A stretch of 64,000 nucleotides of DNA from the NCBI RefSeq assembly GCF_011064595.1, contig NZ_JAALJI010000004.1, positions 124,001 to 188,000 on the forward strand. Direction: 5' to 3'. This stretch comes from Paludisphaera soli. GTDB taxonomy: Bacteria; Planctomycetota; Planctomycetia; Isosphaerales; Isosphaeraceae. Positions 1 to 64,000 of this stretch are shown piece after piece; the first letter of the stretch is position 1; each line of letters begins with the position of its first letter. A program made the position numbers and the translations under genes. The notes below the pieces were generated by a model, which worked only from the letters and a program-made list of their open reading frames with translations, searched no databases and was not told the origin of the DNA.

Positions 1-211
1 TCGTGGGCAGGTGCAGGTCGATGTGGGTCTCGGCCGTGGGGGGGCGGAAGGTCAGGATGAAGAAGGCCAGGAGCTGGAACGCCATGTCGAGCATCGGCGC
101 GACCGGGAAATAGACGTCGTCGGGGGGGCCGGGGCGGTAGCGGCGCGACCGCCGGATCCCGTGCTCGTCCTCCTCGATGGGCGTGGTCGTCAGTTGCGGC
201 GAGACGCTCAC
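1..211 (-). CDS. ExbD/TolR-family biopolymer transport protein (partial, 5' end only)
   Basis: Only the first 70 or so codons are inside the window; the gene continues past base 1. The start is a GTG at 211 whose bases overlap the stop of the next ExbD gene (208-210), which implies translational coupling. The visible protein has a charged N-terminal cytoplasmic stretch and then one membrane segment reading VAPMLDMAFQLLAFFILTF. Asp42 in that helix matches the proton-path aspartate of ExbD/TolR. The family works with ExbB/TolQ to energise outer-membrane processes by the proton motive force. It is the third gene of the 1-1714 operon. The family call is firm; the transported substrate is unknown. 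Confidence 0.8.
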   Translation of the reverse strand, partial: MSVSPQLTTTPIEEDEHGIRRSRRYRPGPPDDVYFPVAPMLDMAFQLLAFFILTFRPPTAETHIDLHLPT

Positions 212-741
212 GGCTGCTCCCGGTTCAGGACCACGAGGCTGAAGTTGGCGAAGCCCTGAGACTGGGCGTCGGTCAGCGTCCGCCTCACCGCGCCGTAGGA
301 GGCCTCGCGGTCGGCGCGGAGGACGACGATGGTCGGCAGCTCGCCGCCTGGGTCGGGGGTCGGGGCGGGGAACTGCAGGCGCAGCGTCGGCGGCTCGGGG
401 GGCGCCGGCCCGGCGGCCGGGGCCTCCTGGATCAGCTCGAGCCCCGCGCGCCGGGAGTCGGCCTGCCGCTTCCACCACGCCGAGGCCTCGGGCCCCTCGT
501 AGGTCCGTCCGTCGGCCAGGAGGTTCCCCCGGGCGTCGATCGCGGCGGCGAGCCGATCCATCGCCAGGTCGGAGCCGGGCAGGGCGGCCGGGGCCACGGG
601 CAGCCGCACCGCGCGGGTCTCCCCTTCGATCTGGTTGCCGAAGTGGATGAGCATCATGAAGAACGTGATGAGCTGCAGGACCAGGTCCAGCAGCGGCGTC
701 AGGTTCGGGTTGAGCGAGTGCGACGTGGATGAACGCGGCAT
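208..741 (-). CDS. ExbD/TolR-family protein
   Basis: 177 residues. A short N-terminus leads to a single membrane helix (about residues 13-35) beginning NPNLTPLLDLVLQLITFF, with Asp19 in the position of the essential proton-coupling aspartate of ExbD/TolR. A periplasmic domain follows, ending in a beta-rich segment (ELPTIVVLRADREASYGAVR) typical of the ExbD periplasmic fold. There is a Pro/Ala-rich insert at about residues 105-125. It lies 25 bases after the ExbB-like gene and overlaps the next ExbD gene by 4 bases. Having two ExbD paralogues behind one ExbB is common in planctomycetes. The role as stator partner follows from the family; the specific substrate is not known. Confidence 0.85.
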   Translation of the reverse strand: MPRSSTSHSLNPNLTPLLDLVLQLITFFMMLIHFGNQIEGETRAVRLPVAPAALPGSDLAMDRLAAAIDARGNLLADGRTYEGPEASAWWKRQADSRRAGLELIQEAPAAGPAPPEPPTLRLQFPAPTPDPGGELPTIVVLRADREASYGAVRRTLTDAQSQGFANFSLVVLNREQP

Positions 742-766
742 GGCGGCCTCGACCGGGGTCGCTCGA

Positions 767-1714
767 TCACTCGGTATGGGCCGGCGGCAGCGCCGAACGG
801 GGCGGGCCGCCGGCCGACGCCGCGAGCGCCGCGTTGAGCGCGAACGGATGCGGGTGCGAGCCCGGCCCGGCGGGGCCGGGCGAGGGGGCCGGCGCGGGAG
901 CCTCGGGCTTGACCCCGGGCGCGAAGAGTTCGAGGAGCGGCTCGGCGGCCTTCTCGGCCTCCAGCGACATCCGGGCGATGCGGTTGCGGAAGAGGGCGTA
1001 GAAGTAGATGGCCGGGATTGAGATCGCGATCCCCTCGAGGGTGGCGAAGAGGGCCGTCGAGATCCCCTCGGCCAGCAGGCTGGCCTGCGGCGCGGCCCCC
1101 CGGGTGGCGATGACCCGGAAGGCCTTGATCATGCCGTAGACCGTCCCCACCAGGCCGATCATCGGGCCGAGCGTGCCGACGGTCGCCAGGTAGGTCGTCC
1201 GGTGCTCCATCTCCATCGTGGCGTCCTCGTTCGCCATCTCCATCGCCCGACGCGCCGGAGCGATCCCCGCGGGGAGCTTCTGCACGCCGGCCGCCAGCAC
1301 CCTCGCGAACAGCGAGCGGTCGGTCGCGAGCCGGTTGTAGGCGTCGCCGTAACGCCGCTGGTCCAGCAGCTCGCGAGTCTCGCGCACCAGGAGTCGAGGC
1401 GCGGCGGCCGAGGTCCGGTAGTGCAGCGCCATCCAGACCACCAGGGCCACGAGGTAGAACGACATGACCGCGATGAGGACGCCGATCAGCCCCGACGCGC
1501 GGATCATCCAGCGCAGAAACGATTCGCCGTCGCCCTCGGGCTCAGCGGCCGTCGCGCCGCCGGTCGACGGGGGGGCGGAGGCGGCCGGGGGACTCCCCCC
1601 AATCCCGTCCTGCGCCGTCGCGCGCGACGGGGAGAGGGCCCAGCAGGCCGCCAGGAGCCAGATCCCGAGCAGGGACGCGATAGCCCGCACCCGGGCTCGT
1701 CGAGATATGATCAC
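767..1714 (-). CDS. MotA/TolQ/ExbB proton channel family protein
   Basis: 315 residues. An N-terminal hydrophobic signal (about residues 12-35) is followed by an Ala/Gly/Pro linker and the ExbB/TolQ core: helix 1 at about 68-95, a cytoplasmic segment, and two closely spaced helices carrying the family signature TYLATVGTLGPMIGLVGTVYGM and a second helix around GISTALFATLEGIAISIPAI. This is the channel-forming partner of the two downstream ExbD proteins. Cleaved N-terminal extensions on ExbB are frequent in Planctomycetes and Bacteroidetes. First gene of the operon. Confidence 0.88.
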   Translation of the reverse strand: MIISRRARVRAIASLLGIWLLAACWALSPSRATAQDGIGGSPPAASAPPSTGGATAAEPEGDGESFLRWMIRASGLIGVLIAVMSFYLVALVVWMALHYRTSAAAPRLLVRETRELLDQRRYGDAYNRLATDRSLFARVLAAGVQKLPAGIAPARRAMEMANEDATMEMEHRTTYLATVGTLGPMIGLVGTVYGMIKAFRVIATRGAAPQASLLAEGISTALFATLEGIAISIPAIYFYALFRNRIARMSLEAEKAAEPLLELFAPGVKPEAPAPAPSPGPAGPGSHPHPFALNAALAASAGGPPRSALPPAHTE

Positions 1715-1909
1715 CGCCGGCCTCCCGCCTTCGTCGTCATCGATCCACCCCTCCCAACTTACTCGATCGACCCGGATGCGACAAACGCAACCGGCGAGGG
1801 CCCGGTCCGCCGGGCCTTGCGACCCCCCCCAAGCGCAAGCCTTCCCTCCTTCAGCGTCCTCGCGGTCGATCTCGTCCCGCGGATCCGCCCGCGCCGGGGC
1901 CGCGGGCGC

Positions 1910-1949
1910 AAGAGAAAGGCCCCCCCGCTCGCGGGGGAGCGGGAGGGCC
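1910..1949 (-). terminator. intrinsic terminator downstream of hppA
   Basis: Read on the minus strand, a 12-bp stem (1949-1938 pairing with 1929-1918, one G-U wobble) closes an 8-base loop and is followed by TTTCTCTT (1917-1910). It starts 44 bases after the hppA stop. Stem plus T-tract is the standard rho-independent form. The rest of 1715-1992 shows no gene. Confidence 0.7.
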
Positions 1950-1992
1950 CGGGATCACGACTTCAGGCCGGGAGCGGCGACGCGGGCGGCGA

Positions 1993-4662
1993 TCAGCGGC
2001 CCGTGCCGACGCTCTCGAAGGACTGCTCGGCCGCGCCGGCGAGTTCGGCCTCCATCTCGCGGAGTTCCTTGCTCTCGGTCTTCGAGCGCCAGACGGCCCA
2101 GCCGACGCCGGCGATGCTCAGCAGGCCGACGACGTAGAGCGCCCAGGCGTAGTCGCCCTTGCCGGTGGCCAGGATGGCGGGGATGGCCAGCAGGCTGACC
2201 ATGTTCATGACCTTGATCAGCGGGTTGAGCGCCGGGCCGGCCGTATCTTTGAGCGGGTCGCCGACGGTGTCGCCGGTGACGGCCGCCTTGTGCCGCTCCG
2301 AACCCTTGCCGGTGAACTCGGTGCGGGGCTCGTCCTCGATGAGCTTCTTGGCGTTGTCCCAGGCGCCGCCCGCGTTGGACATGAAGACGGCCAGGAGCTG
2401 GCCGACGATGATCATGCCGGCGAGGAACCCGCCGAGGGCCTGCGGGCCGAGGAAGATGCCCACGATGATCGGCACCAGGATCGCCAGCAGGGCCGGGCCC
2501 ACCAGTTCGCTCTGGGCGGCCGAGGTGCAGATGTTGACGACGCGGCCGTAGTCCGGCTTCTTGACGCCCGACCAGATGTCCTTGTCGCGGAACTGGGCCC
2601 GGCACTCCTTGACGATCAGGAACGCGGCGCGGCCCACGGCCCGGATCAGCATCGAGCTGAACAAAAGCGGCACGACGCCGCCGATCAGGGCGCCGATGAA
2701 GACCATCGGGGCGGCGACCGAGAGCTTGCCGGCCTCGTTCAGGTAGTCGCCCAGGGGCATCGTGGCGACCTTGTCCTCGCTCCCCACCGCGACGACCGCG
2801 ATGAAGCTGGAGAAGAGGCTCACCGCCGCGATCACCGCCGAGCCGATCGCGATCCCCTTGGTCTCGGCCTTGGTGGTGTTGCCCACCGCGTCGAGGTCGG
2901 CCAGGATCTGGCGGGCGCGGTTGTAGTTCTCCTCGCCCATCTCCTCCTTGTCGTAGCCCATCTCGCCGATGCCGTTGGCGTTGTCGGCCACCGGGCCGAA
3001 CACGTCCATCGAGATCGTGTTGCCGGTGAGCGTGAGCATGCCGATGCCGCACATGGCCACGCCGTAGGCCACGAACAACGGGCTCGCCCCCTCATAGACC
3101 ACGACCGAGAGGAAGATGGCCCCGGCGATGACCAGGGTCGCCACCACGGCCGACTCGTAGCCGACGGCCAGCCCCTGGATGATGTTGGTCGCGTGGCCGG
3201 TCTGGCAGCTCTTGGCCAGGCTCTTCACCGGCTCATACTGCGTGTGGGTGTAGTAGCTCGTCACCTTGTTTAGGGCGATCGCCAGGATGATGCCGATGAG
3301 GCAGGTCCAGGCGGGCCGCATGTCCAGCCCCTTCACCATCCCCAGGTCGGCCCAGAACGGCTGGGCGGCGAGGATCGGGCCCTCGTAGCCGGCGGTGAAG
3401 TCCTTGAGCGAGACGCCCGAGGCCAGGGCGGCGTCGCGGGCCGCGGCGAACTCGTCGGTCACCTTGTAGCCGTAGGCGGCCTGGGGATAGCTGTGGATGT
3501 AGGCGTCGTCGAAGTGCAGGTAACCCAGGCCCAGCGCCATGAAGCCGACCACGCTGATGATCGAGCCGATCACGAAGCCGCGGTGGACCGAGTGCAGGGC
3601 CTCGTCGCTGGTGCTGTCCACCCCCGCACGGACGCTGTAGGTGCTGATGATCGAGCCGAGCACGCCGATGGCCCGGACCAAGAGCGGGAAGATCACCCCC
3701 TTGTGGCCGAAGCTGGCGTAGCCCAGGATCATCGCCGCGACGATCGTGACCTCGTAGCTCTCGAAGATGTCGGCCGCCATGCCGGCGCAGTCGCCGACGT
3801 TGTCGCCCACGTTGTCGGCGATGGTCGCCGCGTTCCGCGGGTCGTCCTCGGGGATGTTCGCCTCGACCTTGCCCACCAGGTCGGCGCCGACGTCGGCCGC
3901 CTTCGTGTAGATGCCGCCGCCGACCCGCATGAACAGGGCCAGCAGCGTGCCGCCGAAGCCGAAGCCGAGCAGGACCTCGTAGGCCTTCTCGCCGAAGATG
4001 ATGAAGATCGCCGTGCCGCCCAGCAGCCCCAGGCCGTCCGTGAGCATGCCCGTGATCGTGCCGGTGCGGTAGCCCAGCTGCATCGCGTTGCCGTAGCTCG
4101 TCCGCGCCGCGGCGGCCACGCGGAGGTTGCCCCGCACCGCCAGGTTCATGCCGACGAAGCCGACCAGCCACGAGAAGAAGGCCCCGACGAAGAACGCCGC
4201 CGCCCGCCCCACCTGCACCGCGCCGCTCGCCTGGGCGGTGAAGTAGAGGATCAGGGTCAGCAGGAAGATCAGCGGGAAGAGCGCCTTCGCCTGCCGCATG
4301 AGATAGGCCCACGCCCCCTCACGCACGGCGTCCGCCACCTCGCGCATCTTGGGCGTCCCCTGGTCCGCGCCCAGGACCTGCCCGACCAGCATCCCCGCGT
4401 AGCCGAGGCCCGCGACCGCGATCAACAGCGTCAGGATCAGGCCCACGCGCTCGGGCAGCTCGTAGTCCGTCAGCGGCTCGAACAGCTTGACCGAGTGCTC
4501 CTCCGCCGCGGCGATCGGCACCGGCGCCGGCGCGGCGGGAGCTGGGGCGGGGGCCGCCGCGGCGGGCGCGGCCGGGGCGGCCTCTTGCGCAGCGAGGTAC
4601 GCGGGGCCCATGAACATCGCCGCCGTCATGGCCAGCGACCTGAAGCCAATGCAGGGGTGCAT
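1993..4662 (-). CDS. hppA: membrane-bound proton-translocating pyrophosphatase
   Basis: 889 residues. Hydrolyses cytoplasmic PPi and pumps H+ across the membrane. Family signatures are plain: GGGIYTKAADVGADLVGKVE (PPi/Mg site), DNVGDNVGDCAGMAADIFE, and near the C-terminus GGAWDNAKKLIEDE and HKAAVTGDTVGDPLKDTAGP. About 16 membrane segments are predicted by eye. The subtype motif reads GNTTKAETKG; Lys at the position that is Ala in K+-dependent enzymes points to the K+-independent H+-pumping class. At 889 residues it is longer than the usual ~700: it has a signal-like N-terminus with an Ala/Pro linker (about residues 26-55) and an extra loop around residues 380-430. A GAGAGGG ribosome-binding site precedes the ATG. 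Single-gene unit ended by the terminator at 1910-1949. Confidence 0.95.
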   Translation of the reverse strand: MHPCIGFRSLAMTAAMFMGPAYLAAQEAAPAAPAAAAPAPAPAAPAPVPIAAAEEHSVKLFEPLTDYELPERVGLILTLLIAVAGLGYAGMLVGQVLGADQGTPKMREVADAVREGAWAYLMRQAKALFPLIFLLTLILYFTAQASGAVQVGRAAAFFVGAFFSWLVGFVGMNLAVRGNLRVAAAARTSYGNAMQLGYRTGTITGMLTDGLGLLGGTAIFIIFGEKAYEVLLGFGFGGTLLALFMRVGGGIYTKAADVGADLVGKVEANIPEDDPRNAATIADNVGDNVGDCAGMAADIFESYEVTIVAAMILGYASFGHKGVIFPLLVRAIGVLGSIISTYSVRAGVDSTSDEALHSVHRGFVIGSIISVVGFMALGLGYLHFDDAYIHSYPQAAYGYKVTDEFAAARDAALASGVSLKDFTAGYEGPILAAQPFWADLGMVKGLDMRPAWTCLIGIILAIALNKVTSYYTHTQYEPVKSLAKSCQTGHATNIIQGLAVGYESAVVATLVIAGAIFLSVVVYEGASPLFVAYGVAMCGIGMLTLTGNTISMDVFGPVADNANGIGEMGYDKEEMGEENYNRARQILADLDAVGNTTKAETKGIAIGSAVIAAVSLFSSFIAVVAVGSEDKVATMPLGDYLNEAGKLSVAAPMVFIGALIGGVVPLLFSSMLIRAVGRAAFLIVKECRAQFRDKDIWSGVKKPDYGRVVNICTSAAQSELVGPALLAILVPIIVGIFLGPQALGGFLAGMIIVGQLLAVFMSNAGGAWDNAKKLIEDEPRTEFTGKGSERHKAAVTGDTVGDPLKDTAGPALNPLIKVMNMVSLLAIPAILATGKGDYAWALYVVGLLSIAGVGWAVWRSKTESKELREMEAELAGAAEQSFESVGTGR

Positions 4663-5011
4663 GATCCCTCTCTCCGGATTGTTTCAGAAAGTTTTCGCAC
4701 CGTGGATTTCGATCGTCGATCGATCCGACGGGTGGTTCGGGGCAAAGCCGCCCAGGGCCCGTTGCAGGCCGGTGTCTCGCGAATCTGATTCGTCGCGGGG
4801 GGTGGCGTCCAGCCCGGTCTCGGCGGCATCGACGCCGCCGGCCGTAGGCCGGCTCCTCACCTTAATGTGTTCGTCGCACTTCGAGTCGATTCTTGAAGGG
4901 CGACGCCGTGATTCCTCTTCGATTAGACACGAGCTTATCCCCTTGTGGAAGGGGGATGGCGGGGAAATCGCGAGAATTTCCGGCGCGGGTCGCAGGCCGG
5001 CGTCGGCGAGA
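4663..5011. other. intergenic region between hppA and the 5012-8986 gene
   Basis: 349 bases with no supportable gene. It must hold the hppA promoter (minus strand), but I could not find a convincing -35/-10 pair. Its one clear structure is the hairpin at 4837-4853. Confidence 0.4.
4837..4853 (-). terminator. possible terminator hairpin after the 5012-8986 gene
   Basis: A perfect 7-bp stem (GCCGGCC/GGCCGGC) with a GTA loop, about 160 bases beyond the stop of the minus-strand gene. A second overlapping 6-bp stem lies at 4822-4839. There is no T-tract, so terminator function is only possible. Confidence 0.3.
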
Positions 5012-8000
5012 TCACTGCAAGTCTAAATATCGGGATGCGTTGGGTTCCATGAAGGGGCGCCGGGCCCGCGCGGCCGGCCTCGCGTACGGGCCGGCCTGCA
5101 CGTCGGACGAGCGCATTCGGCCCGTGAAGTTCGATGCCGGCCGGCAGGGGATCGGCCTCCTCGGTCGGGACGGCGACGGTTCCGATATGTTCGCCGAAGT
5201 CGGCGATGCGATGGAAACGTACGTTACGGCCGTCTCGGTCGAATTTCGCGAAATCTGTGGAATCGACGACGCGGCCGCCGTCGCCGACCACGTCCTCTCC
5301 GGGCCGCGGACTTCGAACGCGACGACGCCGGACGACCTCGCCAGGCTCTGCCGATCGCCGAGGTAGACGAACTGGAAGTAATGGATTCCCCGCGCGAACT
5401 CCTTCGAACGGAAGGCTGCGTCCGCGTAAAACCGGCCGTCGGGCGTGACCTGGACGAAGGCGAAGGGCCGGCCGTTGTCGAGGAAGAGCACCCCCCCGCT
5501 CAAGGGTGGATAGCCCTCGTACTCCGTGAGGCGGACCTGGAGTTCGACCCTGCCGTCGGCGTACTCGAAGGCGGAGGCGGCCATGTTGACGGTCCGCCTG
5601 GGGTTCTCGTAGGTCGACGCCATGCGGGCGGGGGCGAAGTCCGGGTCGCCCTCTTCATAGGAACCGATGGCTCGATAGAAGCCGGGTCGGGATCGGACGT
5701 CCTCCGGCGGCATGCCGGCCCCGCCCGCCTGCTCGACCGGCCAAACCGTCGCGGCGAACACGCCCGTCGGCTGGACGAACCAGCGTCCGGGGGACTTCAG
5801 GCCTGCGTACAGGCCCGCAAAGATCAGCGGGCGGGGACGCTCGACGACGAGCGTCACAGGCTCGGTTGTGGTGACCCGGCCCGCCTCGTCGACGACCTCG
5901 GCGCGGAAGCGGCGGCCCGATTCGGCGAAGCGGGCGGTGCCGCGGAGCCAGGGTCGGCCTTCGCCCTCGACGTCGACCCAGGCGAGCCCATCGTCGCTGA
6001 CCTGCCAGCGGACGGAGCGGTAGGCGCCGCCGCCCGGCAGCCGGATCGTGAAGGTTTCGCCCGCCACGGCCATGACGGTCCCCGGGGCCTCGACCGCGAA
6101 CGGCGGCGGGACGATTTCCGGATCGGGAGCCGGGGGAGGCTTCGGCGTGGGGGCCGTCCCCGGGAGCGGGGCCGCCAGACCGGTCGCCACGGACTCCCCG
6201 GGCGGCTTCACGACCGTGCGGTGGACGCCCGACGAAGCGGCGGCCGTCCGTGGGTCGCCGAGGTAGACGAACTGGAAGTAATGCGGGCCGGCGGAAAGCC
6301 GGACCGTCGTCGAGGCCACGACGCGACCGCCGACGACCGCCACCTGCACGAACGCGAAAGGGACGCCCCCGTCGAAGAAGACGACGCCCCCGCCTGGAGC
6401 CGGGCCGGTCCCGGACGAATCGAGGACCGCCGTGATCGTCGTCGCCGCGCCGAGCGTCGCCTCCGCCGGCGTCTCCGCGTTCAACGTGGATCGGTTCCTC
6501 TCGACCCAGAGGGTCCGCACGTTGCTCGCCGGGGCCGAGACGTCGTCGCCCAGGTAGGAGACGCGCAGGTCGCGGGCCCCCGCCGCGGCCGCGCCGGGGA
6601 TCGTGAAGACGGCCCGGCCGTCGACCAGCGCGGCCTCGTAGGGGCCGAAGTCGGACGACGGCCAGTACGATTCCAGACGGACGATCCCGGTGGGCGTCGG
6701 CAGGCCGGGGACGGCCGCGTCGACCCGGACCACCAGCGTGACCGGCGCCCCGACCGGGGCGGGATTGACGTTGAACGCCAGGGCGATCTGCGGCTCCGCG
6801 CGATCGGCCCGGAGCAGGGCGGGGAGGCTGGCGCGGGACGCGCCCGACTCGGGGTCGACGAACACGACCCGGAAGAGGTCCCCGGCGTCGGCCGCCCTGA
6901 TTGAGAATTGCAGGGTCGAGCCCGTCAAGCCGCCGGAGGAAGTCGTCCGCACCTCGCCGGCGGCGTCGCGCCAGGAGGCTCCGCCGTCGTCGCTGGCCTG
7001 CCACCGGGCCTCCAGGCCCGGGGCGTCGGCCGCGGCGTAATACGTCGCCGGCCGGCCGACGATGAGGTCCTGGGGGAACGGGCCCTCCACGACGTCGAAC
7101 CCGTCGACGAGGTCGAACGCGTAGATCGCGCCACTGCGGCCCCGCGCGCCGTCCCTCGCGTCCGAGACGACGACGAACCCGTCGCCGGTGAGCGCGGCAC
7201 CCAGGCCGAACAGCATTCCCGACGGTTCCTCGAGGGGGGTCTTGCGAGGTCCGGGCACCCAACCCGACTCGGAACGCCGGAAGACGATCGCCACGCCCCG
7301 GGTGTCCTCTCGGTCGATCCAGGCGCCGAACGCGGTCGTCAACGCGACCGAGCCGTCGTGGTTGACGTCGATCGCCTCGCCGACGTCCCAGACGCGCCAC
7401 TCTTCCGGGATGCCGAGGTAGCCCGACCGCTCCCACCCCGCCCCGACGCGAGAGAGGACCAGGATGCCCTGCGGCCCGCCGTTCCGGGTCACGGCCCCGC
7501 CCACGAACGCCGTCGAGCCGTCGCCGCTGATCGCCACTGATCTGCCCAGGATCCCGCCCACCCAGACTCCGGGCTCGGCCCGGAGCTGCGCCTGCCGGAC
7601 CCATCCCGTTCCGGAGTCGGCGTAGATGAGGGCGGCGGAGCGGTATTCGTAGAGGATCCCGTTGACGGGAGCCCCCACGACCAGCGTCGCGCCGGCCGCG
7701 TCGAGGTCCAGGCTCGCGCCGAAGGAGTTGTCCGGGAGGTCTTCGGGCTTGGGGATGACGCCGGCACGCTCCCAGTCGACGCCGCTCCTCTTGAACGTCG
7801 CGATCCCGAGGCCATGGCCGACCCAGTCGCGCTCGACCGCCACGATCACGGCCCCGTCGGCCGAGACCGCAAGGGGGCCGACGAGGCGGGCGGCGTGGGA
7901 GTCCTCCGCCGCCGAGAACGTCCCCGCGATCGACCATTCGGATTCGTCGCGGATGTAGACCGAGAAGCTCGACGCGTCCCCGACGACCAGTGTCGAGCCA

Positions 8001-8986
8001 TCGTCGCTGACGGCCACCGAAGCCCCGAACTCGTAATGACCGGAATCCGGGACGATCACGGCCGTTTCGACCCAGGCGCCGCCGGACCGCTCGAAGACCC
8101 GGACCAGGCCGGGCGTGGCACTCCCTTCGCGCGGCTCTCGCGGCGTGCCCACGACCATGAGCCGGCCGTCGGGCGTGGCGTCGAGCGCGGGGTAGGCGAA
8201 CCAATCGTGGAAGACGGCCGGCGTACCCGTCTGCACGTACGGGTCGACGACCAGCGGGTAGACGGCCTCGGCGTCGTCGACGAGGATCGCGATCCTCGGG
8301 CTCCCGGGCGCGGCGACCACGGTCATGGTCGCGGGGATCGACCGGCCCTCGGCGTCGTAGGCGATCAGGCCGCCGTAGGTGGCGACGGGCGAGCCGTCGG
8401 GGCGCGACAGGGCGACGGAGGTCCCGCCCGGCTCGGGAGTCGCCGCCAGGCCGCCCACGTCGAGGACGATCGTGAGCAGGCCGTCGGCCGGCGAGTCCTC
8501 AGGCCGGGCGTCGAGCGTGAAGCCCTGCTGGAGGCCGAGCGGGCCGTTGACGTACCACTGCGTCACCGCGCCGTGGTCGTACTCGACCCGGTTGGCCGCC
8601 GTCGCGACGGTCGCCGCGCCGAGCGGCCGGATTTCGTCGCCGTAGCCGAGGCCCGCCACGGTCAGCGTCCAGGAGTCCGCGCCGGCGGCGATGCGGAAGC
8701 CGTCGGCGGCGACGGTCGCGGCGTAGGCGTTGGCGGGGTTCGCCAGCGCGTACACCTCAGGGCCCGCCGCCACGGCGACGTAGGACCGGTCTTCGCGTCC
8801 GAGCGACTCCGAGGCGGCGTAGCGGGCCTCGATGGGCATTCCCGCCGACAGGCCCGCCGCCGGCGCCCGCCGACCCTCCAGAGGCTCGAGGCCCGGCCGG
8901 AGCCGACGCCTCGCGGCCGGCGGCCCCCCGGCTCCGAGTCTCTCGAATCGTGAAATCGGCCGCGTCCCGCTCGGTGGATTCTTCAT
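5012..8986 (-). CDS. large secreted FG-GAP/Ig-like repeat protein with LEPR-like N-terminal tag
   Basis: 1324 residues from the ATG at 8986; a GTG at 9079 would add 31 residues. The N-terminus is Arg-rich and ends in RLRPGLEPLEGRRAPA, a variant of the planctomycetal LEPR-XLL tag seen on exported giant proteins. Order after that: a beta-rich domain (about 50-250), a run of FG-GAP/propeller-like repeats with phrases such as FGASVAVSDDGSTLVVG (about 270-620), an Ig-like module with WQASDDGGASW (about 640-730), Ig-like domains, and two copies of a module ending HYFQFVYLGD. The C-terminal tail is Arg-rich. A surface or extracellular role is inferred; no enzymatic motif is seen. It is a tandem paralogue of the gene at 9040-12496. 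Confidence 0.75.
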   Translation of the reverse strand: MKNPPSGTRPISRFERLGAGGPPAARRRLRPGLEPLEGRRAPAAGLSAGMPIEARYAASESLGREDRSYVAVAAGPEVYALANPANAYAATVAADGFRIAAGADSWTLTVAGLGYGDEIRPLGAATVATAANRVEYDHGAVTQWYVNGPLGLQQGFTLDARPEDSPADGLLTIVLDVGGLAATPEPGGTSVALSRPDGSPVATYGGLIAYDAEGRSIPATMTVVAAPGSPRIAILVDDAEAVYPLVVDPYVQTGTPAVFHDWFAYPALDATPDGRLMVVGTPREPREGSATPGLVRVFERSGGAWVETAVIVPDSGHYEFGASVAVSDDGSTLVVGDASSFSVYIRDESEWSIAGTFSAAEDSHAARLVGPLAVSADGAVIVAVERDWVGHGLGIATFKRSGVDWERAGVIPKPEDLPDNSFGASLDLDAAGATLVVGAPVNGILYEYRSAALIYADSGTGWVRQAQLRAEPGVWVGGILGRSVAISGDGSTAFVGGAVTRNGGPQGILVLSRVGAGWERSGYLGIPEEWRVWDVGEAIDVNHDGSVALTTAFGAWIDREDTRGVAIVFRRSESGWVPGPRKTPLEEPSGMLFGLGAALTGDGFVVVSDARDGARGRSGAIYAFDLVDGFDVVEGPFPQDLIVGRPATYYAAADAPGLEARWQASDDGGASWRDAAGEVRTTSSGGLTGSTLQFSIRAADAGDLFRVVFVDPESGASRASLPALLRADRAEPQIALAFNVNPAPVGAPVTLVVRVDAAVPGLPTPTGIVRLESYWPSSDFGPYEAALVDGRAVFTIPGAAAAGARDLRVSYLGDDVSAPASNVRTLWVERNRSTLNAETPAEATLGAATTITAVLDSSGTGPAPGGGVVFFDGGVPFAFVQVAVVGGRVVASTTVRLSAGPHYFQFVYLGDPRTAAASSGVHRTVVKPPGESVATGLAAPLPGTAPTPKPPPAPDPEIVPPPFAVEAPGTVMAVAGETFTIRLPGGGAYRSVRWQVSDDGLAWVDVEGEGRPWLRGTARFAESGRRFRAEVVDEAGRVTTTEPVTLVVERPRPLIFAGLYAGLKSPGRWFVQPTGVFAATVWPVEQAGGAGMPPEDVRSRPGFYRAIGSYEEGDPDFAPARMASTYENPRRTVNMAASAFEYADGRVELQVRLTEYEGYPPLSGGVLFLDNGRPFAFVQVTPDGRFYADAAFRSKEFARGIHYFQFVYLGDRQSLARSSGVVAFEVRGPERTWSATAAASSIPQISRNSTETAVTYVSIASPTSANISEPSPSRPRRPIPCRPASNFTGRMRSSDVQAGPYARPAARARRPFMEPNASRYLDLQ

Positions 8987-9039
8987 CGTCGATGTTTCGG
9001 CCCAGAGAGGGGGCGGGCCCTCGTCCCGCCGTCGGGGGC

Positions 9040-12000
9040 TCATCTCGGTCGTCGCCTCGCGACGCCATCGTGCCACCACGGGGGCAAACTAACATCCAGC
9101 CCGACGCGTCGCCAGTTGACGGCGCGAACTTGCCGCGCCGTGGACATGGGCGGCGTCTCCGCCCGAGGCTCCTCCATCGACGATTCGGCTAACCCTCTCA
9201 TGCGGCCCCGAAACGGGACCGCCTTCGGCCGGAAGCCCCCCGTCGACCGCATCGCGGCGAACGCGGGGAGCGTCGGCCCGCTGGGATCGCTCGCCGTCTG
9301 CGAGGCGAGCGACGGCGTGGCGGCGGGCGGCGTGATCGTCAGCTTGTACAGCGGCGACGACGAGGCGTACGTCCCGGGGTTGCCGAGGTAGACGAGCTGG
9401 AAGTAGTGGTCCCCGGGAGCGAGCCCGGCGGTCGCGAAGGTGGCCGTGATCCGTCCTTCGGCGTCGACGGAGAGCTGCTCGAAGGCGATCGGCCGGCCGC
9501 CGTCCATGAACATGACGCCGCCCCCCGGCGTCGCCACGGTCCCCGAATGCCCCAGCACGGCCGTCAACCGCACGAGGGAGCCGGCCGTGGCGGTGGCCGG
9601 AATCTCGGCCGTCAGGGTGGACGTCCCCCGCACGACGGCGAGGGGCGCGGCGGCGGACGCCGCGCCGTATCTCAGGCCGTCCCCGCCGTACGAAGCCGTC
9701 GCGACGTGGCCGCCCATCGCCAACGTTGTGGGGATCGAGAAGGTCGCCATGCCGTCGACGAGCGCGGCGGTCAGTCGGAACGTCCCGACGGTCAGCTCGA
9801 CGTCCCCCTCGGGCGGGGCGTCAGTCGTGGCCGACCTGGCGACGACGGTGACGACCAGGGGGTCGCCCACCCGTCGCGGGTTGTCCCGGACGCCGAGGGC
9901 GAGTCCGACCTGATGCTCGACGACGGTCAGCGTCGCCGGCTCGGACGCCGCGACCACGCCGCCCGCCGTGCGAAAGACCGCGCGGAAGCGCTTCCCGGAG
10001 TCGGCCAGGGCAGGGCGGATCGTGAGGACGACGTCGTCGGCGCCCGCGATGTCCGCCCACCCGCCCCCGGCGTCGCTCGCCTGCCAATGCACGGACGCGA
10101 ACGTCCCGTCGGCCTGGGCTGTGAAGGTCGCCGGTGCGTCCGCCAGCACGGTCTGGTCGGCGGGGCCCGCGATCTCCAGGCCGCCCCTCGCGTCGCGATA
10201 GGCGTAAACGACGCCTCGCGAACGGCCGTTGACGATGCTGGGGCGGAAGGCCGTGATGAAGAATAACCCGCCGCTCGCGACCATCGTCGCGCCGAAATTG
10301 TCGCCCGCGAGCCCGTCGGCGGCCGTCAGCCTCGCGACGTGCGACCAGGTCCCGCCCGAACGTTCGAAGACGTGGACGGCGCCGCGATTCGCCGCGCCCG
10401 AGACGGTCGCCTCGTGGGCCCCCGCGAGGATGGTCGCCCCATCGGGGCTGAACGCGAGCTTCGCGCCCGCCGACGTCCCGGCCCCGATCGGGTCGGCCGA
10501 ATCCGGGTCGGGGGCGGTCAAGGCGGCGGTCAGGCTCCAGGTCGAGCCGGAGCGATCGAAGACGAGCAAGGCGGGCCTCGCCGCGGCCGGGGCGGCATCG
10601 ACCCGCGCCCCGGCGACCAGGGCGCTGCCGTCGGGGCTGAGCGCGGCCCGGCCCGTCAGGCCCAGCACGCCGGGGTGGTGGCGCGAGTCCAGGAGGAAAT
10701 CCCGGGTCCATCCCCCCGCGGCCGTCGAGTAGACCGCCGCGAGCCCGCCGGGCGTCGTCAAGGTCAGCGCGGTGACCAGCAGCGTCGCGCCGTCGGCGGC
10801 CAGCTCGACGCCGACCGTCATGTCGACCGAGGCGGTCGTCCCCTCGGCCGGCTCCAACTCGGCCTGCTGGGACCAGACGCCGGATTCGTGGACGAAGACG
10901 TAGGCCGAGACCTTGTTCGCCAGCTGCGCGACGCCCCCGCCGCGTTCGGCCCCCACGGCGATCGTCCGGCCGTCGCCGCTGACGGCCACCGAGTAGCCGA
11001 AGCGGTCGCTCGCCCGGCCGTCGGACGCGGTCAGAGTCTGGACGAGGGCCCCATTCGTCGCCGGTGCGGGCGTAGACGTACACGGCGCCCTGCGAGGCGC
11101 GGCCGTCCACGGCCGTCAGCGGCGCCCCCACGGCCAGGGTCGAGCCGTCGGCGCTCAGGGCCACTTCGAAGCCGAAGCGGTCGGCCCCGACGGCCGAGAA
11201 GTGGGCCGCCCGAACCCAGGCGTCCCCCGAGCGGACGTAGATCGACGCCGAGCCCTTGCCGCCCGATCCCGCGATCACCTCGTCATACGCGCCGACCGCG
11301 AGCACGGCGCCGTCGGCCGAGGCGGACAGGGTCAGCCCGAAGCCGTCGTCGAGGCCGGCGGTCAGCGTCGTCAGCAGGGCGAACGGCTCGCCCGTCGCGC
11401 CGGCCGGATCGAACGTCGAGGGCGACCCGGGGGGCGAGCCCGACGTCGTCGCGGGGGCGGCGGGGGCCCCGAGCGGCGTCGCGAGACCGGGCTGGACGGT
11501 CGAGCCCGCGGGCTTGATCGTCATGCGATAGACGCCCGACGAGGCGGCGTAGGTCCGCGGGTTGCCCAGGAAGACGAGCTGGAAGTAGTGTTCGCCCTCG
11601 GCGAGTCGAGCCGTGCTCAGGGCGACGGCGTAGCGGCCGTCGGCCTGAAGCGAGAGCTGCACGAAGTCGATCGGGCGGCCGCCGTCCAGCAGGATGACGC
11701 CCCCTGGGCTCGGGTGCCCCTGCGGCATCCACTGGTCGACATGCGCGGTCAGCGTCGTCGGGGCCCCCCGCGCCGCCTCACGAGGGATCTCGACCGCGAT
11801 CCGGCCCGCCCCCCGCTGCACGACGAGCGGATCGAGCGCGGCGGCGACGGGCGCCGTGAAGGCGTCGCCGTCGTAGGAGGCGTCGAACGCGTAGGTCCCG
11901 GGATCCAGCGTGTCGGGGATCTGGAAGACCGCCTGGCCGGCGACGAGCACCCCGGCGAGTTGCAGCGGCCCGATGGAGACGCGCGTCAGGCCCCCCGAGG

Positions 12001-12496
12001 GCGGGGTGCGGCCGGGCTCGCCCGAGGCGACGCGCACCGTGACCGTCATCGGCTCGCCGATGCTCCGGGGGCTGGCGCTCGGCGTGACCGCGATCGTCGA
12101 CGCCGCGCGCGACAGGCCCAACGTCGCCGGATCGGTCGGAAGCGGGTCGCCCGGGTCGGCCAGGAAGACCGCGCGGAACCGGCGGCCGTCCTGGCCCGGG
12201 GCGGTCGCATAGCTGTACCAGGTGCGGGTCGCGTCGGCCACGGTGACGGTCCTGTCGCCGTCGGGCAGGTCCGACCAGTTCGCGCCGCCGTCGTCGCTGG
12301 CCTGCCACCGCACCGTCAGGCCGGGGGCGTCGGCCGCCGCCTGGAAGACGACCGCCTGGCCGACGCGGGCCTGCACCGGGACGGGCTGCTGGACGATCGA
12401 GAAGCCCGCCGGCGCCAGGCGGACCTCCAGCAGGTCCAGGGACGGCCGCAGCCGACGCCTCGCGGACGATCGCTTCGGATTCCGGATGAAACTCAT
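9040..12496 (-). pseudogene. frameshifted paralogue: secreted FG-GAP/Ig-like protein with LEPR-like tag
   Basis: Two overlapping minus-strand frames together make one protein of about 1150 residues. The 5' part, starting at ATG 12496 (or 12535), has the tag RLRPSLDLLEVRLAPAGF, an Ig-like domain with WQASDDGGANW, an Ig-like repeat, a module ending HYFQLVFLGN, and the first FG-GAP repeats up to YVYARTGDEW. At about 11049-11052 (CCCC on the plus strand) the sensible frame moves by one base. Removing one base restores ALVQTLTASDGRASDRFGYS, which continues into the frame ending at 9040 with more propeller repeats, an Ig-like module, a second HYFQ module and an Arg-rich tail. Without the correction the first frame stays open to 9821 but reads Arg/Gly-rich nonsense. 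Real mutation and sequencing error cannot be separated here. Confidence 0.7.
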
Positions 12497-12828
12497 GGTG
12501 GCCGCTTGAGATGGTTGGTCGTCGAGGGTCTTCACGCTCCGCCGTCGTGTCAGCCGGCTCGGCCGAGGACTTGTGCGAGAGAGGCCCCACTCGCCGCGCC
12601 GGACTCGGTCTCGATCCTAACATGGCGTCAAGCACGCTGTCATCCGGCGGGTGGGTTTGCCTGGCGGATCGGCCCGGCCCCATTCCCGGGATTGACATTC
12701 TCGGAAAGCGGGGCGTCGATTAGGATTCGCCGATCCTTCGGGACAGGGATCATTCTCACGGACGAGACGACCCCGGCGCCTCCGCGTCGCGAGGAGTCCG
12801 TCCGTCGGCAGCGGAGACTCCTCGGATC
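12497..12828. other. divergent intergenic region
   Basis: 332 bases between the minus-strand 9040-12496 gene and the plus-strand 12829 gene. It must contain both promoters. A TTGACA hexamer sits at 12692-12697 on the plus strand, but no good -10 lies 16-18 bases after it. No gene seen. Confidence 0.35.
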
Positions 12829-14406
12829 ATGGCGCACCCCGACGAACCCGGCCTGGTGACGGCCCCGCGAGTCCTTCGTGATGGGGGCGATGCGAGCCCG
12901 ACCGGCGGCGATCCGTCGCCCCGGCCTTGGGAACGTCGGCTGTTGATGCTCATGGCCGTCCTGATGGTCGCGTTCTCGGCGCCCCCGCTGGTCAACCTGT
13001 TCCGGGGCGAGCCGAACAAGGATTACAGCCTCTGGTATCAGGTCGGCGCCGCCGTGCGCGAGGGGCTCGAGGTCTATCCCGACCCGGACTCGAACCGGCT
13101 CTTCCCGTTCATGTATCCGCCGTCGGCCGCGGCGCTGCTGGGGTACGTCAGCTACGTCGGGCCGTATGCGACGGGGGTCTTGCTGGTCCTGGTGCACTCC
13201 GTCGCCTGGCTGGGGGCCGTGATCCTCTCGGTCCGGCTGGCGACCGGCGGCGGGGCGAGGGGGCGGAACCCCCTTTTGTATCTGCTGCCGTCGCTGGTGA
13301 TCATCGCGCTCATCCACAACACCTACCTGCTCGGCCAGCCGAACCTGACGCTGCTGACGCTCCTGCTGGGTGCCTTCGCCTGCCTGCGGGCGGGGAAGGA
13401 CGGCTGGGCGGGGACGCTGGTGGCGACGGGCGCGGCGATCAAGGCGTTCCCGATCCTGGCGCTGGGCTACTTCGTCTACCGGCGACGCTGGCGGGCTTCG
13501 GCCGCGACGGTCGTCGCGCTGGCGGCCTGGCTGCTGGTCGTGCCGCTGGCCTTCCGCACGCCCGAGCAGGCCGTTCGCGACGTGAAGGTCTGGGCCGGCG
13601 GGATGCTGTTCACCTACAACAAGCAGGGGATCGCCCAGCGCCCCTTCCGGTCGTACAGCTACAAGAACCAGTCGATCATGGCGATGGCGCATCGCCTGCT
13701 CCGCGACGTGCCGGCCGACGGCGAGGCCGTGCTGGCGAAGCGGATCGGCAAGATCCGCCGCGACCGCAAGCTCGGCGGCCCGGACGCCGCCCGCGCCGAC
13801 GGCTCCCTGGACCTGAAGGCGATGCTGGAAGGGCCTTCGCAGGGCCAGGCCGCCGTCGCCGCCGCGTTCGAGGGGATCGAAGAGGACCTCAAGAAGGCCT
13901 GGCGAGTCAACGTCGCCTCGCTGGACTTCCGGGCCGTCACGCTCGCCACGCTCGGCGGCATGGCCGCCCTGAGCCTCTTCACGCTGGCCGCCTGGCCCCG
14001 CGAGCGGGCCCGCACGGCGCGGACCGACGCGATCGAATTCGCGATGGTGACGACCCTGATCGTCATGTTCTCGCCCCTGTCGTTCAACTACGCGTTCGTC
14101 TGGCTCATCTACCCGATGACCGTCGCGCTGCACGAGGCCCTGGAACACCCCGCGGCCGACCCGCGCCGCCGGGCGTTCGAGCGCGTCGGGCTCGCCGCGA
14201 TCCTGCTCGGGCCGGCGACGGCCGTGGCCTTCCCGCTCGCCGCTCAGGCCTACGGCAACCTTTTCGTCCCCGCCACGCTCCTGGTCCTGACGCTCGGCGC
14301 CAAGCTGTTCCGCATCCGCCGCGAGGCCGTCGAGGGCCCGCCCCTCGCGACCCTGCCCGCCGACGACGGCGGACCGATCGCCCGCGCGGACGCCCAGGCC
14401 GCCTGA
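12829..14406 (+). CDS. GT87-like (DUF2029) polyprenyl-linked glycosyltransferase, membrane protein
   Basis: 525 residues with about ten hydrophobic segments. The pattern is that of the GT-C glycosyltransferase family 87/DUF2029: an acidic motif in the first loop after helix 1 (NKDYSLWYQVGAAV), then LEVYPDPDSNRLFPFMYPPS, then helices around HNTYLLGQPNLTLLTLLLG and GAAIKAFPILALGYFV. These match the GQ-N-L and K-P-P motifs of family members that transfer mannose from polyprenyl phosphate in the membrane. A soluble loop at about residues 270-350 is longer than usual. The donor sugar and acceptor cannot be read from the sequence. Confidence 0.7.
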   Translation: MAHPDEPGLVTAPRVLRDGGDASPTGGDPSPRPWERRLLMLMAVLMVAFSAPPLVNLFRGEPNKDYSLWYQVGAAVREGLEVYPDPDSNRLFPFMYPPSAAALLGYVSYVGPYATGVLLVLVHSVAWLGAVILSVRLATGGGARGRNPLLYLLPSLVIIALIHNTYLLGQPNLTLLTLLLGAFACLRAGKDGWAGTLVATGAAIKAFPILALGYFVYRRRWRASAATVVALAAWLLVVPLAFRTPEQAVRDVKVWAGGMLFTYNKQGIAQRPFRSYSYKNQSIMAMAHRLLRDVPADGEAVLAKRIGKIRRDRKLGGPDAARADGSLDLKAMLEGPSQGQAAVAAAFEGIEEDLKKAWRVNVASLDFRAVTLATLGGMAALSLFTLAAWPRERARTARTDAIEFAMVTTLIVMFSPLSFNYAFVWLIYPMTVALHEALEHPAADPRRRAFERVGLAAILLGPATAVAFPLAAQAYGNLFVPATLLVLTLGAKLFRIRREAVEGPPLATLPADDGGPIARADAQAA

Positions 14407-14566
14407 GCGACGCCCCCCGGCGGACGAGACCGGGAAACGGCTGGGTCGAAAAAGCGCCGGAAGCTCCTTGAAAGTTCGCTGTTCGCCGCGACAATGGGTC
14501 CCCGTGCGCGAGGCCGGCGAGGCCTCGCGTGGGTCGATCGATCGACGACGGGGCGAGGCCGACGGC

Positions 14567-15250
14567 ATGAACGCCTGGGTCCAGATCGCGGTCGGACTGG
14601 CTTCGTCGTACCTGGCGGCGACGCTTTCGGAATCGTTCCTGCACCGCACGGTCGGCCACGCCGGCCCCCGTCTGAGGCGGGCCTGGGCGCGACGGCCCCG
14701 GCTCTGCGGCCACCTGCTCCGCGCGCACTACCGGCATGCGGTGGTCCATCACGGGCTCACCTTCGCGCGGGACCACGTGACGCAGTTCCTCGACGACGAG
14801 GATAAGGCGAGGGTCGACGCGATCATCGAGCCGCGCGGCGACCCGCTGATCCAGCGGGAGCGGTACGGGCTCTCCGTCGGCCTTCGGGGCTTCCTGACGT
14901 ACAACGGGGCGGTCTGGCCGCTGATCCCGGCCCTCGCCCTCGGCGTCGGCCCCTGGGCCGCCCTCGCGGCGCTGCCCATCCCGCTGGCGGCCCCGTTGCT
15001 GTCGATGTTCATCCACCCGTATCTGCACCTGCCGCATCGCGAGGCGTTGAGGCGGGCCCCGCGGCCCCTGGCCTTCCTCCTCGACACGGCCTACTTCCGC
15101 TCCGTCGCTCGCCACCACTACCTGCACCACGCCTACCCCCGGTCCAACTTCAACCTCCTGCTGGGGGGCGATCGGCTGTTGGGGACGCACCGCCGACCGA
15201 CGGCCAAGGACCTGGACGCGATGGCGGCCCTGGACATCCCCGCGCGATGA
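14567..15250 (+). CDS. His-box membrane protein, fatty acid hydroxylase/sterol desaturase-like
   Basis: 227 residues from ATG 14567, chosen because upstream codons read as non-protein Arg-rich sequence. It has an N-terminal helix and a central pair of helices. Histidine clusters HYRHAVVHH, HPYLHLPH and HHYLHHAYP resemble the diiron-binding boxes of the fatty acid hydroxylase superfamily (HxxxH, HxxHH). The final segment NFNLLLGGDRLLGTHRRP is also like that family's end. A lipid-modifying oxygenase is inferred; the substrate is unknown. It follows the GT87-like gene by 160 bases in the same direction. Confidence 0.6.
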   Translation: MNAWVQIAVGLASSYLAATLSESFLHRTVGHAGPRLRRAWARRPRLCGHLLRAHYRHAVVHHGLTFARDHVTQFLDDEDKARVDAIIEPRGDPLIQRERYGLSVGLRGFLTYNGAVWPLIPALALGVGPWAALAALPIPLAAPLLSMFIHPYLHLPHREALRRAPRPLAFLLDTAYFRSVARHHYLHHAYPRSNFNLLLGGDRLLGTHRRPTAKDLDAMAALDIPAR

Positions 15251-15564
15251 TCCGGTCGCCGAGGGCGCAACCGACATGTATCGGCTTTCCGGGCGTCTTG
15301 GGATTGCCTTTTTTCGGGGGTTCGCCAAGAATGCCGCGACCTGCTGGTGATGCACCTCCCATGCTGAAGGCGGCCCGCAACGGGCCGTGCTGGATCAGGC
15401 TTCAGGAAGCAAGGCGCGTGAAAAGCGTCGGGCGGAGATGAAGGCGCGGGCCGAGCGCGAGGACGCCGGCCCCGGTTCGCGGGCTGTACAGGGATGACGC
15501 CGCGGGCCGGATGCGGGGGGTGAGCGGAAAAAGGGCTGGCTGGCAAGGCAAGGAGGCGATGCCC
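15251..15564. other. intergenic region before the MurE-like gene
   Basis: About 310 bases. Short open frames here lack a ribosome-binding site or recognisable protein. A C/T-rich stretch with TTTTTT lies near 15310. No RNA gene recognised. Confidence 0.35.
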
Positions 15565-17127
15565 ATGGCACGCTGGTTCGTCGATCGTCTACCGCAGCGT
15601 GGGATCCCCTCGGTGAGCCTCCGACGGCTGCTCCCCGGGGCGCAGTTCGTGGGATGTCCCGACTGGGAGGTCACCGGATGCGCCGTGGACCACCGCCGGC
15701 TCGACCCGGGCCAGGTGTTCGTCGCCGTCCGCGACGCCCGCTACGACGGCCACGGCCACGTCCGCGAGGCGCTCGACCGGGGCGCGGCGGGGGTCGTCGT
15801 CGAGCGCGAGGTCCCCGAGGCCGGCCGGCTCCAGGTCGTCGTCGACGACGCCCGCGAGGCCCACTCGCGGATCTGCCAGGCCCTCGCCGGCGACCCCTCG
15901 TCGAAACTGGCGATGCTCGGCGTCACCGGCGTCCACGGCAAGACGGTCGTCGGCCTGATGGCCCAGGCCATCCTCGAAGCGGCCGGCGTTCGCTGCGGCC
16001 TGGTCGGCGGCGCGGGCTGGTCCGACGGCTTCGTCTCCCGGCCGATGGGCGCGGGGCTCGCCGAGCCCGGCTCCGAGCCGACGGGCGCCTGGCCCGGCGG
16101 CGCCGCCGGCCTGGCGTCGATCCTCTCGCACATGGTCGAGCAGAAGTGCGAGGCCGGCGTGATCGAGGTCGGGGCCGAGGCCCTGGAGGCCCGCCGCCTC
16201 GAAGGCGTGACCTTCCAGGCCGCCGTGGCGACCGACCTGACCCTCCCCCCCGGCTTCCCCGTCGAGGCCGGCCTCCGCAAGCGTCGGGCGAAGGCCCGGC
16301 TCTTCCGCAAGATCGCCCCCGGCGGCGCGGCCGTCGTCAACGACGACGACCCCAACGCCGAACTCCTCGGCGGCCTGAACCTGGACGCCCGCCGCGTGAG
16401 CTTCGGCCTGGAGCGGCCCGGCCGCGTCGACGTCTCGGCCGTGATCGAGCGCCTCGACGCCTCGGGCTCGCGGTTCGTCCTCCAGGGCTTCGACCGCGCC
16501 CGGACCGTCGACCTCCGCCTGGTCGGGCCCCGACACGTCAGCCACGCCCTGGCCGCCGCCGCGCTCGCCTGGTCGCTCCACCTCGACGTCGACGCCGTGG
16601 CGGCGGGGCTGGAGAGCGTCTCGTGCGTCGCGAACCACCTGGAGGCGGTCGACGAGGGCCAGGACTTCGACGTCCGCATCGACGGCGCCCAGACCGCCGC
16701 GCCGCTGGCCCAGGCCCTCGCCGCGCTGAAGTCGGTCTCCGCCGGCCGCATCCACCTCGTCCTCAGCGCCGAAGGGGGGCAGGACCGAGCGACCCGCCGG
16801 GCGCTCTCCCACGTCGCCGAGACCTCGGCCGACCGAGTGGTGCTGACCCTGGGCAACCCCCGCGCCGAGGATCCCGACCTCGTCCTCGACGACGTGCTGG
16901 GGGGCTTCCGCCGGCCGGGCAAGGTCCAGGTCGAGCCCGACCGCCGGCGCGCCATCGAGGCCGCCCTCTCCGACGCCCGCGGCGGGGACGTCGTCCTGAT
17001 CGCCGGCAAGGGCCGCCACGCCTACCAGATCTTCGCCGACCGGGTCTCCCCCTTCGACGACTTCGCCGTCGCCCGCCGCGCCCTCCTCGGCCGCCGCGCC
17101 CGCTTCAACTCCTCGCGCTCCGCCTGA
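15565..17127 (+). CDS. divergent Mur ligase (MurE-like)
   Basis: 520 residues. The start at 15565 is fixed by AGGAGG at 15551-15556, 8 bases upstream. Domain order is that of MurE: an N-terminal UDP-binding domain (about 20-110), a central ATPase domain, and a C-terminal ligase domain. The key motifs have drifted. The P-loop is TGVHGKTV (residues 121-128) instead of TGTNGKTT. The DNPR motif that recognises the amino acid in MurE is GNPR (430-433). The late GKGHE motif is GKGRH (481-485). The catalytic Lys-Thr of the P-loop is kept. It could be a true MurE adapted to an unusual substrate or a paralogue with another ligase role; I favour the latter, moderately. Confidence 0.65.
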   Translation: MARWFVDRLPQRGIPSVSLRRLLPGAQFVGCPDWEVTGCAVDHRRLDPGQVFVAVRDARYDGHGHVREALDRGAAGVVVEREVPEAGRLQVVVDDAREAHSRICQALAGDPSSKLAMLGVTGVHGKTVVGLMAQAILEAAGVRCGLVGGAGWSDGFVSRPMGAGLAEPGSEPTGAWPGGAAGLASILSHMVEQKCEAGVIEVGAEALEARRLEGVTFQAAVATDLTLPPGFPVEAGLRKRRAKARLFRKIAPGGAAVVNDDDPNAELLGGLNLDARRVSFGLERPGRVDVSAVIERLDASGSRFVLQGFDRARTVDLRLVGPRHVSHALAAAALAWSLHLDVDAVAAGLESVSCVANHLEAVDEGQDFDVRIDGAQTAAPLAQALAALKSVSAGRIHLVLSAEGGQDRATRRALSHVAETSADRVVLTLGNPRAEDPDLVLDDVLGGFRRPGKVQVEPDRRRAIEAALSDARGGDVVLIAGKGRHAYQIFADRVSPFDDFAVARRALLGRRARFNSSRSA

Positions 17128-17225
17128 GCCCCGACGAACCGACCGCCCTCACATCGCCCGACGGCCGGAGGCCCCCATGCCCCCGGCCGTTCGCACGCGC
17201 CTCGGGCCCTCATGCGAACTCGGCG

Positions 17226-17234
17226 TGGTATGAT
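17226..17234 (+). promoter_or_regulatory. extended -10 promoter candidate for the 17288 gene
   Basis: TGGTATGAT: a TGn extension directly before TATGAT (5/6 to consensus), 54 bases upstream of the ATG at 17288. No good -35, as expected for extended -10 promoters. By eye only. Confidence 0.35.
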
Positions 17235-17287
17235 CGGCCTCGTCGGGGCGGGTCGACGCCGAGCGGCGTCCGGGGCGGAGGACGGCG

Positions 17288-17854
17288 ATGGGCGTCCGGA
17301 TCAACATGCTGATCGATCACGATCTGGCCGATTTCCGCGACGTCGGGGAGGTCCTCGCGAGGCTCCACGCCGCGTCCGGCGCCGCGCGGTCGTTGGAGGA
17401 GTTCTGGCGGGCGACGGAGCCCGATCACCTCCCGGACCCGCTCCGATCGTGGGAGGCCGACCCGGAAAACCCCCGCCGGCCGGGCCTGCGGACCTTCAAC
17501 GGTCCCGGGCGTCTCTTCCTGACCGTGACGGCCGCCGCGATGCAAGTGCGATGCGGGGGCCGGTGGCGGGCCCTCGTCGCCGACGAGCCGCTGCGGCGGG
17601 CCCACCTGGACGCCTTCCGCTCGATCGCCCGTGGCCTCGGGGCCGGCTTCCTGGCCCTGCACGCCGACTCGGACGACGTGGACGAACTCCTCAGGGACGG
17701 TCGGCCCGCCTGGGAGTGCGTCCTCCGGATGGAGTCGCTCTGGGGGCCGCCGGAACGGGGCGTCGAGTGGCTCGACGCCGAGCCGGGCGAGGGCGGGGCG
17801 ACCTGGCTCCCGAGCCACGCGTGGTTCCTGGAGGACGTCCAGGGCGGGCCCTGA
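17288..17854 (+). CDS. protein of unknown function
   Basis: 188 residues, soluble, with no signal peptide or membrane segment. I do not recognise the family. The protein is acidic and Trp-rich (for instance EEFWRAT, HAWFLEDV). The middle reads GPGRLFLTVTAAAMQVRCGGRWRA, a likely beta sheet, followed by an alpha-helical stretch and LHADSDDVDELL. It stands alone between the MurE-like gene and the convergent LysM gene, 160 bases after the former. Confidence 0.6.
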   Translation: MGVRINMLIDHDLADFRDVGEVLARLHAASGAARSLEEFWRATEPDHLPDPLRSWEADPENPRRPGLRTFNGPGRLFLTVTAAAMQVRCGGRWRALVADEPLRRAHLDAFRSIARGLGAGFLALHADSDDVDELLRDGRPAWECVLRMESLWGPPERGVEWLDAEPGEGGATWLPSHAWFLEDVQGGP

Positions 17855-17905
17855 CCCGCCCCCCGGCGCGACGCGGCCGGAGAGGGCGGATGCCGACGCC
17901 CATCC

Positions 17906-20104
17906 TCACTCCGCGTCGTCGGGGAGGTTCAGGATCTGCCCGACGACGAGGTGAGCCGGGTCGTCGACGACGTCGCGGTTGAGGTCGAGGATCTCGCGGG
18001 CGCGGCGCGAGTCCCCGAGGCGGTCGCGGGCGATGGAACGCAAGGTCTCGCGGGCGCGGATCTTGTGGACGGGGCGGCTCTCGGCGCGACGAGTCACCGT
18101 CGTCGGCTCGTCCAGGTCTTCGCGGGGCGAGATGCGGCGGCGGTCGCGGTCGTCGCGATCGGCGACGCGTTCGGTCGAGGGATCGGAGACCGGCAGGTTC
18201 AGCTCGCCGTCGTTCCGGCCGGAGCGTCGGACGGCCGGCGCGGCGTCGGCCTGGGCGGTCCGCGTCGGGGCGGTCTCGGGCTCGGCCGGGTCGCGGTTGC
18301 GGGCGGAACGGCCGCCCGGCGGGTCGATGAACGCCGGGTCGAGATCCTCGGGGGGCGGGATCCGGACGACGGCCCCGACGTACAAATCTTCCAGGCGCTG
18401 GAACTGGTCGGCGTTGGCCTTGCCGAGCGCGCGGTAGTAGCGTCCGGAGGCGTAGTGGGTCCGCGAGATGGTCCAGAAGTTCTCGCCGGGCTGGACCTTG
18501 TGGAGGACCGTCTCCATCCGGCCCTCGTCGCGCCGGGCCGAGGCCGGGTCGACGGCCGGCGGGGCGGCCGCCGTCGGGACGGGTGCCGCCGACGCGCTTC
18601 CTTCGGAGACGAACCGGAGGGGCTCCTCGGCTTCGAGATCCCGACGTTCGCCGAGCGGGTCGGCGTCCCGGCCGGGACGCGCCTCGAAATCGGCGTCGGT
18701 CAGGTCGAGGTCCCCGGGGTCGAGTTTCGGCTCGCCGGCGCTGTGCTTGATCGGCACCCAATCGCCGTCGGGCGGCTCGGCCGTCCGGCCGCGGTCCGGG
18801 GCCGGATCGGCGTTGGGGAGCGGATCGCCCCCCCCGCGGAGCGTCGTCGGATCGGACTCGGGGACCCGCCCAAGCGGAGGGACGTCGGTCGGGGGCGTCG
18901 TACCAGTCGTCGGGTTGCTCGGCAGCGGAAGCGGTAAGGGCACGGGCACCGGCACGGGGGCCGCATCGGCCGGCGGGGCCGGGGCCGACTGGGGAAGGCC
19001 GATGGCCGCGGGAGCGGCGGAATCGGCCGCGGGAGCCTCGGGGGCCGCGTCGGCCACCGCGGGGAGGTCGAGCGCCCCCGGCGCCTTCGGCGTCTCGGCC
19101 GGGGCGGAGGCCGCCGGCGGTTCCGTCGCGGGCTTGGTCGGCTCGGGGGCTGCGCCGAGGTCGGTCGGAGCCGGATGAGCCGCGGGGGCCGGGGCCGGCT
19201 GTTTCACGTCTGCCGCGGGCGAGGGGGCGGTGCCCTGGTCGGCCGCGGGGGCGGGGAGGGGGGCTGGGCCGAACGAGGGCTCTTTGGGCTCATCGAGTGG
19301 TGCGGGTGCGGGGGCCGCCTTGGGCTCCTCGGCGTCCGGCTCCAGGGCGGGTGCTGGCAGGTCGCCCTTGGGATCGAGATCGGCCCTGGCGAGCAGCATC
19401 GACGCCCCCGCCGGCGCGGGGAGCGCGGGTTCGTCGAGATCCGGCGCGGGGGGCTCGCCGGGCGAGGGCTCGTCCATCGCCGGCAGGGCGGGGAAGCCGA
19501 GCTCGCCCAGGGCGCTCGTGCGTTCCACCTCGTCGGTGGCCGGCGCCGGCGCGGGAGCCTCGGCGACCGCTTCCGAGGCGGGAGCCGGGGGCTCTGCCTC
19601 CTGCGAGGTCTCCGCTGCGACCTTTTCGGGGAGGCGCGGCTCGTCCCCCGGCCGATCCGTGTTCGATGCGGCCGGCGATGGCTTGGGGCCGGGGAGCTGG
19701 ACGGTCGGCGACTTGCCGGACTTCAGCGAGAGCACGCCCGCGAGGACCAGGACGGACAGGGCGGAAGCGGCCGAGGCGCGGGGATACGCCCAGGCCAGGC
19801 CCGCGACCCGGCCGGCCGCGAACGACGCCGCCTTCCCGCAGGCCCCGGCGACCGCGACGGCCCCGTGCAAAACCTTCGCCATGGCGGCCGGCGACCTCGC
19901 CGCCTTCGCCTCGGCTTCGAGCGCCGATCCGTCCGCAGCCTCGTCGTGGTCCGCGTAGCCCGTCGTCGCGCCGGCCGGGGCGTCGGGCTCGGCGTATGCG
20001 TAGGCCTGCGCCTGGTCGTCGAGGTAGGCCGGGGCGTGGTCGACCGCGTCGGGCGTCAGGGCCTGGGGCTCGTCGGGGTCGGGATAGCTTCCTGGTTCGA
20101 CCAT
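17906..20104 (-). CDS. membrane-anchored protein with two LysM domains
   Basis: 732 residues from the ATG at 20104. The N-terminal 100 residues are acidic and cytoplasmic-looking, then one membrane helix (ASAASALSVLVLAGVLSL, about 120-138), then some 350 residues rich in Ala, Pro, Glu and Asp. A LysM domain (VLHKVQPGENFWTISRTHY to VVRIPPP) and a second, C-terminal LysM (VHKIRARETLRSIARDRLG to ILNLPDDAE) follow. LysM binds peptidoglycan-type glycans, so a bridge from inner membrane to wall is likely. The gene overlaps the 3' end of rsmH by 49 bases, in the place where ftsL sits in classical division clusters. Confidence 0.8.
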   Translation of the reverse strand: MVEPGSYPDPDEPQALTPDAVDHAPAYLDDQAQAYAYAEPDAPAGATTGYADHDEAADGSALEAEAKAARSPAAMAKVLHGAVAVAGACGKAASFAAGRVAGLAWAYPRASAASALSVLVLAGVLSLKSGKSPTVQLPGPKPSPAASNTDRPGDEPRLPEKVAAETSQEAEPPAPASEAVAEAPAPAPATDEVERTSALGELGFPALPAMDEPSPGEPPAPDLDEPALPAPAGASMLLARADLDPKGDLPAPALEPDAEEPKAAPAPAPLDEPKEPSFGPAPLPAPAADQGTAPSPAADVKQPAPAPAAHPAPTDLGAAPEPTKPATEPPAASAPAETPKAPGALDLPAVADAAPEAPAADSAAPAAIGLPQSAPAPPADAAPVPVPVPLPLPLPSNPTTGTTPPTDVPPLGRVPESDPTTLRGGGDPLPNADPAPDRGRTAEPPDGDWVPIKHSAGEPKLDPGDLDLTDADFEARPGRDADPLGERRDLEAEEPLRFVSEGSASAAPVPTAAAPPAVDPASARRDEGRMETVLHKVQPGENFWTISRTHYASGRYYRALGKANADQFQRLEDLYVGAVVRIPPPEDLDPAFIDPPGGRSARNRDPAEPETAPTRTAQADAAPAVRRSGRNDGELNLPVSDPSTERVADRDDRDRRRISPREDLDEPTTVTRRAESRPVHKIRARETLRSIARDRLGDSRRAREILDLNRDVVDDPAHLVVGQILNLPDDAE

Positions 20105-21027
20105 CGTTCGGCCACCCTTAGTTTGGCGCTGCGGGCGCGGGGGTTGACGGCCGTTTCCTCGGCCGTCGCGGTGACGGGTTTCTTGGTCAGGACGGCCCAC
20201 CTCGGGTCGTTGCGGAACGCCCACTTCACGCGTCGGTCTTCCAGCGAGTGGAAGCTGATGATCGCGGCGCGACCCCCGGGGGCGAGGATCTCGGGCAGCT
20301 CCGCCAGGATCGCGTCGAGGTGCTCCAGCTCGTCGTTGACCAGGATGCGGAGGGCCTGGAAGACCCGGGTCGCCGGGTCGATCGGGCCGTGCCTGAGCTT
20401 CCCCGGGATGCACCGCCGGACCAGCTCGGCGAGCTGTCCGGTCGTGGTCAGGGGCTCGGCGTCCCTCGTCTCGACGATCCGCCGGGCGATCCGGCGGCTG
20501 AACCGTTCCTCCCCGAATTCGAAGAACGCCTTCGCGAGGTCCTCGGCCGAACTCTCGGCGAGCAGCTCGGCGGCGGTGGGGCCCTCGGAATCGGCGTCGA
20601 ACCGCATGTCGAGCGGCCCGTCGGCCCCGAAGCTGAACCCGCGATGCCGCCAGGCCAGCTGGTCCGACGAGAGCCCCAGGTCCAGCAGCACGCCGTCGAC
20701 CGCGCCGGCCTCGATCCCCAGCCCGGCCAGCCGTCGCCGCATCGCGCTGTAGGGGGCGTGGACCAGGTCGACCGGCAGGCCGGCGACGGCCGCGCGGGCC
20801 AGTTCCAGCATCTCGCGGTCGCGGTCGAAGCCGACGACCCGGCCCGCGGCGCCGACCCGGCGGGCCAGCGCGGCGGTGTGGCCGCCGGCCCCGGACGTGC
20901 CGTCGACGAGGATCGACCCCTCGCGGGGCGCGAGCCACTCGACCACCTCGTCGATCAGGACGGGGCGATGGACGGCCCTGGGCCTCCGCTCCGGCTCGGC
21001 TCCTCCCGCTGGCTCCTCGGGTGACAC
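20056..21027 (-). CDS. rsmH: 16S rRNA (cytosine1402-N4)-methyltransferase
   Basis: 323 residues from a GTG at 21027. Methylates N4 of C1402 in 16S rRNA using S-adenosylmethionine. The conserved opening HRPVLIDEVVEWL, the AdoMet motif VDGTSGAGGHT, and the RsmH signatures LLDLGLSSDQL, FSFGADGPLDMRFD, ALRILVNDELEHLD and IISFHSLEDRRVK are all present. The frame is open up to an ATG at 21168, but a good promoter (21092-21119) lies inside that extension. This supports the GTG, although its ribosome-binding site is poor. The end overlaps the LysM gene. Confidence 0.92.
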   Translation of the reverse strand: MSPEEPAGGAEPERRPRAVHRPVLIDEVVEWLAPREGSILVDGTSGAGGHTAALARRVGAAGRVVGFDRDREMLELARAAVAGLPVDLVHAPYSAMRRRLAGLGIEAGAVDGVLLDLGLSSDQLAWRHRGFSFGADGPLDMRFDADSEGPTAAELLAESSAEDLAKAFFEFGEERFSRRIARRIVETRDAEPLTTTGQLAELVRRCIPGKLRHGPIDPATRVFQALRILVNDELEHLDAILAELPEILAPGGRAAIISFHSLEDRRVKWAFRNDPRWAVLTKKPVTATAEETAVNPRARSAKLRVAERWSNQEAIPTPTSPRP

Positions 21028-21382
21028 GGCCTGGACGCTCGTTTCCGTTTGAAATGACGACGCCCGTCCCGTCGCCGGGATGGTGCGCCGGAATCTAACC
21101 GACCGCCCGATCCTGTCAACCCCGACGCCCCGACGGGCGTCCGGCCGCGGCGGACGATCACTCCTCATTCATCATAAGATCGTCGCCCCGACCGCGCCTC
21201 TTGAGGCCAAGTCGCCGGCGCCCCGCCCTCGCGTCGATTCCACTGGCCTTTCCGACGAGGGCCGCGATCGGATAGGATCGCCAGGCAGGGGTCGAGCGGC
21301 GCCGTGGCCGGACGAGACGTGGACCAGGGACGGCGAAGCCGAGCTGTTTGATCGCGGCCGACGCGGCCGAGGCGAGTGCATC
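21028..21382. other. divergent rsmH-nusB intergenic region
   Basis: 355 bases holding the rsmH promoter and, presumably, the nusB promoter on the other strand. No gene or structured RNA recognised. Confidence 0.4.
21092..21119 (-). promoter_or_regulatory. sigma-70-type promoter for rsmH
   Basis: On the minus strand, TTGACA (21119-21114), 16 bases, then TAGATT (21097-21092). The perfect -35 and 4/6 -10 would start transcription near 21085, about 58 bases before the GTG. This rules against the longer upstream start. Confidence 0.55.
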
Positions 21383-21898
21383 ATGACGCGACGTTCTCGA
21401 GGGCGCGAAGTCGCCCTCCAGGTGCTCTATCAGCTCGAGCAGAACTCGGGCGTCATGACGGCCGACGTCCGTCGCTTCATCGACCGCCGCCTCCTTCGGG
21501 ACCGGCCCCTCGTCGAGTTCACGACCGGGCTGATCGAGGGCGTGCGGCAGAACCAGCCCCAAATCGACGAGGCCATCAAGCAGGTCGCCGAGAACTGGCG
21601 GCTCGACCGCATGGCCGCCATCGACCGCAACATCCTCCGGCTCGGCGCCTTCGAGATCCTCCTGGGCTCCGACGTCCCCGCCAAGGTCGCCATCAACGAG
21701 GCCCTGGAGCTGGCCAAGCGCTACAGCACGGCCCAGTCCAGCCGGTTCGTCAACGGCATCCTCGACAAGGTCCTCCAGCTCCAGGCGCCGGCCTCCCGGT
21801 CCGGGGCCGAGCCCGAGAGCGAGCCCGACGTCGCGGCCGAGACCCAGCCCGGTCCCGAGTCCTCGCCGACGACCGCCGGGGAAGGCCCCGCCGCGTGA
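21383..21898 (+). CDS. nusB: transcription antitermination factor NusB
   Basis: 171 residues from ATG 21383. The all-helical NusB fold is recognisable from SRGREVALQVLYQLEQ at the start, through WRLDRMAAIDRNILRLGAFE and VAINEALELAKRYS to RFVNGILDKV. NusB pairs with NusE/S10 on boxA RNA during rRNA transcription. A 35-residue acidic Pro/Glu-rich tail extends beyond the usual end. The stop overlaps the GTG start of the next gene. Confidence 0.93.
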   Translation: MTRRSRGREVALQVLYQLEQNSGVMTADVRRFIDRRLLRDRPLVEFTTGLIEGVRQNQPQIDEAIKQVAENWRLDRMAAIDRNILRLGAFEILLGSDVPAKVAINEALELAKRYSTAQSSRFVNGILDKVLQLQAPASRSGAEPESEPDVAAETQPGPESSPTTAGEGPAA

Positions 21899-22737
21899 TC
21901 CGCCGCGACGCCGACCTGCACGTCCACACCACCCACTCCGACGGCGCCTGCTCCCCGCGCGAGGTCGTCGTCGCCGCGGCGCAGGTCGGGCTCGCCGCCC
22001 TGGCGATCACCGACCACGACACCGTCTCCGCCCTGCCCGACGCCCGCGACGAGGCCGCCCGGCTGGGCGTGGAGCTGGTCCCCGGCGTGGAGCTGACCTG
22101 CGAGTACGAAGGCCGGGAGGTCCACCTCCTGGGCTACTTCTTCCGCGACCATCCCGACCTGACGGCCGCCGTCGACCGGCTCCGGGCCGAGCGCGTCGGC
22201 CGGTTCGCCGCGATGGCCGCGAAGCTCGGCGAGCTGGGCCTGGTCGTCGACCTGACGGCCCTCCGCCGCTGCTTCCCCCGGGCCGTCCTGGGCCGGCGGC
22301 ATCTGGCCGAATACCTGTTCCGGACTAAGCAGACCCAGACCGTCCGGGAGGCCTTCGACCGCTTCCTCGCCGACGGCAAGCCGGCCTGCGTGGTCAAGGA
22401 GCGGCTCGACGCCTTCGAGGCGATCGCCCTGGTCCGCGCGGCCGGCGGCGTCGTCTCGTGGGCGCACCCGCCGTTCAACCTGAAGCTCGAATCGCTGCGG
22501 ACGCTCACCGGGGCCGGGCTCGGCGCGATCGAGACGGCCGGGCCGGGGATCCAGAACCGCGTCGGCCGCCGGTTCCGCGACTGGGCCGAGATCCTCGACC
22601 TCGTCCCCACCGCCGGATCCGACTTCCACGCCCCCGACCGCCCCGGCCGCCGCGTCGGCGCCGTCGCGACCCCGGACGCCGACCTCGAGCGCCTCCGCGG
22701 CCGGGCGACGGGCCCGCCGGGGCCGGCCTCGGCCTGA
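21895..22737 (+). CDS. PHP-domain phosphoesterase (YciV/RNase AM-like)
   Basis: 280 residues from a GTG at 21895, within the GTGA that also ends nusB. The PHP metal-binding motifs appear in order: DLHVHTTHSDG, ITDHDT, VPGVELTCEY, a late VSWAHPP and GSDFH. This arrangement matches the TrpH/YciV group, which acts on nucleoside 3',5'-bisphosphates or trims RNA 5' ends. Coupling to nusB and proximity to ftsY fit a housekeeping RNA role; the substrate is inferred from family only. Confidence 0.82.
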   Translation: MIRRDADLHVHTTHSDGACSPREVVVAAAQVGLAALAITDHDTVSALPDARDEAARLGVELVPGVELTCEYEGREVHLLGYFFRDHPDLTAAVDRLRAERVGRFAAMAAKLGELGLVVDLTALRRCFPRAVLGRRHLAEYLFRTKQTQTVREAFDRFLADGKPACVVKERLDAFEAIALVRAAGGVVSWAHPPFNLKLESLRTLTGAGLGAIETAGPGIQNRVGRRFRDWAEILDLVPTAGSDFHAPDRPGRRVGAVATPDADLERLRGRATGPPGPASA

Positions 22738-22748
22738 CCGGCCCGGCG

Positions 22749-22757
22749 TGCTAAAAT
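22749..22757 (+). promoter_or_regulatory. extended -10 promoter candidate for ftsY
   Basis: TGCTAAAAT: a TGn extension plus TAAAAT (5/6), which puts transcription start near 22764, 62 bases before the ATG at 22826. It supports the shorter FtsY start. Confidence 0.4.
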
Positions 22758-22825
22758 GGCTTCATCATCCCCGGGCCGCGCCCGAGGACGGCGACACTCG
22801 ACCCGCAGGGAGACGAAGGGCGGAC

Positions 22826-23731
22826 ATGGCGATCAAAGGGATCCTGGAGCGGTTCAAGAAGGGGCTCGCCAAGACGGCGCAGCTGTTCAACGTACGGTCG
22901 TGGTTCGGCCGGAAGGTGGACCAGGCGTTCCTGGACGAGCTGGAAGGGCGGCTGATCCAGGCCGACGTCGGCGTGGCGGCGACCTCGCGGATCATCGAGT
23001 CGGTGCGCGAGGCGTTCGCCGACCAGACGGCCGACGAGAACCTCGTCGCGTTCGTGAAGGATCAGCTCAAGGAGCTGCTTCGCGACCCCAGCCCGGACGC
23101 CCTGACCGTCTCGGCCAAGAAGCCGAGCGTCTACCTGATCGCCGGCGTCAACGGCTCGGGCAAGACGACCTCGATCGCCAAGCTGGCGCAGCGTCTCCGT
23201 GACCAGGGCAAGTCCGTGGTCCTGGCCGCGTGCGACACCTTCCGCGCCGCGGCCGCCGACCAGCTCTCCATCTGGGCCGAGCGTTCCGGCTGCGAGATCG
23301 TCCGGGGCGCCCCGGGGGCCGACCCGGCGAGCGTCGCCCACGACGCCTGCCAGCGCGCCCTGGCGCGGGGGAGCGAGGTCCTGATCGTCGACACCGCCGG
23401 CCGGCTCCACACCCAGACCCACCTGATGCGCGAGCTGGAGAAGATCAAGTCGGTCGTCCAGCGGCAGATCCCCGGCGCTCCGCACGAGGTGCTGCTGGTG
23501 CTGGACGGCACGAACGGCCAGAACGCCATCCGCCAGGCCGAGGTCTTCACCAAGAGCATCGGCTGCACGGGGGTCATCCTGACCAAGCTCGACGGCACAG
23601 CCAAGGGGGGCGTCGTCGTCGCCGTCCGGCAGACGCTGAAGCTGCCGGTGAAGTTCCTGGGCGTGGGCGAGGGGATCGAAGACTTCCAGCCGTTCGACGC
23701 CGAGGCGTTCGTCGAGTCGCTCTTCTCCTGA
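22826..23731 (+). CDS. ftsY: signal recognition particle receptor FtsY
   Basis: 301 residues. SRP-family GTPase that docks ribosome-SRP complexes at the membrane. An N domain (about 1-85) is followed by the G domain with GVNGSGKTTSIAKLA (G1), the insertion-box region DTFRAAAADQL, DTAGRLHTQTHLM (G3), TKLDGTAKGG (G4) and GVGEGIEDFQPFDAEAFVESL at the end. It lacks the long acidic A domain of E. coli FtsY, as in many bacteria. The start at 22826 follows GAAGGG and lies after the promoter-like element at 22749. Confidence 0.95.
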   Translation: MAIKGILERFKKGLAKTAQLFNVRSWFGRKVDQAFLDELEGRLIQADVGVAATSRIIESVREAFADQTADENLVAFVKDQLKELLRDPSPDALTVSAKKPSVYLIAGVNGSGKTTSIAKLAQRLRDQGKSVVLAACDTFRAAAADQLSIWAERSGCEIVRGAPGADPASVAHDACQRALARGSEVLIVDTAGRLHTQTHLMRELEKIKSVVQRQIPGAPHEVLLVLDGTNGQNAIRQAEVFTKSIGCTGVILTKLDGTAKGGVVVAVRQTLKLPVKFLGVGEGIEDFQPFDAEAFVESLFS

Positions 23732-23876
23732 GGGTCCCGCCCGAGGCCGCCCGCGATTGACAGATCGGGCGGAATGTGGATAACACGGTCGCCCCGCGAC
23801 GCGTCCGGCGTCCGGCCCAGGGACGGGCCATGACGACGGGCGGTTCTCCCGACCGGGGCGGATCCGTGGAGGATGG

Positions 23877-25385
23877 ATGGCGACCTTCCGCATCGACGCG
23901 CTCGGCAAGACGCCGGCCCGCCTTCGCTCCTGGCTCGACCGCACCCGCAAGGCGACGGCCGGACGCTCCGCGACCTCGCGGTTCGCCCTGCTGGCGCTGA
24001 TGGCCGGCGGGATCGCCGCGGCCGGCGGCCTGGCCGCCTGGTCGATCGCGCCGGCCGATCGCGTCTATCTCGAATCGGGGCGGGATTTCCCGCGCGAGGA
24101 CCTGGGGCGTGTGGGGCGGGCGCTGCGGGCCCAGGGGGTGGACTACAGGATCGAGGGCCGCCGCGTGAGCGTCGCCGGCCGCTCGTCGGTCGCCGCGGCC
24201 GCGATCCTCGCCAAGCTCGACCTCGGCCCGCGATCGCCCGGCGAGCTCCGCGAGAGCGCCGCCGCCGGCTCCTCCTTCTGGGAGTCGCCGCGCGAGAAGG
24301 AAGAGCGCGCCCAGCGCGAGAACGCCAAGCTCTTCGAGGCGATGATCGACGACCTGCCGGGCGTCGAGAGCTCGTTCGTGTTCTTCAAGAGCGAGGCCCA
24401 GCGAGGCGTCCTGCGGCCGACGACTCGGACCACCGCCGTGGTGCAGGTCCAGACCGTGGAAGGCCGCGAACTCCCCTCCTCCACGGTCGAGACGATCACC
24501 TCGATCCTCACCGCGGGCGTCCGCGGCCTGACGCGGCAGTCGTTCACCGTCGTCGACGGCGAGGGCCGCGTCTATCGCGACGCCGACAACCCGGCCCTCG
24601 CCGCGCTCTCGAACAACCGGGCCCGCGAGGAGGAGCTGAGCCGCCGCATCCACGACAAGCTCGACTGGATCAAGGGCGCGCGGGTCGACGTGAAGATCGA
24701 GGACGCGCCGGCCGAGCCCGAGCCGGTCGCCCTCCGCCCCGCCCCGACGCCCATCCCCTCGGCCTCCGCCCCGCGGCCGGCCCTGGCCGTCGGGCTCAAC
24801 CGGGCGATGGAGCTGGACCCCGACGAGGAGGCCCCGGCGCCCGAGGCGGACGCGATCCTCGCGCCGGCCCGACGGGCCCAGGGCCGCGTCCGAGTCCTGG
24901 TCCCCCGGAGCTACTACTACAACACCGGCCTCATGGCCGACGGCGGCCACGCCTCGCACGAGGAGTACCTCGCGCTCAAGGACCGGACCGAGGCCCTGGT
25001 CCGCGACACGGTGCGGCTCATCGTCCCCGAGGCCGACCCGGTCGACTGGGAGCCGACGCTCGTCGAGGTCCTGCCCGACGGGATCCCGTCCGACCACGCG
25101 CCGGCCGCCGCTTCGACCTCGTCGCGGCGGACGGGCCGGGAGTGGGCCATGGCCGGCGCGGCGGGCGCGGCGGCCGCCTCGCTCGTCGCCTTCGGGACGT
25201 GGGTCTTCGGCAGCCGACCCGCGCCGCGGCGGGCCTCGCCGTCCCGAGGCGACCTGCGCTACCATCGCGGGACCGCCGGCACCCCGCCCCCGACCGAGCG
25301 CGTGCTGGAATTCGTGCGACGCAACCCGGAGACCGCCTTCAGCGTGCTCAACCGCTGGACGAGCCAGGGAGGGGGAAGGTCATGA
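23877..25385 (+). CDS. fliF: flagellar MS-ring protein FliF (divergent)
   Basis: 502 residues. First gene of the flagellar operon; GGAGG lies 4 bases before the ATG. Membrane helix 1 is at about 36-57 and helix 2 at about 424-447, as in FliF. Between them is the YscJ/FliF ring-building region: ALRAQGVDYRIEGRRVSVAG, then the segment around KLFEAMIDDLPGVESSFVFF and TTAVVQVQTVEGRELPSSTVETITSILTAGVRGL. The C-terminus (VLEFVRRNPETAFSVLNRWT) resembles the FliG-binding tail. It is shorter than typical FliF (540-570) and poorly conserved, but the FliG-coupled context makes the call firm. Confidence 0.85.
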   Translation: MATFRIDALGKTPARLRSWLDRTRKATAGRSATSRFALLALMAGGIAAAGGLAAWSIAPADRVYLESGRDFPREDLGRVGRALRAQGVDYRIEGRRVSVAGRSSVAAAAILAKLDLGPRSPGELRESAAAGSSFWESPREKEERAQRENAKLFEAMIDDLPGVESSFVFFKSEAQRGVLRPTTRTTAVVQVQTVEGRELPSSTVETITSILTAGVRGLTRQSFTVVDGEGRVYRDADNPALAALSNNRAREEELSRRIHDKLDWIKGARVDVKIEDAPAEPEPVALRPAPTPIPSASAPRPALAVGLNRAMELDPDEEAPAPEADAILAPARRAQGRVRVLVPRSYYYNTGLMADGGHASHEEYLALKDRTEALVRDTVRLIVPEADPVDWEPTLVEVLPDGIPSDHAPAAASTSSRRTGREWAMAGAAGAAAASLVAFGTWVFGSRPAPRRASPSRGDLRYHRGTAGTPPPTERVLEFVRRNPETAFSVLNRWTSQGGGRS

Positions 25386-26023
25386 ACCCGTCGACCGCGT
25401 CCGCTTCCGTCCGAAAGCCCCACGCCCAGGTCGGCGCCGACCCCCTCCGCGGGGACGCCGGCGCCGGGCTCGACCCGCTCGCCCCCGGGGCCGAGGCCGC
25501 CGACGCGCCGTCGATCGCCTCGATCCCGCCGCTGCGCAAGGCGGCGATCGTCCTGGTCAGCCTGGAGCAGTCGCTCTCGTCGCAGATGCTCGCGCACCTC
25601 GACCGCGACGCCGTCGACGCGGTGACCTGGGAGATCGCCCGGATGGAGAGGGTCGACCCGGCCGAGCAGGCCGTGGTGCTGGAGGAGTTCCTCAGCCTCG
25701 GGCTCCGTCGCCTCTGCTTCGTCTTCGAAGACCTCCTCCGCATGGACGACCGCGAGATCCGCGCCGCCTTCCGCGCCGAGGACGCCGAGGCCTGGGCCCT
25801 GGCCCTCGCCGGCTCGGCCCCGCCGCTGCGGGCCAAGGTGATCGGCGCCCTGAACGCCTCGGCCGGCCAGACGCTGCAACGCTACCTGGAGAACCTGGGC
25901 CCGTTCCGCCTCTCCGACACCGAGGTCGCCCAGGTCGAGGTCTCGGAACGCCTCCGCATCCTCTACGACCAGGGGGTGATCGACCTGCCCGACCCCAGCG
26001 GCCGCGAGGAAGTGCTGGTCTGA
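25382..26023 (+). CDS. fliG: flagellar rotor protein FliG, short form without middle domain
   Basis: 213 residues; the ATG overlaps the fliF stop (ATGA). After a 50-residue low-complexity lead comes an N-terminal FliG segment (LRKAAIVLVSLEQSLSSQML to VVLEEF, about 51-103). It passes directly into the C-terminal torque domain: VFEDLLRMDDREIRAAFR, ALALAGSAPPLRAKVIGALN, ENLGPFRLSDTEVAQVEV (about 114-205). The charged torque-ring positions D122/D123/R124 and the later Arg are kept. Normal FliG is 330-350 residues, and the roughly 100-residue middle (ARM-M) domain with its EHPQ motif is absent. No frameshift is visible. Confidence 0.85.
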   Translation: MNPSTASASVRKPHAQVGADPLRGDAGAGLDPLAPGAEAADAPSIASIPPLRKAAIVLVSLEQSLSSQMLAHLDRDAVDAVTWEIARMERVDPAEQAVVLEEFLSLGLRRLCFVFEDLLRMDDREIRAAFRAEDAEAWALALAGSAPPLRAKVIGALNASAGQTLQRYLENLGPFRLSDTEVAQVEVSERLRILYDQGVIDLPDPSGREEVLV

Positions 26024-26099
26024 CCGGACCCGCCCCGACCCGCGATCCCCCGCGCTTCGCCCCGCCGAACGGCTCCCGCGACTCATGAAGGACCCTCGC

Positions 26100-26615
26100 A
26101 TGGAACGAGCCAAGCTCTCCCTCCTCGTCGCGCTGCTGCTGGCGTTGGCGACCGCTCCGGCCGCGTCGGCGCAGGACGTCGCCGCCCCGCAAGCCGTCCC
26201 TGCACGACCCCATATCGAAACCGCCGCGAGCAAGAAGTCGCGAGGGGCCTCGCTGGCGCCCGGCTCGCAAGGCTGGTGGCTCGGCACGGCGTTCATGGTC
26301 GTCGTCCTGGGGGCGGCCGGCGTGGTCTGCATCGCGGCGAAGCGCCAGGCGGTCGGCGGGCCCTCGGTCAAACTGCAGGTCGTCGGCCGCGTCTCGCTTC
26401 CGCCCAAGCACGCCGTCTTCGCGGTCAAGGCGGGCGACCGGACCCTGCTCATCGGCGTCGGCCCCCAGGGGGCCCCCGCGCTCCTCGGCGAGCTGGACGA
26501 CGAGGCCGTCGCCGAGGCCCCGCCGCCGGCCGCACGGGTCGCGGCCGTCCCCCCCGCCCACCGACCGATCGCCTCGCAAAGCCGCTTCGACGTGCGGATC
26601 GGAGACGAATCATGA
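26100..26615 (+). CDS. fliO: FliO-like flagellar export assembly protein
   Basis: 171 residues. ATG 26100 is preferred over ATG 26085 because AAGGA lies 7 bases before it. A signal peptide (to about residue 25) is followed by one membrane helix (WWLGTAFMVVVLGAAGVVCI). A small cytoplasmic domain then reads VKLQVVGRVSLPPKHAVFAVKAGDRTLLIGV, which is the FliO pattern of beta strands. FliO helps assemble the FliP-FliR core. Sequence conservation is low as always for FliO; position between fliG and fliP supports the call. The stop overlaps the next ATG. Confidence 0.78.
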   Translation: MERAKLSLLVALLLALATAPAASAQDVAAPQAVPARPHIETAASKKSRGASLAPGSQGWWLGTAFMVVVLGAAGVVCIAAKRQAVGGPSVKLQVVGRVSLPPKHAVFAVKAGDRTLLIGVGPQGAPALLGELDDEAVAEAPPPAARVAAVPPAHRPIASQSRFDVRIGDES

Positions 26616-27682
26616 GCGGGCGCCACGACGAGCCAGGAGCCGTATCCCCTTCCCCCCTGGTGGGGGAAGGTGGCCCGCAGGAGCGGATGAGGGGGACCAT
26701 CAAGGCGAACTGCGCGAGTCCGCAATGGGATCTTCGGGCCGCCCGTCACTCCGAAGGGTGTTCATGCTCGTCTTCCCCCTCATCCGGCCCTGCGGGCCAC
26801 CTTCCCCCGCCAGGGGGGAAGGGATGGTTCGTCAGAATCGCCGTGCTGGTCCTCCTGACGACGGTCTTCGCCGGCTCAGGCCTGGCGCAGACGACCTCGA
26901 AGGAAGCCCGCAAGCCTGCAGCCCCGTCGCGGTTGAACACTCCGGCGGCGGTCGTCGAGAAGCCCCCGGCCGAGGACGTCGAGCCCGCGCCGAGGAGTGC
27001 CGAGGCCCAGCCGCCGGCCCCGACGGATTTGACCCGCACGCTGCAGTCGGCGGTCCTGTTCGGCGCGGCCTCGCTGGCACCCGTAGCGCTCCTGATGATC
27101 ACGCCGTTCGTGCGGATCAACATCGTCCTGATCCTGCTGCGGCAGGCGCTGGGCAGCCCCCAGGTGCCGGGGAACCAGGTGCTCATGGCGCTGGCGCTGC
27201 TGCTGAGCGCCCTGGTCATGCGGCCGGTCGCGGAGCGGGTCTACGCCGAGGCCGTCGAGCCTTACATGGCCGGGAAGGCCGGCCCGGTCGAGGCCTGGAA
27301 CGCGGGGTCGAAACCGATCAAGAAGTTCATGGTCGATCAGATCGTCATGACCAACCACGGCGAGTACCTGACGACCCTTCACGATCGGGCCCGGGGCGGG
27401 ACCCCCGGCGCCGCCCAGCCGGAAGCCCCCGAGGACTTCGCGATCGGCGTGGTCGCCCCGGCCTACATCCTCAGCGAGCTGACGACGGCGCTGAAGATCG
27501 GCTTCCTGCTGTACCTGCCTTTCCTGGTCATCGACCTCGTGGTCTCGGCGGTGCTGGCGGCGATGGGCCTGTTCATGCTGCCGCCGACCCTGGTCTCGAC
27601 CCCCGCGAAGCTGATCGTCTTCGTGCTCGCCGACGGCTGGCTGCTGGTGGCCGACATGCTGCTCGCCGGCTTCTCGGTCTAG
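26612..27682 (+). CDS. fliP: flagellar export gate protein FliP, 5' end carrying a REP pair
   Basis: 356 residues from the ATG that overlaps the fliO stop. The conserved FliP core begins near residue 135 and matches through ALLMITPFVRINIVLILLRQ, GSPQVPGNQVLMALALLLSA, KKFMVDQIVM, APAYILSELTTALKIGFLLY and VLADGWLLVADMLLAGFSV. A signal peptide (VRIAVLVLLTTVFAGSGLAQ) sits at about 74-93, so the first 73 codons lie before it. They are mostly the inverted REP pair at 26644-26825, read through without a stop. A GTG at 26843 would remove the extension but has no good ribosome-binding site. The start is therefore uncertain. Confidence 0.88.
   Translation: MSGRHDEPGAVSPSPLVGEGGPQERMRGTIKANCASPQWDLRAARHSEGCSCSSSPSSGPAGHLPPPGGKGWFVRIAVLVLLTTVFAGSGLAQTTSKEARKPAAPSRLNTPAAVVEKPPAEDVEPAPRSAEAQPPAPTDLTRTLQSAVLFGAASLAPVALLMITPFVRINIVLILLRQALGSPQVPGNQVLMALALLLSALVMRPVAERVYAEAVEPYMAGKAGPVEAWNAGSKPIKKFMVDQIVMTNHGEYLTTLHDRARGGTPGAAQPEAPEDFAIGVVAPAYILSELTTALKIGFLLYLPFLVIDLVVSAVLAAMGLFMLPPTLVSTPAKLIVFVLADGWLLVADMLLAGFSV
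26644..26696 (+). repeat. REP-like dispersed repeat, copy A
   Basis: About 53 bases: a C-run/G-run palindrome with a short loop, then GGTGGCCCGCAGG and CGGATGAGGGGGA. It shares its full length with copy B in inverted orientation, 78 bases further on, and with copy C at 44709. It lies in the 5' part of fliP. Confidence 0.75.
26766..26825 (-). repeat. REP-like dispersed repeat, copy B
   Basis: Inverted relative to copy A. Besides the shared core it has the outer flank GAAGACGAG, also found (as GAGGACGAG) at copy C. A and B make a roughly 180-base inverted pair, like a REPIN/BIME unit. Confidence 0.75.
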
Positions 27683-27696
27683 AAGGGAGGCTCCAC

Positions 27697-27963
27697 GTGG
27701 ACATCAATCAGGCGATCGACTGGACCCGCGAGGCGCTCCGGCTCACGCTGCTGCTCGGCGGGCCGCTTCTGGCGGCGGCGCTGGCGGTCGGGCTGGCGGT
27801 GAACATCCTCCAGACCCTGACCCAGCTCAACGAGCCGGTCGTCGGCCTGGTCCCCCGGCTGGTGGCGGTGGTCCTGGCGACCCTGGTCCTGCTCCCCTGG
27901 CTCGCGGCCCGCTGGATCGACTTCACGGTCGACCTCATCGGCTCGATCCCGGATATGATCTGA
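27697..27963 (+). CDS. fliQ: flagellar export gate protein FliQ
   Basis: 88 residues from a GTG at 27697, with AAGGGAGG ending 6 bases before it. Two membrane helices with the FliQ pattern: AIDWTREALRLTLLLGGPLL, then AVNILQTLTQLNEPVVGLVP and VVLATLVLLPWL. FliQ subunits wrap the FliP-FliR helical gate. Begins 14 bases after fliP. Confidence 0.93.
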   Translation: MDINQAIDWTREALRLTLLLGGPLLAAALAVGLAVNILQTLTQLNEPVVGLVPRLVAVVLATLVLLPWLAARWIDFTVDLIGSIPDMI

Positions 27964-27988
27964 CCTCGATGCGAAGGACGGGGCCGCG

Positions 27989-28756
27989 ATGACCGACCTG
28001 CCGCTCGACGTCGGCTGGCTGACCGCCAACGGCGCGGCCTGCGCCCTGATCGCGGCGCGGTCGGCGGGCGTCTGCTTCACCGCCCCGGTGCTGGCCGCGC
28101 CGGGCGTCGACTGGCGGTTCCGCATCGTGCTGGCGCTACTGCTCGGGGCCTGGATGGCGCCCCTGGCCGCGCCGCTGGTCGGCACGCCGTCCTCGCCCTA
28201 CGGGCTGGGCTGGCTCGCGATCAACGAGGGGCTCGTCGGCGCCCTGATCGGGATGGCGGCGTCGCTCGTGGTCGCCGGGGCGAAGCAGGCGGGGGACATC
28301 GTGGCGGCGCAGGCGGGTCTGTCGACGGCCTCGCTGTTCGACCCCGAGTCGGGCGAGGAGCTGACGGCGCTGGGCCACCTCTACGGCCTGATCGCGATCG
28401 CCGCGTTCCTGGCGGTCGACGGCCCGCTGCGGATGACCGAGGCCCTGCTCCAGAGCTTCGAAACCGTCCCGGCCGGGCGGCTCGTCTTCGAGCGGTCGAC
28501 CGTGCAGGCGATGTTCGCGCAGGCGGCCGAGGCGCTCCAGCTGGCGGTCCGCGCGGCGGCGCCGCCGGCGGTCGCGCTGGCGACGGCCGGGGTTGCGCTG
28601 GGCTGGCTCGGCCGGCTCGCGCCGAGCGTCCCCTTGATGGCGCTCTCGCTGCCGATCCGCGCGGCCCTGGGCGTGCTGCTGGTGATGGCGGGCCTGGTCG
28701 CACTGACGGCCTGCCTGGAAGCCGCCTGGATGGACTGGGCGCGGGCCGGATTCTGA
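27989..28756 (+). CDS. fliR: flagellar export gate protein FliR
   Basis: 255 residues and about six membrane segments. FliR features include SAGVCFTAPVLAAPGVDWRF, the long helix INEGLVGALIGMAASLVVAG followed by AKQAGDIVAAQAGLS, and a polar FDPESGEELTALGHL loop. It completes the P5Q4R1 gate core. Follows fliQ by 25 bases. Length is normal for the family. Confidence 0.92.
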   Translation: MTDLPLDVGWLTANGAACALIAARSAGVCFTAPVLAAPGVDWRFRIVLALLLGAWMAPLAAPLVGTPSSPYGLGWLAINEGLVGALIGMAASLVVAGAKQAGDIVAAQAGLSTASLFDPESGEELTALGHLYGLIAIAAFLAVDGPLRMTEALLQSFETVPAGRLVFERSTVQAMFAQAAEALQLAVRAAAPPAVALATAGVALGWLGRLAPSVPLMALSLPIRAALGVLLVMAGLVALTACLEAAWMDWARAGF

Positions 28757-28786
28757 TCGAACGCGAGCGGAGGAGGGGAGGGCCCG

Positions 28787-29818
28787 ATGTCGGAAGATCG
28801 CACGCAGCCCGCGTCCCCGATGCGTCGCCAGCTCGCCCGCGAGCAGGGCCAGGCGGCCCACAGCCCCGAGCTGACCGCCGCCGCCGGCTGGCTCGTCGCG
28901 GTCTCGCTCCTGACCGCCTTTGAAACGCGATTGACCGGCTCCCTCGTCGCCCTGGTCCGCGCGCCGATGACCGGCCCCGCCGCACCTCTGGCCGACGCGG
29001 CCGACCTGGCCTGGGTCGTGCGCGACGCGGCGGCGGGGGTCGTCCTCCCGGTCGCCGCGGTGCTCGCCGGCTTCGCCCTGGGGGCCTTCGCGGCGCATCA
29101 ATTCCAGACCCGGGGGCTCTGGGCGCCGGCGCTGCTGGCTCCGGACCCCTCGCGGCTCTGGCGAGTCGGCCGCGGCGGCGGGTTCGGGATGAAGGTCGAG
29201 CGGGGCGTCTGGTCGGTGGCGAAGGCGCTGATCCTGTCGGCCGTCGCGGCCTGGGGCGTCCGCTCGCGCTGGGGGGCCCTGCAGGGGCTGAGCTTCCTGG
29301 ACTTCCCCGACGCCGCGCGGGGGGCGTTCGCGATCCTGACGGCGCCCGCCTGGGCGCTGGCGGCGGCGATGATCGCCGTCGGGCTCGTCGACTACGGCCT
29401 CCGCTTCGCGCGGTTCGAGGCCATGCTGCGGACGACGCCCGAGGAGCAGCGCGAGGACCTGAAGACGATCGAGGGGGACCCGAAGGTCCGGGCCTCGCGA
29501 CGGCGGCTCGCCCAGGCGCTGCGCGACGGCACGCCCGAGCTGCTCGAAGGGTCGTCGCTCGCCCTGCTGGGGGACGCCGGGCTGATCGTCGTCCTCGCCG
29601 GGGGCCCGCCGCCGCGCAAGGTGTTCGTGCGGGTCGTCGCGCGGGGGGCCGCGGCGCTGTCGATCCGCGGGGCGGCGGCGCGGTCGGGGCTGCCGATGGT
29701 CGACGCGGCGTCGCTCGCCCTGCGGATCGCCTCGCGGCCGGACGCCGGATCGCCGCGCGCGGCGGTCGCCGATCCGCTCCTGACCGCCCAGCTTCGCGGC
29801 GTCTGGCCGTCCGCCTGA
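28787..29818 (+). CDS. flhB: flagellar export switch protein FlhB lacking the NPTH cleavage motif
   Basis: 343 residues. Normal FlhB layout: a short basic start (PMRRQLAREQGQAAHSPEL), four membrane segments to about residue 215, and the cytoplasmic linker with EEQREDLKTIEGDPKVRASRR (about 228-248). The C-terminal domain still aligns (KVFVRVVARG, SGLPMVDAASLALRI). At the position of the self-cleaving NPTH loop, however, residues 266-276 read LIVVLAGGPPP, with no Asn-Pro-Thr-His anywhere. Canonical FlhB cleaves itself there to switch substrate specificity, so this protein should not. A clean stop and intact frame argue against simple decay. Confidence 0.88.
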   Translation: MSEDRTQPASPMRRQLAREQGQAAHSPELTAAAGWLVAVSLLTAFETRLTGSLVALVRAPMTGPAAPLADAADLAWVVRDAAAGVVLPVAAVLAGFALGAFAAHQFQTRGLWAPALLAPDPSRLWRVGRGGGFGMKVERGVWSVAKALILSAVAAWGVRSRWGALQGLSFLDFPDAARGAFAILTAPAWALAAAMIAVGLVDYGLRFARFEAMLRTTPEEQREDLKTIEGDPKVRASRRRLAQALRDGTPELLEGSSLALLGDAGLIVVLAGGPPPRKVFVRVVARGAAALSIRGAAARSGLPMVDAASLALRIASRPDAGSPRAAVADPLLTAQLRGVWPSA

Positions 29819-30073
29819 TCAGGCCGGCGAAACCCCGCCCGGGGGGGCTTTCGACCTGGACAGTCCGGGGCGATGGATGTATTGTCCCCGCACACATCAC
29901 GCGGGCCGATTCGGGCCTGCTGGAGACGGCTCGACCGGCCGCCCCCCTTCGCTCGCGACGGGTGGCCGAGGCGGGCGGATGGAAGGTTCCGGCGAGTGGG
30001 CGCGGGGCGTGGATCGCCCGCCGCGTCGGCGTGTGGATTTGGTGCGTCGTTCGGTCCGTTGGGAGTGGAATGG
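29819..30073. other. gap between flhB and flhA
   Basis: 255 bases with no gene. The flhA frame is open through part of it, but those codons read as Arg/Gly-rich noise. A GGGAG ribosome-binding site close to 30074 fixes the flhA start. Confidence 0.4.
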
Positions 30074-32338
30074 ATGCCCCCGTCGACTTCGGATCGTGCC
30101 GCCTCCGCCTGGCGGGCCGCCTCGGGGCTGGTCCTGCCGATCACCCTCGTCGGGGCGGTCCTGGTCTTCGTCGTGCCGGTCCCCCCGGAGCTGCTCGACC
30201 TCCTGCTGGCGGCGAACCTGACGCTCGCCGTCCTGGTCCTGCTGACGACCCTGGCGATCCGATCGCCGCAGGAGTTCAGCGCCTTCCCGACGATCCTGCT
30301 GACGACCACGCTCACCCGGCTGGTCCTGAACGTCGCCACGACGCGGCTGATCCTCACCCGAGGGGCCGAGCACGGCGCCGACGCGGCCGGCTCGGTGATC
30401 CGGGCGTTCGGCGAGTTCGTCGCCGGCGACCAGGTCCTCGTGGGGGTGATCCTGTTCTCGATCCTGGTGGTCATCCAGTTCGTCGTCATCACCAAGGGCG
30501 CCACGCGGATCAGCGAGGTCGCCGCGCGGTTCATGCTCGACGGCCTGCCCGGCCGCCAGATGGCGATCGACTCCGACCTCCATGCCGGCCTAATCGACCA
30601 GCGCCAGGCCCAGGCCCGGCGCGACGAGGTCTATCGCCAGGCCGACTTCTTCGGGGCGATGGACGGGGCCGGCAAGTTCGTCCGGGGCGACGCCGTGGCG
30701 GGCGTGGTCATCCTGCTGGTCAACGTCGCCGGCGGGCTGTTCATCGGCGTGGTCCAGAACGGCATGGCCGTGGGCGAGGCCGTCGAGGTGTTCACCAAGC
30801 TGACGATCGGCGACGGCCTGGTGAGCCAGGTCCCGGCGTTCCTGATCTCGCTGGCGGCGGGCCTGATCGTCACGCGGTCCTCGTCGGCCAGCGACATCGG
30901 CCGCGACGTGGTCGGTCAGCTCACGACGAACCCGGCCGTGCTGGGCGTCTCGTCGGCCTTCCTCGGCCTGCTCGCGTTCACGCCGCTCCCCAAGATCCCG
31001 CTCCTGGCCCTCTCGGGCGTCCTCGGCTGGCGGGCCTATCGCCTGCGAGGCTCGACGCCGATCGAGGCGGAGGAGGCCGAGCCCGAGGCCCGTCCGGCTC
31101 CGCGACGGTCGCCATCACGCGCCGACGCCCCCGAAACCGCCCGGCCGACCGCCGCGACGACCCCCGCGACGCCGGCTCCGGACGTGCGGCCGGAACCCGC
31201 CCGCTCCTCGGGCGACCCGACGTCGGACGACATGGAGAACCTCCTGCACGTCGACCTGCTGGAGCTGGAGATCGGCTACCGGCTCATCAGCCTGGCCGAC
31301 TCGACGCGGGGCGGCAACCTGCTGGAGCGGCTGCGGACCGTCCGCCAGAACGTGGCCCGCGAGCTGGGCCTGATCGTCCCTCAGGTGCGCATCCACGACG
31401 AGATCGGGCTCTCGGCGCACGAGTACCGGGTGAAGATCCGGGGCACGGTGGTCGGCGGCGGGTCGGCTTACGCCGGCCGCTTGCTGGCGATCCCTCCGGC
31501 CGACGCCGCCGAGCCCCCCGAGGGCCGCGAGGCGGTCGACCCCGCGAGCGGGCGGGCCGCCGTCTGGATCCACGCCGAGGGCCGCGAGGTCGCCGAGCTG
31601 GCCGGCTGCCGGATCCTCGAAGCCTCGGCCGTCGTCGCCTCCCACTTCGGCGAGATCGTCCGCAGCCACGCCGACGAGCTGCTCACCCGCGACCAGATCG
31701 AACGCCTGCTCGACCGGGTGCGGACCACCGCCCCCACGCTGGCCAACGAGGTCGTCCCCGGGCTTCTCCGCCCCGGCGAGCTGCAGCGGCTGCTGCAGAA
31801 CCTCCTCCGCGAGCAGGTGAGCATCCGCGACCTGGAGACGATCCTGGAGACCCTGGCCGTGCACGCCGGCAAGACCAAGGACGTCGAGCCGCTGACCGAG
31901 CTGACCCGCCAGAGCCTGGCGCGGCAGATCACCGAGAGCCACCGCTCGGTCGACGGCCGGATCCGCGTGGTCACCCTGTCGCAGGACCTCAACTCCCGGC
32001 TCTCGATCGTGGCGGGCCAGTCCGAGGCGCACCCCTCTGAGGCCCTGGGCGACGAGACCGTCCGGAGCATCCTCCGCGCCGTGGCGCAGGGGGTCGGAGC
32101 CCTGGTCGACGCCGGCCTGCCGCCGATCGTCCTGACCTCGGCCCCGGCCCGCGCCGTGCTCAAGGACCTGACCCGGGCCGACCTGCCCCGGCTGGTCGTC
32201 CTCAGCCAGCGCGAGATCCCCCGCGACACGCCCGTCGAGGTCCTGGGGACGATCGTCGAGGAGCCCGCCGAGGGCGACGACGCGGCCGAGCCGGCCGTCG
32301 ATCCGGTGACGTTCGCGACGACCGAGGCGTTCGCATGA
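30074..32338 (+). CDS. flhA: flagellar export platform protein FlhA
   Basis: 754 residues from ATG 30074 (GGGAG 8 bases before). Eight membrane segments in the first half contain the FHIPEP-family signature TRLVLNVATTRLIL, the loop FMLDGLPGRQMAIDSDLHAG with the Asp that couples export to the proton gradient, and DFFGAMDGAGKFVRGDA. An Ala/Pro-rich linker (about 335-385) leads to the soluble nonameric ring domain: LEIGYRLISLADSTRGGNLL, VRIHDEIGLSAHEYRVKI, and TLSQDLNSRLSI near the end. The linker is longer than usual; otherwise it is canonical. The stop overlaps the flhF ATG. Confidence 0.95.
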   Translation: MPPSTSDRAASAWRAASGLVLPITLVGAVLVFVVPVPPELLDLLLAANLTLAVLVLLTTLAIRSPQEFSAFPTILLTTTLTRLVLNVATTRLILTRGAEHGADAAGSVIRAFGEFVAGDQVLVGVILFSILVVIQFVVITKGATRISEVAARFMLDGLPGRQMAIDSDLHAGLIDQRQAQARRDEVYRQADFFGAMDGAGKFVRGDAVAGVVILLVNVAGGLFIGVVQNGMAVGEAVEVFTKLTIGDGLVSQVPAFLISLAAGLIVTRSSSASDIGRDVVGQLTTNPAVLGVSSAFLGLLAFTPLPKIPLLALSGVLGWRAYRLRGSTPIEAEEAEPEARPAPRRSPSRADAPETARPTAATTPATPAPDVRPEPARSSGDPTSDDMENLLHVDLLELEIGYRLISLADSTRGGNLLERLRTVRQNVARELGLIVPQVRIHDEIGLSAHEYRVKIRGTVVGGGSAYAGRLLAIPPADAAEPPEGREAVDPASGRAAVWIHAEGREVAELAGCRILEASAVVASHFGEIVRSHADELLTRDQIERLLDRVRTTAPTLANEVVPGLLRPGELQRLLQNLLREQVSIRDLETILETLAVHAGKTKDVEPLTELTRQSLARQITESHRSVDGRIRVVTLSQDLNSRLSIVAGQSEAHPSEALGDETVRSILRAVAQGVGALVDAGLPPIVLTSAPARAVLKDLTRADLPRLVVLSQREIPRDTPVEVLGTIVEEPAEGDDAAEPAVDPVTFATTEAFA

Positions 32339-33468
32339 TCGGCGAGCGGCCCGCAAGCCGGGCGAAAGAGGGGGAAGCGGCCGCCAGGACCTACCGAGGC
32401 CGGACGATGCGGGAGGCGCTGGCGCGGGTGCGCCGGGACCTCGGCGGCGACGCCGTGATCCTCGCCGCCCGCGAGGTCCGCCGCCGCCGGTTGTTCGGCC
32501 TGTCGGCCCGCGACACGGTCGAGGTGGACGCCTCCTCGCCCTCGTCGGAATGGGTCGCGGCCCCCGCCCCCGCCAGGCCCCCGAGGGGGCTCCCGGGCGA
32601 CCTGGGCCGGGTCCACGCGATGGTCGGCGAGCTGAGCCGACGCGGCCTGATGGAGCAGTGGTCGCCCGACCTCCCGGCCGAGCTGGCCTCAACCTACGCC
32701 CGCCTCCTGGAGGCCGACGCGCCGGAGCCCTCGGCTCGGGCCCTCGTCCTGGAGGCCGCGCGGGCCTCGGGGCCGGAGGACCTGCGGACGCCCGCCTCGG
32801 CCCTGGCGGCCGTCCGGCGCGTCCTGGAGGACTCGCTGGCCGTCGCGCCGCCGATCCGGGCGGTCGCGGGCCTGCGACGGGTCGCGGCCCTGGTCGGGCC
32901 GACGGGGGTGGGCAAGACGACGACCATCGCCAAGCTCGCCGCGACGCTCAAGCTCCGCCGCGGGGTGAAGGTCGGGCTGCTCACGGTCGACGCCTATCGG
33001 ATCGCCGCCGTGGAACAGCTCCGGACCTACGCCGAGATCCTCGACGTGCCCCTGGCCGTCGCCGACGAGCCCGAGGCCGCCCGCCGCGCGCTCGACGACC
33101 TGGGGCCGCTGGACGTGGTCCTCGTGGACACGGCCGGCCGCAGCCCTCGCGACCGCGAGCGGATCGGCGAGCTGGGCGAGCTGCTGGCCCGCCTACGCCC
33201 CGACGAGGTCCACCTGGTCCTGGCCGCCTCCACCTCGCGCCGGAGCCTGCGAGCCGCGGCCGACCTGTTCGCCCCGGCCCGGCCCGACCGCTTGATCTTG
33301 ACCAAGCTCGACGAAGCCGAGACTCTAGGGCCGCTGCTGGCGGTCCTGGGTCGCTCCGACCCCCCGGTCGGCTACCTGACCACCGGCCAGGCCGTCCCCG
33401 ACGACATCGAGCCCGCCGCCCGCGGCCGGCTCGCCCGCCTGATCCTGGGCGAGGAGTCGGCGGGATGA
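32335..33468 (+). CDS. flhF: flagellar SRP-type GTPase FlhF
   Basis: 377 residues; the ATG lies within the flhA stop (ATGA). An N-terminal B domain begins RGRTMREALARVRRDLGGDA, then an N-domain helical bundle (about 90-180), then the SRP-GTPase G domain: GPTGVGKTTTIAKLAA, DAYRIAAVEQLRTYAE, DTAGRSPRDRERIGEL, LTKLDEAETLGPLLAV. FlhF dimers set where and how many flagella form. Their GTPase is switched on by the N-terminal peptide of FlhG, and the downstream small gene supplies just that motif. Confidence 0.94.
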   Translation: MIGERPASRAKEGEAAARTYRGRTMREALARVRRDLGGDAVILAAREVRRRRLFGLSARDTVEVDASSPSSEWVAAPAPARPPRGLPGDLGRVHAMVGELSRRGLMEQWSPDLPAELASTYARLLEADAPEPSARALVLEAARASGPEDLRTPASALAAVRRVLEDSLAVAPPIRAVAGLRRVAALVGPTGVGKTTTIAKLAATLKLRRGVKVGLLTVDAYRIAAVEQLRTYAEILDVPLAVADEPEAARRALDDLGPLDVVLVDTAGRSPRDRERIGELGELLARLRPDEVHLVLAASTSRRSLRAAADLFAPARPDRLILTKLDEAETLGPLLAVLGRSDPPVGYLTTGQAVPDDIEPAARGRLARLILGEESAG

Positions 33469-33536
33469 CCCCGGCCGAGACCCGATCGCGCAGCCGTCCC
33501 GCGTCCCTTCCGCCGCGTCCTTCACGGAGGCGTCCC

Positions 33537-33737
33537 ATGAACGACCAAGCCGAGAGCCTGAGACGACTGGTCCGAGCCCATCGGGATTGGGAACGGCTGA
33601 CGGCCGCCCCCCCGACGGCCCCTCGGCCCGACGCCGACCGCGAAGGTTCGGCCTCGCGGGACGCCCCCCGGCGTGCCGGCGCGACCTCGGCCCCGGCCCC
33701 CCGGGCCGGCCGCGGAGACTCGCGAAACCCGAGGTGA
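33537..33737 (+). CDS. mini-FlhG: stand-alone DQAxxLR FlhF-activator peptide
   Basis: 66 residues from ATG 33537, with GGAGG 6 bases upstream. An ATG at 33465 overlapping the flhF stop is also in frame. The protein opens MNDQAESLRRLVRAHRDWER. DQAESLR fits DQAxxLR, the conserved N-terminal motif of FlhG (YlxH) that activates the FlhF GTPase. In normal operons flhG follows flhF and encodes this peptide joined to a MinD/ParA ATPase of about 250 residues. Here the remaining 45 residues are a disordered Ala/Pro/Arg tail and the frame ends. No ParA motif occurs in any frame before fliA. Confidence 0.7.
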   Translation: MNDQAESLRRLVRAHRDWERLTAAPPTAPRPDADREGSASRDAPRRAGATSAPAPRAGRGDSRNPR

Positions 33738-34048
33738 ACGCCGAGGCCGGGCCGGCCGCGACCAGGGATGGGTGGGATCGGGCCCGATCGGCGGATTGTT
33801 CGGATTCTTCGGACGGCGAGGCTCAAGACGAATGGGCGGGTCGTCCGATGAGTAATGAGGATCGAGTTCCTTGAATGGCGAGGGGCATGGGGCGGCGGCC
33901 CCGGCCGACGCGGCCCGAATCCCCGGCGGGGCGGGCGGGCGGATCGGACGGGACGCCCCGCGATCGCCGGCGGACGGGATCCTCGTCCCTTCCTCGGAGG
34001 CCGCACAGGGATGTGCGCCCCCCTCGCGCAGCCGACACGGAGGTCAGG
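33738..34048. other. gap between mini-flhG and fliA
   Basis: 311 bases. I looked for the missing FlhG ATPase (KGGVGKS, DTPAG-like motifs) and found none. Frames open here are Arg/Gly/Pro-rich without a credible start. It may hold a promoter for fliA. Confidence 0.45.
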
Positions 34049-34825
34049 ATGTCAACCAAGGTGGATGTGGATGTGACGGAACTCTGGCGGGAGTTCAAGG
34101 AACAGCCCACCACGGAGATGCGGAACCAGTTGGTCGAGCGCTACTTGGCCCTGGTCAAGTACAACGCGGAACGCATCTGGCAGCGCCTGCCCGAGGGGGT
34201 CGACCTCGACGACCTGATCTCGGCCGGCGTCTTCGGCCTGATGGACGCGATCGACGCCTTCGACCTGACGCGCGGCGTCAAGTTCGAGACCTACTGCGTC
34301 CCGCGGATCCGGGGGGCCATGCTCGACGAGCTGCGGACGATGGACTGGGTCCCCCGGCTCGTCCGATCCAAGGCCACCAAGATGGAGGAGGCCCGCAAGG
34401 AGCTGGAGGCCCGGCACGGCCGGCCCCCCACCCCCGCGGAGCTGGCCGAGCGCCTCGGCCTGCCGATGGAGGAGTTCGACAAGATGGCGTCCGACGCCAA
34501 CGCCGTCGGCCTCATCTCGCTCAACAAGAAGTGGTACGAGACCGACAGCTACAAGGACGTCCGCGAGATCGACATCCTCGAGGACAAGAAGGGGGAGGAC
34601 CCCACCCGGCGTCTCCAGCGCAAGGACCTGATGCGCATGGTGACCAAGGGGCTCAACCGCAACGAGCGCCTCATCATCATCCTCTACTATTATGAAGAGT
34701 TGACGATGAAGGAGATCGGCGCCACGCTCGACCTGAGCGAGTCGCGGGTCTCGCAGATGCACTCGTCGATCATCCAGCGGCTGCAGTCGCAGCTCTCGCA
34801 GCGCCGCCCCGAGTTCGGGACCTGA
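34049..34825 (+). CDS. fliA: flagellar sigma factor FliA/WhiG (sigma-28)
   Basis: 258 residues from ATG 34049 (GGAGG 5 bases before). Directs RNA polymerase to late flagellar promoters. Region 2 reads RLPEGVDLDDLISAGVFGLM and AFDLTRGVKFETYCVPRIRG. Region 3 includes RHGRPPTPAELAERLGL. Region 4 includes RLIIILYYYEELTMKEIGAT and LSESRVSQMHSSIIQRL. Normal length for the family. Last gene of the flagellar run. Confidence 0.94.
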   Translation: MSTKVDVDVTELWREFKEQPTTEMRNQLVERYLALVKYNAERIWQRLPEGVDLDDLISAGVFGLMDAIDAFDLTRGVKFETYCVPRIRGAMLDELRTMDWVPRLVRSKATKMEEARKELEARHGRPPTPAELAERLGLPMEEFDKMASDANAVGLISLNKKWYETDSYKDVREIDILEDKKGEDPTRRLQRKDLMRMVTKGLNRNERLIIILYYYEELTMKEIGATLDLSESRVSQMHSSIIQRLQSQLSQRRPEFGT

Positions 34826-35188
34826 CCCGCCGAGGTCCCGCCTCGACCCGATCCGGCCGCCGCGCCGGACGAGTCGCGAGCCCGAGCACGGCTGCGTCGG
34901 GCCCCCGGCCGTCCCGCGCCGATCCGATCCCCTCCGAACCGAATCGATCCGATCCGCCGAGCCCGCCCCCCGGCTCTCGGGAGAACCCCGAAGGCCGAGG
35001 GGCGGTCCCGCGCGCGGCGGCGCGTCGTTCCCAGGCCCCGGCGCTTCAATTCCCCGTCGGCCCGACTTAGAATGGGAGCCGCGAAGCCATCCGCCCTCGA
35101 TCGACCGTCGGGCGCGCCGCGGGGACGGTCCCGGGCGCCCGCCGCCCTCGACGGCTCCCCCTCGTCCCGATTCGGGTGCCCGACGATT
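34826..35188. other. intergenic region after fliA
   Basis: 363 bases with a cluster of GATCCGAT/CGATCC words around 34918-34960. A TAGAAT hexamer at 35068-35073 could be the -10 of the next gene; no good -35 was seen. No gene recognised. Confidence 0.35.
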
Positions 35189-35911
35189 ATGAAGACGCCA
35201 CTCGCGCCGGCCCTCGTGATCAGCCTGGCCGTCGTCTCCGCCTCGCCGGGAGTCGCCCGCGCCCAGGACATGGGCATAGGGTGGTTCATGCCCTGGAACA
35301 ACGTCCCCTCGCCGACGAACTTCATCAACGACTGGGCGTTGCAGAACGCCGCCCGGGGCGGCCGCCGGCCCCCCTCGAACAATGTCTACGCCAACAACCC
35401 GAACTCCTACGTCAACCGGGTGCGCGACAACGGTTTCGTCACCCAGTACGACGCGCGGGGACGCTCGCCGGGCCGCCGTCGCCCGGCGTCTTCCGCAGCC
35501 TCGACCTCGCTCGGCCAGCCGCCCACGGCCGCCGCGCGGCCGGCCGCCGAGGCCGCCCCCCAGCCCGCCGCCCCGTCGCGGCCCGTCCCCTCGCTGGCGA
35601 GCTTCTTCGACGCCGCCGGCCGGCTCGTCTGGCCGTCGGACTCGCCCGCCGGCGACCTCCAGGCGAAGCGGGACGTCTCCGACCAGGCCGTCTCCGCCGT
35701 CCGCAAGGAGGTCGACGCCCAGGGCTGGGCGCCCATCGCCCTGGCTGCCGAGGCCCGCCAGAAGCTCCTGGACTACGGCCGGCCGGCCCTCCAGGAGATC
35801 CGCGAGGAATCCTCCCCTCGGATCGCCGAGGCCTTCCACGGGTTCCTGATGGCCCTCTACGACTCCCTCGCCGCCGCCAGCATCCCGCCGGCCCCGCCGG
35901 TCTCGCGCTGA
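35189..35911 (+). CDS. secreted protein of unknown function
   Basis: 240 residues from ATG 35189. A standard signal peptide (MKTPLAPALVISLAVVSASP, cleavage near ARA/QD at about 25) is followed by WFMPWNNVPSPTNFINDWAL, an Asn-rich stretch, an Ala/Pro linker (about 100-140), and a helical C-terminal half. I do not recognise a family. The frame extends upstream to 35072, but those codons precede the signal peptide and read as noise. It is convergent with the next gene. Confidence 0.65.
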   Translation: MKTPLAPALVISLAVVSASPGVARAQDMGIGWFMPWNNVPSPTNFINDWALQNAARGGRRPPSNNVYANNPNSYVNRVRDNGFVTQYDARGRSPGRRRPASSAASTSLGQPPTAAARPAAEAAPQPAAPSRPVPSLASFFDAAGRLVWPSDSPAGDLQAKRDVSDQAVSAVRKEVDAQGWAPIALAAEARQKLLDYGRPALQEIREESSPRIAEAFHGFLMALYDSLAAASIPPAPPVSR

Positions 35912-35949
35912 GGCGAGGCCCGGCCGAGCCGCGCCGGGGCCGCCGAAGA

Positions 35950-37110
35950 TCAGCGGCCGAGGAGCTTGGAGACGGTGGGCTCCAGGTTCTTCCGCACCAG
36001 GTCCATGCCCACGACCTTCCCTTCGGCGTCGATGAGGACGCTGGCGGGGATCTCGGCCACGCCGTAGGCCTTGGCGACGTCCGCGTCGCCGGGGCCGTTC
36101 ATCAGGATCGGCCAGCGCAGGTTGTAGTCGAGGGCGAAGCGGCGGACGCCCGGGACGAAGGCCGCGACGTCCGACTTCTCGTCCTGGAGCGGGTCGAGGT
36201 TCACGCCGACGATCTCGAACCCCTTGGCGTGGTCGGCGTCGTAGGTCTCCTGGAGATAGGCCGTCTCGGCCGCGCTGGGGAGGCACCAGGTGGCCCAGAA
36301 GACGACCAGGACGACCTTGCCGCGGTGCTCGGCCAGGTCGAAGGGGCGGCCGTCGAGGTCGACGCCCCGGATCGCCGGGGCGGGCCGGCCGATCAGCTTG
36401 AGCCGGTCCAGCCGCGAGGCCAGGTAGTCCTTCACCTCGTCCGACTCGGCCTGGCCCAGGACCAGCTGGAAGGCCCGGGTGGCGACGTCGTAGCGGCCGG
36501 CGTGGACCAGCCGCTGATAATAGGCGTCGGCGACGCCGATCAGCTCCGGGGTGCTGAGGACGTCGGCCGCCTGGTCCGGGCCGTCCTTCTTCGCGAGCAG
36601 CGCCGCCAGGTCCTTCAGCGACTGCTCGTGGTCGCCGCGGTCGCACTCGGCGATCAGCTTGACGAGGTGGGCCAGCGCCAGGCAAGAGGGGGAGGGGAGG
36701 CCGGCCTGGATCGCGGCGTCGGCGGCGGGCTCGGCCTCGACGAAGAGGTCCGCGGCGATGGCCGACCGGAAGAGCTGCTCGAAGACGGCGGCGGCGCCCT
36801 TGGGGGGCAGCCCGGCGGCCAGCGTGTTCAGCTGCTTCAGCCGGGCGAGGTCCAACCCCTTGAGCTTCTCGGCGTAGGCCGTGTCGATGGCGAGCAGGGC
36901 CTCGGCCGTCCCCTTCTCGGGGCGGCTGAGGTTCGCCGACTCGCCCTTGGTCGTCGTCGCGGGGGAGGCGGAGGGCGGGGCGACGGCCGGCGCCTGCTGC
37001 CCCCACGCCGCGCCGGCGGACAGGAGCAGGCCGAGCGCCGCCGCGGGGGCGGCCTGGGCTCGGCCTCGGCGAGCGGCTCGGTCGGGGGCGGACGGGGTGC
37101 GGCGCGTCAT
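35950..37110 (-). CDS. TlpA-like thioredoxin-fold protein with CxxS site
   Basis: 386 residues. N-terminal signal (to about residue 38), then a 190-residue alpha-helical region of TPR-like character (about 65-240), then a TlpA/ResA-type thioredoxin fold: IGRPAPAIRGVDLDGRPFDL, KVVLVVFWATWCLPSAAETA, GFEIVGVNLD, GVAEIPASVLIDAEGKVVG with the cis-proline. The active site is C276-L-P-S279, so the second cysteine of CxxC is missing. This suggests a monothiol isomerase-like or redox-inactive protein acting in the periplasm. It overlaps the upstream gene by 4 bases. Confidence 0.82.
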   Translation of the reverse strand: MTRRTPSAPDRAARRGRAQAAPAAALGLLLSAGAAWGQQAPAVAPPSASPATTTKGESANLSRPEKGTAEALLAIDTAYAEKLKGLDLARLKQLNTLAAGLPPKGAAAVFEQLFRSAIAADLFVEAEPAADAAIQAGLPSPSCLALAHLVKLIAECDRGDHEQSLKDLAALLAKKDGPDQAADVLSTPELIGVADAYYQRLVHAGRYDVATRAFQLVLGQAESDEVKDYLASRLDRLKLIGRPAPAIRGVDLDGRPFDLAEHRGKVVLVVFWATWCLPSAAETAYLQETYDADHAKGFEIVGVNLDPLQDEKSDVAAFVPGVRRFALDYNLRWPILMNGPGDADVAKAYGVAEIPASVLIDAEGKVVGMDLVRKNLEPTVSKLLGR

Positions 37111-37484
37111 CGGGAAGCCTCCTGGTTCGGCGGGGTCGTGGAGCGTGCGGCGACGATCGGCGTCGCGGTGGGCGCGGCGGCGGCCTTGCGCGGGGCGGCG
37201 GGCGACGAGGCCCGGGCCCGCCCCCGGCCGGACGGAGTTCTCGGCGTCGGCCGGTTCACCAGCCGCCAGAGCGCGACGGCGAACAGGATCGCCGCGAGCA
37301 GCGCGACCGCCCAGAGCGCCGCCTTCAGGCCCGCCGACAGGGGGGCCGCCGGGACCTCGCGGAGATACTCCGGGAAGCTCTTGACCGGGCCCCCGGACGC
37401 GACCGATTCCTGGACGAACAGCTCGTGCTCGCGCCGCCTGATCGAGATCTCTTGCTCGGGATGGTCGCGTCGCTCCCCGGACAT
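37107..37484 (-). CDS. small single-pass membrane protein
   Basis: 125 residues from ATG 37484. A charged cytoplasmic N-terminus (RDHPEQEISIRRREHELFVQ), one membrane helix (LKAALWAVALLAAILFAVAL, about 50-70), then a basic Ala/Pro-rich tail. No family recognised. Its stop overlaps the start of the TlpA-like gene, so the two are likely co-translated and may act together at the membrane. Confidence 0.6.
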   Translation of the reverse strand: MSGERRDHPEQEISIRRREHELFVQESVASGGPVKSFPEYLREVPAAPLSAGLKAALWAVALLAAILFAVALWRLVNRPTPRTPSGRGRARASSPAAPRKAAAAPTATPIVAARSTTPPNQEASR

Positions 37485-37593
37485 GCCGCCGTTCTCCGCG
37501 CGGGGCCGAAGCCCCCGTCGATCCTGGTCCGCCACTCCAGACTAGTGACGCCGCGCGGCCCGCACAAGGGAAGCGCGGGCTTCGGCGTCGGCG

Positions 37594-38382
37594 TCAGACC
37601 TCGGCCCGGAAGGACCAGTCCCAGCTCGGGGCCTCGCCCGCCAGCTCCAGGGCCCCGGCGAAGTTCTCGTCCCAGGGGTAGAGCACGCGATCGAGCGCGA
37701 CCGATCGGAACCCCGCCTTCTTGAAGCGGTGTTCGAACTCGAAGGGCTGCCAGAACTTCTGACGGAGTCCCTGGAAACGGAAGCGGCCGAACGCGAAATC
37801 GTAGTAGCGATGCTCGCCGTGGAGCGCCGCGAACCGCTCGGCGTCGGCGGGCTCGAGCCCCTGGTCGAGCGCCTGCTCGTAGAGCAGCATCGTGTGGTAC
37901 TGGATCGCGTCCATCGACGGCGCGATCCCGAGGAAGACGCCGCCGGGCCGCAGGGCGGCGCGGATCGACGTCAGCACCCGGTGGATCCGCCGCACGTCGG
38001 GCATGACCAGCGAGTTGTTGGCGATCGCCACGTCGAGCGTGCCCGCGAGGTCGTCGATATCCTCCATTGACCGCTGGAGGAACGTCACCCGAGGCCGGTC
38101 CTCGGGCGCGACCCGCTCCCGGGCCTTCGCGAGCATCCCGGGCGCGAAGTCCAGGGCGACCACCCGGCCGAAACGCCCCAGCAGCGTGTTGATGAGCGGG
38201 CCCGTGCCGCATCCCAGGTCGGCCACCGTCTTCGAGCCGGCGTCGGCCACGGCGTCGAGCGCCTCCCACTGCGGATTCCGGACCTTGGGGCCGTACGGGT
38301 CGAGGAAGACCTCGTCGTAACGCGCCGCGGCTCGGCTCCACGACCGTTGCTGATCGGGCGTCTTCCGGCTGAATGTGGACAC
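37594..38382 (-). CDS. class I SAM-dependent methyltransferase
   Basis: 262 residues from a GTG at 38382. The frame is open to a TTG at 38469, and neither start has a strong ribosome-binding site. The Rossmann AdoMet site is clear: TVADLGCGTGPLINTLLGRF, VVALDFAPGMLAKARERV, then DVAIANNSLVMPDV and LRPGGVFLGI. The C-terminal third has aromatic-rich segments (HRYYDFAFGRFRF, WDENFAGALELAG). Substrate unknown. Stands alone on the minus strand. Confidence 0.78.
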   Translation of the reverse strand: MSTFSRKTPDQQRSWSRAAARYDEVFLDPYGPKVRNPQWEALDAVADAGSKTVADLGCGTGPLINTLLGRFGRVVALDFAPGMLAKARERVAPEDRPRVTFLQRSMEDIDDLAGTLDVAIANNSLVMPDVRRIHRVLTSIRAALRPGGVFLGIAPSMDAIQYHTMLLYEQALDQGLEPADAERFAALHGEHRYYDFAFGRFRFQGLRQKFWQPFEFEHRFKKAGFRSVALDRVLYPWDENFAGALELAGEAPSWDWSFRAEV

Positions 38383-38494
38383 GATCGCAAGTGCCCCCCG
38401 GATCGGTCCGGCCGCCGGCCGGCGCGGCCTTCGGCGTTTTCGACCCGCAAGAATTCCACTCCAAGGCAAGTCTAGGTCGCCCCCGGCGTCGGGG

Positions 38495-39190
38495 TCAGGA
38501 ACGGGGAGGAGTCCACCCGGCGGCCAGGACCAGCTCGGTCCCGTCGAGCACGAGGCTCCCGAGGCGGGGCAGGGCGAGGAAATCGAAGCCGTTGGCGTTC
38601 CCGAAGGCCCACGACGCCGCCCTGGTCGCGCGTCGCGTCCTGCCGGAGAGCCGCCGCCAGGTCGAGCGCAGCAGGGCGTCGGCAGGCTCCCCCGTCTGAA
38701 CGACCACGCGACGATTCCGTGACAGCGCCTCCACGATCGAGTCCACCCGAGGGTCCGCCGCGTCCTCCTCGCGACCCCCGAGGCCGGCCGGCTTCAGCCG
38801 TCCCTGGGCGAGCGGGGCGTCCTGATCCGAGGCCGTCCAGTCGGTCCGGAACGCCGGCTCGAAGGCCAACGGACACGCCCCCGCGCGGCGATACGACCAC
38901 GAGGAGACGAAAAGCCCGTGGAACGCCAGGGCCCCCGGGCGACCCTGGTCGTCGCAGCCTAGCGAGTCCGCCTGGACCACCATCCAGGCCGAGCGGTCCA
39001 CGGGCATCGCGAACACGCTGCGGAAACGGCCCACCCCGGCGGGACGCTCGCCGAACCGGCCGCAGGCCCGCTTCAGGGCGTCTCGCCAGGCCGGCGGGCA
39101 GCCGGGCGAGGCCGCGAGCAGGGCGTAGCCCTTCGACCAGAATGGAAAGCTCCCGTACACCGCCTGCTCGTATCGTATCCCGCCGAACAT
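38495..39190 (-). CDS. GAP1-N-like protein (GTPase-associated), unknown function
   Basis: 231 residues from ATG 39190. Opens YEQAVYGSFPFWSKGYALLA followed by SPGCP, and continues with short beta-rich phrases (RSVFAMPVDRSAWMVVQ, GALAFHGLFVSSWSYRR). This resembles, by memory, the GAP1-N domain reported in GTPase-associated bacterial conflict systems. The match is weak and needs a profile search. The C-terminal part (about 140-231) is unrecognised. The frame is open far upstream across other genes, but only this part reads as protein. The next gene upstream is the DUF937-OmpA protein. Confidence 0.6.
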   Translation of the reverse strand: MFGGIRYEQAVYGSFPFWSKGYALLAASPGCPPAWRDALKRACGRFGERPAGVGRFRSVFAMPVDRSAWMVVQADSLGCDDQGRPGALAFHGLFVSSWSYRRAGACPLAFEPAFRTDWTASDQDAPLAQGRLKPAGLGGREEDAADPRVDSIVEALSRNRRVVVQTGEPADALLRSTWRRLSGRTRRATRAASWAFGNANGFDFLALPRLGSLVLDGTELVLAAGWTPPRS

Positions 39191-39318
39191 CGAGGCTCCG
39201 CCCCCCGGACCCGAGGCCTGGACTTCCCTTCGCCCTCCCAGGATACCGCAAACGGCCGAGGGCCGGGGGCGACGCGGAGAAATCCCGGGTGCCGACGGGA
39301 CGGGCGCGAGCGAATCCG

Positions 39319-40590
39319 TCACTCGGCGATCAGCGAGATGCTGATCGGCACGTCGGCCGCCGACACCGCCGCCGGATGCCCGGCGGGGAGGTTGGCGGGG
39401 ACGGTCCCCGCGGCGACCCGATCGGTCGCCACTCCCGCCCGGACGAGCGCCTCGCGGACGGCCTCCGCCCGGCGCAGGGCGGCCTCGCGGGCCTCGTCGG
39501 GGTCGGCGTCCCGGAGCGTCTCCCGGCCGTCGACCCGGAGCTTCACGTCCGGGTAGGCCTCGGCCACCCTGGCGAGCTGCCCGATCGAGGCCACGGCCCC
39601 GGTCGTCAGCGCGCCGTCGCCGTCGAAGGTCAGCTCGCCGGCGACGAACCCGCGCGACACGGTCGGTTTCCCCTGTCGCAGAGCCTGCACCATCCCCTCC
39701 AGGTACGAGCCCGCCGCGACTTCCAGCTTGACGTCGCGCGGAAGCGCGAGCGAGACCCGTCGGGCGGCGGTCTCCACCACCTGCCGGCCCTCGGCCGTGA
39801 CGACGTCGTCGGCGGGCGGAGGAGCGTCGGCCGACTCGCGGGCCAGGTCGGTCGCGGGCTCGTTCGTCGCCGGGGCCCGGAGCGGATCCTGCGCGGCGTC
39901 CGGGTCGATCTTCCGCGGCAGCATGAGGAACCCGACCACGAGCGCGAGCACGCCGAGCGCGACCGGGGCCACCCATCGCGGCCGGGGGGGCTCGACCCGT
40001 TCGATCCGGAGCCCCGGAGCGATCGCTGACGGGTCGCGAGGGGTCGCCGCCAGGTCGGTCAAGCTCCGCACCTCCAGCACGTCGGCGAGGCCGCCGGGGG
40101 CCCGGCGGGCGACGGAGCCGACCTGGTCGGCCAGGAGCCTTCGAAGGGCGTCCGGGTCGGCCCCCCGGCCGTCGAGCGACTCGCGGATCAAGCCCGCCAG
40201 CGCCGGGGCGAGGGCGGCCAGGAGGGCCGCGACCGAGGTCGATCGCGCGCCCGTATCGTCGGCGAGCAGGTCGATCACGCCGCCCAGCCGGTCGCCGAAG
40301 ATCGAGCGGAGCAAAGGCCGCCCACTTCGGGCGAGGGCCTCCGGTGAGACGTCCGAAAGTGCCGGTTCGGGACCGGGCGTCGCACCCGGATCGCGCCCGA
40401 GGGCGTCGATCAGGCGGCCGGCCTCGTCCGGGGAGTGGGCGGCCCGGACGAGTCCCGCGAGGATCGTCGGCGCGCCGAGCGCGAGGGTCTGCTCCACGCG
40501 GTCGGGCTGCTCGTCCAGCGCCACGCCCAGGTCCAGGACGACCGAGGCGTCGAAGAGCGACTGGACCTTGCTGAGGAATTCGACGGCCAT
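39319..40590 (-). CDS. DUF937 and OmpA-like domain fusion, single-pass membrane protein
   Basis: 423 residues from ATG 40590. The N-terminal half (about 1-165) matches the DUF937 helical pattern, including FGDRLGGVIDLLADDTGARS and LLAALAPALAGLIRESL. One membrane helix follows (WVAPVALGVLALVVGFLML, about 203-221), then a polar linker and a C-terminal OmpA-like domain: LTFDGDGALTTGAVASIGQL, YPDVKLRVDGRE, ALRRAEAVREALVRAGV. OmpA-like domains bind peptidoglycan, so the protein may anchor a cytoplasmic DUF937 assembly to the wall. Function inferred only. Confidence 0.7.
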   Translation of the reverse strand: MAVEFLSKVQSLFDASVVLDLGVALDEQPDRVEQTLALGAPTILAGLVRAAHSPDEAGRLIDALGRDPGATPGPEPALSDVSPEALARSGRPLLRSIFGDRLGGVIDLLADDTGARSTSVAALLAALAPALAGLIRESLDGRGADPDALRRLLADQVGSVARRAPGGLADVLEVRSLTDLAATPRDPSAIAPGLRIERVEPPRPRWVAPVALGVLALVVGFLMLPRKIDPDAAQDPLRAPATNEPATDLARESADAPPPADDVVTAEGRQVVETAARRVSLALPRDVKLEVAAGSYLEGMVQALRQGKPTVSRGFVAGELTFDGDGALTTGAVASIGQLARVAEAYPDVKLRVDGRETLRDADPDEAREAALRRAEAVREALVRAGVATDRVAAGTVPANLPAGHPAAVSAADVPISISLIAE

Positions 40591-40782
40591 GATGCATCCC
40601 TCCATCGGTTCGCTTCCCGAGGATGGGCGGAGCCCGCCCGGAGCGAGGATGGCTCGTCGCCCACCTCCGGGACTCGTCCCTCCGACAGGGGAGGGGCGTG
40701 ATGGAGGACCTCACAGGCAATCGCCGTACCGTCGGCCGCCGCCGCGCCGCTCGATCGCGACGCGACGCGGCGACCTGGCCGC

Positions 40783-43275
40783 TCAGTCGACGAAGAGTCC
40801 GTTGAGGACGGCGTTGTGTCCGGCGAGGCGTGTGAAGCGGAAGGAGACGCGGCCCTCGAGCCGCCAGGTGAGGTAGACGCCGTCGCGGAAGGAGGCGATG
40901 GACCGGGAGTCGATCACGTTGCCGGCGGCGTCGAGGACGTCGATCCGCTGGGAGCGGGAGCTGGTGTCCCAGTCGAGGAAGTAGAGCGAGACGTCGCGGG
41001 GCCCGGAGGAGAGGTCGAGGGCGACGGTGAAGGAGCTGTTGGAGTACCAGGTGGAGGCGATCCGGGAGGTGCCGGCGGGCGTCTGGAGGGCGCGGGGGTC
41101 GGCGGTGGATGCGGCCCAGGTGTAGAGGGATGCGCCCGAGGTGGCGAGGCCGGCGGGGGGGAGGGCGGAGGTGGTGGCGGCGACGGCGTATGCGGCGGCC
41201 CCGTAGGTCCCCTTCCACGTCCCCCGGGTCGTCGCGTCCGTCCCCTGGAAGCCCAGGTCGTCGGCCGGCGGCGGCGGCTCCGAATCCTCCACGGCGTCGA
41301 CGAAGAGTCCGTTGAGGACGGCGTTGTGTCCGGCGAGGCGTGTGAAGCGGAAGGAGACGCGGCCTTCGAGCCGCCAGGTGAGGTAGACGCCGTCGCGGAA
41401 GGAGGCGATGGACCGGGAGTCGATCACGTTGCCGGCGGCGTCGAGGACGTCGATCCGCTGGGAGCGGGAGCTGGTGTCCCAGTCGAGGAAGTAGAGCGAG
41501 ACGTCGCGGGGCCCGGAGGAGAGGTCGAGGGCGACGGTGAAGGAGCTGTTGGAGTACCAGGTGGAGGCGATCCGGGAGGTGCCGGCGGGCGTCTGGAGGG
41601 CGCGGGGGTCGGCGGTGGATGCGGCCCAGGTGTAGAGGGATGCGCCCGAGGTGGCGAGGCCGGCGGGGGGGAGGGCGGAGGTGGTGGCGGCGACGGCGTA
41701 TGCGGCGGCCCCGTAGGTCCCCTTCCACGTCCCCCGGGTCGTCGCGTCCGTCCCCTGGAAGCCCAAATCGACTTCGACGGCCGGCGGCGGGGCGGCTTGC
41801 TTCACCGCGGCGCCCACGTCGAGCGTGCCGCCGGTGGCCACCTTCCCTTGCAGGGCGGTGAGCGGCCTCGCGGTGCTCAGGAGCTGGTCGACGATCTGAG
41901 TGTAGGTCCATTCGGGGTGGCCGGCGAGCAGCAGCGCGGCGGACCCGGCGACGAACGGGGCGGCCATGGACGTGCCGCTCATCGAGGCGTAGCGGTTGCC
42001 GGGGAGCGTGCTGAGGATGCCGACGCCGGGCGCGGCCAGGTCGACGGTCGTCCGGCCGTAGTTCGAGAAGCTCGCCAGCGCGCCGTTCGAGCCGATCGCG
42101 GCCACCGAGACGACGTTCGGGCTGGAGGACGAGGCCGGCGAGAACGCGGTGACGTCGGTGTCCAGGCTGCTATTGCCCGCGGCGGCCACGAAGACCGAGT
42201 CGGCCGCGGCGGCGGCGGCGATGGCCGAGGCGAGCGTGCTGCTCACCGCGCCGACGCCCCCGTAGCTGTTGTTGGTGACGCGGGCGCCCTTGGCGGCGGC
42301 GTAGCGGACGGCCGCCGCCGCGGCGGAGTCGAAGCCGTTGCCCGAGCCGTCCAGGAACTTCAGGGCCATGAGCTGGACCCGCCAGTTCACGCCCGTCACC
42401 CCGACCCCGTTGTCGCCCACCGCGCCGACGATCCCGGCGACGTGGGTGCCGTGGCCGTGGTCGTCGTACGGCCGATTCGTGTTGTTGACGAAGTTCCAGC
42501 CGATGATGTCGTCGACGTAGGCGTCGCCGTCGCTCGAAACGCCGTCGGCCCAGCCTCCCTGTCCGGAGTCCCCGCCGGACGAGGTCCGATACAGGGAGAC
42601 CAGCAGGTCGGACCCGGTGATCCGGCCGTCGCCGTTCGAGTCGGCGACCTTGCCGGGGCCCTGATTCGGCTTCGAGCCGTCCGGCGCCGTGTGGTTCAGG
42701 TCGTAGAACGTGATCAGGCCGTCGCCGTCGACGTCCGTGAGGTTGGCACGCCGCGAGGCCGGGATCTCCCCCTGGTTGATCCAGACGTTCAGATAGAGGT
42801 CGGGATGGTCGTAGTCGATCCCCGTGTCGACGATCCCGACCGCGACCTTGCTGGAGCCCTGGCCGTAGTCCCAGGCCGTCGGCGCGGCGGCCCCGGCCGC
42901 CCCATTCAGGCCCCACAGGAAGCCGTTCGCGTAGTACGGGTCGTTGGGGAGCTCCACGGCGACCGAGAACGAGACCCGGGGCTCGACGTACCCCAGCCCC
43001 GGGGTGGACTCCAGGCGGCCCGCCAGCCGGTTCAGGGTGATCGATGTGCCGGTCATCTGCAGGACCCCCGGTTCCAGCGTCGGGATCAGCGTCGCGCCGA
43101 GGCGGCCGGCCGCGGCCGAGACCTCGGCGAGCGAGGCGTCCTTCAGCTGCACGAGCAGCGCCGAAGTCGGCGTCGTGCTCAGGACCGTACGGGCCTCGAG
43201 GACGTCGTAGGAGACGCCTCGCTGGCGGCCGAGGCGGGCCCTTCCCGACCTCGGATTCGTCATCCGGATTCTCAT
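40783..43275 (-). CDS. secreted S8 family subtilisin-like protease with duplicated C-terminal domain
   Basis: 830 residues. N-terminus with tag-like YDVLEARTVLS (residues 23-33). Inhibitor-like propeptide to about 105. Catalytic domain with D150 (VGIVDTGIDYDHPDL), H275 (HGHGTHVAGIVGA), N368 (AAAGNSS) and S436 (SMSGTSMAAPFVAGSAA). Inserted between Asp and His are two calcium-loop-like motifs (DVDGDGLITFYDL, DSNGDGRITGSDLL) of dockerin/EF-hand type. The C-terminus carries two copies (503-660 and 673-830) of a 158-residue beta-rich domain, identical or nearly so in protein. Extracellular protease; targets unknown. Confidence 0.92.
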   Translation of the reverse strand: MRIRMTNPRSGRARLGRQRGVSYDVLEARTVLSTTPTSALLVQLKDASLAEVSAAAGRLGATLIPTLEPGVLQMTGTSITLNRLAGRLESTPGLGYVEPRVSFSVAVELPNDPYYANGFLWGLNGAAGAAAPTAWDYGQGSSKVAVGIVDTGIDYDHPDLYLNVWINQGEIPASRRANLTDVDGDGLITFYDLNHTAPDGSKPNQGPGKVADSNGDGRITGSDLLVSLYRTSSGGDSGQGGWADGVSSDGDAYVDDIIGWNFVNNTNRPYDDHGHGTHVAGIVGAVGDNGVGVTGVNWRVQLMALKFLDGSGNGFDSAAAAAVRYAAAKGARVTNNSYGGVGAVSSTLASAIAAAAAADSVFVAAAGNSSLDTDVTAFSPASSSSPNVVSVAAIGSNGALASFSNYGRTTVDLAAPGVGILSTLPGNRYASMSGTSMAAPFVAGSAALLLAGHPEWTYTQIVDQLLSTARPLTALQGKVATGGTLDVGAAVKQAAPPPAVEVDLGFQGTDATTRGTWKGTYGAAAYAVAATTSALPPAGLATSGASLYTWAASTADPRALQTPAGTSRIASTWYSNSSFTVALDLSSGPRDVSLYFLDWDTSSRSQRIDVLDAAGNVIDSRSIASFRDGVYLTWRLEGRVSFRFTRLAGHNAVLNGLFVDAVEDSEPPPPADDLGFQGTDATTRGTWKGTYGAAAYAVAATTSALPPAGLATSGASLYTWAASTADPRALQTPAGTSRIASTWYSNSSFTVALDLSSGPRDVSLYFLDWDTSSRSQRIDVLDAAGNVIDSRSIASFRDGVYLTWRLEGRVSFRFTRLAGHNAVLNGLFVD
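40787..41255 (-). repeat. 469-base direct repeat, copy 1 (3' end of S8 protease gene)
   Basis: Matches 41297-41765 at an offset of exactly 510 bases with one difference seen (C at 40855, T at 41365). It encodes the second of the two C-terminal domains. Confidence 0.9.
41297..41765 (-). repeat. 469-base direct repeat, copy 2 (S8 protease gene)
   Basis: Partner of 40787-41255. It encodes the first C-terminal domain. The 41 bases between copies encode a Pro/Glu-rich linker. Confidence 0.9.
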
Positions 43276-43647
43276 AGGTGCAGATCTCGTTGTGAGGACG
43301 CGTCAAGGAATCGGCGCGGCGCGATCCGGCCAGCCGTGAGGACGCCCGGAACCCTGGCGGGCGAGGCGGACGTCCTAGCGGTCGAGGGGATTGCGCGGCG
43401 ATCGGGTTGCGGGCGATGCGGTGCGTCCACCAGCCCCACAGTGATGCGGAGATTGGCGGCCGGGAATTGCGTGAACACTATTCTAATAGAACGCCTACGC
43501 GGGGTTGCAAGACGAGACGGCCGGATTCCGCACCCATGGCGGCTCGCGATTTACGAACCCCGCACCGCCGGCTAAGCTTGAAAAAGCGAGGCAGCCCCGA
43601 GCGCCGGCGGCGGCCCCCCCCACCCCACAGGCCGAGGTTGAACGTCG
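43276..43647. other. divergent region between the protease and DUF4886 genes
   Basis: 372 bases. A locally A/T-rich patch at 43471-43495 holds the promoter-like pair given at 43483-43510. No gene seen. Confidence 0.4.
43483..43510 (-). promoter_or_regulatory. promoter candidate for the S8 protease gene
   Basis: Minus strand: TTGCAA (43510-43505), 16 bases, TATTAG (43488-43483); each is 4/6 to sigma-70 consensus, in the only A/T-rich patch of the region. Leader of about 200 bases. Confidence 0.35.
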
Positions 43648-44688
43648 ATGAATCCTCGCGGCCCTCGCGACGCGGCCCCCTCCACGCCCCCCCGCCGAGT
43701 GCGCCCGGCCCGCGCCCTGATCCTGGGCGTCTGGCTCCTCGCGGCCGCGAACGTCGGCGCCCAGGACGCGCCCATGCGCGAGCCCGAGACCGTGCGGCTC
43801 CTCACCGTGGGCAACAGCTTCTCGCAGAACGCCACCCGCTACCTGGCCGACGTCGTCCGCGCGCAGGGGGACGCGCTGGTCCACCACTCGGCGGCCATCC
43901 CCGGCGGCACGCTGGAGCAGCATTGCGAGAAGGCGGACGTCCACGCCGCGAAGCCGAAGGACCCCCGGGGGTTCTACCTCGGCAGCCGTCGGAGCCTGGT
44001 CCAGGAGCTGCACGACGAGCCCTGGGACTTCATCACCGTCCAGCAGGCGAGCCTCCGCAGCCACGACGTCGCGACCTACCGCCCCTTCGCCGCCCGCCTC
44101 GTCGAGATCCTCCGCCGCGAGGCGCCCTCCGCGCGGGTCGTCCTCCACGAGTCCTGGGCCTATCGGATCGACGACCCCCGATTCGATCCGGCCGCCGAGC
44201 ACGCGCCCGGCGAGCCCGCCGACCAGGCCGCCATGCATCGCGGCCTGGCCGACGCCTATCGAGCCATAGCTCACGAATTGGGCGCCCCGCTGATTCCGGT
44301 CGGCGACGCCTTCCACCTGGCCGACGCCGACCCGACCTGGGGCTACAAGCCGGACGCGTCGTTCGACCTGGCGACGGCCGCGCATCCCGCGCTGCCGGAC
44401 CAGACGCATTCGCTGCACATGGGCCGCCGGTGGTCGAAGCGGGCCGACGGGACCTACGGCCTGGTGATGGACGGTCACCACGCGAACGTCGCCGGCCAGT
44501 ACCTGGGCGCGCTGGTCTTCTACGAGTCGCTCTACGCCAGTTCGGTCCTCGGGTGCACGTTCCGGCCCAACGGGATCAACGCCGAGTACGCGCGGTTCCT
44601 GCAGAAGACCGCCCACGAGGCCGTGAAGGCCCTGCGCGGGACCGAGTTCGAAGTGAAGCCGAAGGCCCGCGTCGCCGCCTCGCGGTGA
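43648..44688 (+). CDS. SGNH/DUF4886 family secreted hydrolase
   Basis: 346 residues. A signal-anchor or signal peptide lies at about 22-39. The DUF4886/SGNH pattern follows: RLLTVGNSFSQNATRYLADV with the nucleophile Ser in GNSFS (block I), then ITVQQASLRSHD, and late MDGHHANVAGQYLGALVFY carrying the D-x-H catalytic pair (block V). Family members are esterase-like and often occur beside sulfatases in polysaccharide-degrading loci. Here two sulfatases follow on the opposite strand. Substrate inferred to be a sulfated or acylated glycan at best. Confidence 0.75.
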   Translation: MNPRGPRDAAPSTPPRRVRPARALILGVWLLAAANVGAQDAPMREPETVRLLTVGNSFSQNATRYLADVVRAQGDALVHHSAAIPGGTLEQHCEKADVHAAKPKDPRGFYLGSRRSLVQELHDEPWDFITVQQASLRSHDVATYRPFAARLVEILRREAPSARVVLHESWAYRIDDPRFDPAAEHAPGEPADQAAMHRGLADAYRAIAHELGAPLIPVGDAFHLADADPTWGYKPDASFDLATAAHPALPDQTHSLHMGRRWSKRADGTYGLVMDGHHANVAGQYLGALVFYESLYASSVLGCTFRPNGINAEYARFLQKTAHEAVKALRGTEFEVKPKARVAASR

Positions 44689-44708
44689 GAGGGCGTTCCG
44701 ATCCCGAA

Positions 44709-44770
44709 GCCCTTCCCTCCCCGCGGGGGAAGTTGGCCCGCAGGGCCGGATGAGGGGGAGGACGAGTACG
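44709..44770 (+). repeat. REP-like dispersed repeat, copy C
   Basis: Same core as copies A and B in fliP (C-run/G-run palindrome, TTGGCCCGCAGGGCCGGATGA, then a G-run and GAGGACGAG). It sits in the gap between two convergent genes. Confidence 0.75.
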
Positions 44771-44797
44771 AGGGCCGTCGGAGAATCGGACGCGCGC

Positions 44798-44842
44798 GAG
44801 GGCCGTCGCTCCCTCCCGCGGGCTTCCTCGACGGCCCCCCTC
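44798..44842. terminator. inverted repeat between convergent genes
   Basis: GAGGGCCGTCG (44798-44808) pairs with CGACGGCCCCCCTC (44829-44842), allowing a 2-base bulge. Placed between the 3' ends of the hydrolase and sulfatase genes, it could serve as a bidirectional terminator. No T-tract. Confidence 0.3.
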
Positions 44843-44884
44843 GCCCGGCCTTCGGCCGCCGTGGCGAGGGGCCCGGGTCGAGGC

Positions 44885-46252
44885 TCAGTCGGACCCGCGC
44901 GGCGGGGCGTCGGACTTGGGGAGCCACTTCGCCAACTCGGACTTCCGCGCGGCGTGCTCCGGCGCCGCGGCGAGGTTGGTCCACTCGTAGGGGTCGGCGG
45001 CCTCGTCGTACAACTCCTCGCTGCCGTCGGCGTAGCGGATGTATCGCCAGCCCTCCGAGCGCACGGCGTGATTGCCGCGTCCGAAGGTCGTCAATGCGGG
45101 GCGGTCCCATGCGGAGGCCGGGTCTTTCAGGAGCGACCGGAAGCTCGGCCCTTCGACGTGCTTCGGCGTCTCGATCCCGCACAGGTCGGTCAGCGTCGGG
45201 TAGAGGCTCATGAAGTCCACCGTGCGCTCGCAGACCGAGCCGGGCGTGGTCACGCCGGGGGCGACCCAGATGAGCGGCGCGCGGGTGGCCTCCTCCCAGA
45301 GGGCGAACTTCCGCCAGTGGCTCTTCTCGCCCAGGTGCCAGCCGTGGTCGCCCCACAGCACGACGATGGTGTCGTCGCGGTAGGCCGAGCGGTCCAGGCC
45401 GTCGATCAGCCGGCCGATCATGGCGTCGGCGTAGGAGATCGCGGCGAGGTACGCCTGCACCGCCTCCTTCCACCGGCCCGATTCGAGCATCGCCTTGTGG
45501 TCGCCGTTCGGCTTCGCCATGCGACGGCCCGCGGGCGGCACGTCGTCGAGGTCGTCCTCGCGGTGGGGCGGGAGCTGGATCGAGTCCAGCGGGTGCAGGT
45601 CGTAGTATTTCCGAGGCACGTTCCAGGGCATGTGCGGCTTGTGCAGGCCGACCGCCAGGAAGAACGGCCTGTCGTGCTTCCGCTCCAGCTGATCGATGCC
45701 GTACTGGACGATCTTCCACTCGCGCAGGTCCTCGTCCTTCGCGTCGTCGAGCGGGGCGAACTTGATCCCGCCGACGCCGACGTCCCCGGTGGGCTTCGGG
45801 TCGCGTCCCGAGTCGGCGAGGTAGTCGTCGTATTCGTCGCGGCGGTTGTAGGCCTCGTGGTAGATCTTGCCCGCCCCCAGGACCTCGTAGCCCCCCTCGC
45901 GGAAGGCGGTCGTGAGGGGCAGGTCGCGAGAGATCGCCGGCCGCCAGTCCTCGTCGTTCTGGTAGACCCCGGTGGTGGTCGGCCGCAGGCCGCTCATCAG
46001 GGCCGCCCGCGACGGGTTGCACAGCGGGGCGGCGCAGTACGCCCGGGTGAACCGGACGCCCCGCGACGCGAGGCGGTCGATGTTGGGCGTGATCGTCTGA
46101 GGGTTGCGGCCGAGGTGGCCGACCCAGTGGTTCAGGTCGTCGACGGCGATGAACAGGACGTTGGGCTTGCGCCCGTCGCCTTCGCCGGCCCACGCCGGCG
46201 CGGCCGTCGCCAGCGCGAGCCACGCGAGGGCCGTCAGCTTCAGGATTCTCAT
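44885..46252 (-). CDS. sulfatase (iduronate-2-sulfatase-like), secreted
   Basis: 455 residues. Signal peptide MRILKLTALAWLALATAAPA with cleavage near residue 22. Metal-binding FIAVDDLNHWVG (D38, D39) and the formylglycine motif C78-N-P-S-R82 in APLCNPSRAALMSGLRPTTT. Other family marks are GAGKIYHEAY, LAVGLHKPHMPW and LWGDHGWHLGEKSHWRKF. The overall order matches the iduronate-2-sulfatase group of type I sulfatases. Cys78 must be converted to formylglycine by an enzyme encoded elsewhere. It is 49 bases downstream of the second sulfatase, likely one transcript. Confidence 0.92.
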   Translation of the reverse strand: MRILKLTALAWLALATAAPAWAGEGDGRKPNVLFIAVDDLNHWVGHLGRNPQTITPNIDRLASRGVRFTRAYCAAPLCNPSRAALMSGLRPTTTGVYQNDEDWRPAISRDLPLTTAFREGGYEVLGAGKIYHEAYNRRDEYDDYLADSGRDPKPTGDVGVGGIKFAPLDDAKDEDLREWKIVQYGIDQLERKHDRPFFLAVGLHKPHMPWNVPRKYYDLHPLDSIQLPPHREDDLDDVPPAGRRMAKPNGDHKAMLESGRWKEAVQAYLAAISYADAMIGRLIDGLDRSAYRDDTIVVLWGDHGWHLGEKSHWRKFALWEEATRAPLIWVAPGVTTPGSVCERTVDFMSLYPTLTDLCGIETPKHVEGPSFRSLLKDPASAWDRPALTTFGRGNHAVRSEGWRYIRYADGSEELYDEAADPYEWTNLAAAPEHAARKSELAKWLPKSDAPPRGSD

Positions 46253-46301
46253 GCGTTCACCTTCTTGTTGATCGATCCGATTTCAGGATGGGCGCCGTTC
46301 T

Positions 46302-47702
46302 TCAGTCCCGGGCCGGCCCGCCGGGGCCCCACAGCGGCTCGACGAGCTGGGCGTCCCAGCCCTTCCAGGCGGCGAGCAGCTCCGCGACCTTCTCGGGACG
46401 CTCGGCGGCCAGGTCGCGGGACTCGCCCGGATCCTCGGCCAGGTTATAGAGGCGGAACGGCGTGACCTCGACTTTCGCCGCGTTGGAGCGGGCCCCGGGC
46501 GCGTCGACCGCCGCGTCGTAGCGGACGAGCTTCCAGTCCCCCTTCCGCACGGCGGCCTGGGCGCCCATCCGCCAGAACAGCTCCTCGTGGGGCGTCCCGG
46601 CGTTCGCCCCGGTCAGGAACGGCAGCAGGTCCACGCCGTCCAGCTTCCCCTCGGGCGCCACCTCGACACCGGCCGCCGCCAGCGCGGTCGGCAGCACGTC
46701 GAGCTGGATCACCGGCTTGCGATAGACGGCCCCCGCCGGCAGCTTCCCCTTCCAGCTCAGGGCGAACGGCACGCGCACGCCCCCTTCGAGCGAGGTCCGC
46801 TTCGAGCCCCGGAACGGCGCGTTGCTCGACCCGTTCTGGGTCGTCCCCGGCATCGTCGGCCCGCCGTTGTCGTTGAAGTAGACGATCAGCGTGTCCTCGG
46901 CGAGGCCCGCGGCCTCGATCTTGTCCACGATCGTCCCGACGGCCTCGTCCAGCGCCGTGAGCATGGCCGCGTACTTCCGCCGCTGCGGGTCCGCGATCGC
47001 CGTGAACCGCGCGAGCCGCTCGTCGGTCGCGTCCATCGGCGTGTGCACCGCGTTGAAGGCGACCTCCAGGAAGAACGGGGCGCCCTCCTTGTGGCGGTCG
47101 ATGAAGTCCGCCGCCTCGCGGGCGAAAGCGTCCGTCAGATAAGCCTTCTCCCTGACGACCTCGGTGCCCCGATAGACGTTCTCGGTCGCCTCGGCGAAAT
47201 AGGTGTGCGCTCCGCCGAGGAAGCCGAAGAACTCGTCGAACCCGCGACTCTGCGGGTGCAGCTCCGGCGTCCCCCCCAGGTGCCACTTGCCGACCAGCCC
47301 CGTCGCATAACCGGCCGCCTTGAGCCGGTCGGCGATCGTCTTCTCCGAGGTCGGCAAGCCCTGCTTCGGGCTCCCCCCGGGGTTCCACTCGTGACCGAAC
47401 CGCTGCTGATACCGGCCCGTCAGGAACCCGGCCCGCGTCGGGCTGCAATACAGGCCCGAGACGTAGCCGTCGGTGAACCGCACGCCGCTCGCCGCCAGGG
47501 CGTCGATCCTCGGCGTCGGGAAGTCCCGGTTGCCGTGGATGCCCAGGTCGGCGTAGCCCATGTCGTCCGTGATCAGGACGACGATGTTCGGCCGCTTCTC
47601 CGCCGCCCCCGCCGTCCTCGCGGCCGCTAACGCCGCCAGCCCCAGCGTCAGGCCCGCAGCGACCCGCCGGCCCAGACTCGTCGATCGCATCATGAACTTC
47701 AT
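46302..47702 (-). CDS. sulfatase (arylsulfatase A-like), secreted
   Basis: 466 residues from ATG 47702, with AGGAGG about 10 bases upstream; the open frame before it reads as noise. Signal peptide to about residue 34. IVVLITDDMGYADLG gives the metal aspartates (D46, D47). C86-S-P-T-R90 in SGLYCSPTRAGFLTGRY is the formylglycine motif. GLVGKWHLGG and YFNDNGGPTM are the other metal and substrate positions. N-terminally typical of arylsulfatases acting on carbohydrate sulfates. Paired with the downstream sulfatase, it suggests stepwise desulfation of one polymer. Confidence 0.92.
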   Translation of the reverse strand: MKFMMRSTSLGRRVAAGLTLGLAALAAARTAGAAEKRPNIVVLITDDMGYADLGIHGNRDFPTPRIDALAASGVRFTDGYVSGLYCSPTRAGFLTGRYQQRFGHEWNPGGSPKQGLPTSEKTIADRLKAAGYATGLVGKWHLGGTPELHPQSRGFDEFFGFLGGAHTYFAEATENVYRGTEVVREKAYLTDAFAREAADFIDRHKEGAPFFLEVAFNAVHTPMDATDERLARFTAIADPQRRKYAAMLTALDEAVGTIVDKIEAAGLAEDTLIVYFNDNGGPTMPGTTQNGSSNAPFRGSKRTSLEGGVRVPFALSWKGKLPAGAVYRKPVIQLDVLPTALAAAGVEVAPEGKLDGVDLLPFLTGANAGTPHEELFWRMGAQAAVRKGDWKLVRYDAAVDAPGARSNAAKVEVTPFRLYNLAEDPGESRDLAAERPEKVAELLAAWKGWDAQLVEPLWGPGGPARD

Positions 47703-47857
47703 CGCGGCCCCATCCTCCTCATTCCCTCGTCCATCCGGCTCCGCGCCGATCGCGGTCCGCCCCTCCGCATTCAACCCGACTCGAACGCCGACCGTTCCGT
47801 CGGCGACCCACCATAGCAATGTCCTATTAGTTCGGTCAAGAAACTTGGGTTTTAATG

Positions 47858-47886
47858 TTGACAAATCCGATAGGAAAAACAAAGAT
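47858..47886 (+). promoter_or_regulatory. promoter-like element of first DUF1559 gene
   Basis: TTGACA (47858-47863), 17 bases, AAAGAT. The hexamer and the following CCGATAG are also found upstream of the second DUF1559 gene with the same spacing from TTGACA. It lies in an A/T-rich patch, about 50 bases before the ATG at 47939. Confidence 0.5.
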
Positions 47887-47938
47887 GCCGCGGTTCAGCC
47901 AGGGAAGTGATGGGCCAGCGTCTTACTGGAGGTTTTCG

Positions 47939-48871
47939 ATGCGAGCGGGACGAAAAGTACGGCAGGCAGGTCGGGTCGGCTTCACGCTGATCGAGCTGCT
48001 GGTGGTGATCGCGATCATCGCGGTTTTGATCGCCTTACTTCTGCCGGCGGTCCAGTCGGCGCGGGAGGCGGCGCGACGGATCCAGTGCACGAACAACGTC
48101 AAGCAGTTGGGGCTCGCGCTGCACAACTACCACGACGTACACGGCCGGTTCGCCCCGGGCTCCATCCAGGTGACGACGCCGGCGACCTATCGCCAGCCGT
48201 TCATCACATCCTTGCTGCCGTTCCTGGAGCAGGGGAATCTGACCAGCAGCTTCAATTTCAACCTTTCATTCGAGAACCCCAGCAACATCACCACGCGAGC
48301 TTCGCGGGTGAACTCGTTCGACTGCCCGACGGACCAGAAGATCGTCTTCGTCAACAACGGCGGCAACGTCACCGACGTGAAGGGGAGCTATGGCGTCAAC
48401 TGGGGCCAGAACACGTATGGCGACCAGATCCTCGCCTCGCCCTTCGGCCTGAACTACGGGGCCTCGCTGGCCGAGATCACCGACGGCACCAGCAACACGT
48501 TCCTGATGGCCGAGCTGATCCAGCTCCCCCACCCGGTAGGACAGCCCGTCGCCACGATCGATCGCCGCGGACGTGTCTGGAGCGACCAGCCCTCGTCCCA
48601 CCAGATCAACACCCGCAACGGCCCGAACAGCCAGGTCCCCGACTACGGTGCCTGCTGGCACGACACCGATCCTCGCAAGGCCCCCTGCACCCGCCTGCTC
48701 GGCTCCCCCGAGACCCACCACCTCGCCTCGCGCAGCAAGCACCCCGGCGGGGTGAACGTCCTGCTGGGGGACGGCTCCGTCCGGTTCATCAAGGACTCGA
48801 TCGCCATCCCCACCTGGCGTGCCCTCAGCAGTCGCGCCGGCGGCGAGGTCATCAGCGCGGACTCCCTCTGA
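47939..48871 (+). CDS. DUF1559 family pseudopilin-like protein
   Basis: 310 residues; GGAGG lies 6 bases before ATG 47939. Type IV pilin-like start: a short basic leader, then [20 protein letters not shown] with expected cleavage between G14 and F15 and Glu at +5. The DUF1559 block follows: [35 protein letters not shown], then [13 protein letters not shown], and near the end [20 protein letters not shown]. These proteins are hugely expanded in Planctomycetes and are thought to be cell-surface or fibre components. The next gene is a close paralogue of identical length. Confidence 0.93.
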
Positions 48872-48970
48872 CAACCACGGCGTGCGTCGACTTCAAAGAT
48901 CTGGCGACCCGACGAACGGGAGCGGATTGGGATTCTCTAGTTGTTTGATAGAAAAAAGCGGTTATCCAAG

Positions 48971-48999
48971 TTGACAATGCCGATAGAGATTGCCAGTAT
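48971..48999 (+). promoter_or_regulatory. promoter-like element of second DUF1559 gene
   Basis: TTGACA (48971-48976), 17 bases, CAGTAT. Shares TTGACA-N4-CCGATAG with the element at 47858, again in an A/T-rich patch. It lies about 100 bases before ATG 49105. Confidence 0.5.
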
Positions 49000-49104
49000 T
49001 GGGCCGTGAGCCGCCCCCGCAGGGGAGCGAGCCTGACTCTTCCAGGAGAGGGCGCTCCCGCGACGACCGCCGGTCGATCGCGGGACGACGGAACGAGGAT
49101 TGAG

Positions 49105-50037
49105 ATGCTGAACCAAGATGCGAACGGACGACGAGGCGGGTTCACGTTGATCGAGCTGCTGGTGGTGATCGCGATCATCGCCGTGCTTATCGCCTTGCTG
49201 TTGCCGGCGGTGCAGTCGGCCCGCGAGGCGGCGCGGCGGATCCAGTGCACGAACAACATCAAGCAGCTGGGCCTGGCCTTGCACAACTACCACGACGTGC
49301 ACGGCCGGTTCGCCCCGGGCTCGATCACGGTGGCGATCACGCCGACGCGGGACTACCGCCAGCCGTTCGTCACCTCGCTGCTGCCGTATGTGGAGCAGGG
49401 GAACCTGGCCGCCAGCTACAACTTCAACCAGTCGTTCCAGCACGGGACCAACGACACGACCCGGCTGGCGCGGGTGAACGTATTCGACTGCCCCTCGGAT
49501 CAGCAGGTCCTGTTCCTGAACTCCGACGGCACCAACGCCGACGTGAAGGGGAATTACGGGATCAACTGGGGCCAGGACACGTACGGGGACCCGATCCTGA
49601 AGGCCCCCTTCGCCCTGAACTACGGGGCCTCGCTGGCCGAGATCACCGACGGCACCAGCAACACGTTCCTGATGGCCGAGCAGATCCAGCTCCCGCAGCC
49701 GGCGGGGCAGCCGGTCAACGTGATCGACCGTCGGGGTCGGATCTGGAGCGATCAGCCGTCGTCGCACCAGATTTCCACCCGCAACGGCCCCAACAGCCAG
49801 GTCCCGGACCTCGGCGCCTGCTGGCCCGCCACCGACCCGCGCAAGGCCCCTTGCGTCCGGCGGACCGCCCAGGGGCCCACGCACTACATGGCCTCGCGCG
49901 GCAAGCACCCCGGCGGGGTGAACGTCCTGCTGGGGGACGGCTCCGTCCGGTTCATCAAGGACTCGATCTCGATCCCGACCTGGCGGGCGCTCAGCAGCAT
50001 CGCCGGCGGCGAGGTCATCAGCGCGGACTCCCTCTGA
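49105..50037 (+). CDS. DUF1559 family pseudopilin-like protein (paralogue)
   Basis: 310 residues from ATG 49105 (GAGG 6 bases before). Closely similar to the 47939 protein over its whole length: the same [20 protein letters not shown] start, [34 protein letters not shown]-type centre, [18 protein letters not shown], and the last 30 residues nearly identical. The pair arose by tandem duplication. Differences cluster in the central surface region, and the second copy has a few residues inserted near [11 protein letters not shown]. Its stop overlaps the next ATG by one base (TGATG). Confidence 0.93.
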
Positions 50038-50531
50038 TGCTCACGAATCGCACCGATCGCCCCCGGAACCGTTCGCTCGTCTCACTCGCCGCGAGGCTCG
50101 TCCCGGCGGCCCTCGTCGTCGCCGCCGTCGTCGGCTGCGGCGACTCCTCGGAGCCGCCGCGGCTGCCGGTATCGGGCAAGGTCACGCTCGACGGCAAGCC
50201 GCTCCCCGCGGGCCAGCTGACCTTCGTCCCGCTGGACGGCCGGACCGCTTCCGTCGCCGAGGTCCGCGACGGCGCGTTCCAGACCGACGGCTCCACCGGC
50301 CCCGCGCCAGGCCGGTATCAGGTCGAAATCTACGCCGTCGAGTCGACCGGCAAGACGATCCCCAGCCCCGACATCCCCGGCGCGACGATCGAGGAGGAGC
50401 GAGACCTCGTCCCCGAGCGTTACAACGTCAAGTCCGAGCTGACCGCCGAGGTCAAGCCCGACGGCGACAACGCCTACGAGTTCGCCCTCACCTCGCAGGC
50501 CCCCGCGGCGCGAAAGGTCCGACGCCGCTGA
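50037..50531 (+). CDS. small lipoprotein with carboxypeptidase-regulatory-like fold
   Basis: 164 residues starting in the TGATG shared with the DUF1559 stop. Lipoprotein signal: hydrophobic stretch and lipobox VVGC (cysteine at about residue 34). After it comes LPVSGKVTLDGKPLPAGQLT and GRYQVEIYAVESTGK, the beta-sandwich of CarboxypepD_reg/transthyretin-like type. Such lipoproteins very often follow DUF1559 genes in planctomycetes, so joint function at the cell surface is likely. Confidence 0.82.
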   Translation: MLTNRTDRPRNRSLVSLAARLVPAALVVAAVVGCGDSSEPPRLPVSGKVTLDGKPLPAGQLTFVPLDGRTASVAEVRDGAFQTDGSTGPAPGRYQVEIYAVESTGKTIPSPDIPGATIEEERDLVPERYNVKSELTAEVKPDGDNAYEFALTSQAPAARKVRRR

Positions 50532-50550
50532 GGGCCGGGGCCGACTGGGG

Positions 50551-52326
50551 TCAGCTCCCCTCGAACCGCTTCAAGAGCCGGTCGAGCTTCTCCTCGACCG
50601 ACCGGAGCCGCTCCTCCATCGAGGGCGAGCCCGAGGCGGGCGCGGCGGCATTGCTCCTGGCGGCCCCCGCGCCCTCGGCGGCCGCAGGGTCGGGGTCGGC
50701 GAAGACGTCCGAGGAGATGATCTCGCCGCCGGCCCGGCTGATGAGGGCGGTCAGGACGGCCTGGACGTCCGGGCGATCTTTCTTCAGCAGGCGGGGTTCC
50801 CCGTAACAGGGGCCCAGCAGGTAGCCCCGGGGGTCGGAATCGTCGAGCGCCGGGAGTTCCTCACCGGGCACGAACGGCAACTCGCCCGGCTTCGTCCAGG
50901 GGGTGGCGTCGCGGGCCACGACGGCGAAGACGGTGTTCGACGTGCCGTCGAGAATCTCGGCCGACAAGACGCCCCGTCGCCCCGGTGATGGAGGGGGCGA
51001 TCCCATCATCATGCCCATACCCCCGTCCATGTCGGCGGCGCCCATCATGCCGCCCATCCCCATCATCGACGACCGGCCGCCTTGGGCGGCGTCTTGCGGG
51101 CCGAGCTTCGGGTCGAAGACCGATCCCTCGCCGGCGACGCCTCGGAAGCGCGTGAAGCCTCGCGGGGCGGGGGAGGCGGGAGTTTCGAAGACGGCGGGCA
51201 TCCGGCCGATCAAGGTCTTGTTGTGCGGGCTGTCCCAGCGCTCGTTCAGGTGGAATTCCCGGTACAGCTCCATCTGGCCGAGGTAGGGGAGGATCGCCAC
51301 CCGCCAGCTCAGCAGGGGGCCGGCATCGCCCTGAATCGCCGGGGGAGGGAAATAGCCGTTGGCCGCTTCGTGATTGACCGCGGCGAGGAGGATCTCCTTG
51401 AGGTTCCTCGCCTGCCTGCGCGCGTCGTCGGTCTCGGCCGACGCCGGGGACGACGCGCTTGCGGGTGTGCCGCGAGGTGGTTCGACCTGGATCGGGGGAG
51501 GGGCGGTCCAGGTGGCCGAGGCGAGCCCGGCGACGCCCAGGCCGACGACGACCAGGGCCGAGAGGGTCGATTTCGAGATCATGGTCGGTGCGACTCCCGC
51601 GAGGAGTGTGGCGACGCTCGGCGACGCGGCTCGGGCCGCGACCGCCGTCAGGGTCGCGCGGATCAGATTGGACGACACGGGAGATGCGAACGCCGACGCC
51701 TCGCCCGCCAGCGCCGAGAGAGCCACGGCCGGGGCGACGCCTCGGCTGGTCAGGCGGGCGCGGAGGGCCTCGCGGGCGCGGGACAGGCGGCTCTTGACGG
51801 TCCCGACCGGGCAGTCGAGCCGTCGCGAGGCCTCCTCGACCGTCGCGCCGTCGAGCAGGCAGGCGACGAGCACCTCGCGATGCTTCGCCGGCAGCCGGGC
51901 CAGCTCGGAGTCGATGATCGGCATGACGTCGGACCATTCGGCCCCCGGGGCCGCCCCTTCCTGACAAGGGACGTCGGGCAGCGCCCGGTCCCCTCGACGC
52001 GCGGCGCGGGCCTTGAGGGCCTCGCGGGTCGCGACGCCGTGGAGCCACGGCCCCAGGCGGTCGGGGTCGCGGAGCCGCCCCCCCTTCCGCACCAGGACCA
52101 GGAAGGTCGCCTGGAACGCGTCGTCCGCGTCGTGCGGGCTCGCCAGCAGCCGACGGCAGACGCCCCGGACCATCGGCCCGTGACGACCTACGAGCGCCTC
52201 GAAGGCCGACTCGTCCCCCCGTCTCAGGAACAGGTCGAGCAACGCGCCATCCCCGGACGGCACCGTCCCTCGGCGGAACAGGCGATCCAAGTCATGAAAC
52301 ACCAGACCTTTACCGGATCTCGTCAT
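50551..52326 (-). CDS. ECF sigma factor fused to a membrane helix and DUF1559 domain
   Basis: 591 residues. Residues about 30-190 are an ECF sigma factor: ESAFEALVGRHGPMVRGVCR, DADDAFQATFLVLVR (region 2), then IDSELARLPAKHREVLVACL and ATVEEASRRLDCPVGTVKSR (region 4). A linker leads to one membrane helix (LSALVVVGLGVAGLASA, about 255-272). Next comes a DUF1559-type domain without pilin start (LLAAVNHEAANGYFPPP, LSAEILDGTSNTVFAVVARD, LISRAGGEIISSDVFADP). A Met/Gly-rich insert lies in the middle and the C-terminus is a predicted coiled coil (MEERLRSVEEKLDRLLKRFE). The membrane tether implies signal-controlled sigma activity. Confidence 0.85.
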   Translation of the reverse strand: MTRSGKGLVFHDLDRLFRRGTVPSGDGALLDLFLRRGDESAFEALVGRHGPMVRGVCRRLLASPHDADDAFQATFLVLVRKGGRLRDPDRLGPWLHGVATREALKARAARRGDRALPDVPCQEGAAPGAEWSDVMPIIDSELARLPAKHREVLVACLLDGATVEEASRRLDCPVGTVKSRLSRAREALRARLTSRGVAPAVALSALAGEASAFASPVSSNLIRATLTAVAARAASPSVATLLAGVAPTMISKSTLSALVVVGLGVAGLASATWTAPPPIQVEPPRGTPASASSPASAETDDARRQARNLKEILLAAVNHEAANGYFPPPAIQGDAGPLLSWRVAILPYLGQMELYREFHLNERWDSPHNKTLIGRMPAVFETPASPAPRGFTRFRGVAGEGSVFDPKLGPQDAAQGGRSSMMGMGGMMGAADMDGGMGMMMGSPPPSPGRRGVLSAEILDGTSNTVFAVVARDATPWTKPGELPFVPGEELPALDDSDPRGYLLGPCYGEPRLLKKDRPDVQAVLTALISRAGGEIISSDVFADPDPAAAEGAGAARSNAAAPASGSPSMEERLRSVEEKLDRLLKRFEGS

Positions 52327-52464
52327 CGGCGGCCCCCCGTCGATCGATTCCCATCTCCTCAGGATACCGCGGTCCGAGGGTCGTCCGGTTCCATCTGCGG
52401 CCGAATAATTCGCCAGAGCGAGCCTCGAAGCCCGGGCTCAAGTTCGTTTGCAAAGGGGGTGGCG

Positions 52465-52896
52465 ATGGCTCGGACGACGCCCGATGGGGATTTCGACGGC
52501 CCGCCGAAGGCTCCGGGGGCCGACGAGGGCGAGGCCGGGGCGCGGCTGGCGCTCTTGCTGGCCTTGCTCGCGGCCTTCACCTTGCTGACGTTCCTGGCGG
52601 TCTCGTCGGGCTCGCCGAGCGACGTTCGTCAGCGGCCGAGGATGCTGACCACCCTCGCCACGGCGACCGGGCCGTTCACCGGGGCGATCGCCCGAGGCGG
52701 GCAGTCGTGCTGCCTGGAGTTCTCGCTCCGGCTCGCCGCCTGGCTCGCCCCCATCCTGGCGGCGGGCATCCTCGCCTCGCTGGCGATCCCCGGGAACGAC
52801 CCGGGCGCGCGGGCCCTCCGCCTGGGCTGCTGGACCCTCGGCTGGTTCCTCTGGCTGGCCGGCGGGCCCGTCTCGTTCCTGCACGCGCTGAACTGA
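52465..52896 (+). CDS. small membrane protein of unknown function
   Basis: 143 residues from ATG 52465, with AAAGGGGG upstream. Three membrane segments: LALLLALLAAFTLLTFLAVS, LRLAAWLAPILAAGILASLA, and LGCWTLGWFLWLAGGPVSFL. Unrecognised family. A Cys pair (QSCCLEF) sits before helix 2. It is divergent from the ECF-DUF1559 gene. Confidence 0.6.
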   Translation: MARTTPDGDFDGPPKAPGADEGEAGARLALLLALLAAFTLLTFLAVSSGSPSDVRQRPRMLTTLATATGPFTGAIARGGQSCCLEFSLRLAAWLAPILAAGILASLAIPGNDPGARALRLGCWTLGWFLWLAGGPVSFLHALN

Positions 52897-53064
52897 GGCT
52901 CGCAAGCCGCGGCCGTGCCGCCGAGCCGGGCTCTTGCATGGGAACGCGGCTGACGTCATGATCCGGCGTTGGGAAGGGCCTCGGCCGGGGCGGACGCTCT
53001 CCGAGGCCGTCGACCGTCGGAGCGTCGTCGTCGATCTCATCGAACCTCTGTGAGGCCGTGGGCC

Positions 53065-54027
53065 ATGCGTCGCATCCTGCCGATCTACCTCGTCCTCACG
53101 GCGTCCGTCCTGCCCTGGTCGGTTCCCGTCGCCCGCGGAGGCTTCGCCTACACCACGCTCAGGCCGACGGGCTCGGTCAACGGCTTCGCCTACGGGATCA
53201 ACGATCGGGGGGATATCGTCGGCAACTACGCCACGGCGGGGGGGGAGTCGCACGGGTTCCTGCTGAGCGGAGGGGCTTACTCCACCGTCTCGTACGGGCT
53301 GCTCTACGGCACGTCGGTCGCGGGCGTCAACGACGCGGGCGACATGGTGGGATACTACGCACTGGCCTTCGATTCGAACCCCGGCGGGTTCAAGACGTTC
53401 GGAGGCTCGACCCTGCCGCTCAACATCCCCGACGCCCGCAACACGCAAGCCCTGGGGATCAACGCGGCCGGCCGGATCGTGGGGACCTTCGAGGCCGCCG
53501 ACGGTCGACGGTCCGGCTTCCTCGTCGACGGCCCGAACTTCACCGTGCTCGACGCCCCGGGGGCTTCCACGACCGCGCGCGGGATCAACGACGCGGGGGA
53601 CGTCGTGGGGAGCTATCTCGGGCAGGACGGATACCGGGGCTTCGTGCTGAGCGGCGGCCTTTATACGACGCTCTCCTTCGCCGACGACGTGGACACCTAC
53701 GCCACGGGGATCAACCGGCTGGGCCAGATCGTCGGCTATTACGAGGACGCCGCCGGGGGCGCGCACGGCTTCCTGTACAGCAACGGCGCGTTCACGACGC
53801 TGGACGCCCCCGACGCGGTCGGGCGGACCTACGTCTACGGCATCAACGCGAGCGGCCGGATGGTCGGCGCCTATCTTGGCGCCGACGGCTTCCAGGCCTT
53901 CACGGCCGTCGCCGTGCCCGAGCCCGCCTCGCTGTCGCTCTTGGCCGGCGGCCTGGGCCTCGCCTTCGCGGCCGGGACGCGCGCCCGGCGATCCCCGACG
54001 CAGCCTCGCGGCGAATCCTCGGTCTGA
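53065..54027 (+). CDS. secreted HAF-repeat protein with PEP-CTERM sorting signal
   Basis: 320 residues from ATG 53065. Signal peptide to about residue 26. Repeats of 40-45 residues follow with GINDRGDIVGNY, GVNDAGDMVGYY, GINAAGRIVGTF, GINDAGDVVGSY, GINRLGQIVGYY and GINASGRMVGAY: the HAF-type extracellular repeat, six copies. The C-terminus VPEPASLSLLAGGLGLAFAA followed by RARR is a textbook PEP-CTERM signal, recognised by an exosortase (not encoded in this window). Surface-exposed or exopolysaccharide-associated role inferred. Confidence 0.88.
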   Translation: MRRILPIYLVLTASVLPWSVPVARGGFAYTTLRPTGSVNGFAYGINDRGDIVGNYATAGGESHGFLLSGGAYSTVSYGLLYGTSVAGVNDAGDMVGYYALAFDSNPGGFKTFGGSTLPLNIPDARNTQALGINAAGRIVGTFEAADGRRSGFLVDGPNFTVLDAPGASTTARGINDAGDVVGSYLGQDGYRGFVLSGGLYTTLSFADDVDTYATGINRLGQIVGYYEDAAGGAHGFLYSNGAFTTLDAPDAVGRTYVYGINASGRMVGAYLGADGFQAFTAVAVPEPASLSLLAGGLGLAFAAGTRARRSPTQPRGESSV

Positions 54028-54038
54028 TCCGAACCGCC

Positions 54039-54842
54039 TCAGCCCTTCACCTCGACGCCGAGCCTCGCCGCGGCGCGCCGGGCGGTTTCGAGACGCTGCT
54101 TCGTGAGGGGGGCCGTGGCGGACCGGGCTGCTTCGAGGACCTCGGGGGGCGCGGTCTTGGGCGTGCCGCTCTGGAAGGGGGGCTCGGGCGCGTACTCGAT
54201 GCCGAGCTGGATCGCCTGCGCCGCGAGGTCGCCGCGCAGGAGAGCGGCGAGCTTCAGGGCCCCGTCGATCCCCGCCGTGACGCCGGCCGCGCTCAGGTGC
54301 TTGCCGTCGAGCACGACCCGTTCGTCCGTCGGCAAGGCGCCGAAGTACCGGAGCAGGTCGAACGACGCCCAGTGCGTGGTGGCCCGGACGCCCTTGAGCA
54401 GCCCCGCCGCCCCGCAGATCAGGGCCCCGGTGCAGACCGAGTAGACGTACTGCGCCTTCGCCGCGCGATCGCGGAGGAAGGCCAGGACCTCCTCGTCCTC
54501 CATCAGCGCCTCCTGGCCGGGCCCGCCGGGGACGACCAGCACGTCGAGCGGCGGGACCTCGGCCAGCGACTCCTCGGGGGTCAGGATCAGCCCCTTGACG
54601 TCTCGCAGGGGTGCCTTGTCCTTCGCGAAGACGTGCACCGTCGAGTCCGGCACCCGCGAGAGGACCTCGAATGGCCCGGTGAAGTCGATCTGGTCCATCC
54701 GGGGGAAGATCAGGATGCCGATGTGGAGGTGCCCGGTCGGATCCTCGGCCGCCGCGGCCTGCGCCGTCCGTTTCGGGACGCCCGCCAATCCGGCCGCCGT
54801 GCCCGCGAGCCCCTGCTGGAGGAATCCCCTGCGCGTCGCCAT
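54039..54842 (-). CDS. DJ-1/PfpI family protein with Tat signal
   Basis: 267 residues from ATG 54842. Starts MATRRGFLQQGLAGTAAGLA, a twin-arginine export signal. The DJ-1/PfpI fold follows: IGILIFPRMDQIDFTGPFEV, LDVLVVPGGPGQEAL, and the nucleophile elbow YVYSVCTGALICGAAGLLKG with C137. The order is like isonitrile hydratase and AraC-associated GATase1-like proteins. Export makes it atypical. Reaction unknown. Confidence 0.82.
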   Translation of the reverse strand: MATRRGFLQQGLAGTAAGLAGVPKRTAQAAAAEDPTGHLHIGILIFPRMDQIDFTGPFEVLSRVPDSTVHVFAKDKAPLRDVKGLILTPEESLAEVPPLDVLVVPGGPGQEALMEDEEVLAFLRDRAAKAQYVYSVCTGALICGAAGLLKGVRATTHWASFDLLRYFGALPTDERVVLDGKHLSAAGVTAGIDGALKLAALLRGDLAAQAIQLGIEYAPEPPFQSGTPKTAPPEVLEAARSATAPLTKQRLETARRAAARLGVEVKG

Positions 54843-55513
54843 GTCGTCGGACCTCGGGGGTGTGGATCGCCGGCCGGCGTGCTCGTCGGCCGGATCTCGC
54901 CCCATGGTAGCGGGATTTCCGCCGCGTCGAACGGGGGCGGCGGCCGAGGGACCGGCGGGCGGCGCATTTGCATTGGCCTGATCGGGCGCACTGTCAGGAT
55001 GGAGAGCTGCGCGACGACGTCGCGGGTGGAGTCGTCAGGGCCTGACCTCGCCGAGGATTCGAACACGCGAAGCGCGTCGAACGAAGCCAATTCGCGAGGC
55101 GGTTTGCCTTTCGTTAGTCTCTACTGTATATGAATTTAAGGTCGGAGTGTGCCGTTGGGGTCGGCGCGAACGAAGCCAATCTCAAACCCACTTCACCGGC
55201 TGCGAAGGTCTGGCTTTCGGGAGGCTCGACCTGACGAAACACGGTGAGTTTTGACGGATCTTGCTTTCGTTCGGCGTTCAACAGGCTGTGTCGTTTTGGG
55301 ATGTCTTCGTGCTGGACGGGTGAGGGGTGGCTTGGTTTGGCCGGGCCCGGGTCCGCAGCCGAGCTTGTTCCGGTGCCAGGTTGAGTAACGGACCGGTTTT
55401 GAATCGACGGGACCCTAATTGTGTTTGGCGGCCGGGCGTGGCCAGAATGCCGGGATCGCCGCACGGTCCCGTCGACCCTGCCGGTGGATTCGACACGCGC
55501 CGGAGAGCAGCCC
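54843..55513. other. long intergenic region with A/T-richer island
   Basis: 671 bases. From about 55080 to 55430 the G+C content drops visibly against its surroundings. It contains a 14-base direct repeat, CGAACGAAGCCAAT, at 55078-55091 and 55167-55180, and a promoter-like TTGCCT-17-TATATG at 55104-55132 (plus strand). No convincing gene on either strand. Confidence 0.45.
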
Positions 55514-56818
55514 ATGCCTTCGCCCCATCATCGAAACAGGTCGTCCCGCCGCCGGAACTTCAGGCCCTGGAGCGAACGCCTGGAGGCGCGGGCTTTGCTG
55601 GCCGTGGACCTCGACGACCAGTTGAGCGAGGCCGTGCTCCTGGGACCCGTCGCCTCGTCCAGGTCGGTTGCAGGGACCATTTCCGAAGCGGCCGACGTCG
55701 ATATGTACGCATTCGAGGTCCAGGCGGGTCAGGTCGTCGAGTTCGACATCGACACCCCCACGAACGGGGTGCCCGGCCTCGGCTCTTACATCCGGATCTT
55801 CGACGCGAACGGGACTCAACTCGCCGCGAACAACGACGCCCAGGCCCCCGACGAGCCGCAGCCCCCGTCGGGCGCCTCGCACGTCTCCACCTTCTTCGAC
55901 TCCTATGTGCGGCGCACCTTCGGGACCGCGGGAGTCTATTACATCGGAGTTTCGAACTGGGAGAACACCCAATACTCGGCGGCTGAAGGAGAGGCCGACT
56001 TCGTCGGCAGCCAGCACCTGACCGGGCCTTACACCCTCACCATCTCCGCCGTGCACCCGAACGTCTACATCGACCGGGGAGCCGACGGCCTGTGGGGCTG
56101 GACGGTGGGCGTCGGCGTCGCGCCGCTCAACTCGGGAAACCCGGAGGCGATGGCCGTCGCGCAGGACGGGACCCTTTTCGTCGACTTCGGCCCCAACGGG
56201 CTCTGGACCAGGACCGGGGCCGGATTCGTGCAGATCAACCCCGCCAACCCCCAGAACATGGCGGTCGCCGTCGACGGCTCGCTCTATCTCGATTACGGCC
56301 CGTTCGGCCTCTGGCGGTTGACGGCGTCGGGGCTGGGGATCATCAACGGCGCGAACCCCGAGAACATGGTACCGGCGGCCGACGGCTCGCTCTACGTCGA
56401 CTACGGCACGTTCGGCCTCTGGCGATTGACGGCGTCGGGGCTGCGGATCGTCAACGGGGCGAACCCCGAGAACATGGTACCGGCGGCCGACGGCTCGCTC
56501 TTCATCGACTACGGCCAGTTCGGGCTCTGGCGGATGACCGCGGGCGGGGGCTCGATCTCTCAGATCAGCGTCGCCAATCCCGAGGGCCTGACCGCGGCGC
56601 CCGACGGGACCCTGTTCGTCGACTACGGCCCGTTCGGCCTCTGGACCTGGATCGCCGGCTCCATCACAAGGATCAGTTCGGGCAACCCGGAGGGATTCGA
56701 CGTGGGGAGGGACGGCTTCCTCTATGTCGACTTCGGGCGGTTCGGGATCTTGCGGCGCAGCCCGACCGGCTCCTTCGTGCTCATCGTGACCGAGGATCCG
56801 GAGGCGCTCGCCGGGTGA
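55514..56818 (+). CDS. secreted protein: LEPR-like tag, PPC domain and propeller-like repeats
   Basis: 434 residues from ATG 55514 (GGAG 8 bases before). The basic N-terminus ends NFRPWSERLEARALLAVDLD, an LEPR-XLL-like tag. Residues about 45-175 form a pre-peptidase C-terminal (PPC) type beta domain (ADVDMYAFEVQAGQVVEFDI, GVYYIGVSNW). Residues about 181-434 are six full copies and two half copies of a 36-residue repeat with consensus NPE-M--A-DGSLYVDYG-FGLW. The half units at the two ends complement each other, as in a closed seven-bladed beta-propeller. No catalytic motif. Confidence 0.75.
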   Translation: MPSPHHRNRSSRRRNFRPWSERLEARALLAVDLDDQLSEAVLLGPVASSRSVAGTISEAADVDMYAFEVQAGQVVEFDIDTPTNGVPGLGSYIRIFDANGTQLAANNDAQAPDEPQPPSGASHVSTFFDSYVRRTFGTAGVYYIGVSNWENTQYSAAEGEADFVGSQHLTGPYTLTISAVHPNVYIDRGADGLWGWTVGVGVAPLNSGNPEAMAVAQDGTLFVDFGPNGLWTRTGAGFVQINPANPQNMAVAVDGSLYLDYGPFGLWRLTASGLGIINGANPENMVPAADGSLYVDYGTFGLWRLTASGLRIVNGANPENMVPAADGSLFIDYGQFGLWRMTAGGGSISQISVANPEGLTAAPDGTLFVDYGPFGLWTWIAGSITRISSGNPEGFDVGRDGFLYVDFGRFGILRRSPTGSFVLIVTEDPEALAG

Positions 56819-56833
56819 GTCGCAGGGCTTCGC

Positions 56834-59173
56834 CTACCTCGGCCGGGCGAGGGCGGGCATGGCGAAGTCGGAGGCGAAGGTGAGCGAGGTCTGGCCGCCA
56901 CGGGCGAACTTGATGGTGTTGTCCAGCAGCCGCATGGCGAGGGGGTCGCCCTGGCGGCTGTTGAGGACGGCGATCTCGGAGGCGGACCAGTCGTAGTCGA
57001 CGACCCGGATGGTGACGGGATCGCCGTACTTCCAGACGACCGGCTGGGGGAACGTGTAGTCCCAGATCGGCCGGGTGGAGTTGGCGATGACCGGCGAGGG
57101 CCCGTAGGTCACGCCGCCGACCTGGATCGTCACCCCCAGGTCGGGCCCGCCGCCGGCCAGGTACTTGCCGGTGGACGAAGCCACCTCGCCCCGGCGCAGA
57201 GTGACACGGTAACCGTGGGGGGTGGACGCCTTGTCCCACCAGTCGAGGTAAGTCTTGGAGGTCTCGGCGAAGCGGCCGTCGGGGTGGTCGCGGAGGTAGT
57301 CCCGGAGGCGGCGGGCTACCTCGGCCACGTCGTCGGGGTGGGACGCGGCGTGGTCGTAGGCCTGGCGGTAGGAGTAGGCGTCCCACTCGCGGAGGATCTT
57401 GTCGCGGGCCTCGATCGCCTCGCTGATGTACCGTCCGCCGGCCTGGTGGGCCTTCAGGTATTCCTGGTACTTCTCGATCCGCGCCGCGAAGCTCGTCGGC
57501 TGGCGCTGGGAATACTCGCGGGCGCGGGCGATGTCGCGGTCGTCGAGGCGGCGGACGTACTCGTCGAGCCGGTCCTGGACCTCGGTCCGGTAGGGGCTCT
57601 CCGGGTGCTCGTCCAGGAACTTCCGCGAGCGTTCGATCAGGTCGGCGAGCGAGGCGTTGGGGAGGGCCTCGGACCGAACCAGGTCGTCGACGGTCCGGCG
57701 CTCGGCGGCGGTGCGGCGGGTGGTCAGCTCGGCCTTGAGGCCCTGGGCCAGCTTGAGGATCTCGGGCCGTCGCGTGGTGTCCGGGAACTCGCGGAGGAAG
57801 CCGTCGAGGGCGGCGACCCCCTTGTCGGGCTCGTCGACCGTCTCCAGCGAGTTCACCTGGGCGTACACGTCCTTCCAGCGCTCGTCGTGGCGGACCTGCT
57901 CGCGGGACTTCTCGACTTCGCGGATCGCCGGGGCGAGTTCGGGCGCCTGGGTGCGGGCGGCCTCCAGCCGGGCGTCGAGGTCCGGGACGACCGTACCGGC
58001 GGCGATCTGCACGCCGGTGGCCTTGACGGTCCACTCGGCCCTCTTGTTCGCCGCCTCGCGGGCCAGGCGGGGGAGGAAGTAGGGGAGCGTGGGGTGGGCC
58101 TCCAGCAGATCCGACCAGCTCCGGGCGACGGCCGTCGCCGCGTTGCCCGAGTCGCGCTCGAAGGCCGAGGCCCGGGTGTAGCCCCAGTAGTCGTAGCCGA
58201 CGGCCAGGCCCGCCAGGATGGCGGCGGCCCCGGCGAGCTTCCCGAACCGGGCCAGCTTCCGGCCCCGTTCGCGGCGCTTCAGCCGCTCCCGGAACTCGTA
58301 GGTCCGGTTCGAGCGGGGGTAGCGTTTCTCGTACGCGGCCAGGCAGCGCCGGAGCCTCGGCAGGTCCTTCGGGGCGAGGTCCCAGAGCAATTCCATCTGG
58401 GCCCGGTCGCGGGTTTCGAGCTGCTCGGCGACCCAGCCCAGAGGGCCTTCGAGGCCCATCGGGCGGATCTCCGACGGAGGCCGGTTGCCGTCCGAGCCGG
58501 AGCCGAACGAGCTGACGGCGAAGATCACGCCGTCGGGGGCGTGCTGGCGGAGGGCGTGACGGGTCATGCCGTACTGGCGGTCGACCAGGGCCTCGACGAA
58601 CGCCTCGTCGGCCGTCGACCCCCGGCCCTCGCGGTCGAGCACGCGGTCGAACTTGGTCAGCAGCAGGGCGACGGGGCGGTCGGTGCTGATGTCCTCGGAA
58701 CGCTCGATGTAACGCTCCAGGAGGTTCTCGACCTCCTGCTGGCGGCGTCGGCGCTCGGCGACGTCGGTGGAGCCCTCGGGGTCCAGGCAGAGGAACACGG
58801 CGTCGCAGCCCGCGAAGAACTCCTGGATCGGCTCGTCGGTCCCCAGGGTGACGTGCTCCCCCTGATAGTCCTTGACGATCAGCTCGAACCGGGCCGGGCC
58901 GTGGTAGAGCCGCAAGTGCAGCTCGGTCTCCGAGAGCGTGCCCGAGGTCGGGTCGCCGGACTCGATCTGGGCGATCTTCTCGGCCAGGTACTCGGCCGTG
59001 GGCGCATCGGCGGCGGCCAGGCGCACGCCCGGGACCAGCCCGCCGGCGGCCTGGCGGTAGAACATCGCCAGCAGGGTCGTCTTACCGACGTTGCGATGCC
59101 CGAACAGGGCGATCCGCTTGGGGCCGGTGAGCCTGGCCTCCAGGGCGTCCAGTCGCGCGTTGCGGTTTGACAC
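56834..59173 (-). CDS. membrane-anchored P-loop GTPase with TPR-like region and C2-like end
   Basis: 779 residues. N-terminal GTPase domain: Walker A GHRNVGKTT (25-33), ELIVKDYQGEH as a G3-like DxxG variant, and LLLTKFDRV as G4. A predicted membrane helix lies at about 312-330 (LAGAAAILAGLAVGYDYW). Then about 300 residues of charged helices follow, with repeated LxEFPDTTRRPE and LDEHPESPYRTE phrases of TPR-like spacing. The C-terminal 140 residues (GPDLGVTIQVGGVTYGPSPV, WDYTFPQPVVWKYGDPVTIR, VVDYDWSASE) look like a C2 domain. The role is unknown; a membrane-associated regulatory GTPase is the inference. Confidence 0.75.
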   Translation of the reverse strand: MSNRNARLDALEARLTGPKRIALFGHRNVGKTTLLAMFYRQAAGGLVPGVRLAAADAPTAEYLAEKIAQIESGDPTSGTLSETELHLRLYHGPARFELIVKDYQGEHVTLGTDEPIQEFFAGCDAVFLCLDPEGSTDVAERRRRQQEVENLLERYIERSEDISTDRPVALLLTKFDRVLDREGRGSTADEAFVEALVDRQYGMTRHALRQHAPDGVIFAVSSFGSGSDGNRPPSEIRPMGLEGPLGWVAEQLETRDRAQMELLWDLAPKDLPRLRRCLAAYEKRYPRSNRTYEFRERLKRRERGRKLARFGKLAGAAAILAGLAVGYDYWGYTRASAFERDSGNAATAVARSWSDLLEAHPTLPYFLPRLAREAANKRAEWTVKATGVQIAAGTVVPDLDARLEAARTQAPELAPAIREVEKSREQVRHDERWKDVYAQVNSLETVDEPDKGVAALDGFLREFPDTTRRPEILKLAQGLKAELTTRRTAAERRTVDDLVRSEALPNASLADLIERSRKFLDEHPESPYRTEVQDRLDEYVRRLDDRDIARAREYSQRQPTSFAARIEKYQEYLKAHQAGGRYISEAIEARDKILREWDAYSYRQAYDHAASHPDDVAEVARRLRDYLRDHPDGRFAETSKTYLDWWDKASTPHGYRVTLRRGEVASSTGKYLAGGGPDLGVTIQVGGVTYGPSPVIANSTRPIWDYTFPQPVVWKYGDPVTIRVVDYDWSASEIAVLNSRQGDPLAMRLLDNTIKFARGGQTSLTFASDFAMPALARPR

Positions 59174-59420
59174 GCTCGTCCCCGATATCCTGGTTCACCG
59201 AGACGTGAGGGCATCCATGCCCACGGTAGACGGGCCCGCGAGAGAGGCGAACCCCTGGCTTCATCGACCGATCCCACCCCCGACCCGCAAGCCCCGGAAT
59301 GGTCCCGAGGCGTTTCGGGACGGTTGCTCCGCGCCCGACGAGTTTGCCGGCCCATCCGGCGCGGAACGATCCCGGATTCGCTACGAGCGTCGAGGCCCCG
59401 GGGTTCGGCCCCGGCCGCGA

Positions 59421-60413
59421 TCAGGTCGGGCGTCGGAGGACGGCCCGGCGGAACAGCCAGGCGGCCCCGGTGAACGGCCGCAGCAGCGTGCGGACCGGCA
59501 TCCCCACGACCACCAAAAGGGCCCCGCAGGCCACCAGCCCGGCGAGCACCGCGCCGATCCGACGGAAGATGGGGACGTCCAGGCCGCGGCTCGCCAGGGC
59601 CTCGCCGATCGACGCCTCCAGGCCCTGGGCCAGGCCGCCGCCGACCGTCGTCGCCAGGGCCACTCCGGCGCGGGCGAACTCGCGGGCGGCGTATTCGGTG
59701 GCGCGGCCGGTGTAGTCGATGAAGGCGTCCGGGTTGGCGTAGAAGGCGGCCAGCACCCCGGCCGCCGCCAGCTTCTTCTTATGCGGGAGCACCTGGGTCG
59801 TCAGGAACTCCCAGCCCCCCCGGCCGGTCTTGCGCAGGACGCCCAGGCTCTCCGGGCCTTCCTTTGCCAGGACCTCGGCCACGTCGTCGCCGAAGACCCG
59901 GACGGCCGTCAGGCCCTCGGGGCCGAGCTGCCGGACCATGGTCTCGGCCTCCTGCGGGTAGCGCTGAGCGATCCGGCGGGCCGACTCGCCCATCTCGACC
60001 ACCACCCGCTTCTCGGCCGGCTTGAGCGCGGAGAAGGTCCGCAGGGCGTCGGCGTCGCGGCCCACGAGCTGGCCGAACCGGGTTTCCAGCAGTAGCTCGC
60101 TCGGGGTCTCGACCCGACGCGCGGCCGTCGCCAACTCGTCCGACTGCTTGACCAGGCCTTCGAGCCCTTCCTCCGACCCGCGGGCGAACAGCTTGCCGAC
60201 GCCTCGGGCCTCGACCCGGGCGGCGTCGCCGCCCTGGAGCACCGCCTTGCCGCCGCGGGCCTCCACGATGATCTGCTGCACGACCTCGTCCAGCCAGGAG
60301 AACGCCCCCGCCCGCGCCGGGGCCGAGACCCCGAGCGTCGCCAGGGCCAGCCCGAGCGTCAAAATCAGGCCGCGTCGGCCGGCCGGGCGTCCGCTGTGGG
60401 AGAGGAGCTGCAT
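59421..60413 (-). CDS. exported protein with C-terminal membrane segments, unknown function
   Basis: 330 residues. Signal peptide to about residue 35 (LILTLGLALATLGVSAPARA). A long helical region rich in Ala, Glu, Val and Arg (about 50-215) carries repeated GPEGL/GPESL-type phrases. A weak helix (LAAAGVLAAFYANPDAFIDY) and a strong one near the end (IGAVLAGLVACGALLVVVGM) follow. Not recognised as a family. It lies downstream of nadD after the hairpin at 60512, so probably has its own promoter. Confidence 0.62.
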   Translation of the reverse strand: MQLLSHSGRPAGRRGLILTLGLALATLGVSAPARAGAFSWLDEVVQQIIVEARGGKAVLQGGDAARVEARGVGKLFARGSEEGLEGLVKQSDELATAARRVETPSELLLETRFGQLVGRDADALRTFSALKPAEKRVVVEMGESARRIAQRYPQEAETMVRQLGPEGLTAVRVFGDDVAEVLAKEGPESLGVLRKTGRGGWEFLTTQVLPHKKKLAAAGVLAAFYANPDAFIDYTGRATEYAAREFARAGVALATTVGGGLAQGLEASIGEALASRGLDVPIFRRIGAVLAGLVACGALLVVVGMPVRTLLRPFTGAAWLFRRAVLRRPT

Positions 60414-60511
60414 GTTCCCTTTCCTTCCGCGCGTGTTCCGAGACCCAGAGGAAGTCGATTCGGCCGAGGCCGTCCCCTTATTGTATCGCCCGGAAGGAAT
60501 TCCCAGGTGAA

Positions 60512-60542
60512 GCCCGGTTCGAATGCAAAAGTTGAACCGGGC
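60512..60542 (-). terminator. hairpin immediately after nadD
   Basis: A perfect 9-bp stem (GCCCGGTTC/GAACCGGGC) with a 13-base A/T-rich loop begins 3 bases after the nadD stop. Only a weak T run follows, so intrinsic termination is likely but not certain. Confidence 0.5.
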
Positions 60543-60545
60543 CGG

Positions 60546-61145
60546 TCAGGGGGCCTGGCGGTAGAGCTTGTGCGCCTCGATGTACGCCTCGACCGACCTG
60601 GGCGTCATGTAGCGGATGCTCCGCCCCTCGGCCAGCCGGGCCCGGAGGTCCTGCGAGGCCACGCCGATGGGGGGGATGGAGACGAGACGGAGGGGCAGGG
60701 CATCGGGACCGAAGGGGGAAGTCGGGGGGGGCTCGACGTCCGAACCCGGCCGGTTGGCCACGACGATCGTCGCCATCGCGGCGATCTTGCCCGGCTCGCG
60801 CCAGGTCGGCAGGTCCACCAGGCTGTCGCCGCCGATCAGGAAGAACAGCTCGTCCTCGGGCCGCTGCTCGCGGATCTGGGCCAGCGTCTCGACGCTGTAG
60901 GAAGGGCCCGGGCGGGAAGCCTCGATCTCCGAGACCTCGAACGCGGCATGGCCGGCGATCGCCAGTCGGGTCATCTCGATCCGGTGGTGGACCGCCGACC
61001 GCTTGGCCCCGCGTTTGTGCGGCGGCTCGTTCGCCACGACGAACCAGACCCGATCCAGCTCGCAGGCCTCGCGGCACTGCTCCGCCAGGATCAGGTGCCC
61101 CAGGTGGATCGGGTCGAACGTGCCGCCGTAAATCCCCAATCGCAT
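60546..61145 (-). CDS. nadD: nicotinate-nucleotide adenylyltransferase
   Basis: 199 residues. Makes nicotinate adenine dinucleotide from nicotinate mononucleotide and ATP in NAD synthesis. The nucleotidyltransferase signature GIYGGTFDPIHLGHLILAEQ contains the HxGH box (H14-L-G-H17). VANEPPHKRG, FFLIGGDSLVDLPTW and the late SIRYMTPRSVEAYIEAHKLY (the ISSTxIR-type region, here SIRYMTP) are as in the family. Divergent from priA. Confidence 0.94.
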   Translation of the reverse strand: MRLGIYGGTFDPIHLGHLILAEQCREACELDRVWFVVANEPPHKRGAKRSAVHHRIEMTRLAIAGHAAFEVSEIEASRPGPSYSVETLAQIREQRPEDELFFLIGGDSLVDLPTWREPGKIAAMATIVVANRPGSDVEPPPTSPFGPDALPLRLVSIPPIGVASQDLRARLAEGRSIRYMTPRSVEAYIEAHKLYRQAP

Positions 61146-61226
61146 GGACGAGCAAACCCCCTCCGACCCGCCGCGACCTCGCCCCCGGCCGTCTGGACAG
61201 GCGTGCAGAAGTCCGGCGGTTCGGCG

Positions 61227-61232
61227 TATAAT
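61227..61232 (+). promoter_or_regulatory. -10 hexamer of the priA promoter
   Basis: Perfect TATAAT 48 bases before the priA ATG, in the nadD-priA divergent gap. The -35 position is poor. Confidence 0.45.
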
Positions 61233-61279
61233 GACGGTAGTCAGCCGACGACCCGGAAACCCGACGATAGGTCCGCCCG

Positions 61280-63658
61280 ATGAGCGTTGTCAATCAGGAT
61301 CAGGACGGCGAAGACGCCCGATCCCCGGGCCGGCTGGTCCGCCCCCCGTCCTGGTTCGGGGGCGAGGACGAAGCCCGGGCGGATCGCGGCGGGCTGTTCA
61401 TCGAGGTCGTCGTCAACCGGGCGTTCGACCAGGCGCTCACCTACGGCGTCCCCCGCAAGCTGGTGGGGGGCGTCAAGGTCGGGCAGAGGGTCCGGGTGCC
61501 GCTGGGGAGGGGCGGGGCTCCCGTCACGGGCTACTGCGTGTCGGTCGGCCTGCTCCCCCCCGAGGGCCTCGATCCGTCTCGGATCAAGAACATCGTCGAG
61601 ATCCTCGACCCGGTCCCGCTGATCGACGACCGGATGCTGGAGCTGACCCGCTGGATGGCCGGGTACTACATGTGCTCGTGGGGCCAGGCCCTCGACGCCG
61701 TGGTGCCGGCCGGGGTCCGCAATCAGGCGGGGACGCGCATCGGCACGTTCCTGGTCGTCACGCCGGAGACCCGCCAGGCCTGGCGGGACGGCACCCTGGA
61801 GGCGACCCTCACCGCCAAGCAGGCCGCGGCGATCGACGCCCTCTGCCGGTCTGAGGAAGAGCCGCTCACCGCGGCCGACGTCTGCCGGCGCGCCCGCTGC
61901 GGCCCGGGCGTCCTCGCCGGGCTCCGGAAGGACGGCGTGATCCACACCGTCAAGCGTCGGCTCTCGCTCGACGAGTCCCGGAAGGCGGCGAAGGAGGCGG
62001 AAGCCGAGGGCCCCGCCGCCGTCGACGCCGCAGCGGCCGTCGAGGCGGCATCCAGGCCGGCGCTCACCCCCGAGCAGCAGGCGGCGATGGATGCGCTGAC
62101 GCCGGCCTTGCAGGGGGACGCGTTCGCCCCGTTCGTGGTCTTCGGCGTCACGGGGAGCGGCAAGACCGAGGTCTACCTGTCGGCCATCGAGCAGGTCGTC
62201 GCCCGGGGCCGCGAGGCGATCGTGCTGGTCCCCGAGATCAGCCTGACGCCCCAGACGATCCGCCGCTTCAAGCGGCGGTTCCGCCGGGTGGCCGTGCTCC
62301 ACAGCCACCTGAGCGACGTGGAGCGGCACCGCCACTGGAGCCGCATCGCCCGGGGCGAGGTCGACGTGGTCGTCGGCGCGCGCTCGGCCATCTTCGCCCC
62401 CGCCCGCCGGCTCGGCCTGATCGTCGTCGACGAGGAGCACGAGAGCACCTTCAAGCAGGAGTCCGTCCCCCGCTACCACGCCCGCGACGTGGCCGTGAAG
62501 CGGGCCCAGCTCGAAGGGGTCCCGGTCATGCTGGGCTCGGCGACCCCGTCCCTCGAATCCTGGGCCAACGCCGAGCGCGGGCGGTACGCGCGGATCGCCA
62601 TGCCGAGCCGCGTCGAGGGCCGGCCGATGCCGGCCGTCGAGCTGATCGACCTCCGCCACGAGAAGAACCTGCACGGCGGCCTGAGCGACTCCCTGCGCCT
62701 GGCCATGCACCAGGCGCTCGACGACGACGGCCAGGTCATCCTGCTGCTGAACCGCCGGGGCTACAACACGTTCGTCATCTGCCCCAAGTGCGGCGACGTG
62801 GTCAAGTGCCGCCACTGCGACGTGGCCGCCACCTTCCACAAGGGGCGGCGGCTCCTGATCTGCCACACCTGCGACGCCGAGCGGCCGTGCCCCCCCGCCT
62901 GCCCGTCGTGCCAGGCGCCCGTCCTCCACTACGGGGGCATCGGCACCGAGCGACTGGAGCGCGAGGTCCTCTCGGAGTTCCCGTTCCACGCCGCCAGGCG
63001 GATGGACTCCGACACGATGCGACGGCACGGCAGCCACGAGGAGACGCTCGCCGCGTTCAAGGCGGGAGACGTGCGGATCCTGCTGGGGACGCAGATGATC
63101 GCCAAGGGGCTGGACTTCCCCAACGTCACCCTCGTCGGCGTGGTCGACGCCGACGTGGCCCTGCACCTGCCGGACTTCCGCGCCGCCGAGCGGACGTTCC
63201 AGCTCGTGGCGCAGGTCGCCGGCCGGACCGGCCGGGGGAGCCGCGCCGGGCGGGTCCTGGTCCAGACCTACAGCCCGGACAGCCCGGCGATCCTCCACGC
63301 GGCCAGGCATGATTACGAGAGCTTCGTCGCCCAGGAACTCCCCCAGCGCTCCGGGGTCCTGGCCTCGCCCTACGGCCGGATCGTCCGGCTGCTGGCCCGG
63401 GGCCGCGACGAGGCCCGGGTGAAGGCCTACATGGAGGGACTGGCCGTGGCGCTTCGGGACCGGGCCGACCCCTCGGTGCGGTTCCTCGGCCCCTGCCCGG
63501 CGCCGGTGCTGAAGATCAAGGAGGAGTTCCGGTTCCACCTCCAGCTCCGGTGCGCGACGGCGGGGCCGCTCCGGTCCCTCCTGCGCGACCTCTCCAACCC
63601 TCCCCTCCCCCCCAAGGTTGAGCTGGCGGTCGACGTGGACCCGGTCAGCATGCTCTGA
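61280..63658 (+). CDS. priA: primosomal replication restart helicase PriA
   Basis: 792 residues. An N-terminal fork-binding domain (IEVVVNRAFDQALTYGVPRK, RVRVPLGRG) and a winged-helix region to about 250 are followed by superfamily 2 helicase motifs: FGVTGSGKTEVYLSAIEQ (Walker A), LVPEISLTPQTIRRF, VDEEHESTFKQ (Walker B, DEEH), and MLGSATPSLESW. Eight zinc-binding cysteines lie in the CPKCGDVVKCRHC to CPSC stretch. Motifs V and VI are in ILLGTQMIAKGLDFPNVTLV and VAGRTGRG. Full length. Restarts stalled replication forks. Confidence 0.96.
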   Translation: MSVVNQDQDGEDARSPGRLVRPPSWFGGEDEARADRGGLFIEVVVNRAFDQALTYGVPRKLVGGVKVGQRVRVPLGRGGAPVTGYCVSVGLLPPEGLDPSRIKNIVEILDPVPLIDDRMLELTRWMAGYYMCSWGQALDAVVPAGVRNQAGTRIGTFLVVTPETRQAWRDGTLEATLTAKQAAAIDALCRSEEEPLTAADVCRRARCGPGVLAGLRKDGVIHTVKRRLSLDESRKAAKEAEAEGPAAVDAAAAVEAASRPALTPEQQAAMDALTPALQGDAFAPFVVFGVTGSGKTEVYLSAIEQVVARGREAIVLVPEISLTPQTIRRFKRRFRRVAVLHSHLSDVERHRHWSRIARGEVDVVVGARSAIFAPARRLGLIVVDEEHESTFKQESVPRYHARDVAVKRAQLEGVPVMLGSATPSLESWANAERGRYARIAMPSRVEGRPMPAVELIDLRHEKNLHGGLSDSLRLAMHQALDDDGQVILLLNRRGYNTFVICPKCGDVVKCRHCDVAATFHKGRRLLICHTCDAERPCPPACPSCQAPVLHYGGIGTERLEREVLSEFPFHAARRMDSDTMRRHGSHEETLAAFKAGDVRILLGTQMIAKGLDFPNVTLVGVVDADVALHLPDFRAAERTFQLVAQVAGRTGRGSRAGRVLVQTYSPDSPAILHAARHDYESFVAQELPQRSGVLASPYGRIVRLLARGRDEARVKAYMEGLAVALRDRADPSVRFLGPCPAPVLKIKEEFRFHLQLRCATAGPLRSLLRDLSNPPLPPKVELAVDVDPVSML

Positions 63659-64000
63659 TCGGGCGGGTTTCGGCCTGTTCGGGCGAGCCGCCGGGCCTGG
63701 CCGGGCGGTTTCGGCAATCGCCCGGGGGAAATCCACGGAATTTCCGACAAAGGGCCAAACTCACGTTTACAGGATCGGCGACCGGGGGTATCTTCCCCGC
63801 CGTTGGCTCACATCACGGACACCTTGACGAAGAGACTCACGGCGGAGTCTTCATGCGGAGGCGGGCATGGATGCGATAGCCTTCAGCTTTCGTCCCTCTC
63901 GTCCCCATCAAGTCCGTCGCGATCTCGCGGCCTCTCGCAAGGGGGCCCGTCCGGGAAGCCTGTCCGGGTCGTGATCCCCGTGTCTCGCGACGTCCGTTCC
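63659..64000. other. region after priA to window end
   Basis: 342 bases without a supportable gene. The only clear feature is the promoter-like pair at 63766-63794. A 35-codon frame (63867-63974) behind GGAGGCGGGC could be a small protein, but nothing else supports it. Confidence 0.35.
63766..63794 (+). promoter_or_regulatory. sigma-70-type promoter candidate pointing off the window end
   Basis: TTTACA (63766-63771), 17 bases, TATCTT (63789-63794): 5/6 and 4/6 to consensus with ideal spacing. It would drive a gene starting near or beyond base 64000. Confidence 0.45.

Follow-up and report, generated by a model that had tools for sequence, protein, structure and literature searches.

An flhG-derived short gene that keeps the enhancer helix without the ATPase, and its probable role as a stand-alone FlhF activator in the Isosphaeraceae

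A 64,000-nucleotide stretch of the Paludisphaera soli genome, referred to here as the window, carries one run of flagellar-type genes in the order divergent fliF, fliG, fliO, fliP, fliQ, fliR, flhB, flhA, flhF, a short flhG-derived gene and fliA (Table 1). The export gate components FlhA, FlhB, FliP, FliQ and FliR were all found within the window. FlhF was recognized by its SRP-type GTPase motifs together with the FlhF family model, and its nearest solved relatives were FlhF entries, including 2px0, 2px3 and 3syn, the last of which contains the FlhG helix; a single-sequence AlphaFold model had a mean pLDDT of 49, too low for use. In addition, ftsY, which encodes the SRP receptor, was located at 22748-23731 and directly precedes fliF; two SRP-type GTPases therefore bracket the export-gate genes.

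Table 1. Features of the flagellar-type gene run in the window (positions are those of the window)
Feature	Position	Strand	Remarks
divergent fliF, YscJ_FliF domain only	23877..25385	+	below NCBIfam fliF cut-off
fliG (start approximate)	25388..26023	+	profile match
fliO	26085..26615	+	PF04347
fliP (start approximate)	26804..27682	+	PF00813
fliQ (start approximate)	27694..27963	+	PF01313
fliR	27989..28756	+	PF01311
flhB-like export gate gene	28787..29818	+	PF01312
flhA (start uncertain)	29873..32338	+	PF00771, E 1.4e-231; slightly below NCBIfam FlhA cut-off
flhF, SRP-type GTPase	32335..33468	+	GPTGVGKTT, DAYRIAAVEQL, DTAGR, TKLDE, TGQAVP; TIGR03499 FlhF above cut-off
GGAGG ribosome-binding site of short gene	33526..33530	+	6 nt 5' of ATG 33537
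flhG-derived gene with enhancer helix (EH) only, 66 codons + stop	33537..33737	+	between flhF and fliA
EH, codons 1-18 (MNDQAESLRRLVRAHRDW), contains DQAxxLR	33537..33590	+	pN/pS 0.19 (codons 2-18, five species of the window's genus)
tail of short gene, nearly unconstrained in genus	33591..33734	+	pN/pS 0.80; FlhG C-terminal block unmatched
conserved sigma-28-like element TCAAG...TCCGATGA upstream of fliA	33823..33851	+	conservation in relatives
fliA, sigma-28-type factor	34049..34825	+	TIGR02479 above cut-off; FliA/WhiG subfamily

The element upstream of fliA is one that we take to resemble the sigma-28 consensus. The corresponding pattern TCAAG(n)TCCGATA/GA, about 200 nt 5' of fliA, was seen in 13 of the 13 family genomes displayed (38 were aligned; one substitution was allowed). 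The family is one without detectable flagellin, and a search with the element could point to what FliA controls there.

An earlier note on this DNA, made from the sequence alone, had described a 66-codon ORF after flhF with a ribosome-binding site and a product beginning MNDQAESLRRLVRAH, all of which was borne out when the window was read again. The product begins MNDQAESLRRLVRAHRDWERLTAAPP and continues into a tail in which proline, alanine and arginine are abundant. The start at 33465 given in that note is an in-frame upstream ATG that overlaps the flhF stop and opens a 90-codon frame. We rejected it in favor of 33537, the likelier start, because the conserved ATG lies at a variable distance from the flhF stop (48-77 nt) across five species of the window's genus. 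In the relatives examined for this region, a G-rich stretch precedes the start of the short gene.

Two features of FlhG were found in the short gene, namely the N-terminal DQAxxLR enhancer helix and the position directly 3' of flhF. A MinD/ParA-type ATPase domain with a KGGxGT motif was detected neither by Pfam and NCBIfam, in which no model matches the 66-aa product, nor by tblastn at the locus or a profile search of the genome. The C-terminal amphipathic membrane-targeting helix of FlhG was likewise not recognized in the window's tail, for which 2332 of 5000 shuffles were as good. The gene descends from flhG through loss of the MinD-type ATPase, with the N-terminal enhancer helix alone retained.

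FlhF was searched in 45 Isosphaeraceae genomes, including that of the window, and the locus was taken from 40 genomes and from the window (41 loci). Genomes G008, G016 and G064, which have no clear flhF, and G024, whose flhF is divergent, fall outside this count. The search for the same short gene after flhF, proposed in the earlier note, found it at 15 of the 41 loci (59-78 aa), next to 25 loci with a full or probably full FlhG and one decayed copy in the window's own genus (G004). The 15 EH-only loci belong to six genera (G000, G001, G002, G003 and G005 in g1; G011, G028 and G059 in g7; G023 and G035 in g19; G025 in g21; G018, G032 and G063 in g14; G020 in g16). The short gene occupies the same place in all of them, and other genera carry a full FlhG there. 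With the window's 66-aa protein as query, orthologues were found in G002, G001, G005 and G003 of the same genus at E 1e-6 or better. DQAxxLR was present in 38 of the 39 family loci at which the 5' end of the gene was in view, G004 being the exception.

A full FlhG could be read at 21 of the 41 loci (273-358 aa). The other copies included a full-length match with one in-frame stop, whose EH reads DQANELR (G066), a broken piece at the flhF locus with the full gene on a different contig (G015), a full gene on a different contig (G034), and a match away from the flhF locus with the N-terminus outside the match (G027). The 273-aa FlhG of G017 (locus L098) retains DQAxxLR together with a KGGVGTS stretch; the DADxG stretch seen in its relatives is missing, and the profile matched it in two pieces. 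It may be an intermediate toward the short form.

The earlier note had also held that the MinD/ParA ATPase body is missing up to fliA. Both searches agree with this. A tblastn comparison of full family FlhG with the window's locus (E up to 0.01) gave no match, and a profile built from eight full FlhG proteins and run on the 45 family genomes divided them cleanly: 26 had matches at E 3.8e-57 or lower, and the best value among the other 19 was 4e-16, the level of general ParA/MinD-like proteins. These 19 were the 15 EH-only genomes together with G004, G008, G016 and G024, so that in this search FlhG was absent from the whole genome in every EH-only case. Several of these assemblies are nearly closed (five contigs in G002, three each in G003 and G028). 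In the window's genome, which is 99.97% complete, the profile search for a MinD-like FlhG elsewhere gave only general ParA/MinD-like proteins. The two outcomes that the earlier note had named as fatal to its reading, a complete flhG elsewhere and a short frame not conserved in close relatives, did not occur, since relatives share the short gene and FlhG was found at no other place; its view that helix and ATPase have come apart holds. A helix on ParA-like genes was sought by scanning 8 of 13 ParA-like places and locus L217 for QAxxL[R/K]. Three strings were found (L002, L006 and L217), none of which, read from coordinates, stands at the start of a ParA-like frame.

The ATPase appears to have been lost repeatedly. 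On a tree of FlhF and FliA with 39 rows, which has long branches at G020 and G017 and leaves 10 of 36 inner branches open, the full/short label needs at least five changes, at least three of which are forced by starred branches. Since regain of a lost ATPase domain is unlikely, these changes translate into at least three independent losses of the FlhG ATPase, and probably five or six.

Selection distinguishes the two parts of the short gene. When five species from the window's genus were compared, helix codons 2-18 had a pN/pS of 0.19 and the codons beyond them one of 0.80; for the same ten species pairs, flhF gave 0.29-0.46 and fliA 0.04-0.09. In neutral simulations, which used an assumed simplified tree and a simplified base composition and mutation model, none of 5000 runs at each of three rates was as low as the observed helix value. 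The helix is under purifying selection in the window's genus. A chance ORF in GC-rich DNA is ruled out by helix conservation in the genus and by these simulations. Residues D3, Q4, A5, L8 and R9 were identical in the 15 short and 21 full proteins; this invariance of the 36 tabulated proteins is partly by construction, because they were collected with DQAxxLR itself, a dependence from which the simulations are free. With the helix constrained and the tail nearly free, it is the helix rather than the tail that forms the working unit in the window's genus. Because selection still guards the helix, FlhF probably retains a job in the family.

Tails of the short genes were compared with the C-terminal block of full FlhG (GFFxALAARWALxRV). 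A hydrophobic-window scan, a weak method, did not separate short from full tails, and this block test was used instead. Shuffles as good as the real tail numbered 0 of 5000 for G025 and 7 of 5000 for G011. The tails of G023 (24/5000) and G059 (29/5000) were suggestive, although neither survives correction for 16 tests, and the remaining 12 of the 16 tails, the window's among them, were not under 1%. Given the matches in G025 and G011, some short genes may have arisen by internal deletion, with the helix and a membrane anchor left in place. It is possible, though less likely than not, that in some genera such a deletion, having spared the enhancer helix as well as the membrane-targeting helix at the C-terminus, yields a membrane-bound FlhF activator; the two suggestive tails lean the same way, and against it stand the 12 tails above 1% and the nearly unconstrained tail within the genus. 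This reading concerns the genera of G025 and G011, and the window's copy shows no sign of it.

The state of the helix and the state of FlhF were found to go together. In G004, which belongs to the window's genus, the helix has DPA for DQA and LG for LR, and its pN/pS against the other five species is 0.74. The FlhF of this species lacks the YRIAAVEQL, DTAGR and TGQ motifs and shows pN/pS of 0.42-0.54 in its five pairs versus 0.29-0.46 in the other ten, and FliA is still 98% identical despite the lost helix. G024 has no intact EH between flhF and fliA, and the same three motifs are missing from its FlhF. On the reverse strand of this locus (L237), a frame SSDQAGRLVSRI with the one-mismatch string DQAGRLV overlaps the end of the damaged flhF. 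The six frames of the window (127,996 codons) contain 19 strings of this type, so that about 0.1 would be expected by chance at the G024 site; the string may be a relic of the enhancer helix or a chance occurrence. The helix is thus dispensable in some relatives, being damaged in G004 and without a recognizable working form in G024.

Across the loci assessed, the GTPase motifs of FlhF were canonical in 73 of 73 with an EH, 38 in the family and 35 outside it (the latter from the best 80 of 571 matches; three of the 35, L126, L157 and L183, have a departed motif). Of the 7 loci that lack an intact EH, 6 had broken motifs (non-family loci again from the best 80 of 571); lack here means that none was found between flhF and fliA or, for G004, that it is damaged. 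Assigning G024 to the EH-bearing group would give 73 of 74 canonical and 5 of 6 broken. Damage is strong in G004, G024, L138 and L172, and consists of a single E to Q change in L179 and L181, two planctomycete loci with no EH gene after flhF in which FlhF reads DTFRIAAVQQL. The sole exception, L168, has canonical FlhF motifs and no EH between flhF and fliA; FlhF may therefore stay intact without an EH, unless one lies elsewhere in that genome. The count omits L165, in which the motif was out of view, L130 and L170, in which FlhF was partial, G027, whose EH could not be seen, and G034, whose FlhF was cut. Fisher's test gave 2e-8, a value that overstates the association because the motif patterns were post hoc (they were relaxed once strict patterns missed intact proteins), the loci are related (L179 with L181, for instance), for which the test makes no correction, and three EH motifs have departed.

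Outside the family, the scan of named loci kept the best 80 of 571 matches, and records very near the window's genome may be missing from it. Among these 80 were 71 loci not identified with a family genome. No flhF was in view within 2.5 kb in 28 of them; of the rest, 37 showed an EH-like motif and 6 lacked one. An exact KGGxGT string was missing from 23 of the 37 EH-like loci, a figure into which we read nothing, the pattern being a strict one. A short frame was found in only one of the 71 (L183, 5308-5523), as a 71-aa FlhG frame with a QAxxLR helix and a P-loop-like remnant. Shortened or altered FlhG frames that retain the QAxxLR helix were also observed at L157 (4766-5347) and L164 (about 4745-5359). 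In addition, a small membrane-protein-like frame (M-x-R-x-Y-A/S-G-V-L-G and variants), noticed by eye, recurs just 5' of fliA; it lies between the flhG position and fliA in L118, L123, L125, L155-L157, L164, L165, L172, L181 and L183, and no such frame was noticed there in the window.

Profile searches, which very divergent versions would escape, were used to assess flagellar genes in the family. Flagellin_N was detected in 0 of 45 Isosphaeraceae genomes, versus 35 of 44 other Planctomycetia that served as control. The rod/hook domain (Flg_bbr_C) was found in 1 of 45 (G008, without a clear flhF), and the T3SS ATPase C-terminal domain, the only model used for FliI, in 1 of 45, as a partial match in the full-FlhG genome G012; no match to this domain was found in the window's genome. 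FliG_C was present in 38 and FliMN_C in 34 of the 45. The picture is of a stripped export gate, with FliG in 38 of 45 genomes and FliF, FliOPQR, FlhAB, FlhF and FliA kept in the window. The available text on Paludisphaera borealis describes this species as non-motile and the described Isosphaeraceae members as having no motile swarmers and few flagellar genes; P. borealis is nevertheless reported to carry most chemotaxis genes (PMC5352709), which fits oddly with an absent flagellum. From the flagellin, rod/hook and T3SS ATPase counts, there is probably no flagellum to count. The flagellum was probably lost first, because lineages of the family with full FlhG also lack flagellin.

We consider it likely that, in an export-gate system that has no flagellum, the peptide activates the FlhF GTPase on its own, a role to which homology, selection and the association of the EH with FlhF integrity point. 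The complex of FlhF with the FlhG helix was reportedly described by Bange et al. in 2011. In flagellated bacteria, as outlined in part of a 2025 review, the FlhG enhancer helix acts through the glutamine of DQAxxLR to stimulate GTP hydrolysis by FlhF, and converts the active dimer to inactive monomer; flhF and flhG are said there to co-occur in about 30% of bacterial genomes (PMC12826062). By analogy, the free peptide would bind the GTP-bound FlhF homodimer and supply the co-catalytic glutamine of its DQAxxLR motif, upon which FlhF would hydrolyse GTP and the dimer would separate without an ATP-dependent FlhG cycle. FlhF would act on what remains of the machine, an MS-ring-like FliF, FliG and the FliOPQR/FlhAB gate. 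Translation of the short gene is presumed in this scheme, as is a process that the system serves. For Pseudomonas aeruginosa, the available text reports that FliG is bound by GTP-bound FlhF and that the interaction weakens on hydrolysis (PMC12713375).

If instead the short gene were a functionless relic, the 5' end of flhG left behind in a decaying flagellar operon, then the lack of a detectable flagellum in the family, the decayed copy in one species of the genus and the nearly unconstrained tail would all be expected. We regard this as unlikely, since the helix codons are under purifying selection while synonymous sites diverge, the helix outlasted the ATPase in each of at least three, and probably five or six, independent losses, and FlhF motifs are intact wherever the helix was assessed as present. 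A still less probable alternative is that the peptide owes only its origin to FlhG and acts on another target, such as FliA or fliA expression. The short gene does lie directly upstream of the very strongly constrained fliA; however, G004 keeps FliA nearly unchanged without the helix while its FlhF decays, and conservation falls on the residues of a motif with a known action on FlhF. The control of flagellar number without FlhG ATP cycling, proposed in the earlier note and in line with the role of FlhG in flagellated species (PMC12826062, in part) and the chemotaxis genes of P. borealis, is hardly credible in view of the flagellin, rod/hook and T3SS ATPase counts and the reported lack of motility.

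Activation of FlhF by the free helix may form part of a wider picture, to which we would give an even chance: a GTPase-activating microprotein and FlhF would together make a GTP-driven switch for the timing or placement of a non-flagellar FliF-FliG-FliOPQR/FlhAB machine under FliA control, without rod, hook, filament or export ATPase, in non-swimming planctomycetes, the ATPase having been discarded repeatedly with nothing to count. FlhG joins an FlhF-activating helix to a membrane-cycling, number-controlling ATPase, and evolution has parted them several times and kept the helix alone. The split marks FlhF activation as the part that is still needed after loss of the flagellum, and prompts one to ask which purposes FlhF, FliG, the export gate and sigma-28 serve in non-flagellated bacteria. 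Natural stand-alone activators, together with natural joint losses (G004 and probably G024), offer material for asking whether the helix suffices in vivo.

A literature search at the level of titles and abstract beginnings, mostly of open papers, gave no paper naming a stand-alone EH, and the available part of the 2025 review of the FlhF-FlhG switch has no mention of an EH-only form (PMC12826062). Flagella-like loci in species not thought to be flagellated are mentioned in an available portion of another paper (PMC3459982). The short gene resembles FlhG/YlxH in its N-terminal DQAxxLR helix, its location between flhF and fliA and the presence of full-length homologues at this locus in sister genera; it differs in lacking the ATPase domain, the deviant Walker A and the membrane-targeting C-terminus, and in having 66 rather than about 300 aa. 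FleN of Pseudomonas, an ATPase, likewise departs from the full FlhG layout. It is the mirror image of the window's gene, being described in the available text as without DQAxxLR (PMC12713375), whereas the gene studied here keeps the helix and has lost the ATPase. In the activation of Ffh-FtsY by SRP RNA, as the review outlines, an SRP-type GTPase dimer similarly receives a catalytic group from a partner (PMC12826062), although here the partner would be a protein helix and the dimer a homodimer of FlhF. Lysobacter enzymogenes has also retained flagellar export genes, for other purposes, without a flagellum; in the part of that paper available, FliI is included and FlhF, FlhG and FliA do not appear (PMC7277350), whereas the window keeps FlhF, the helix and FliA.
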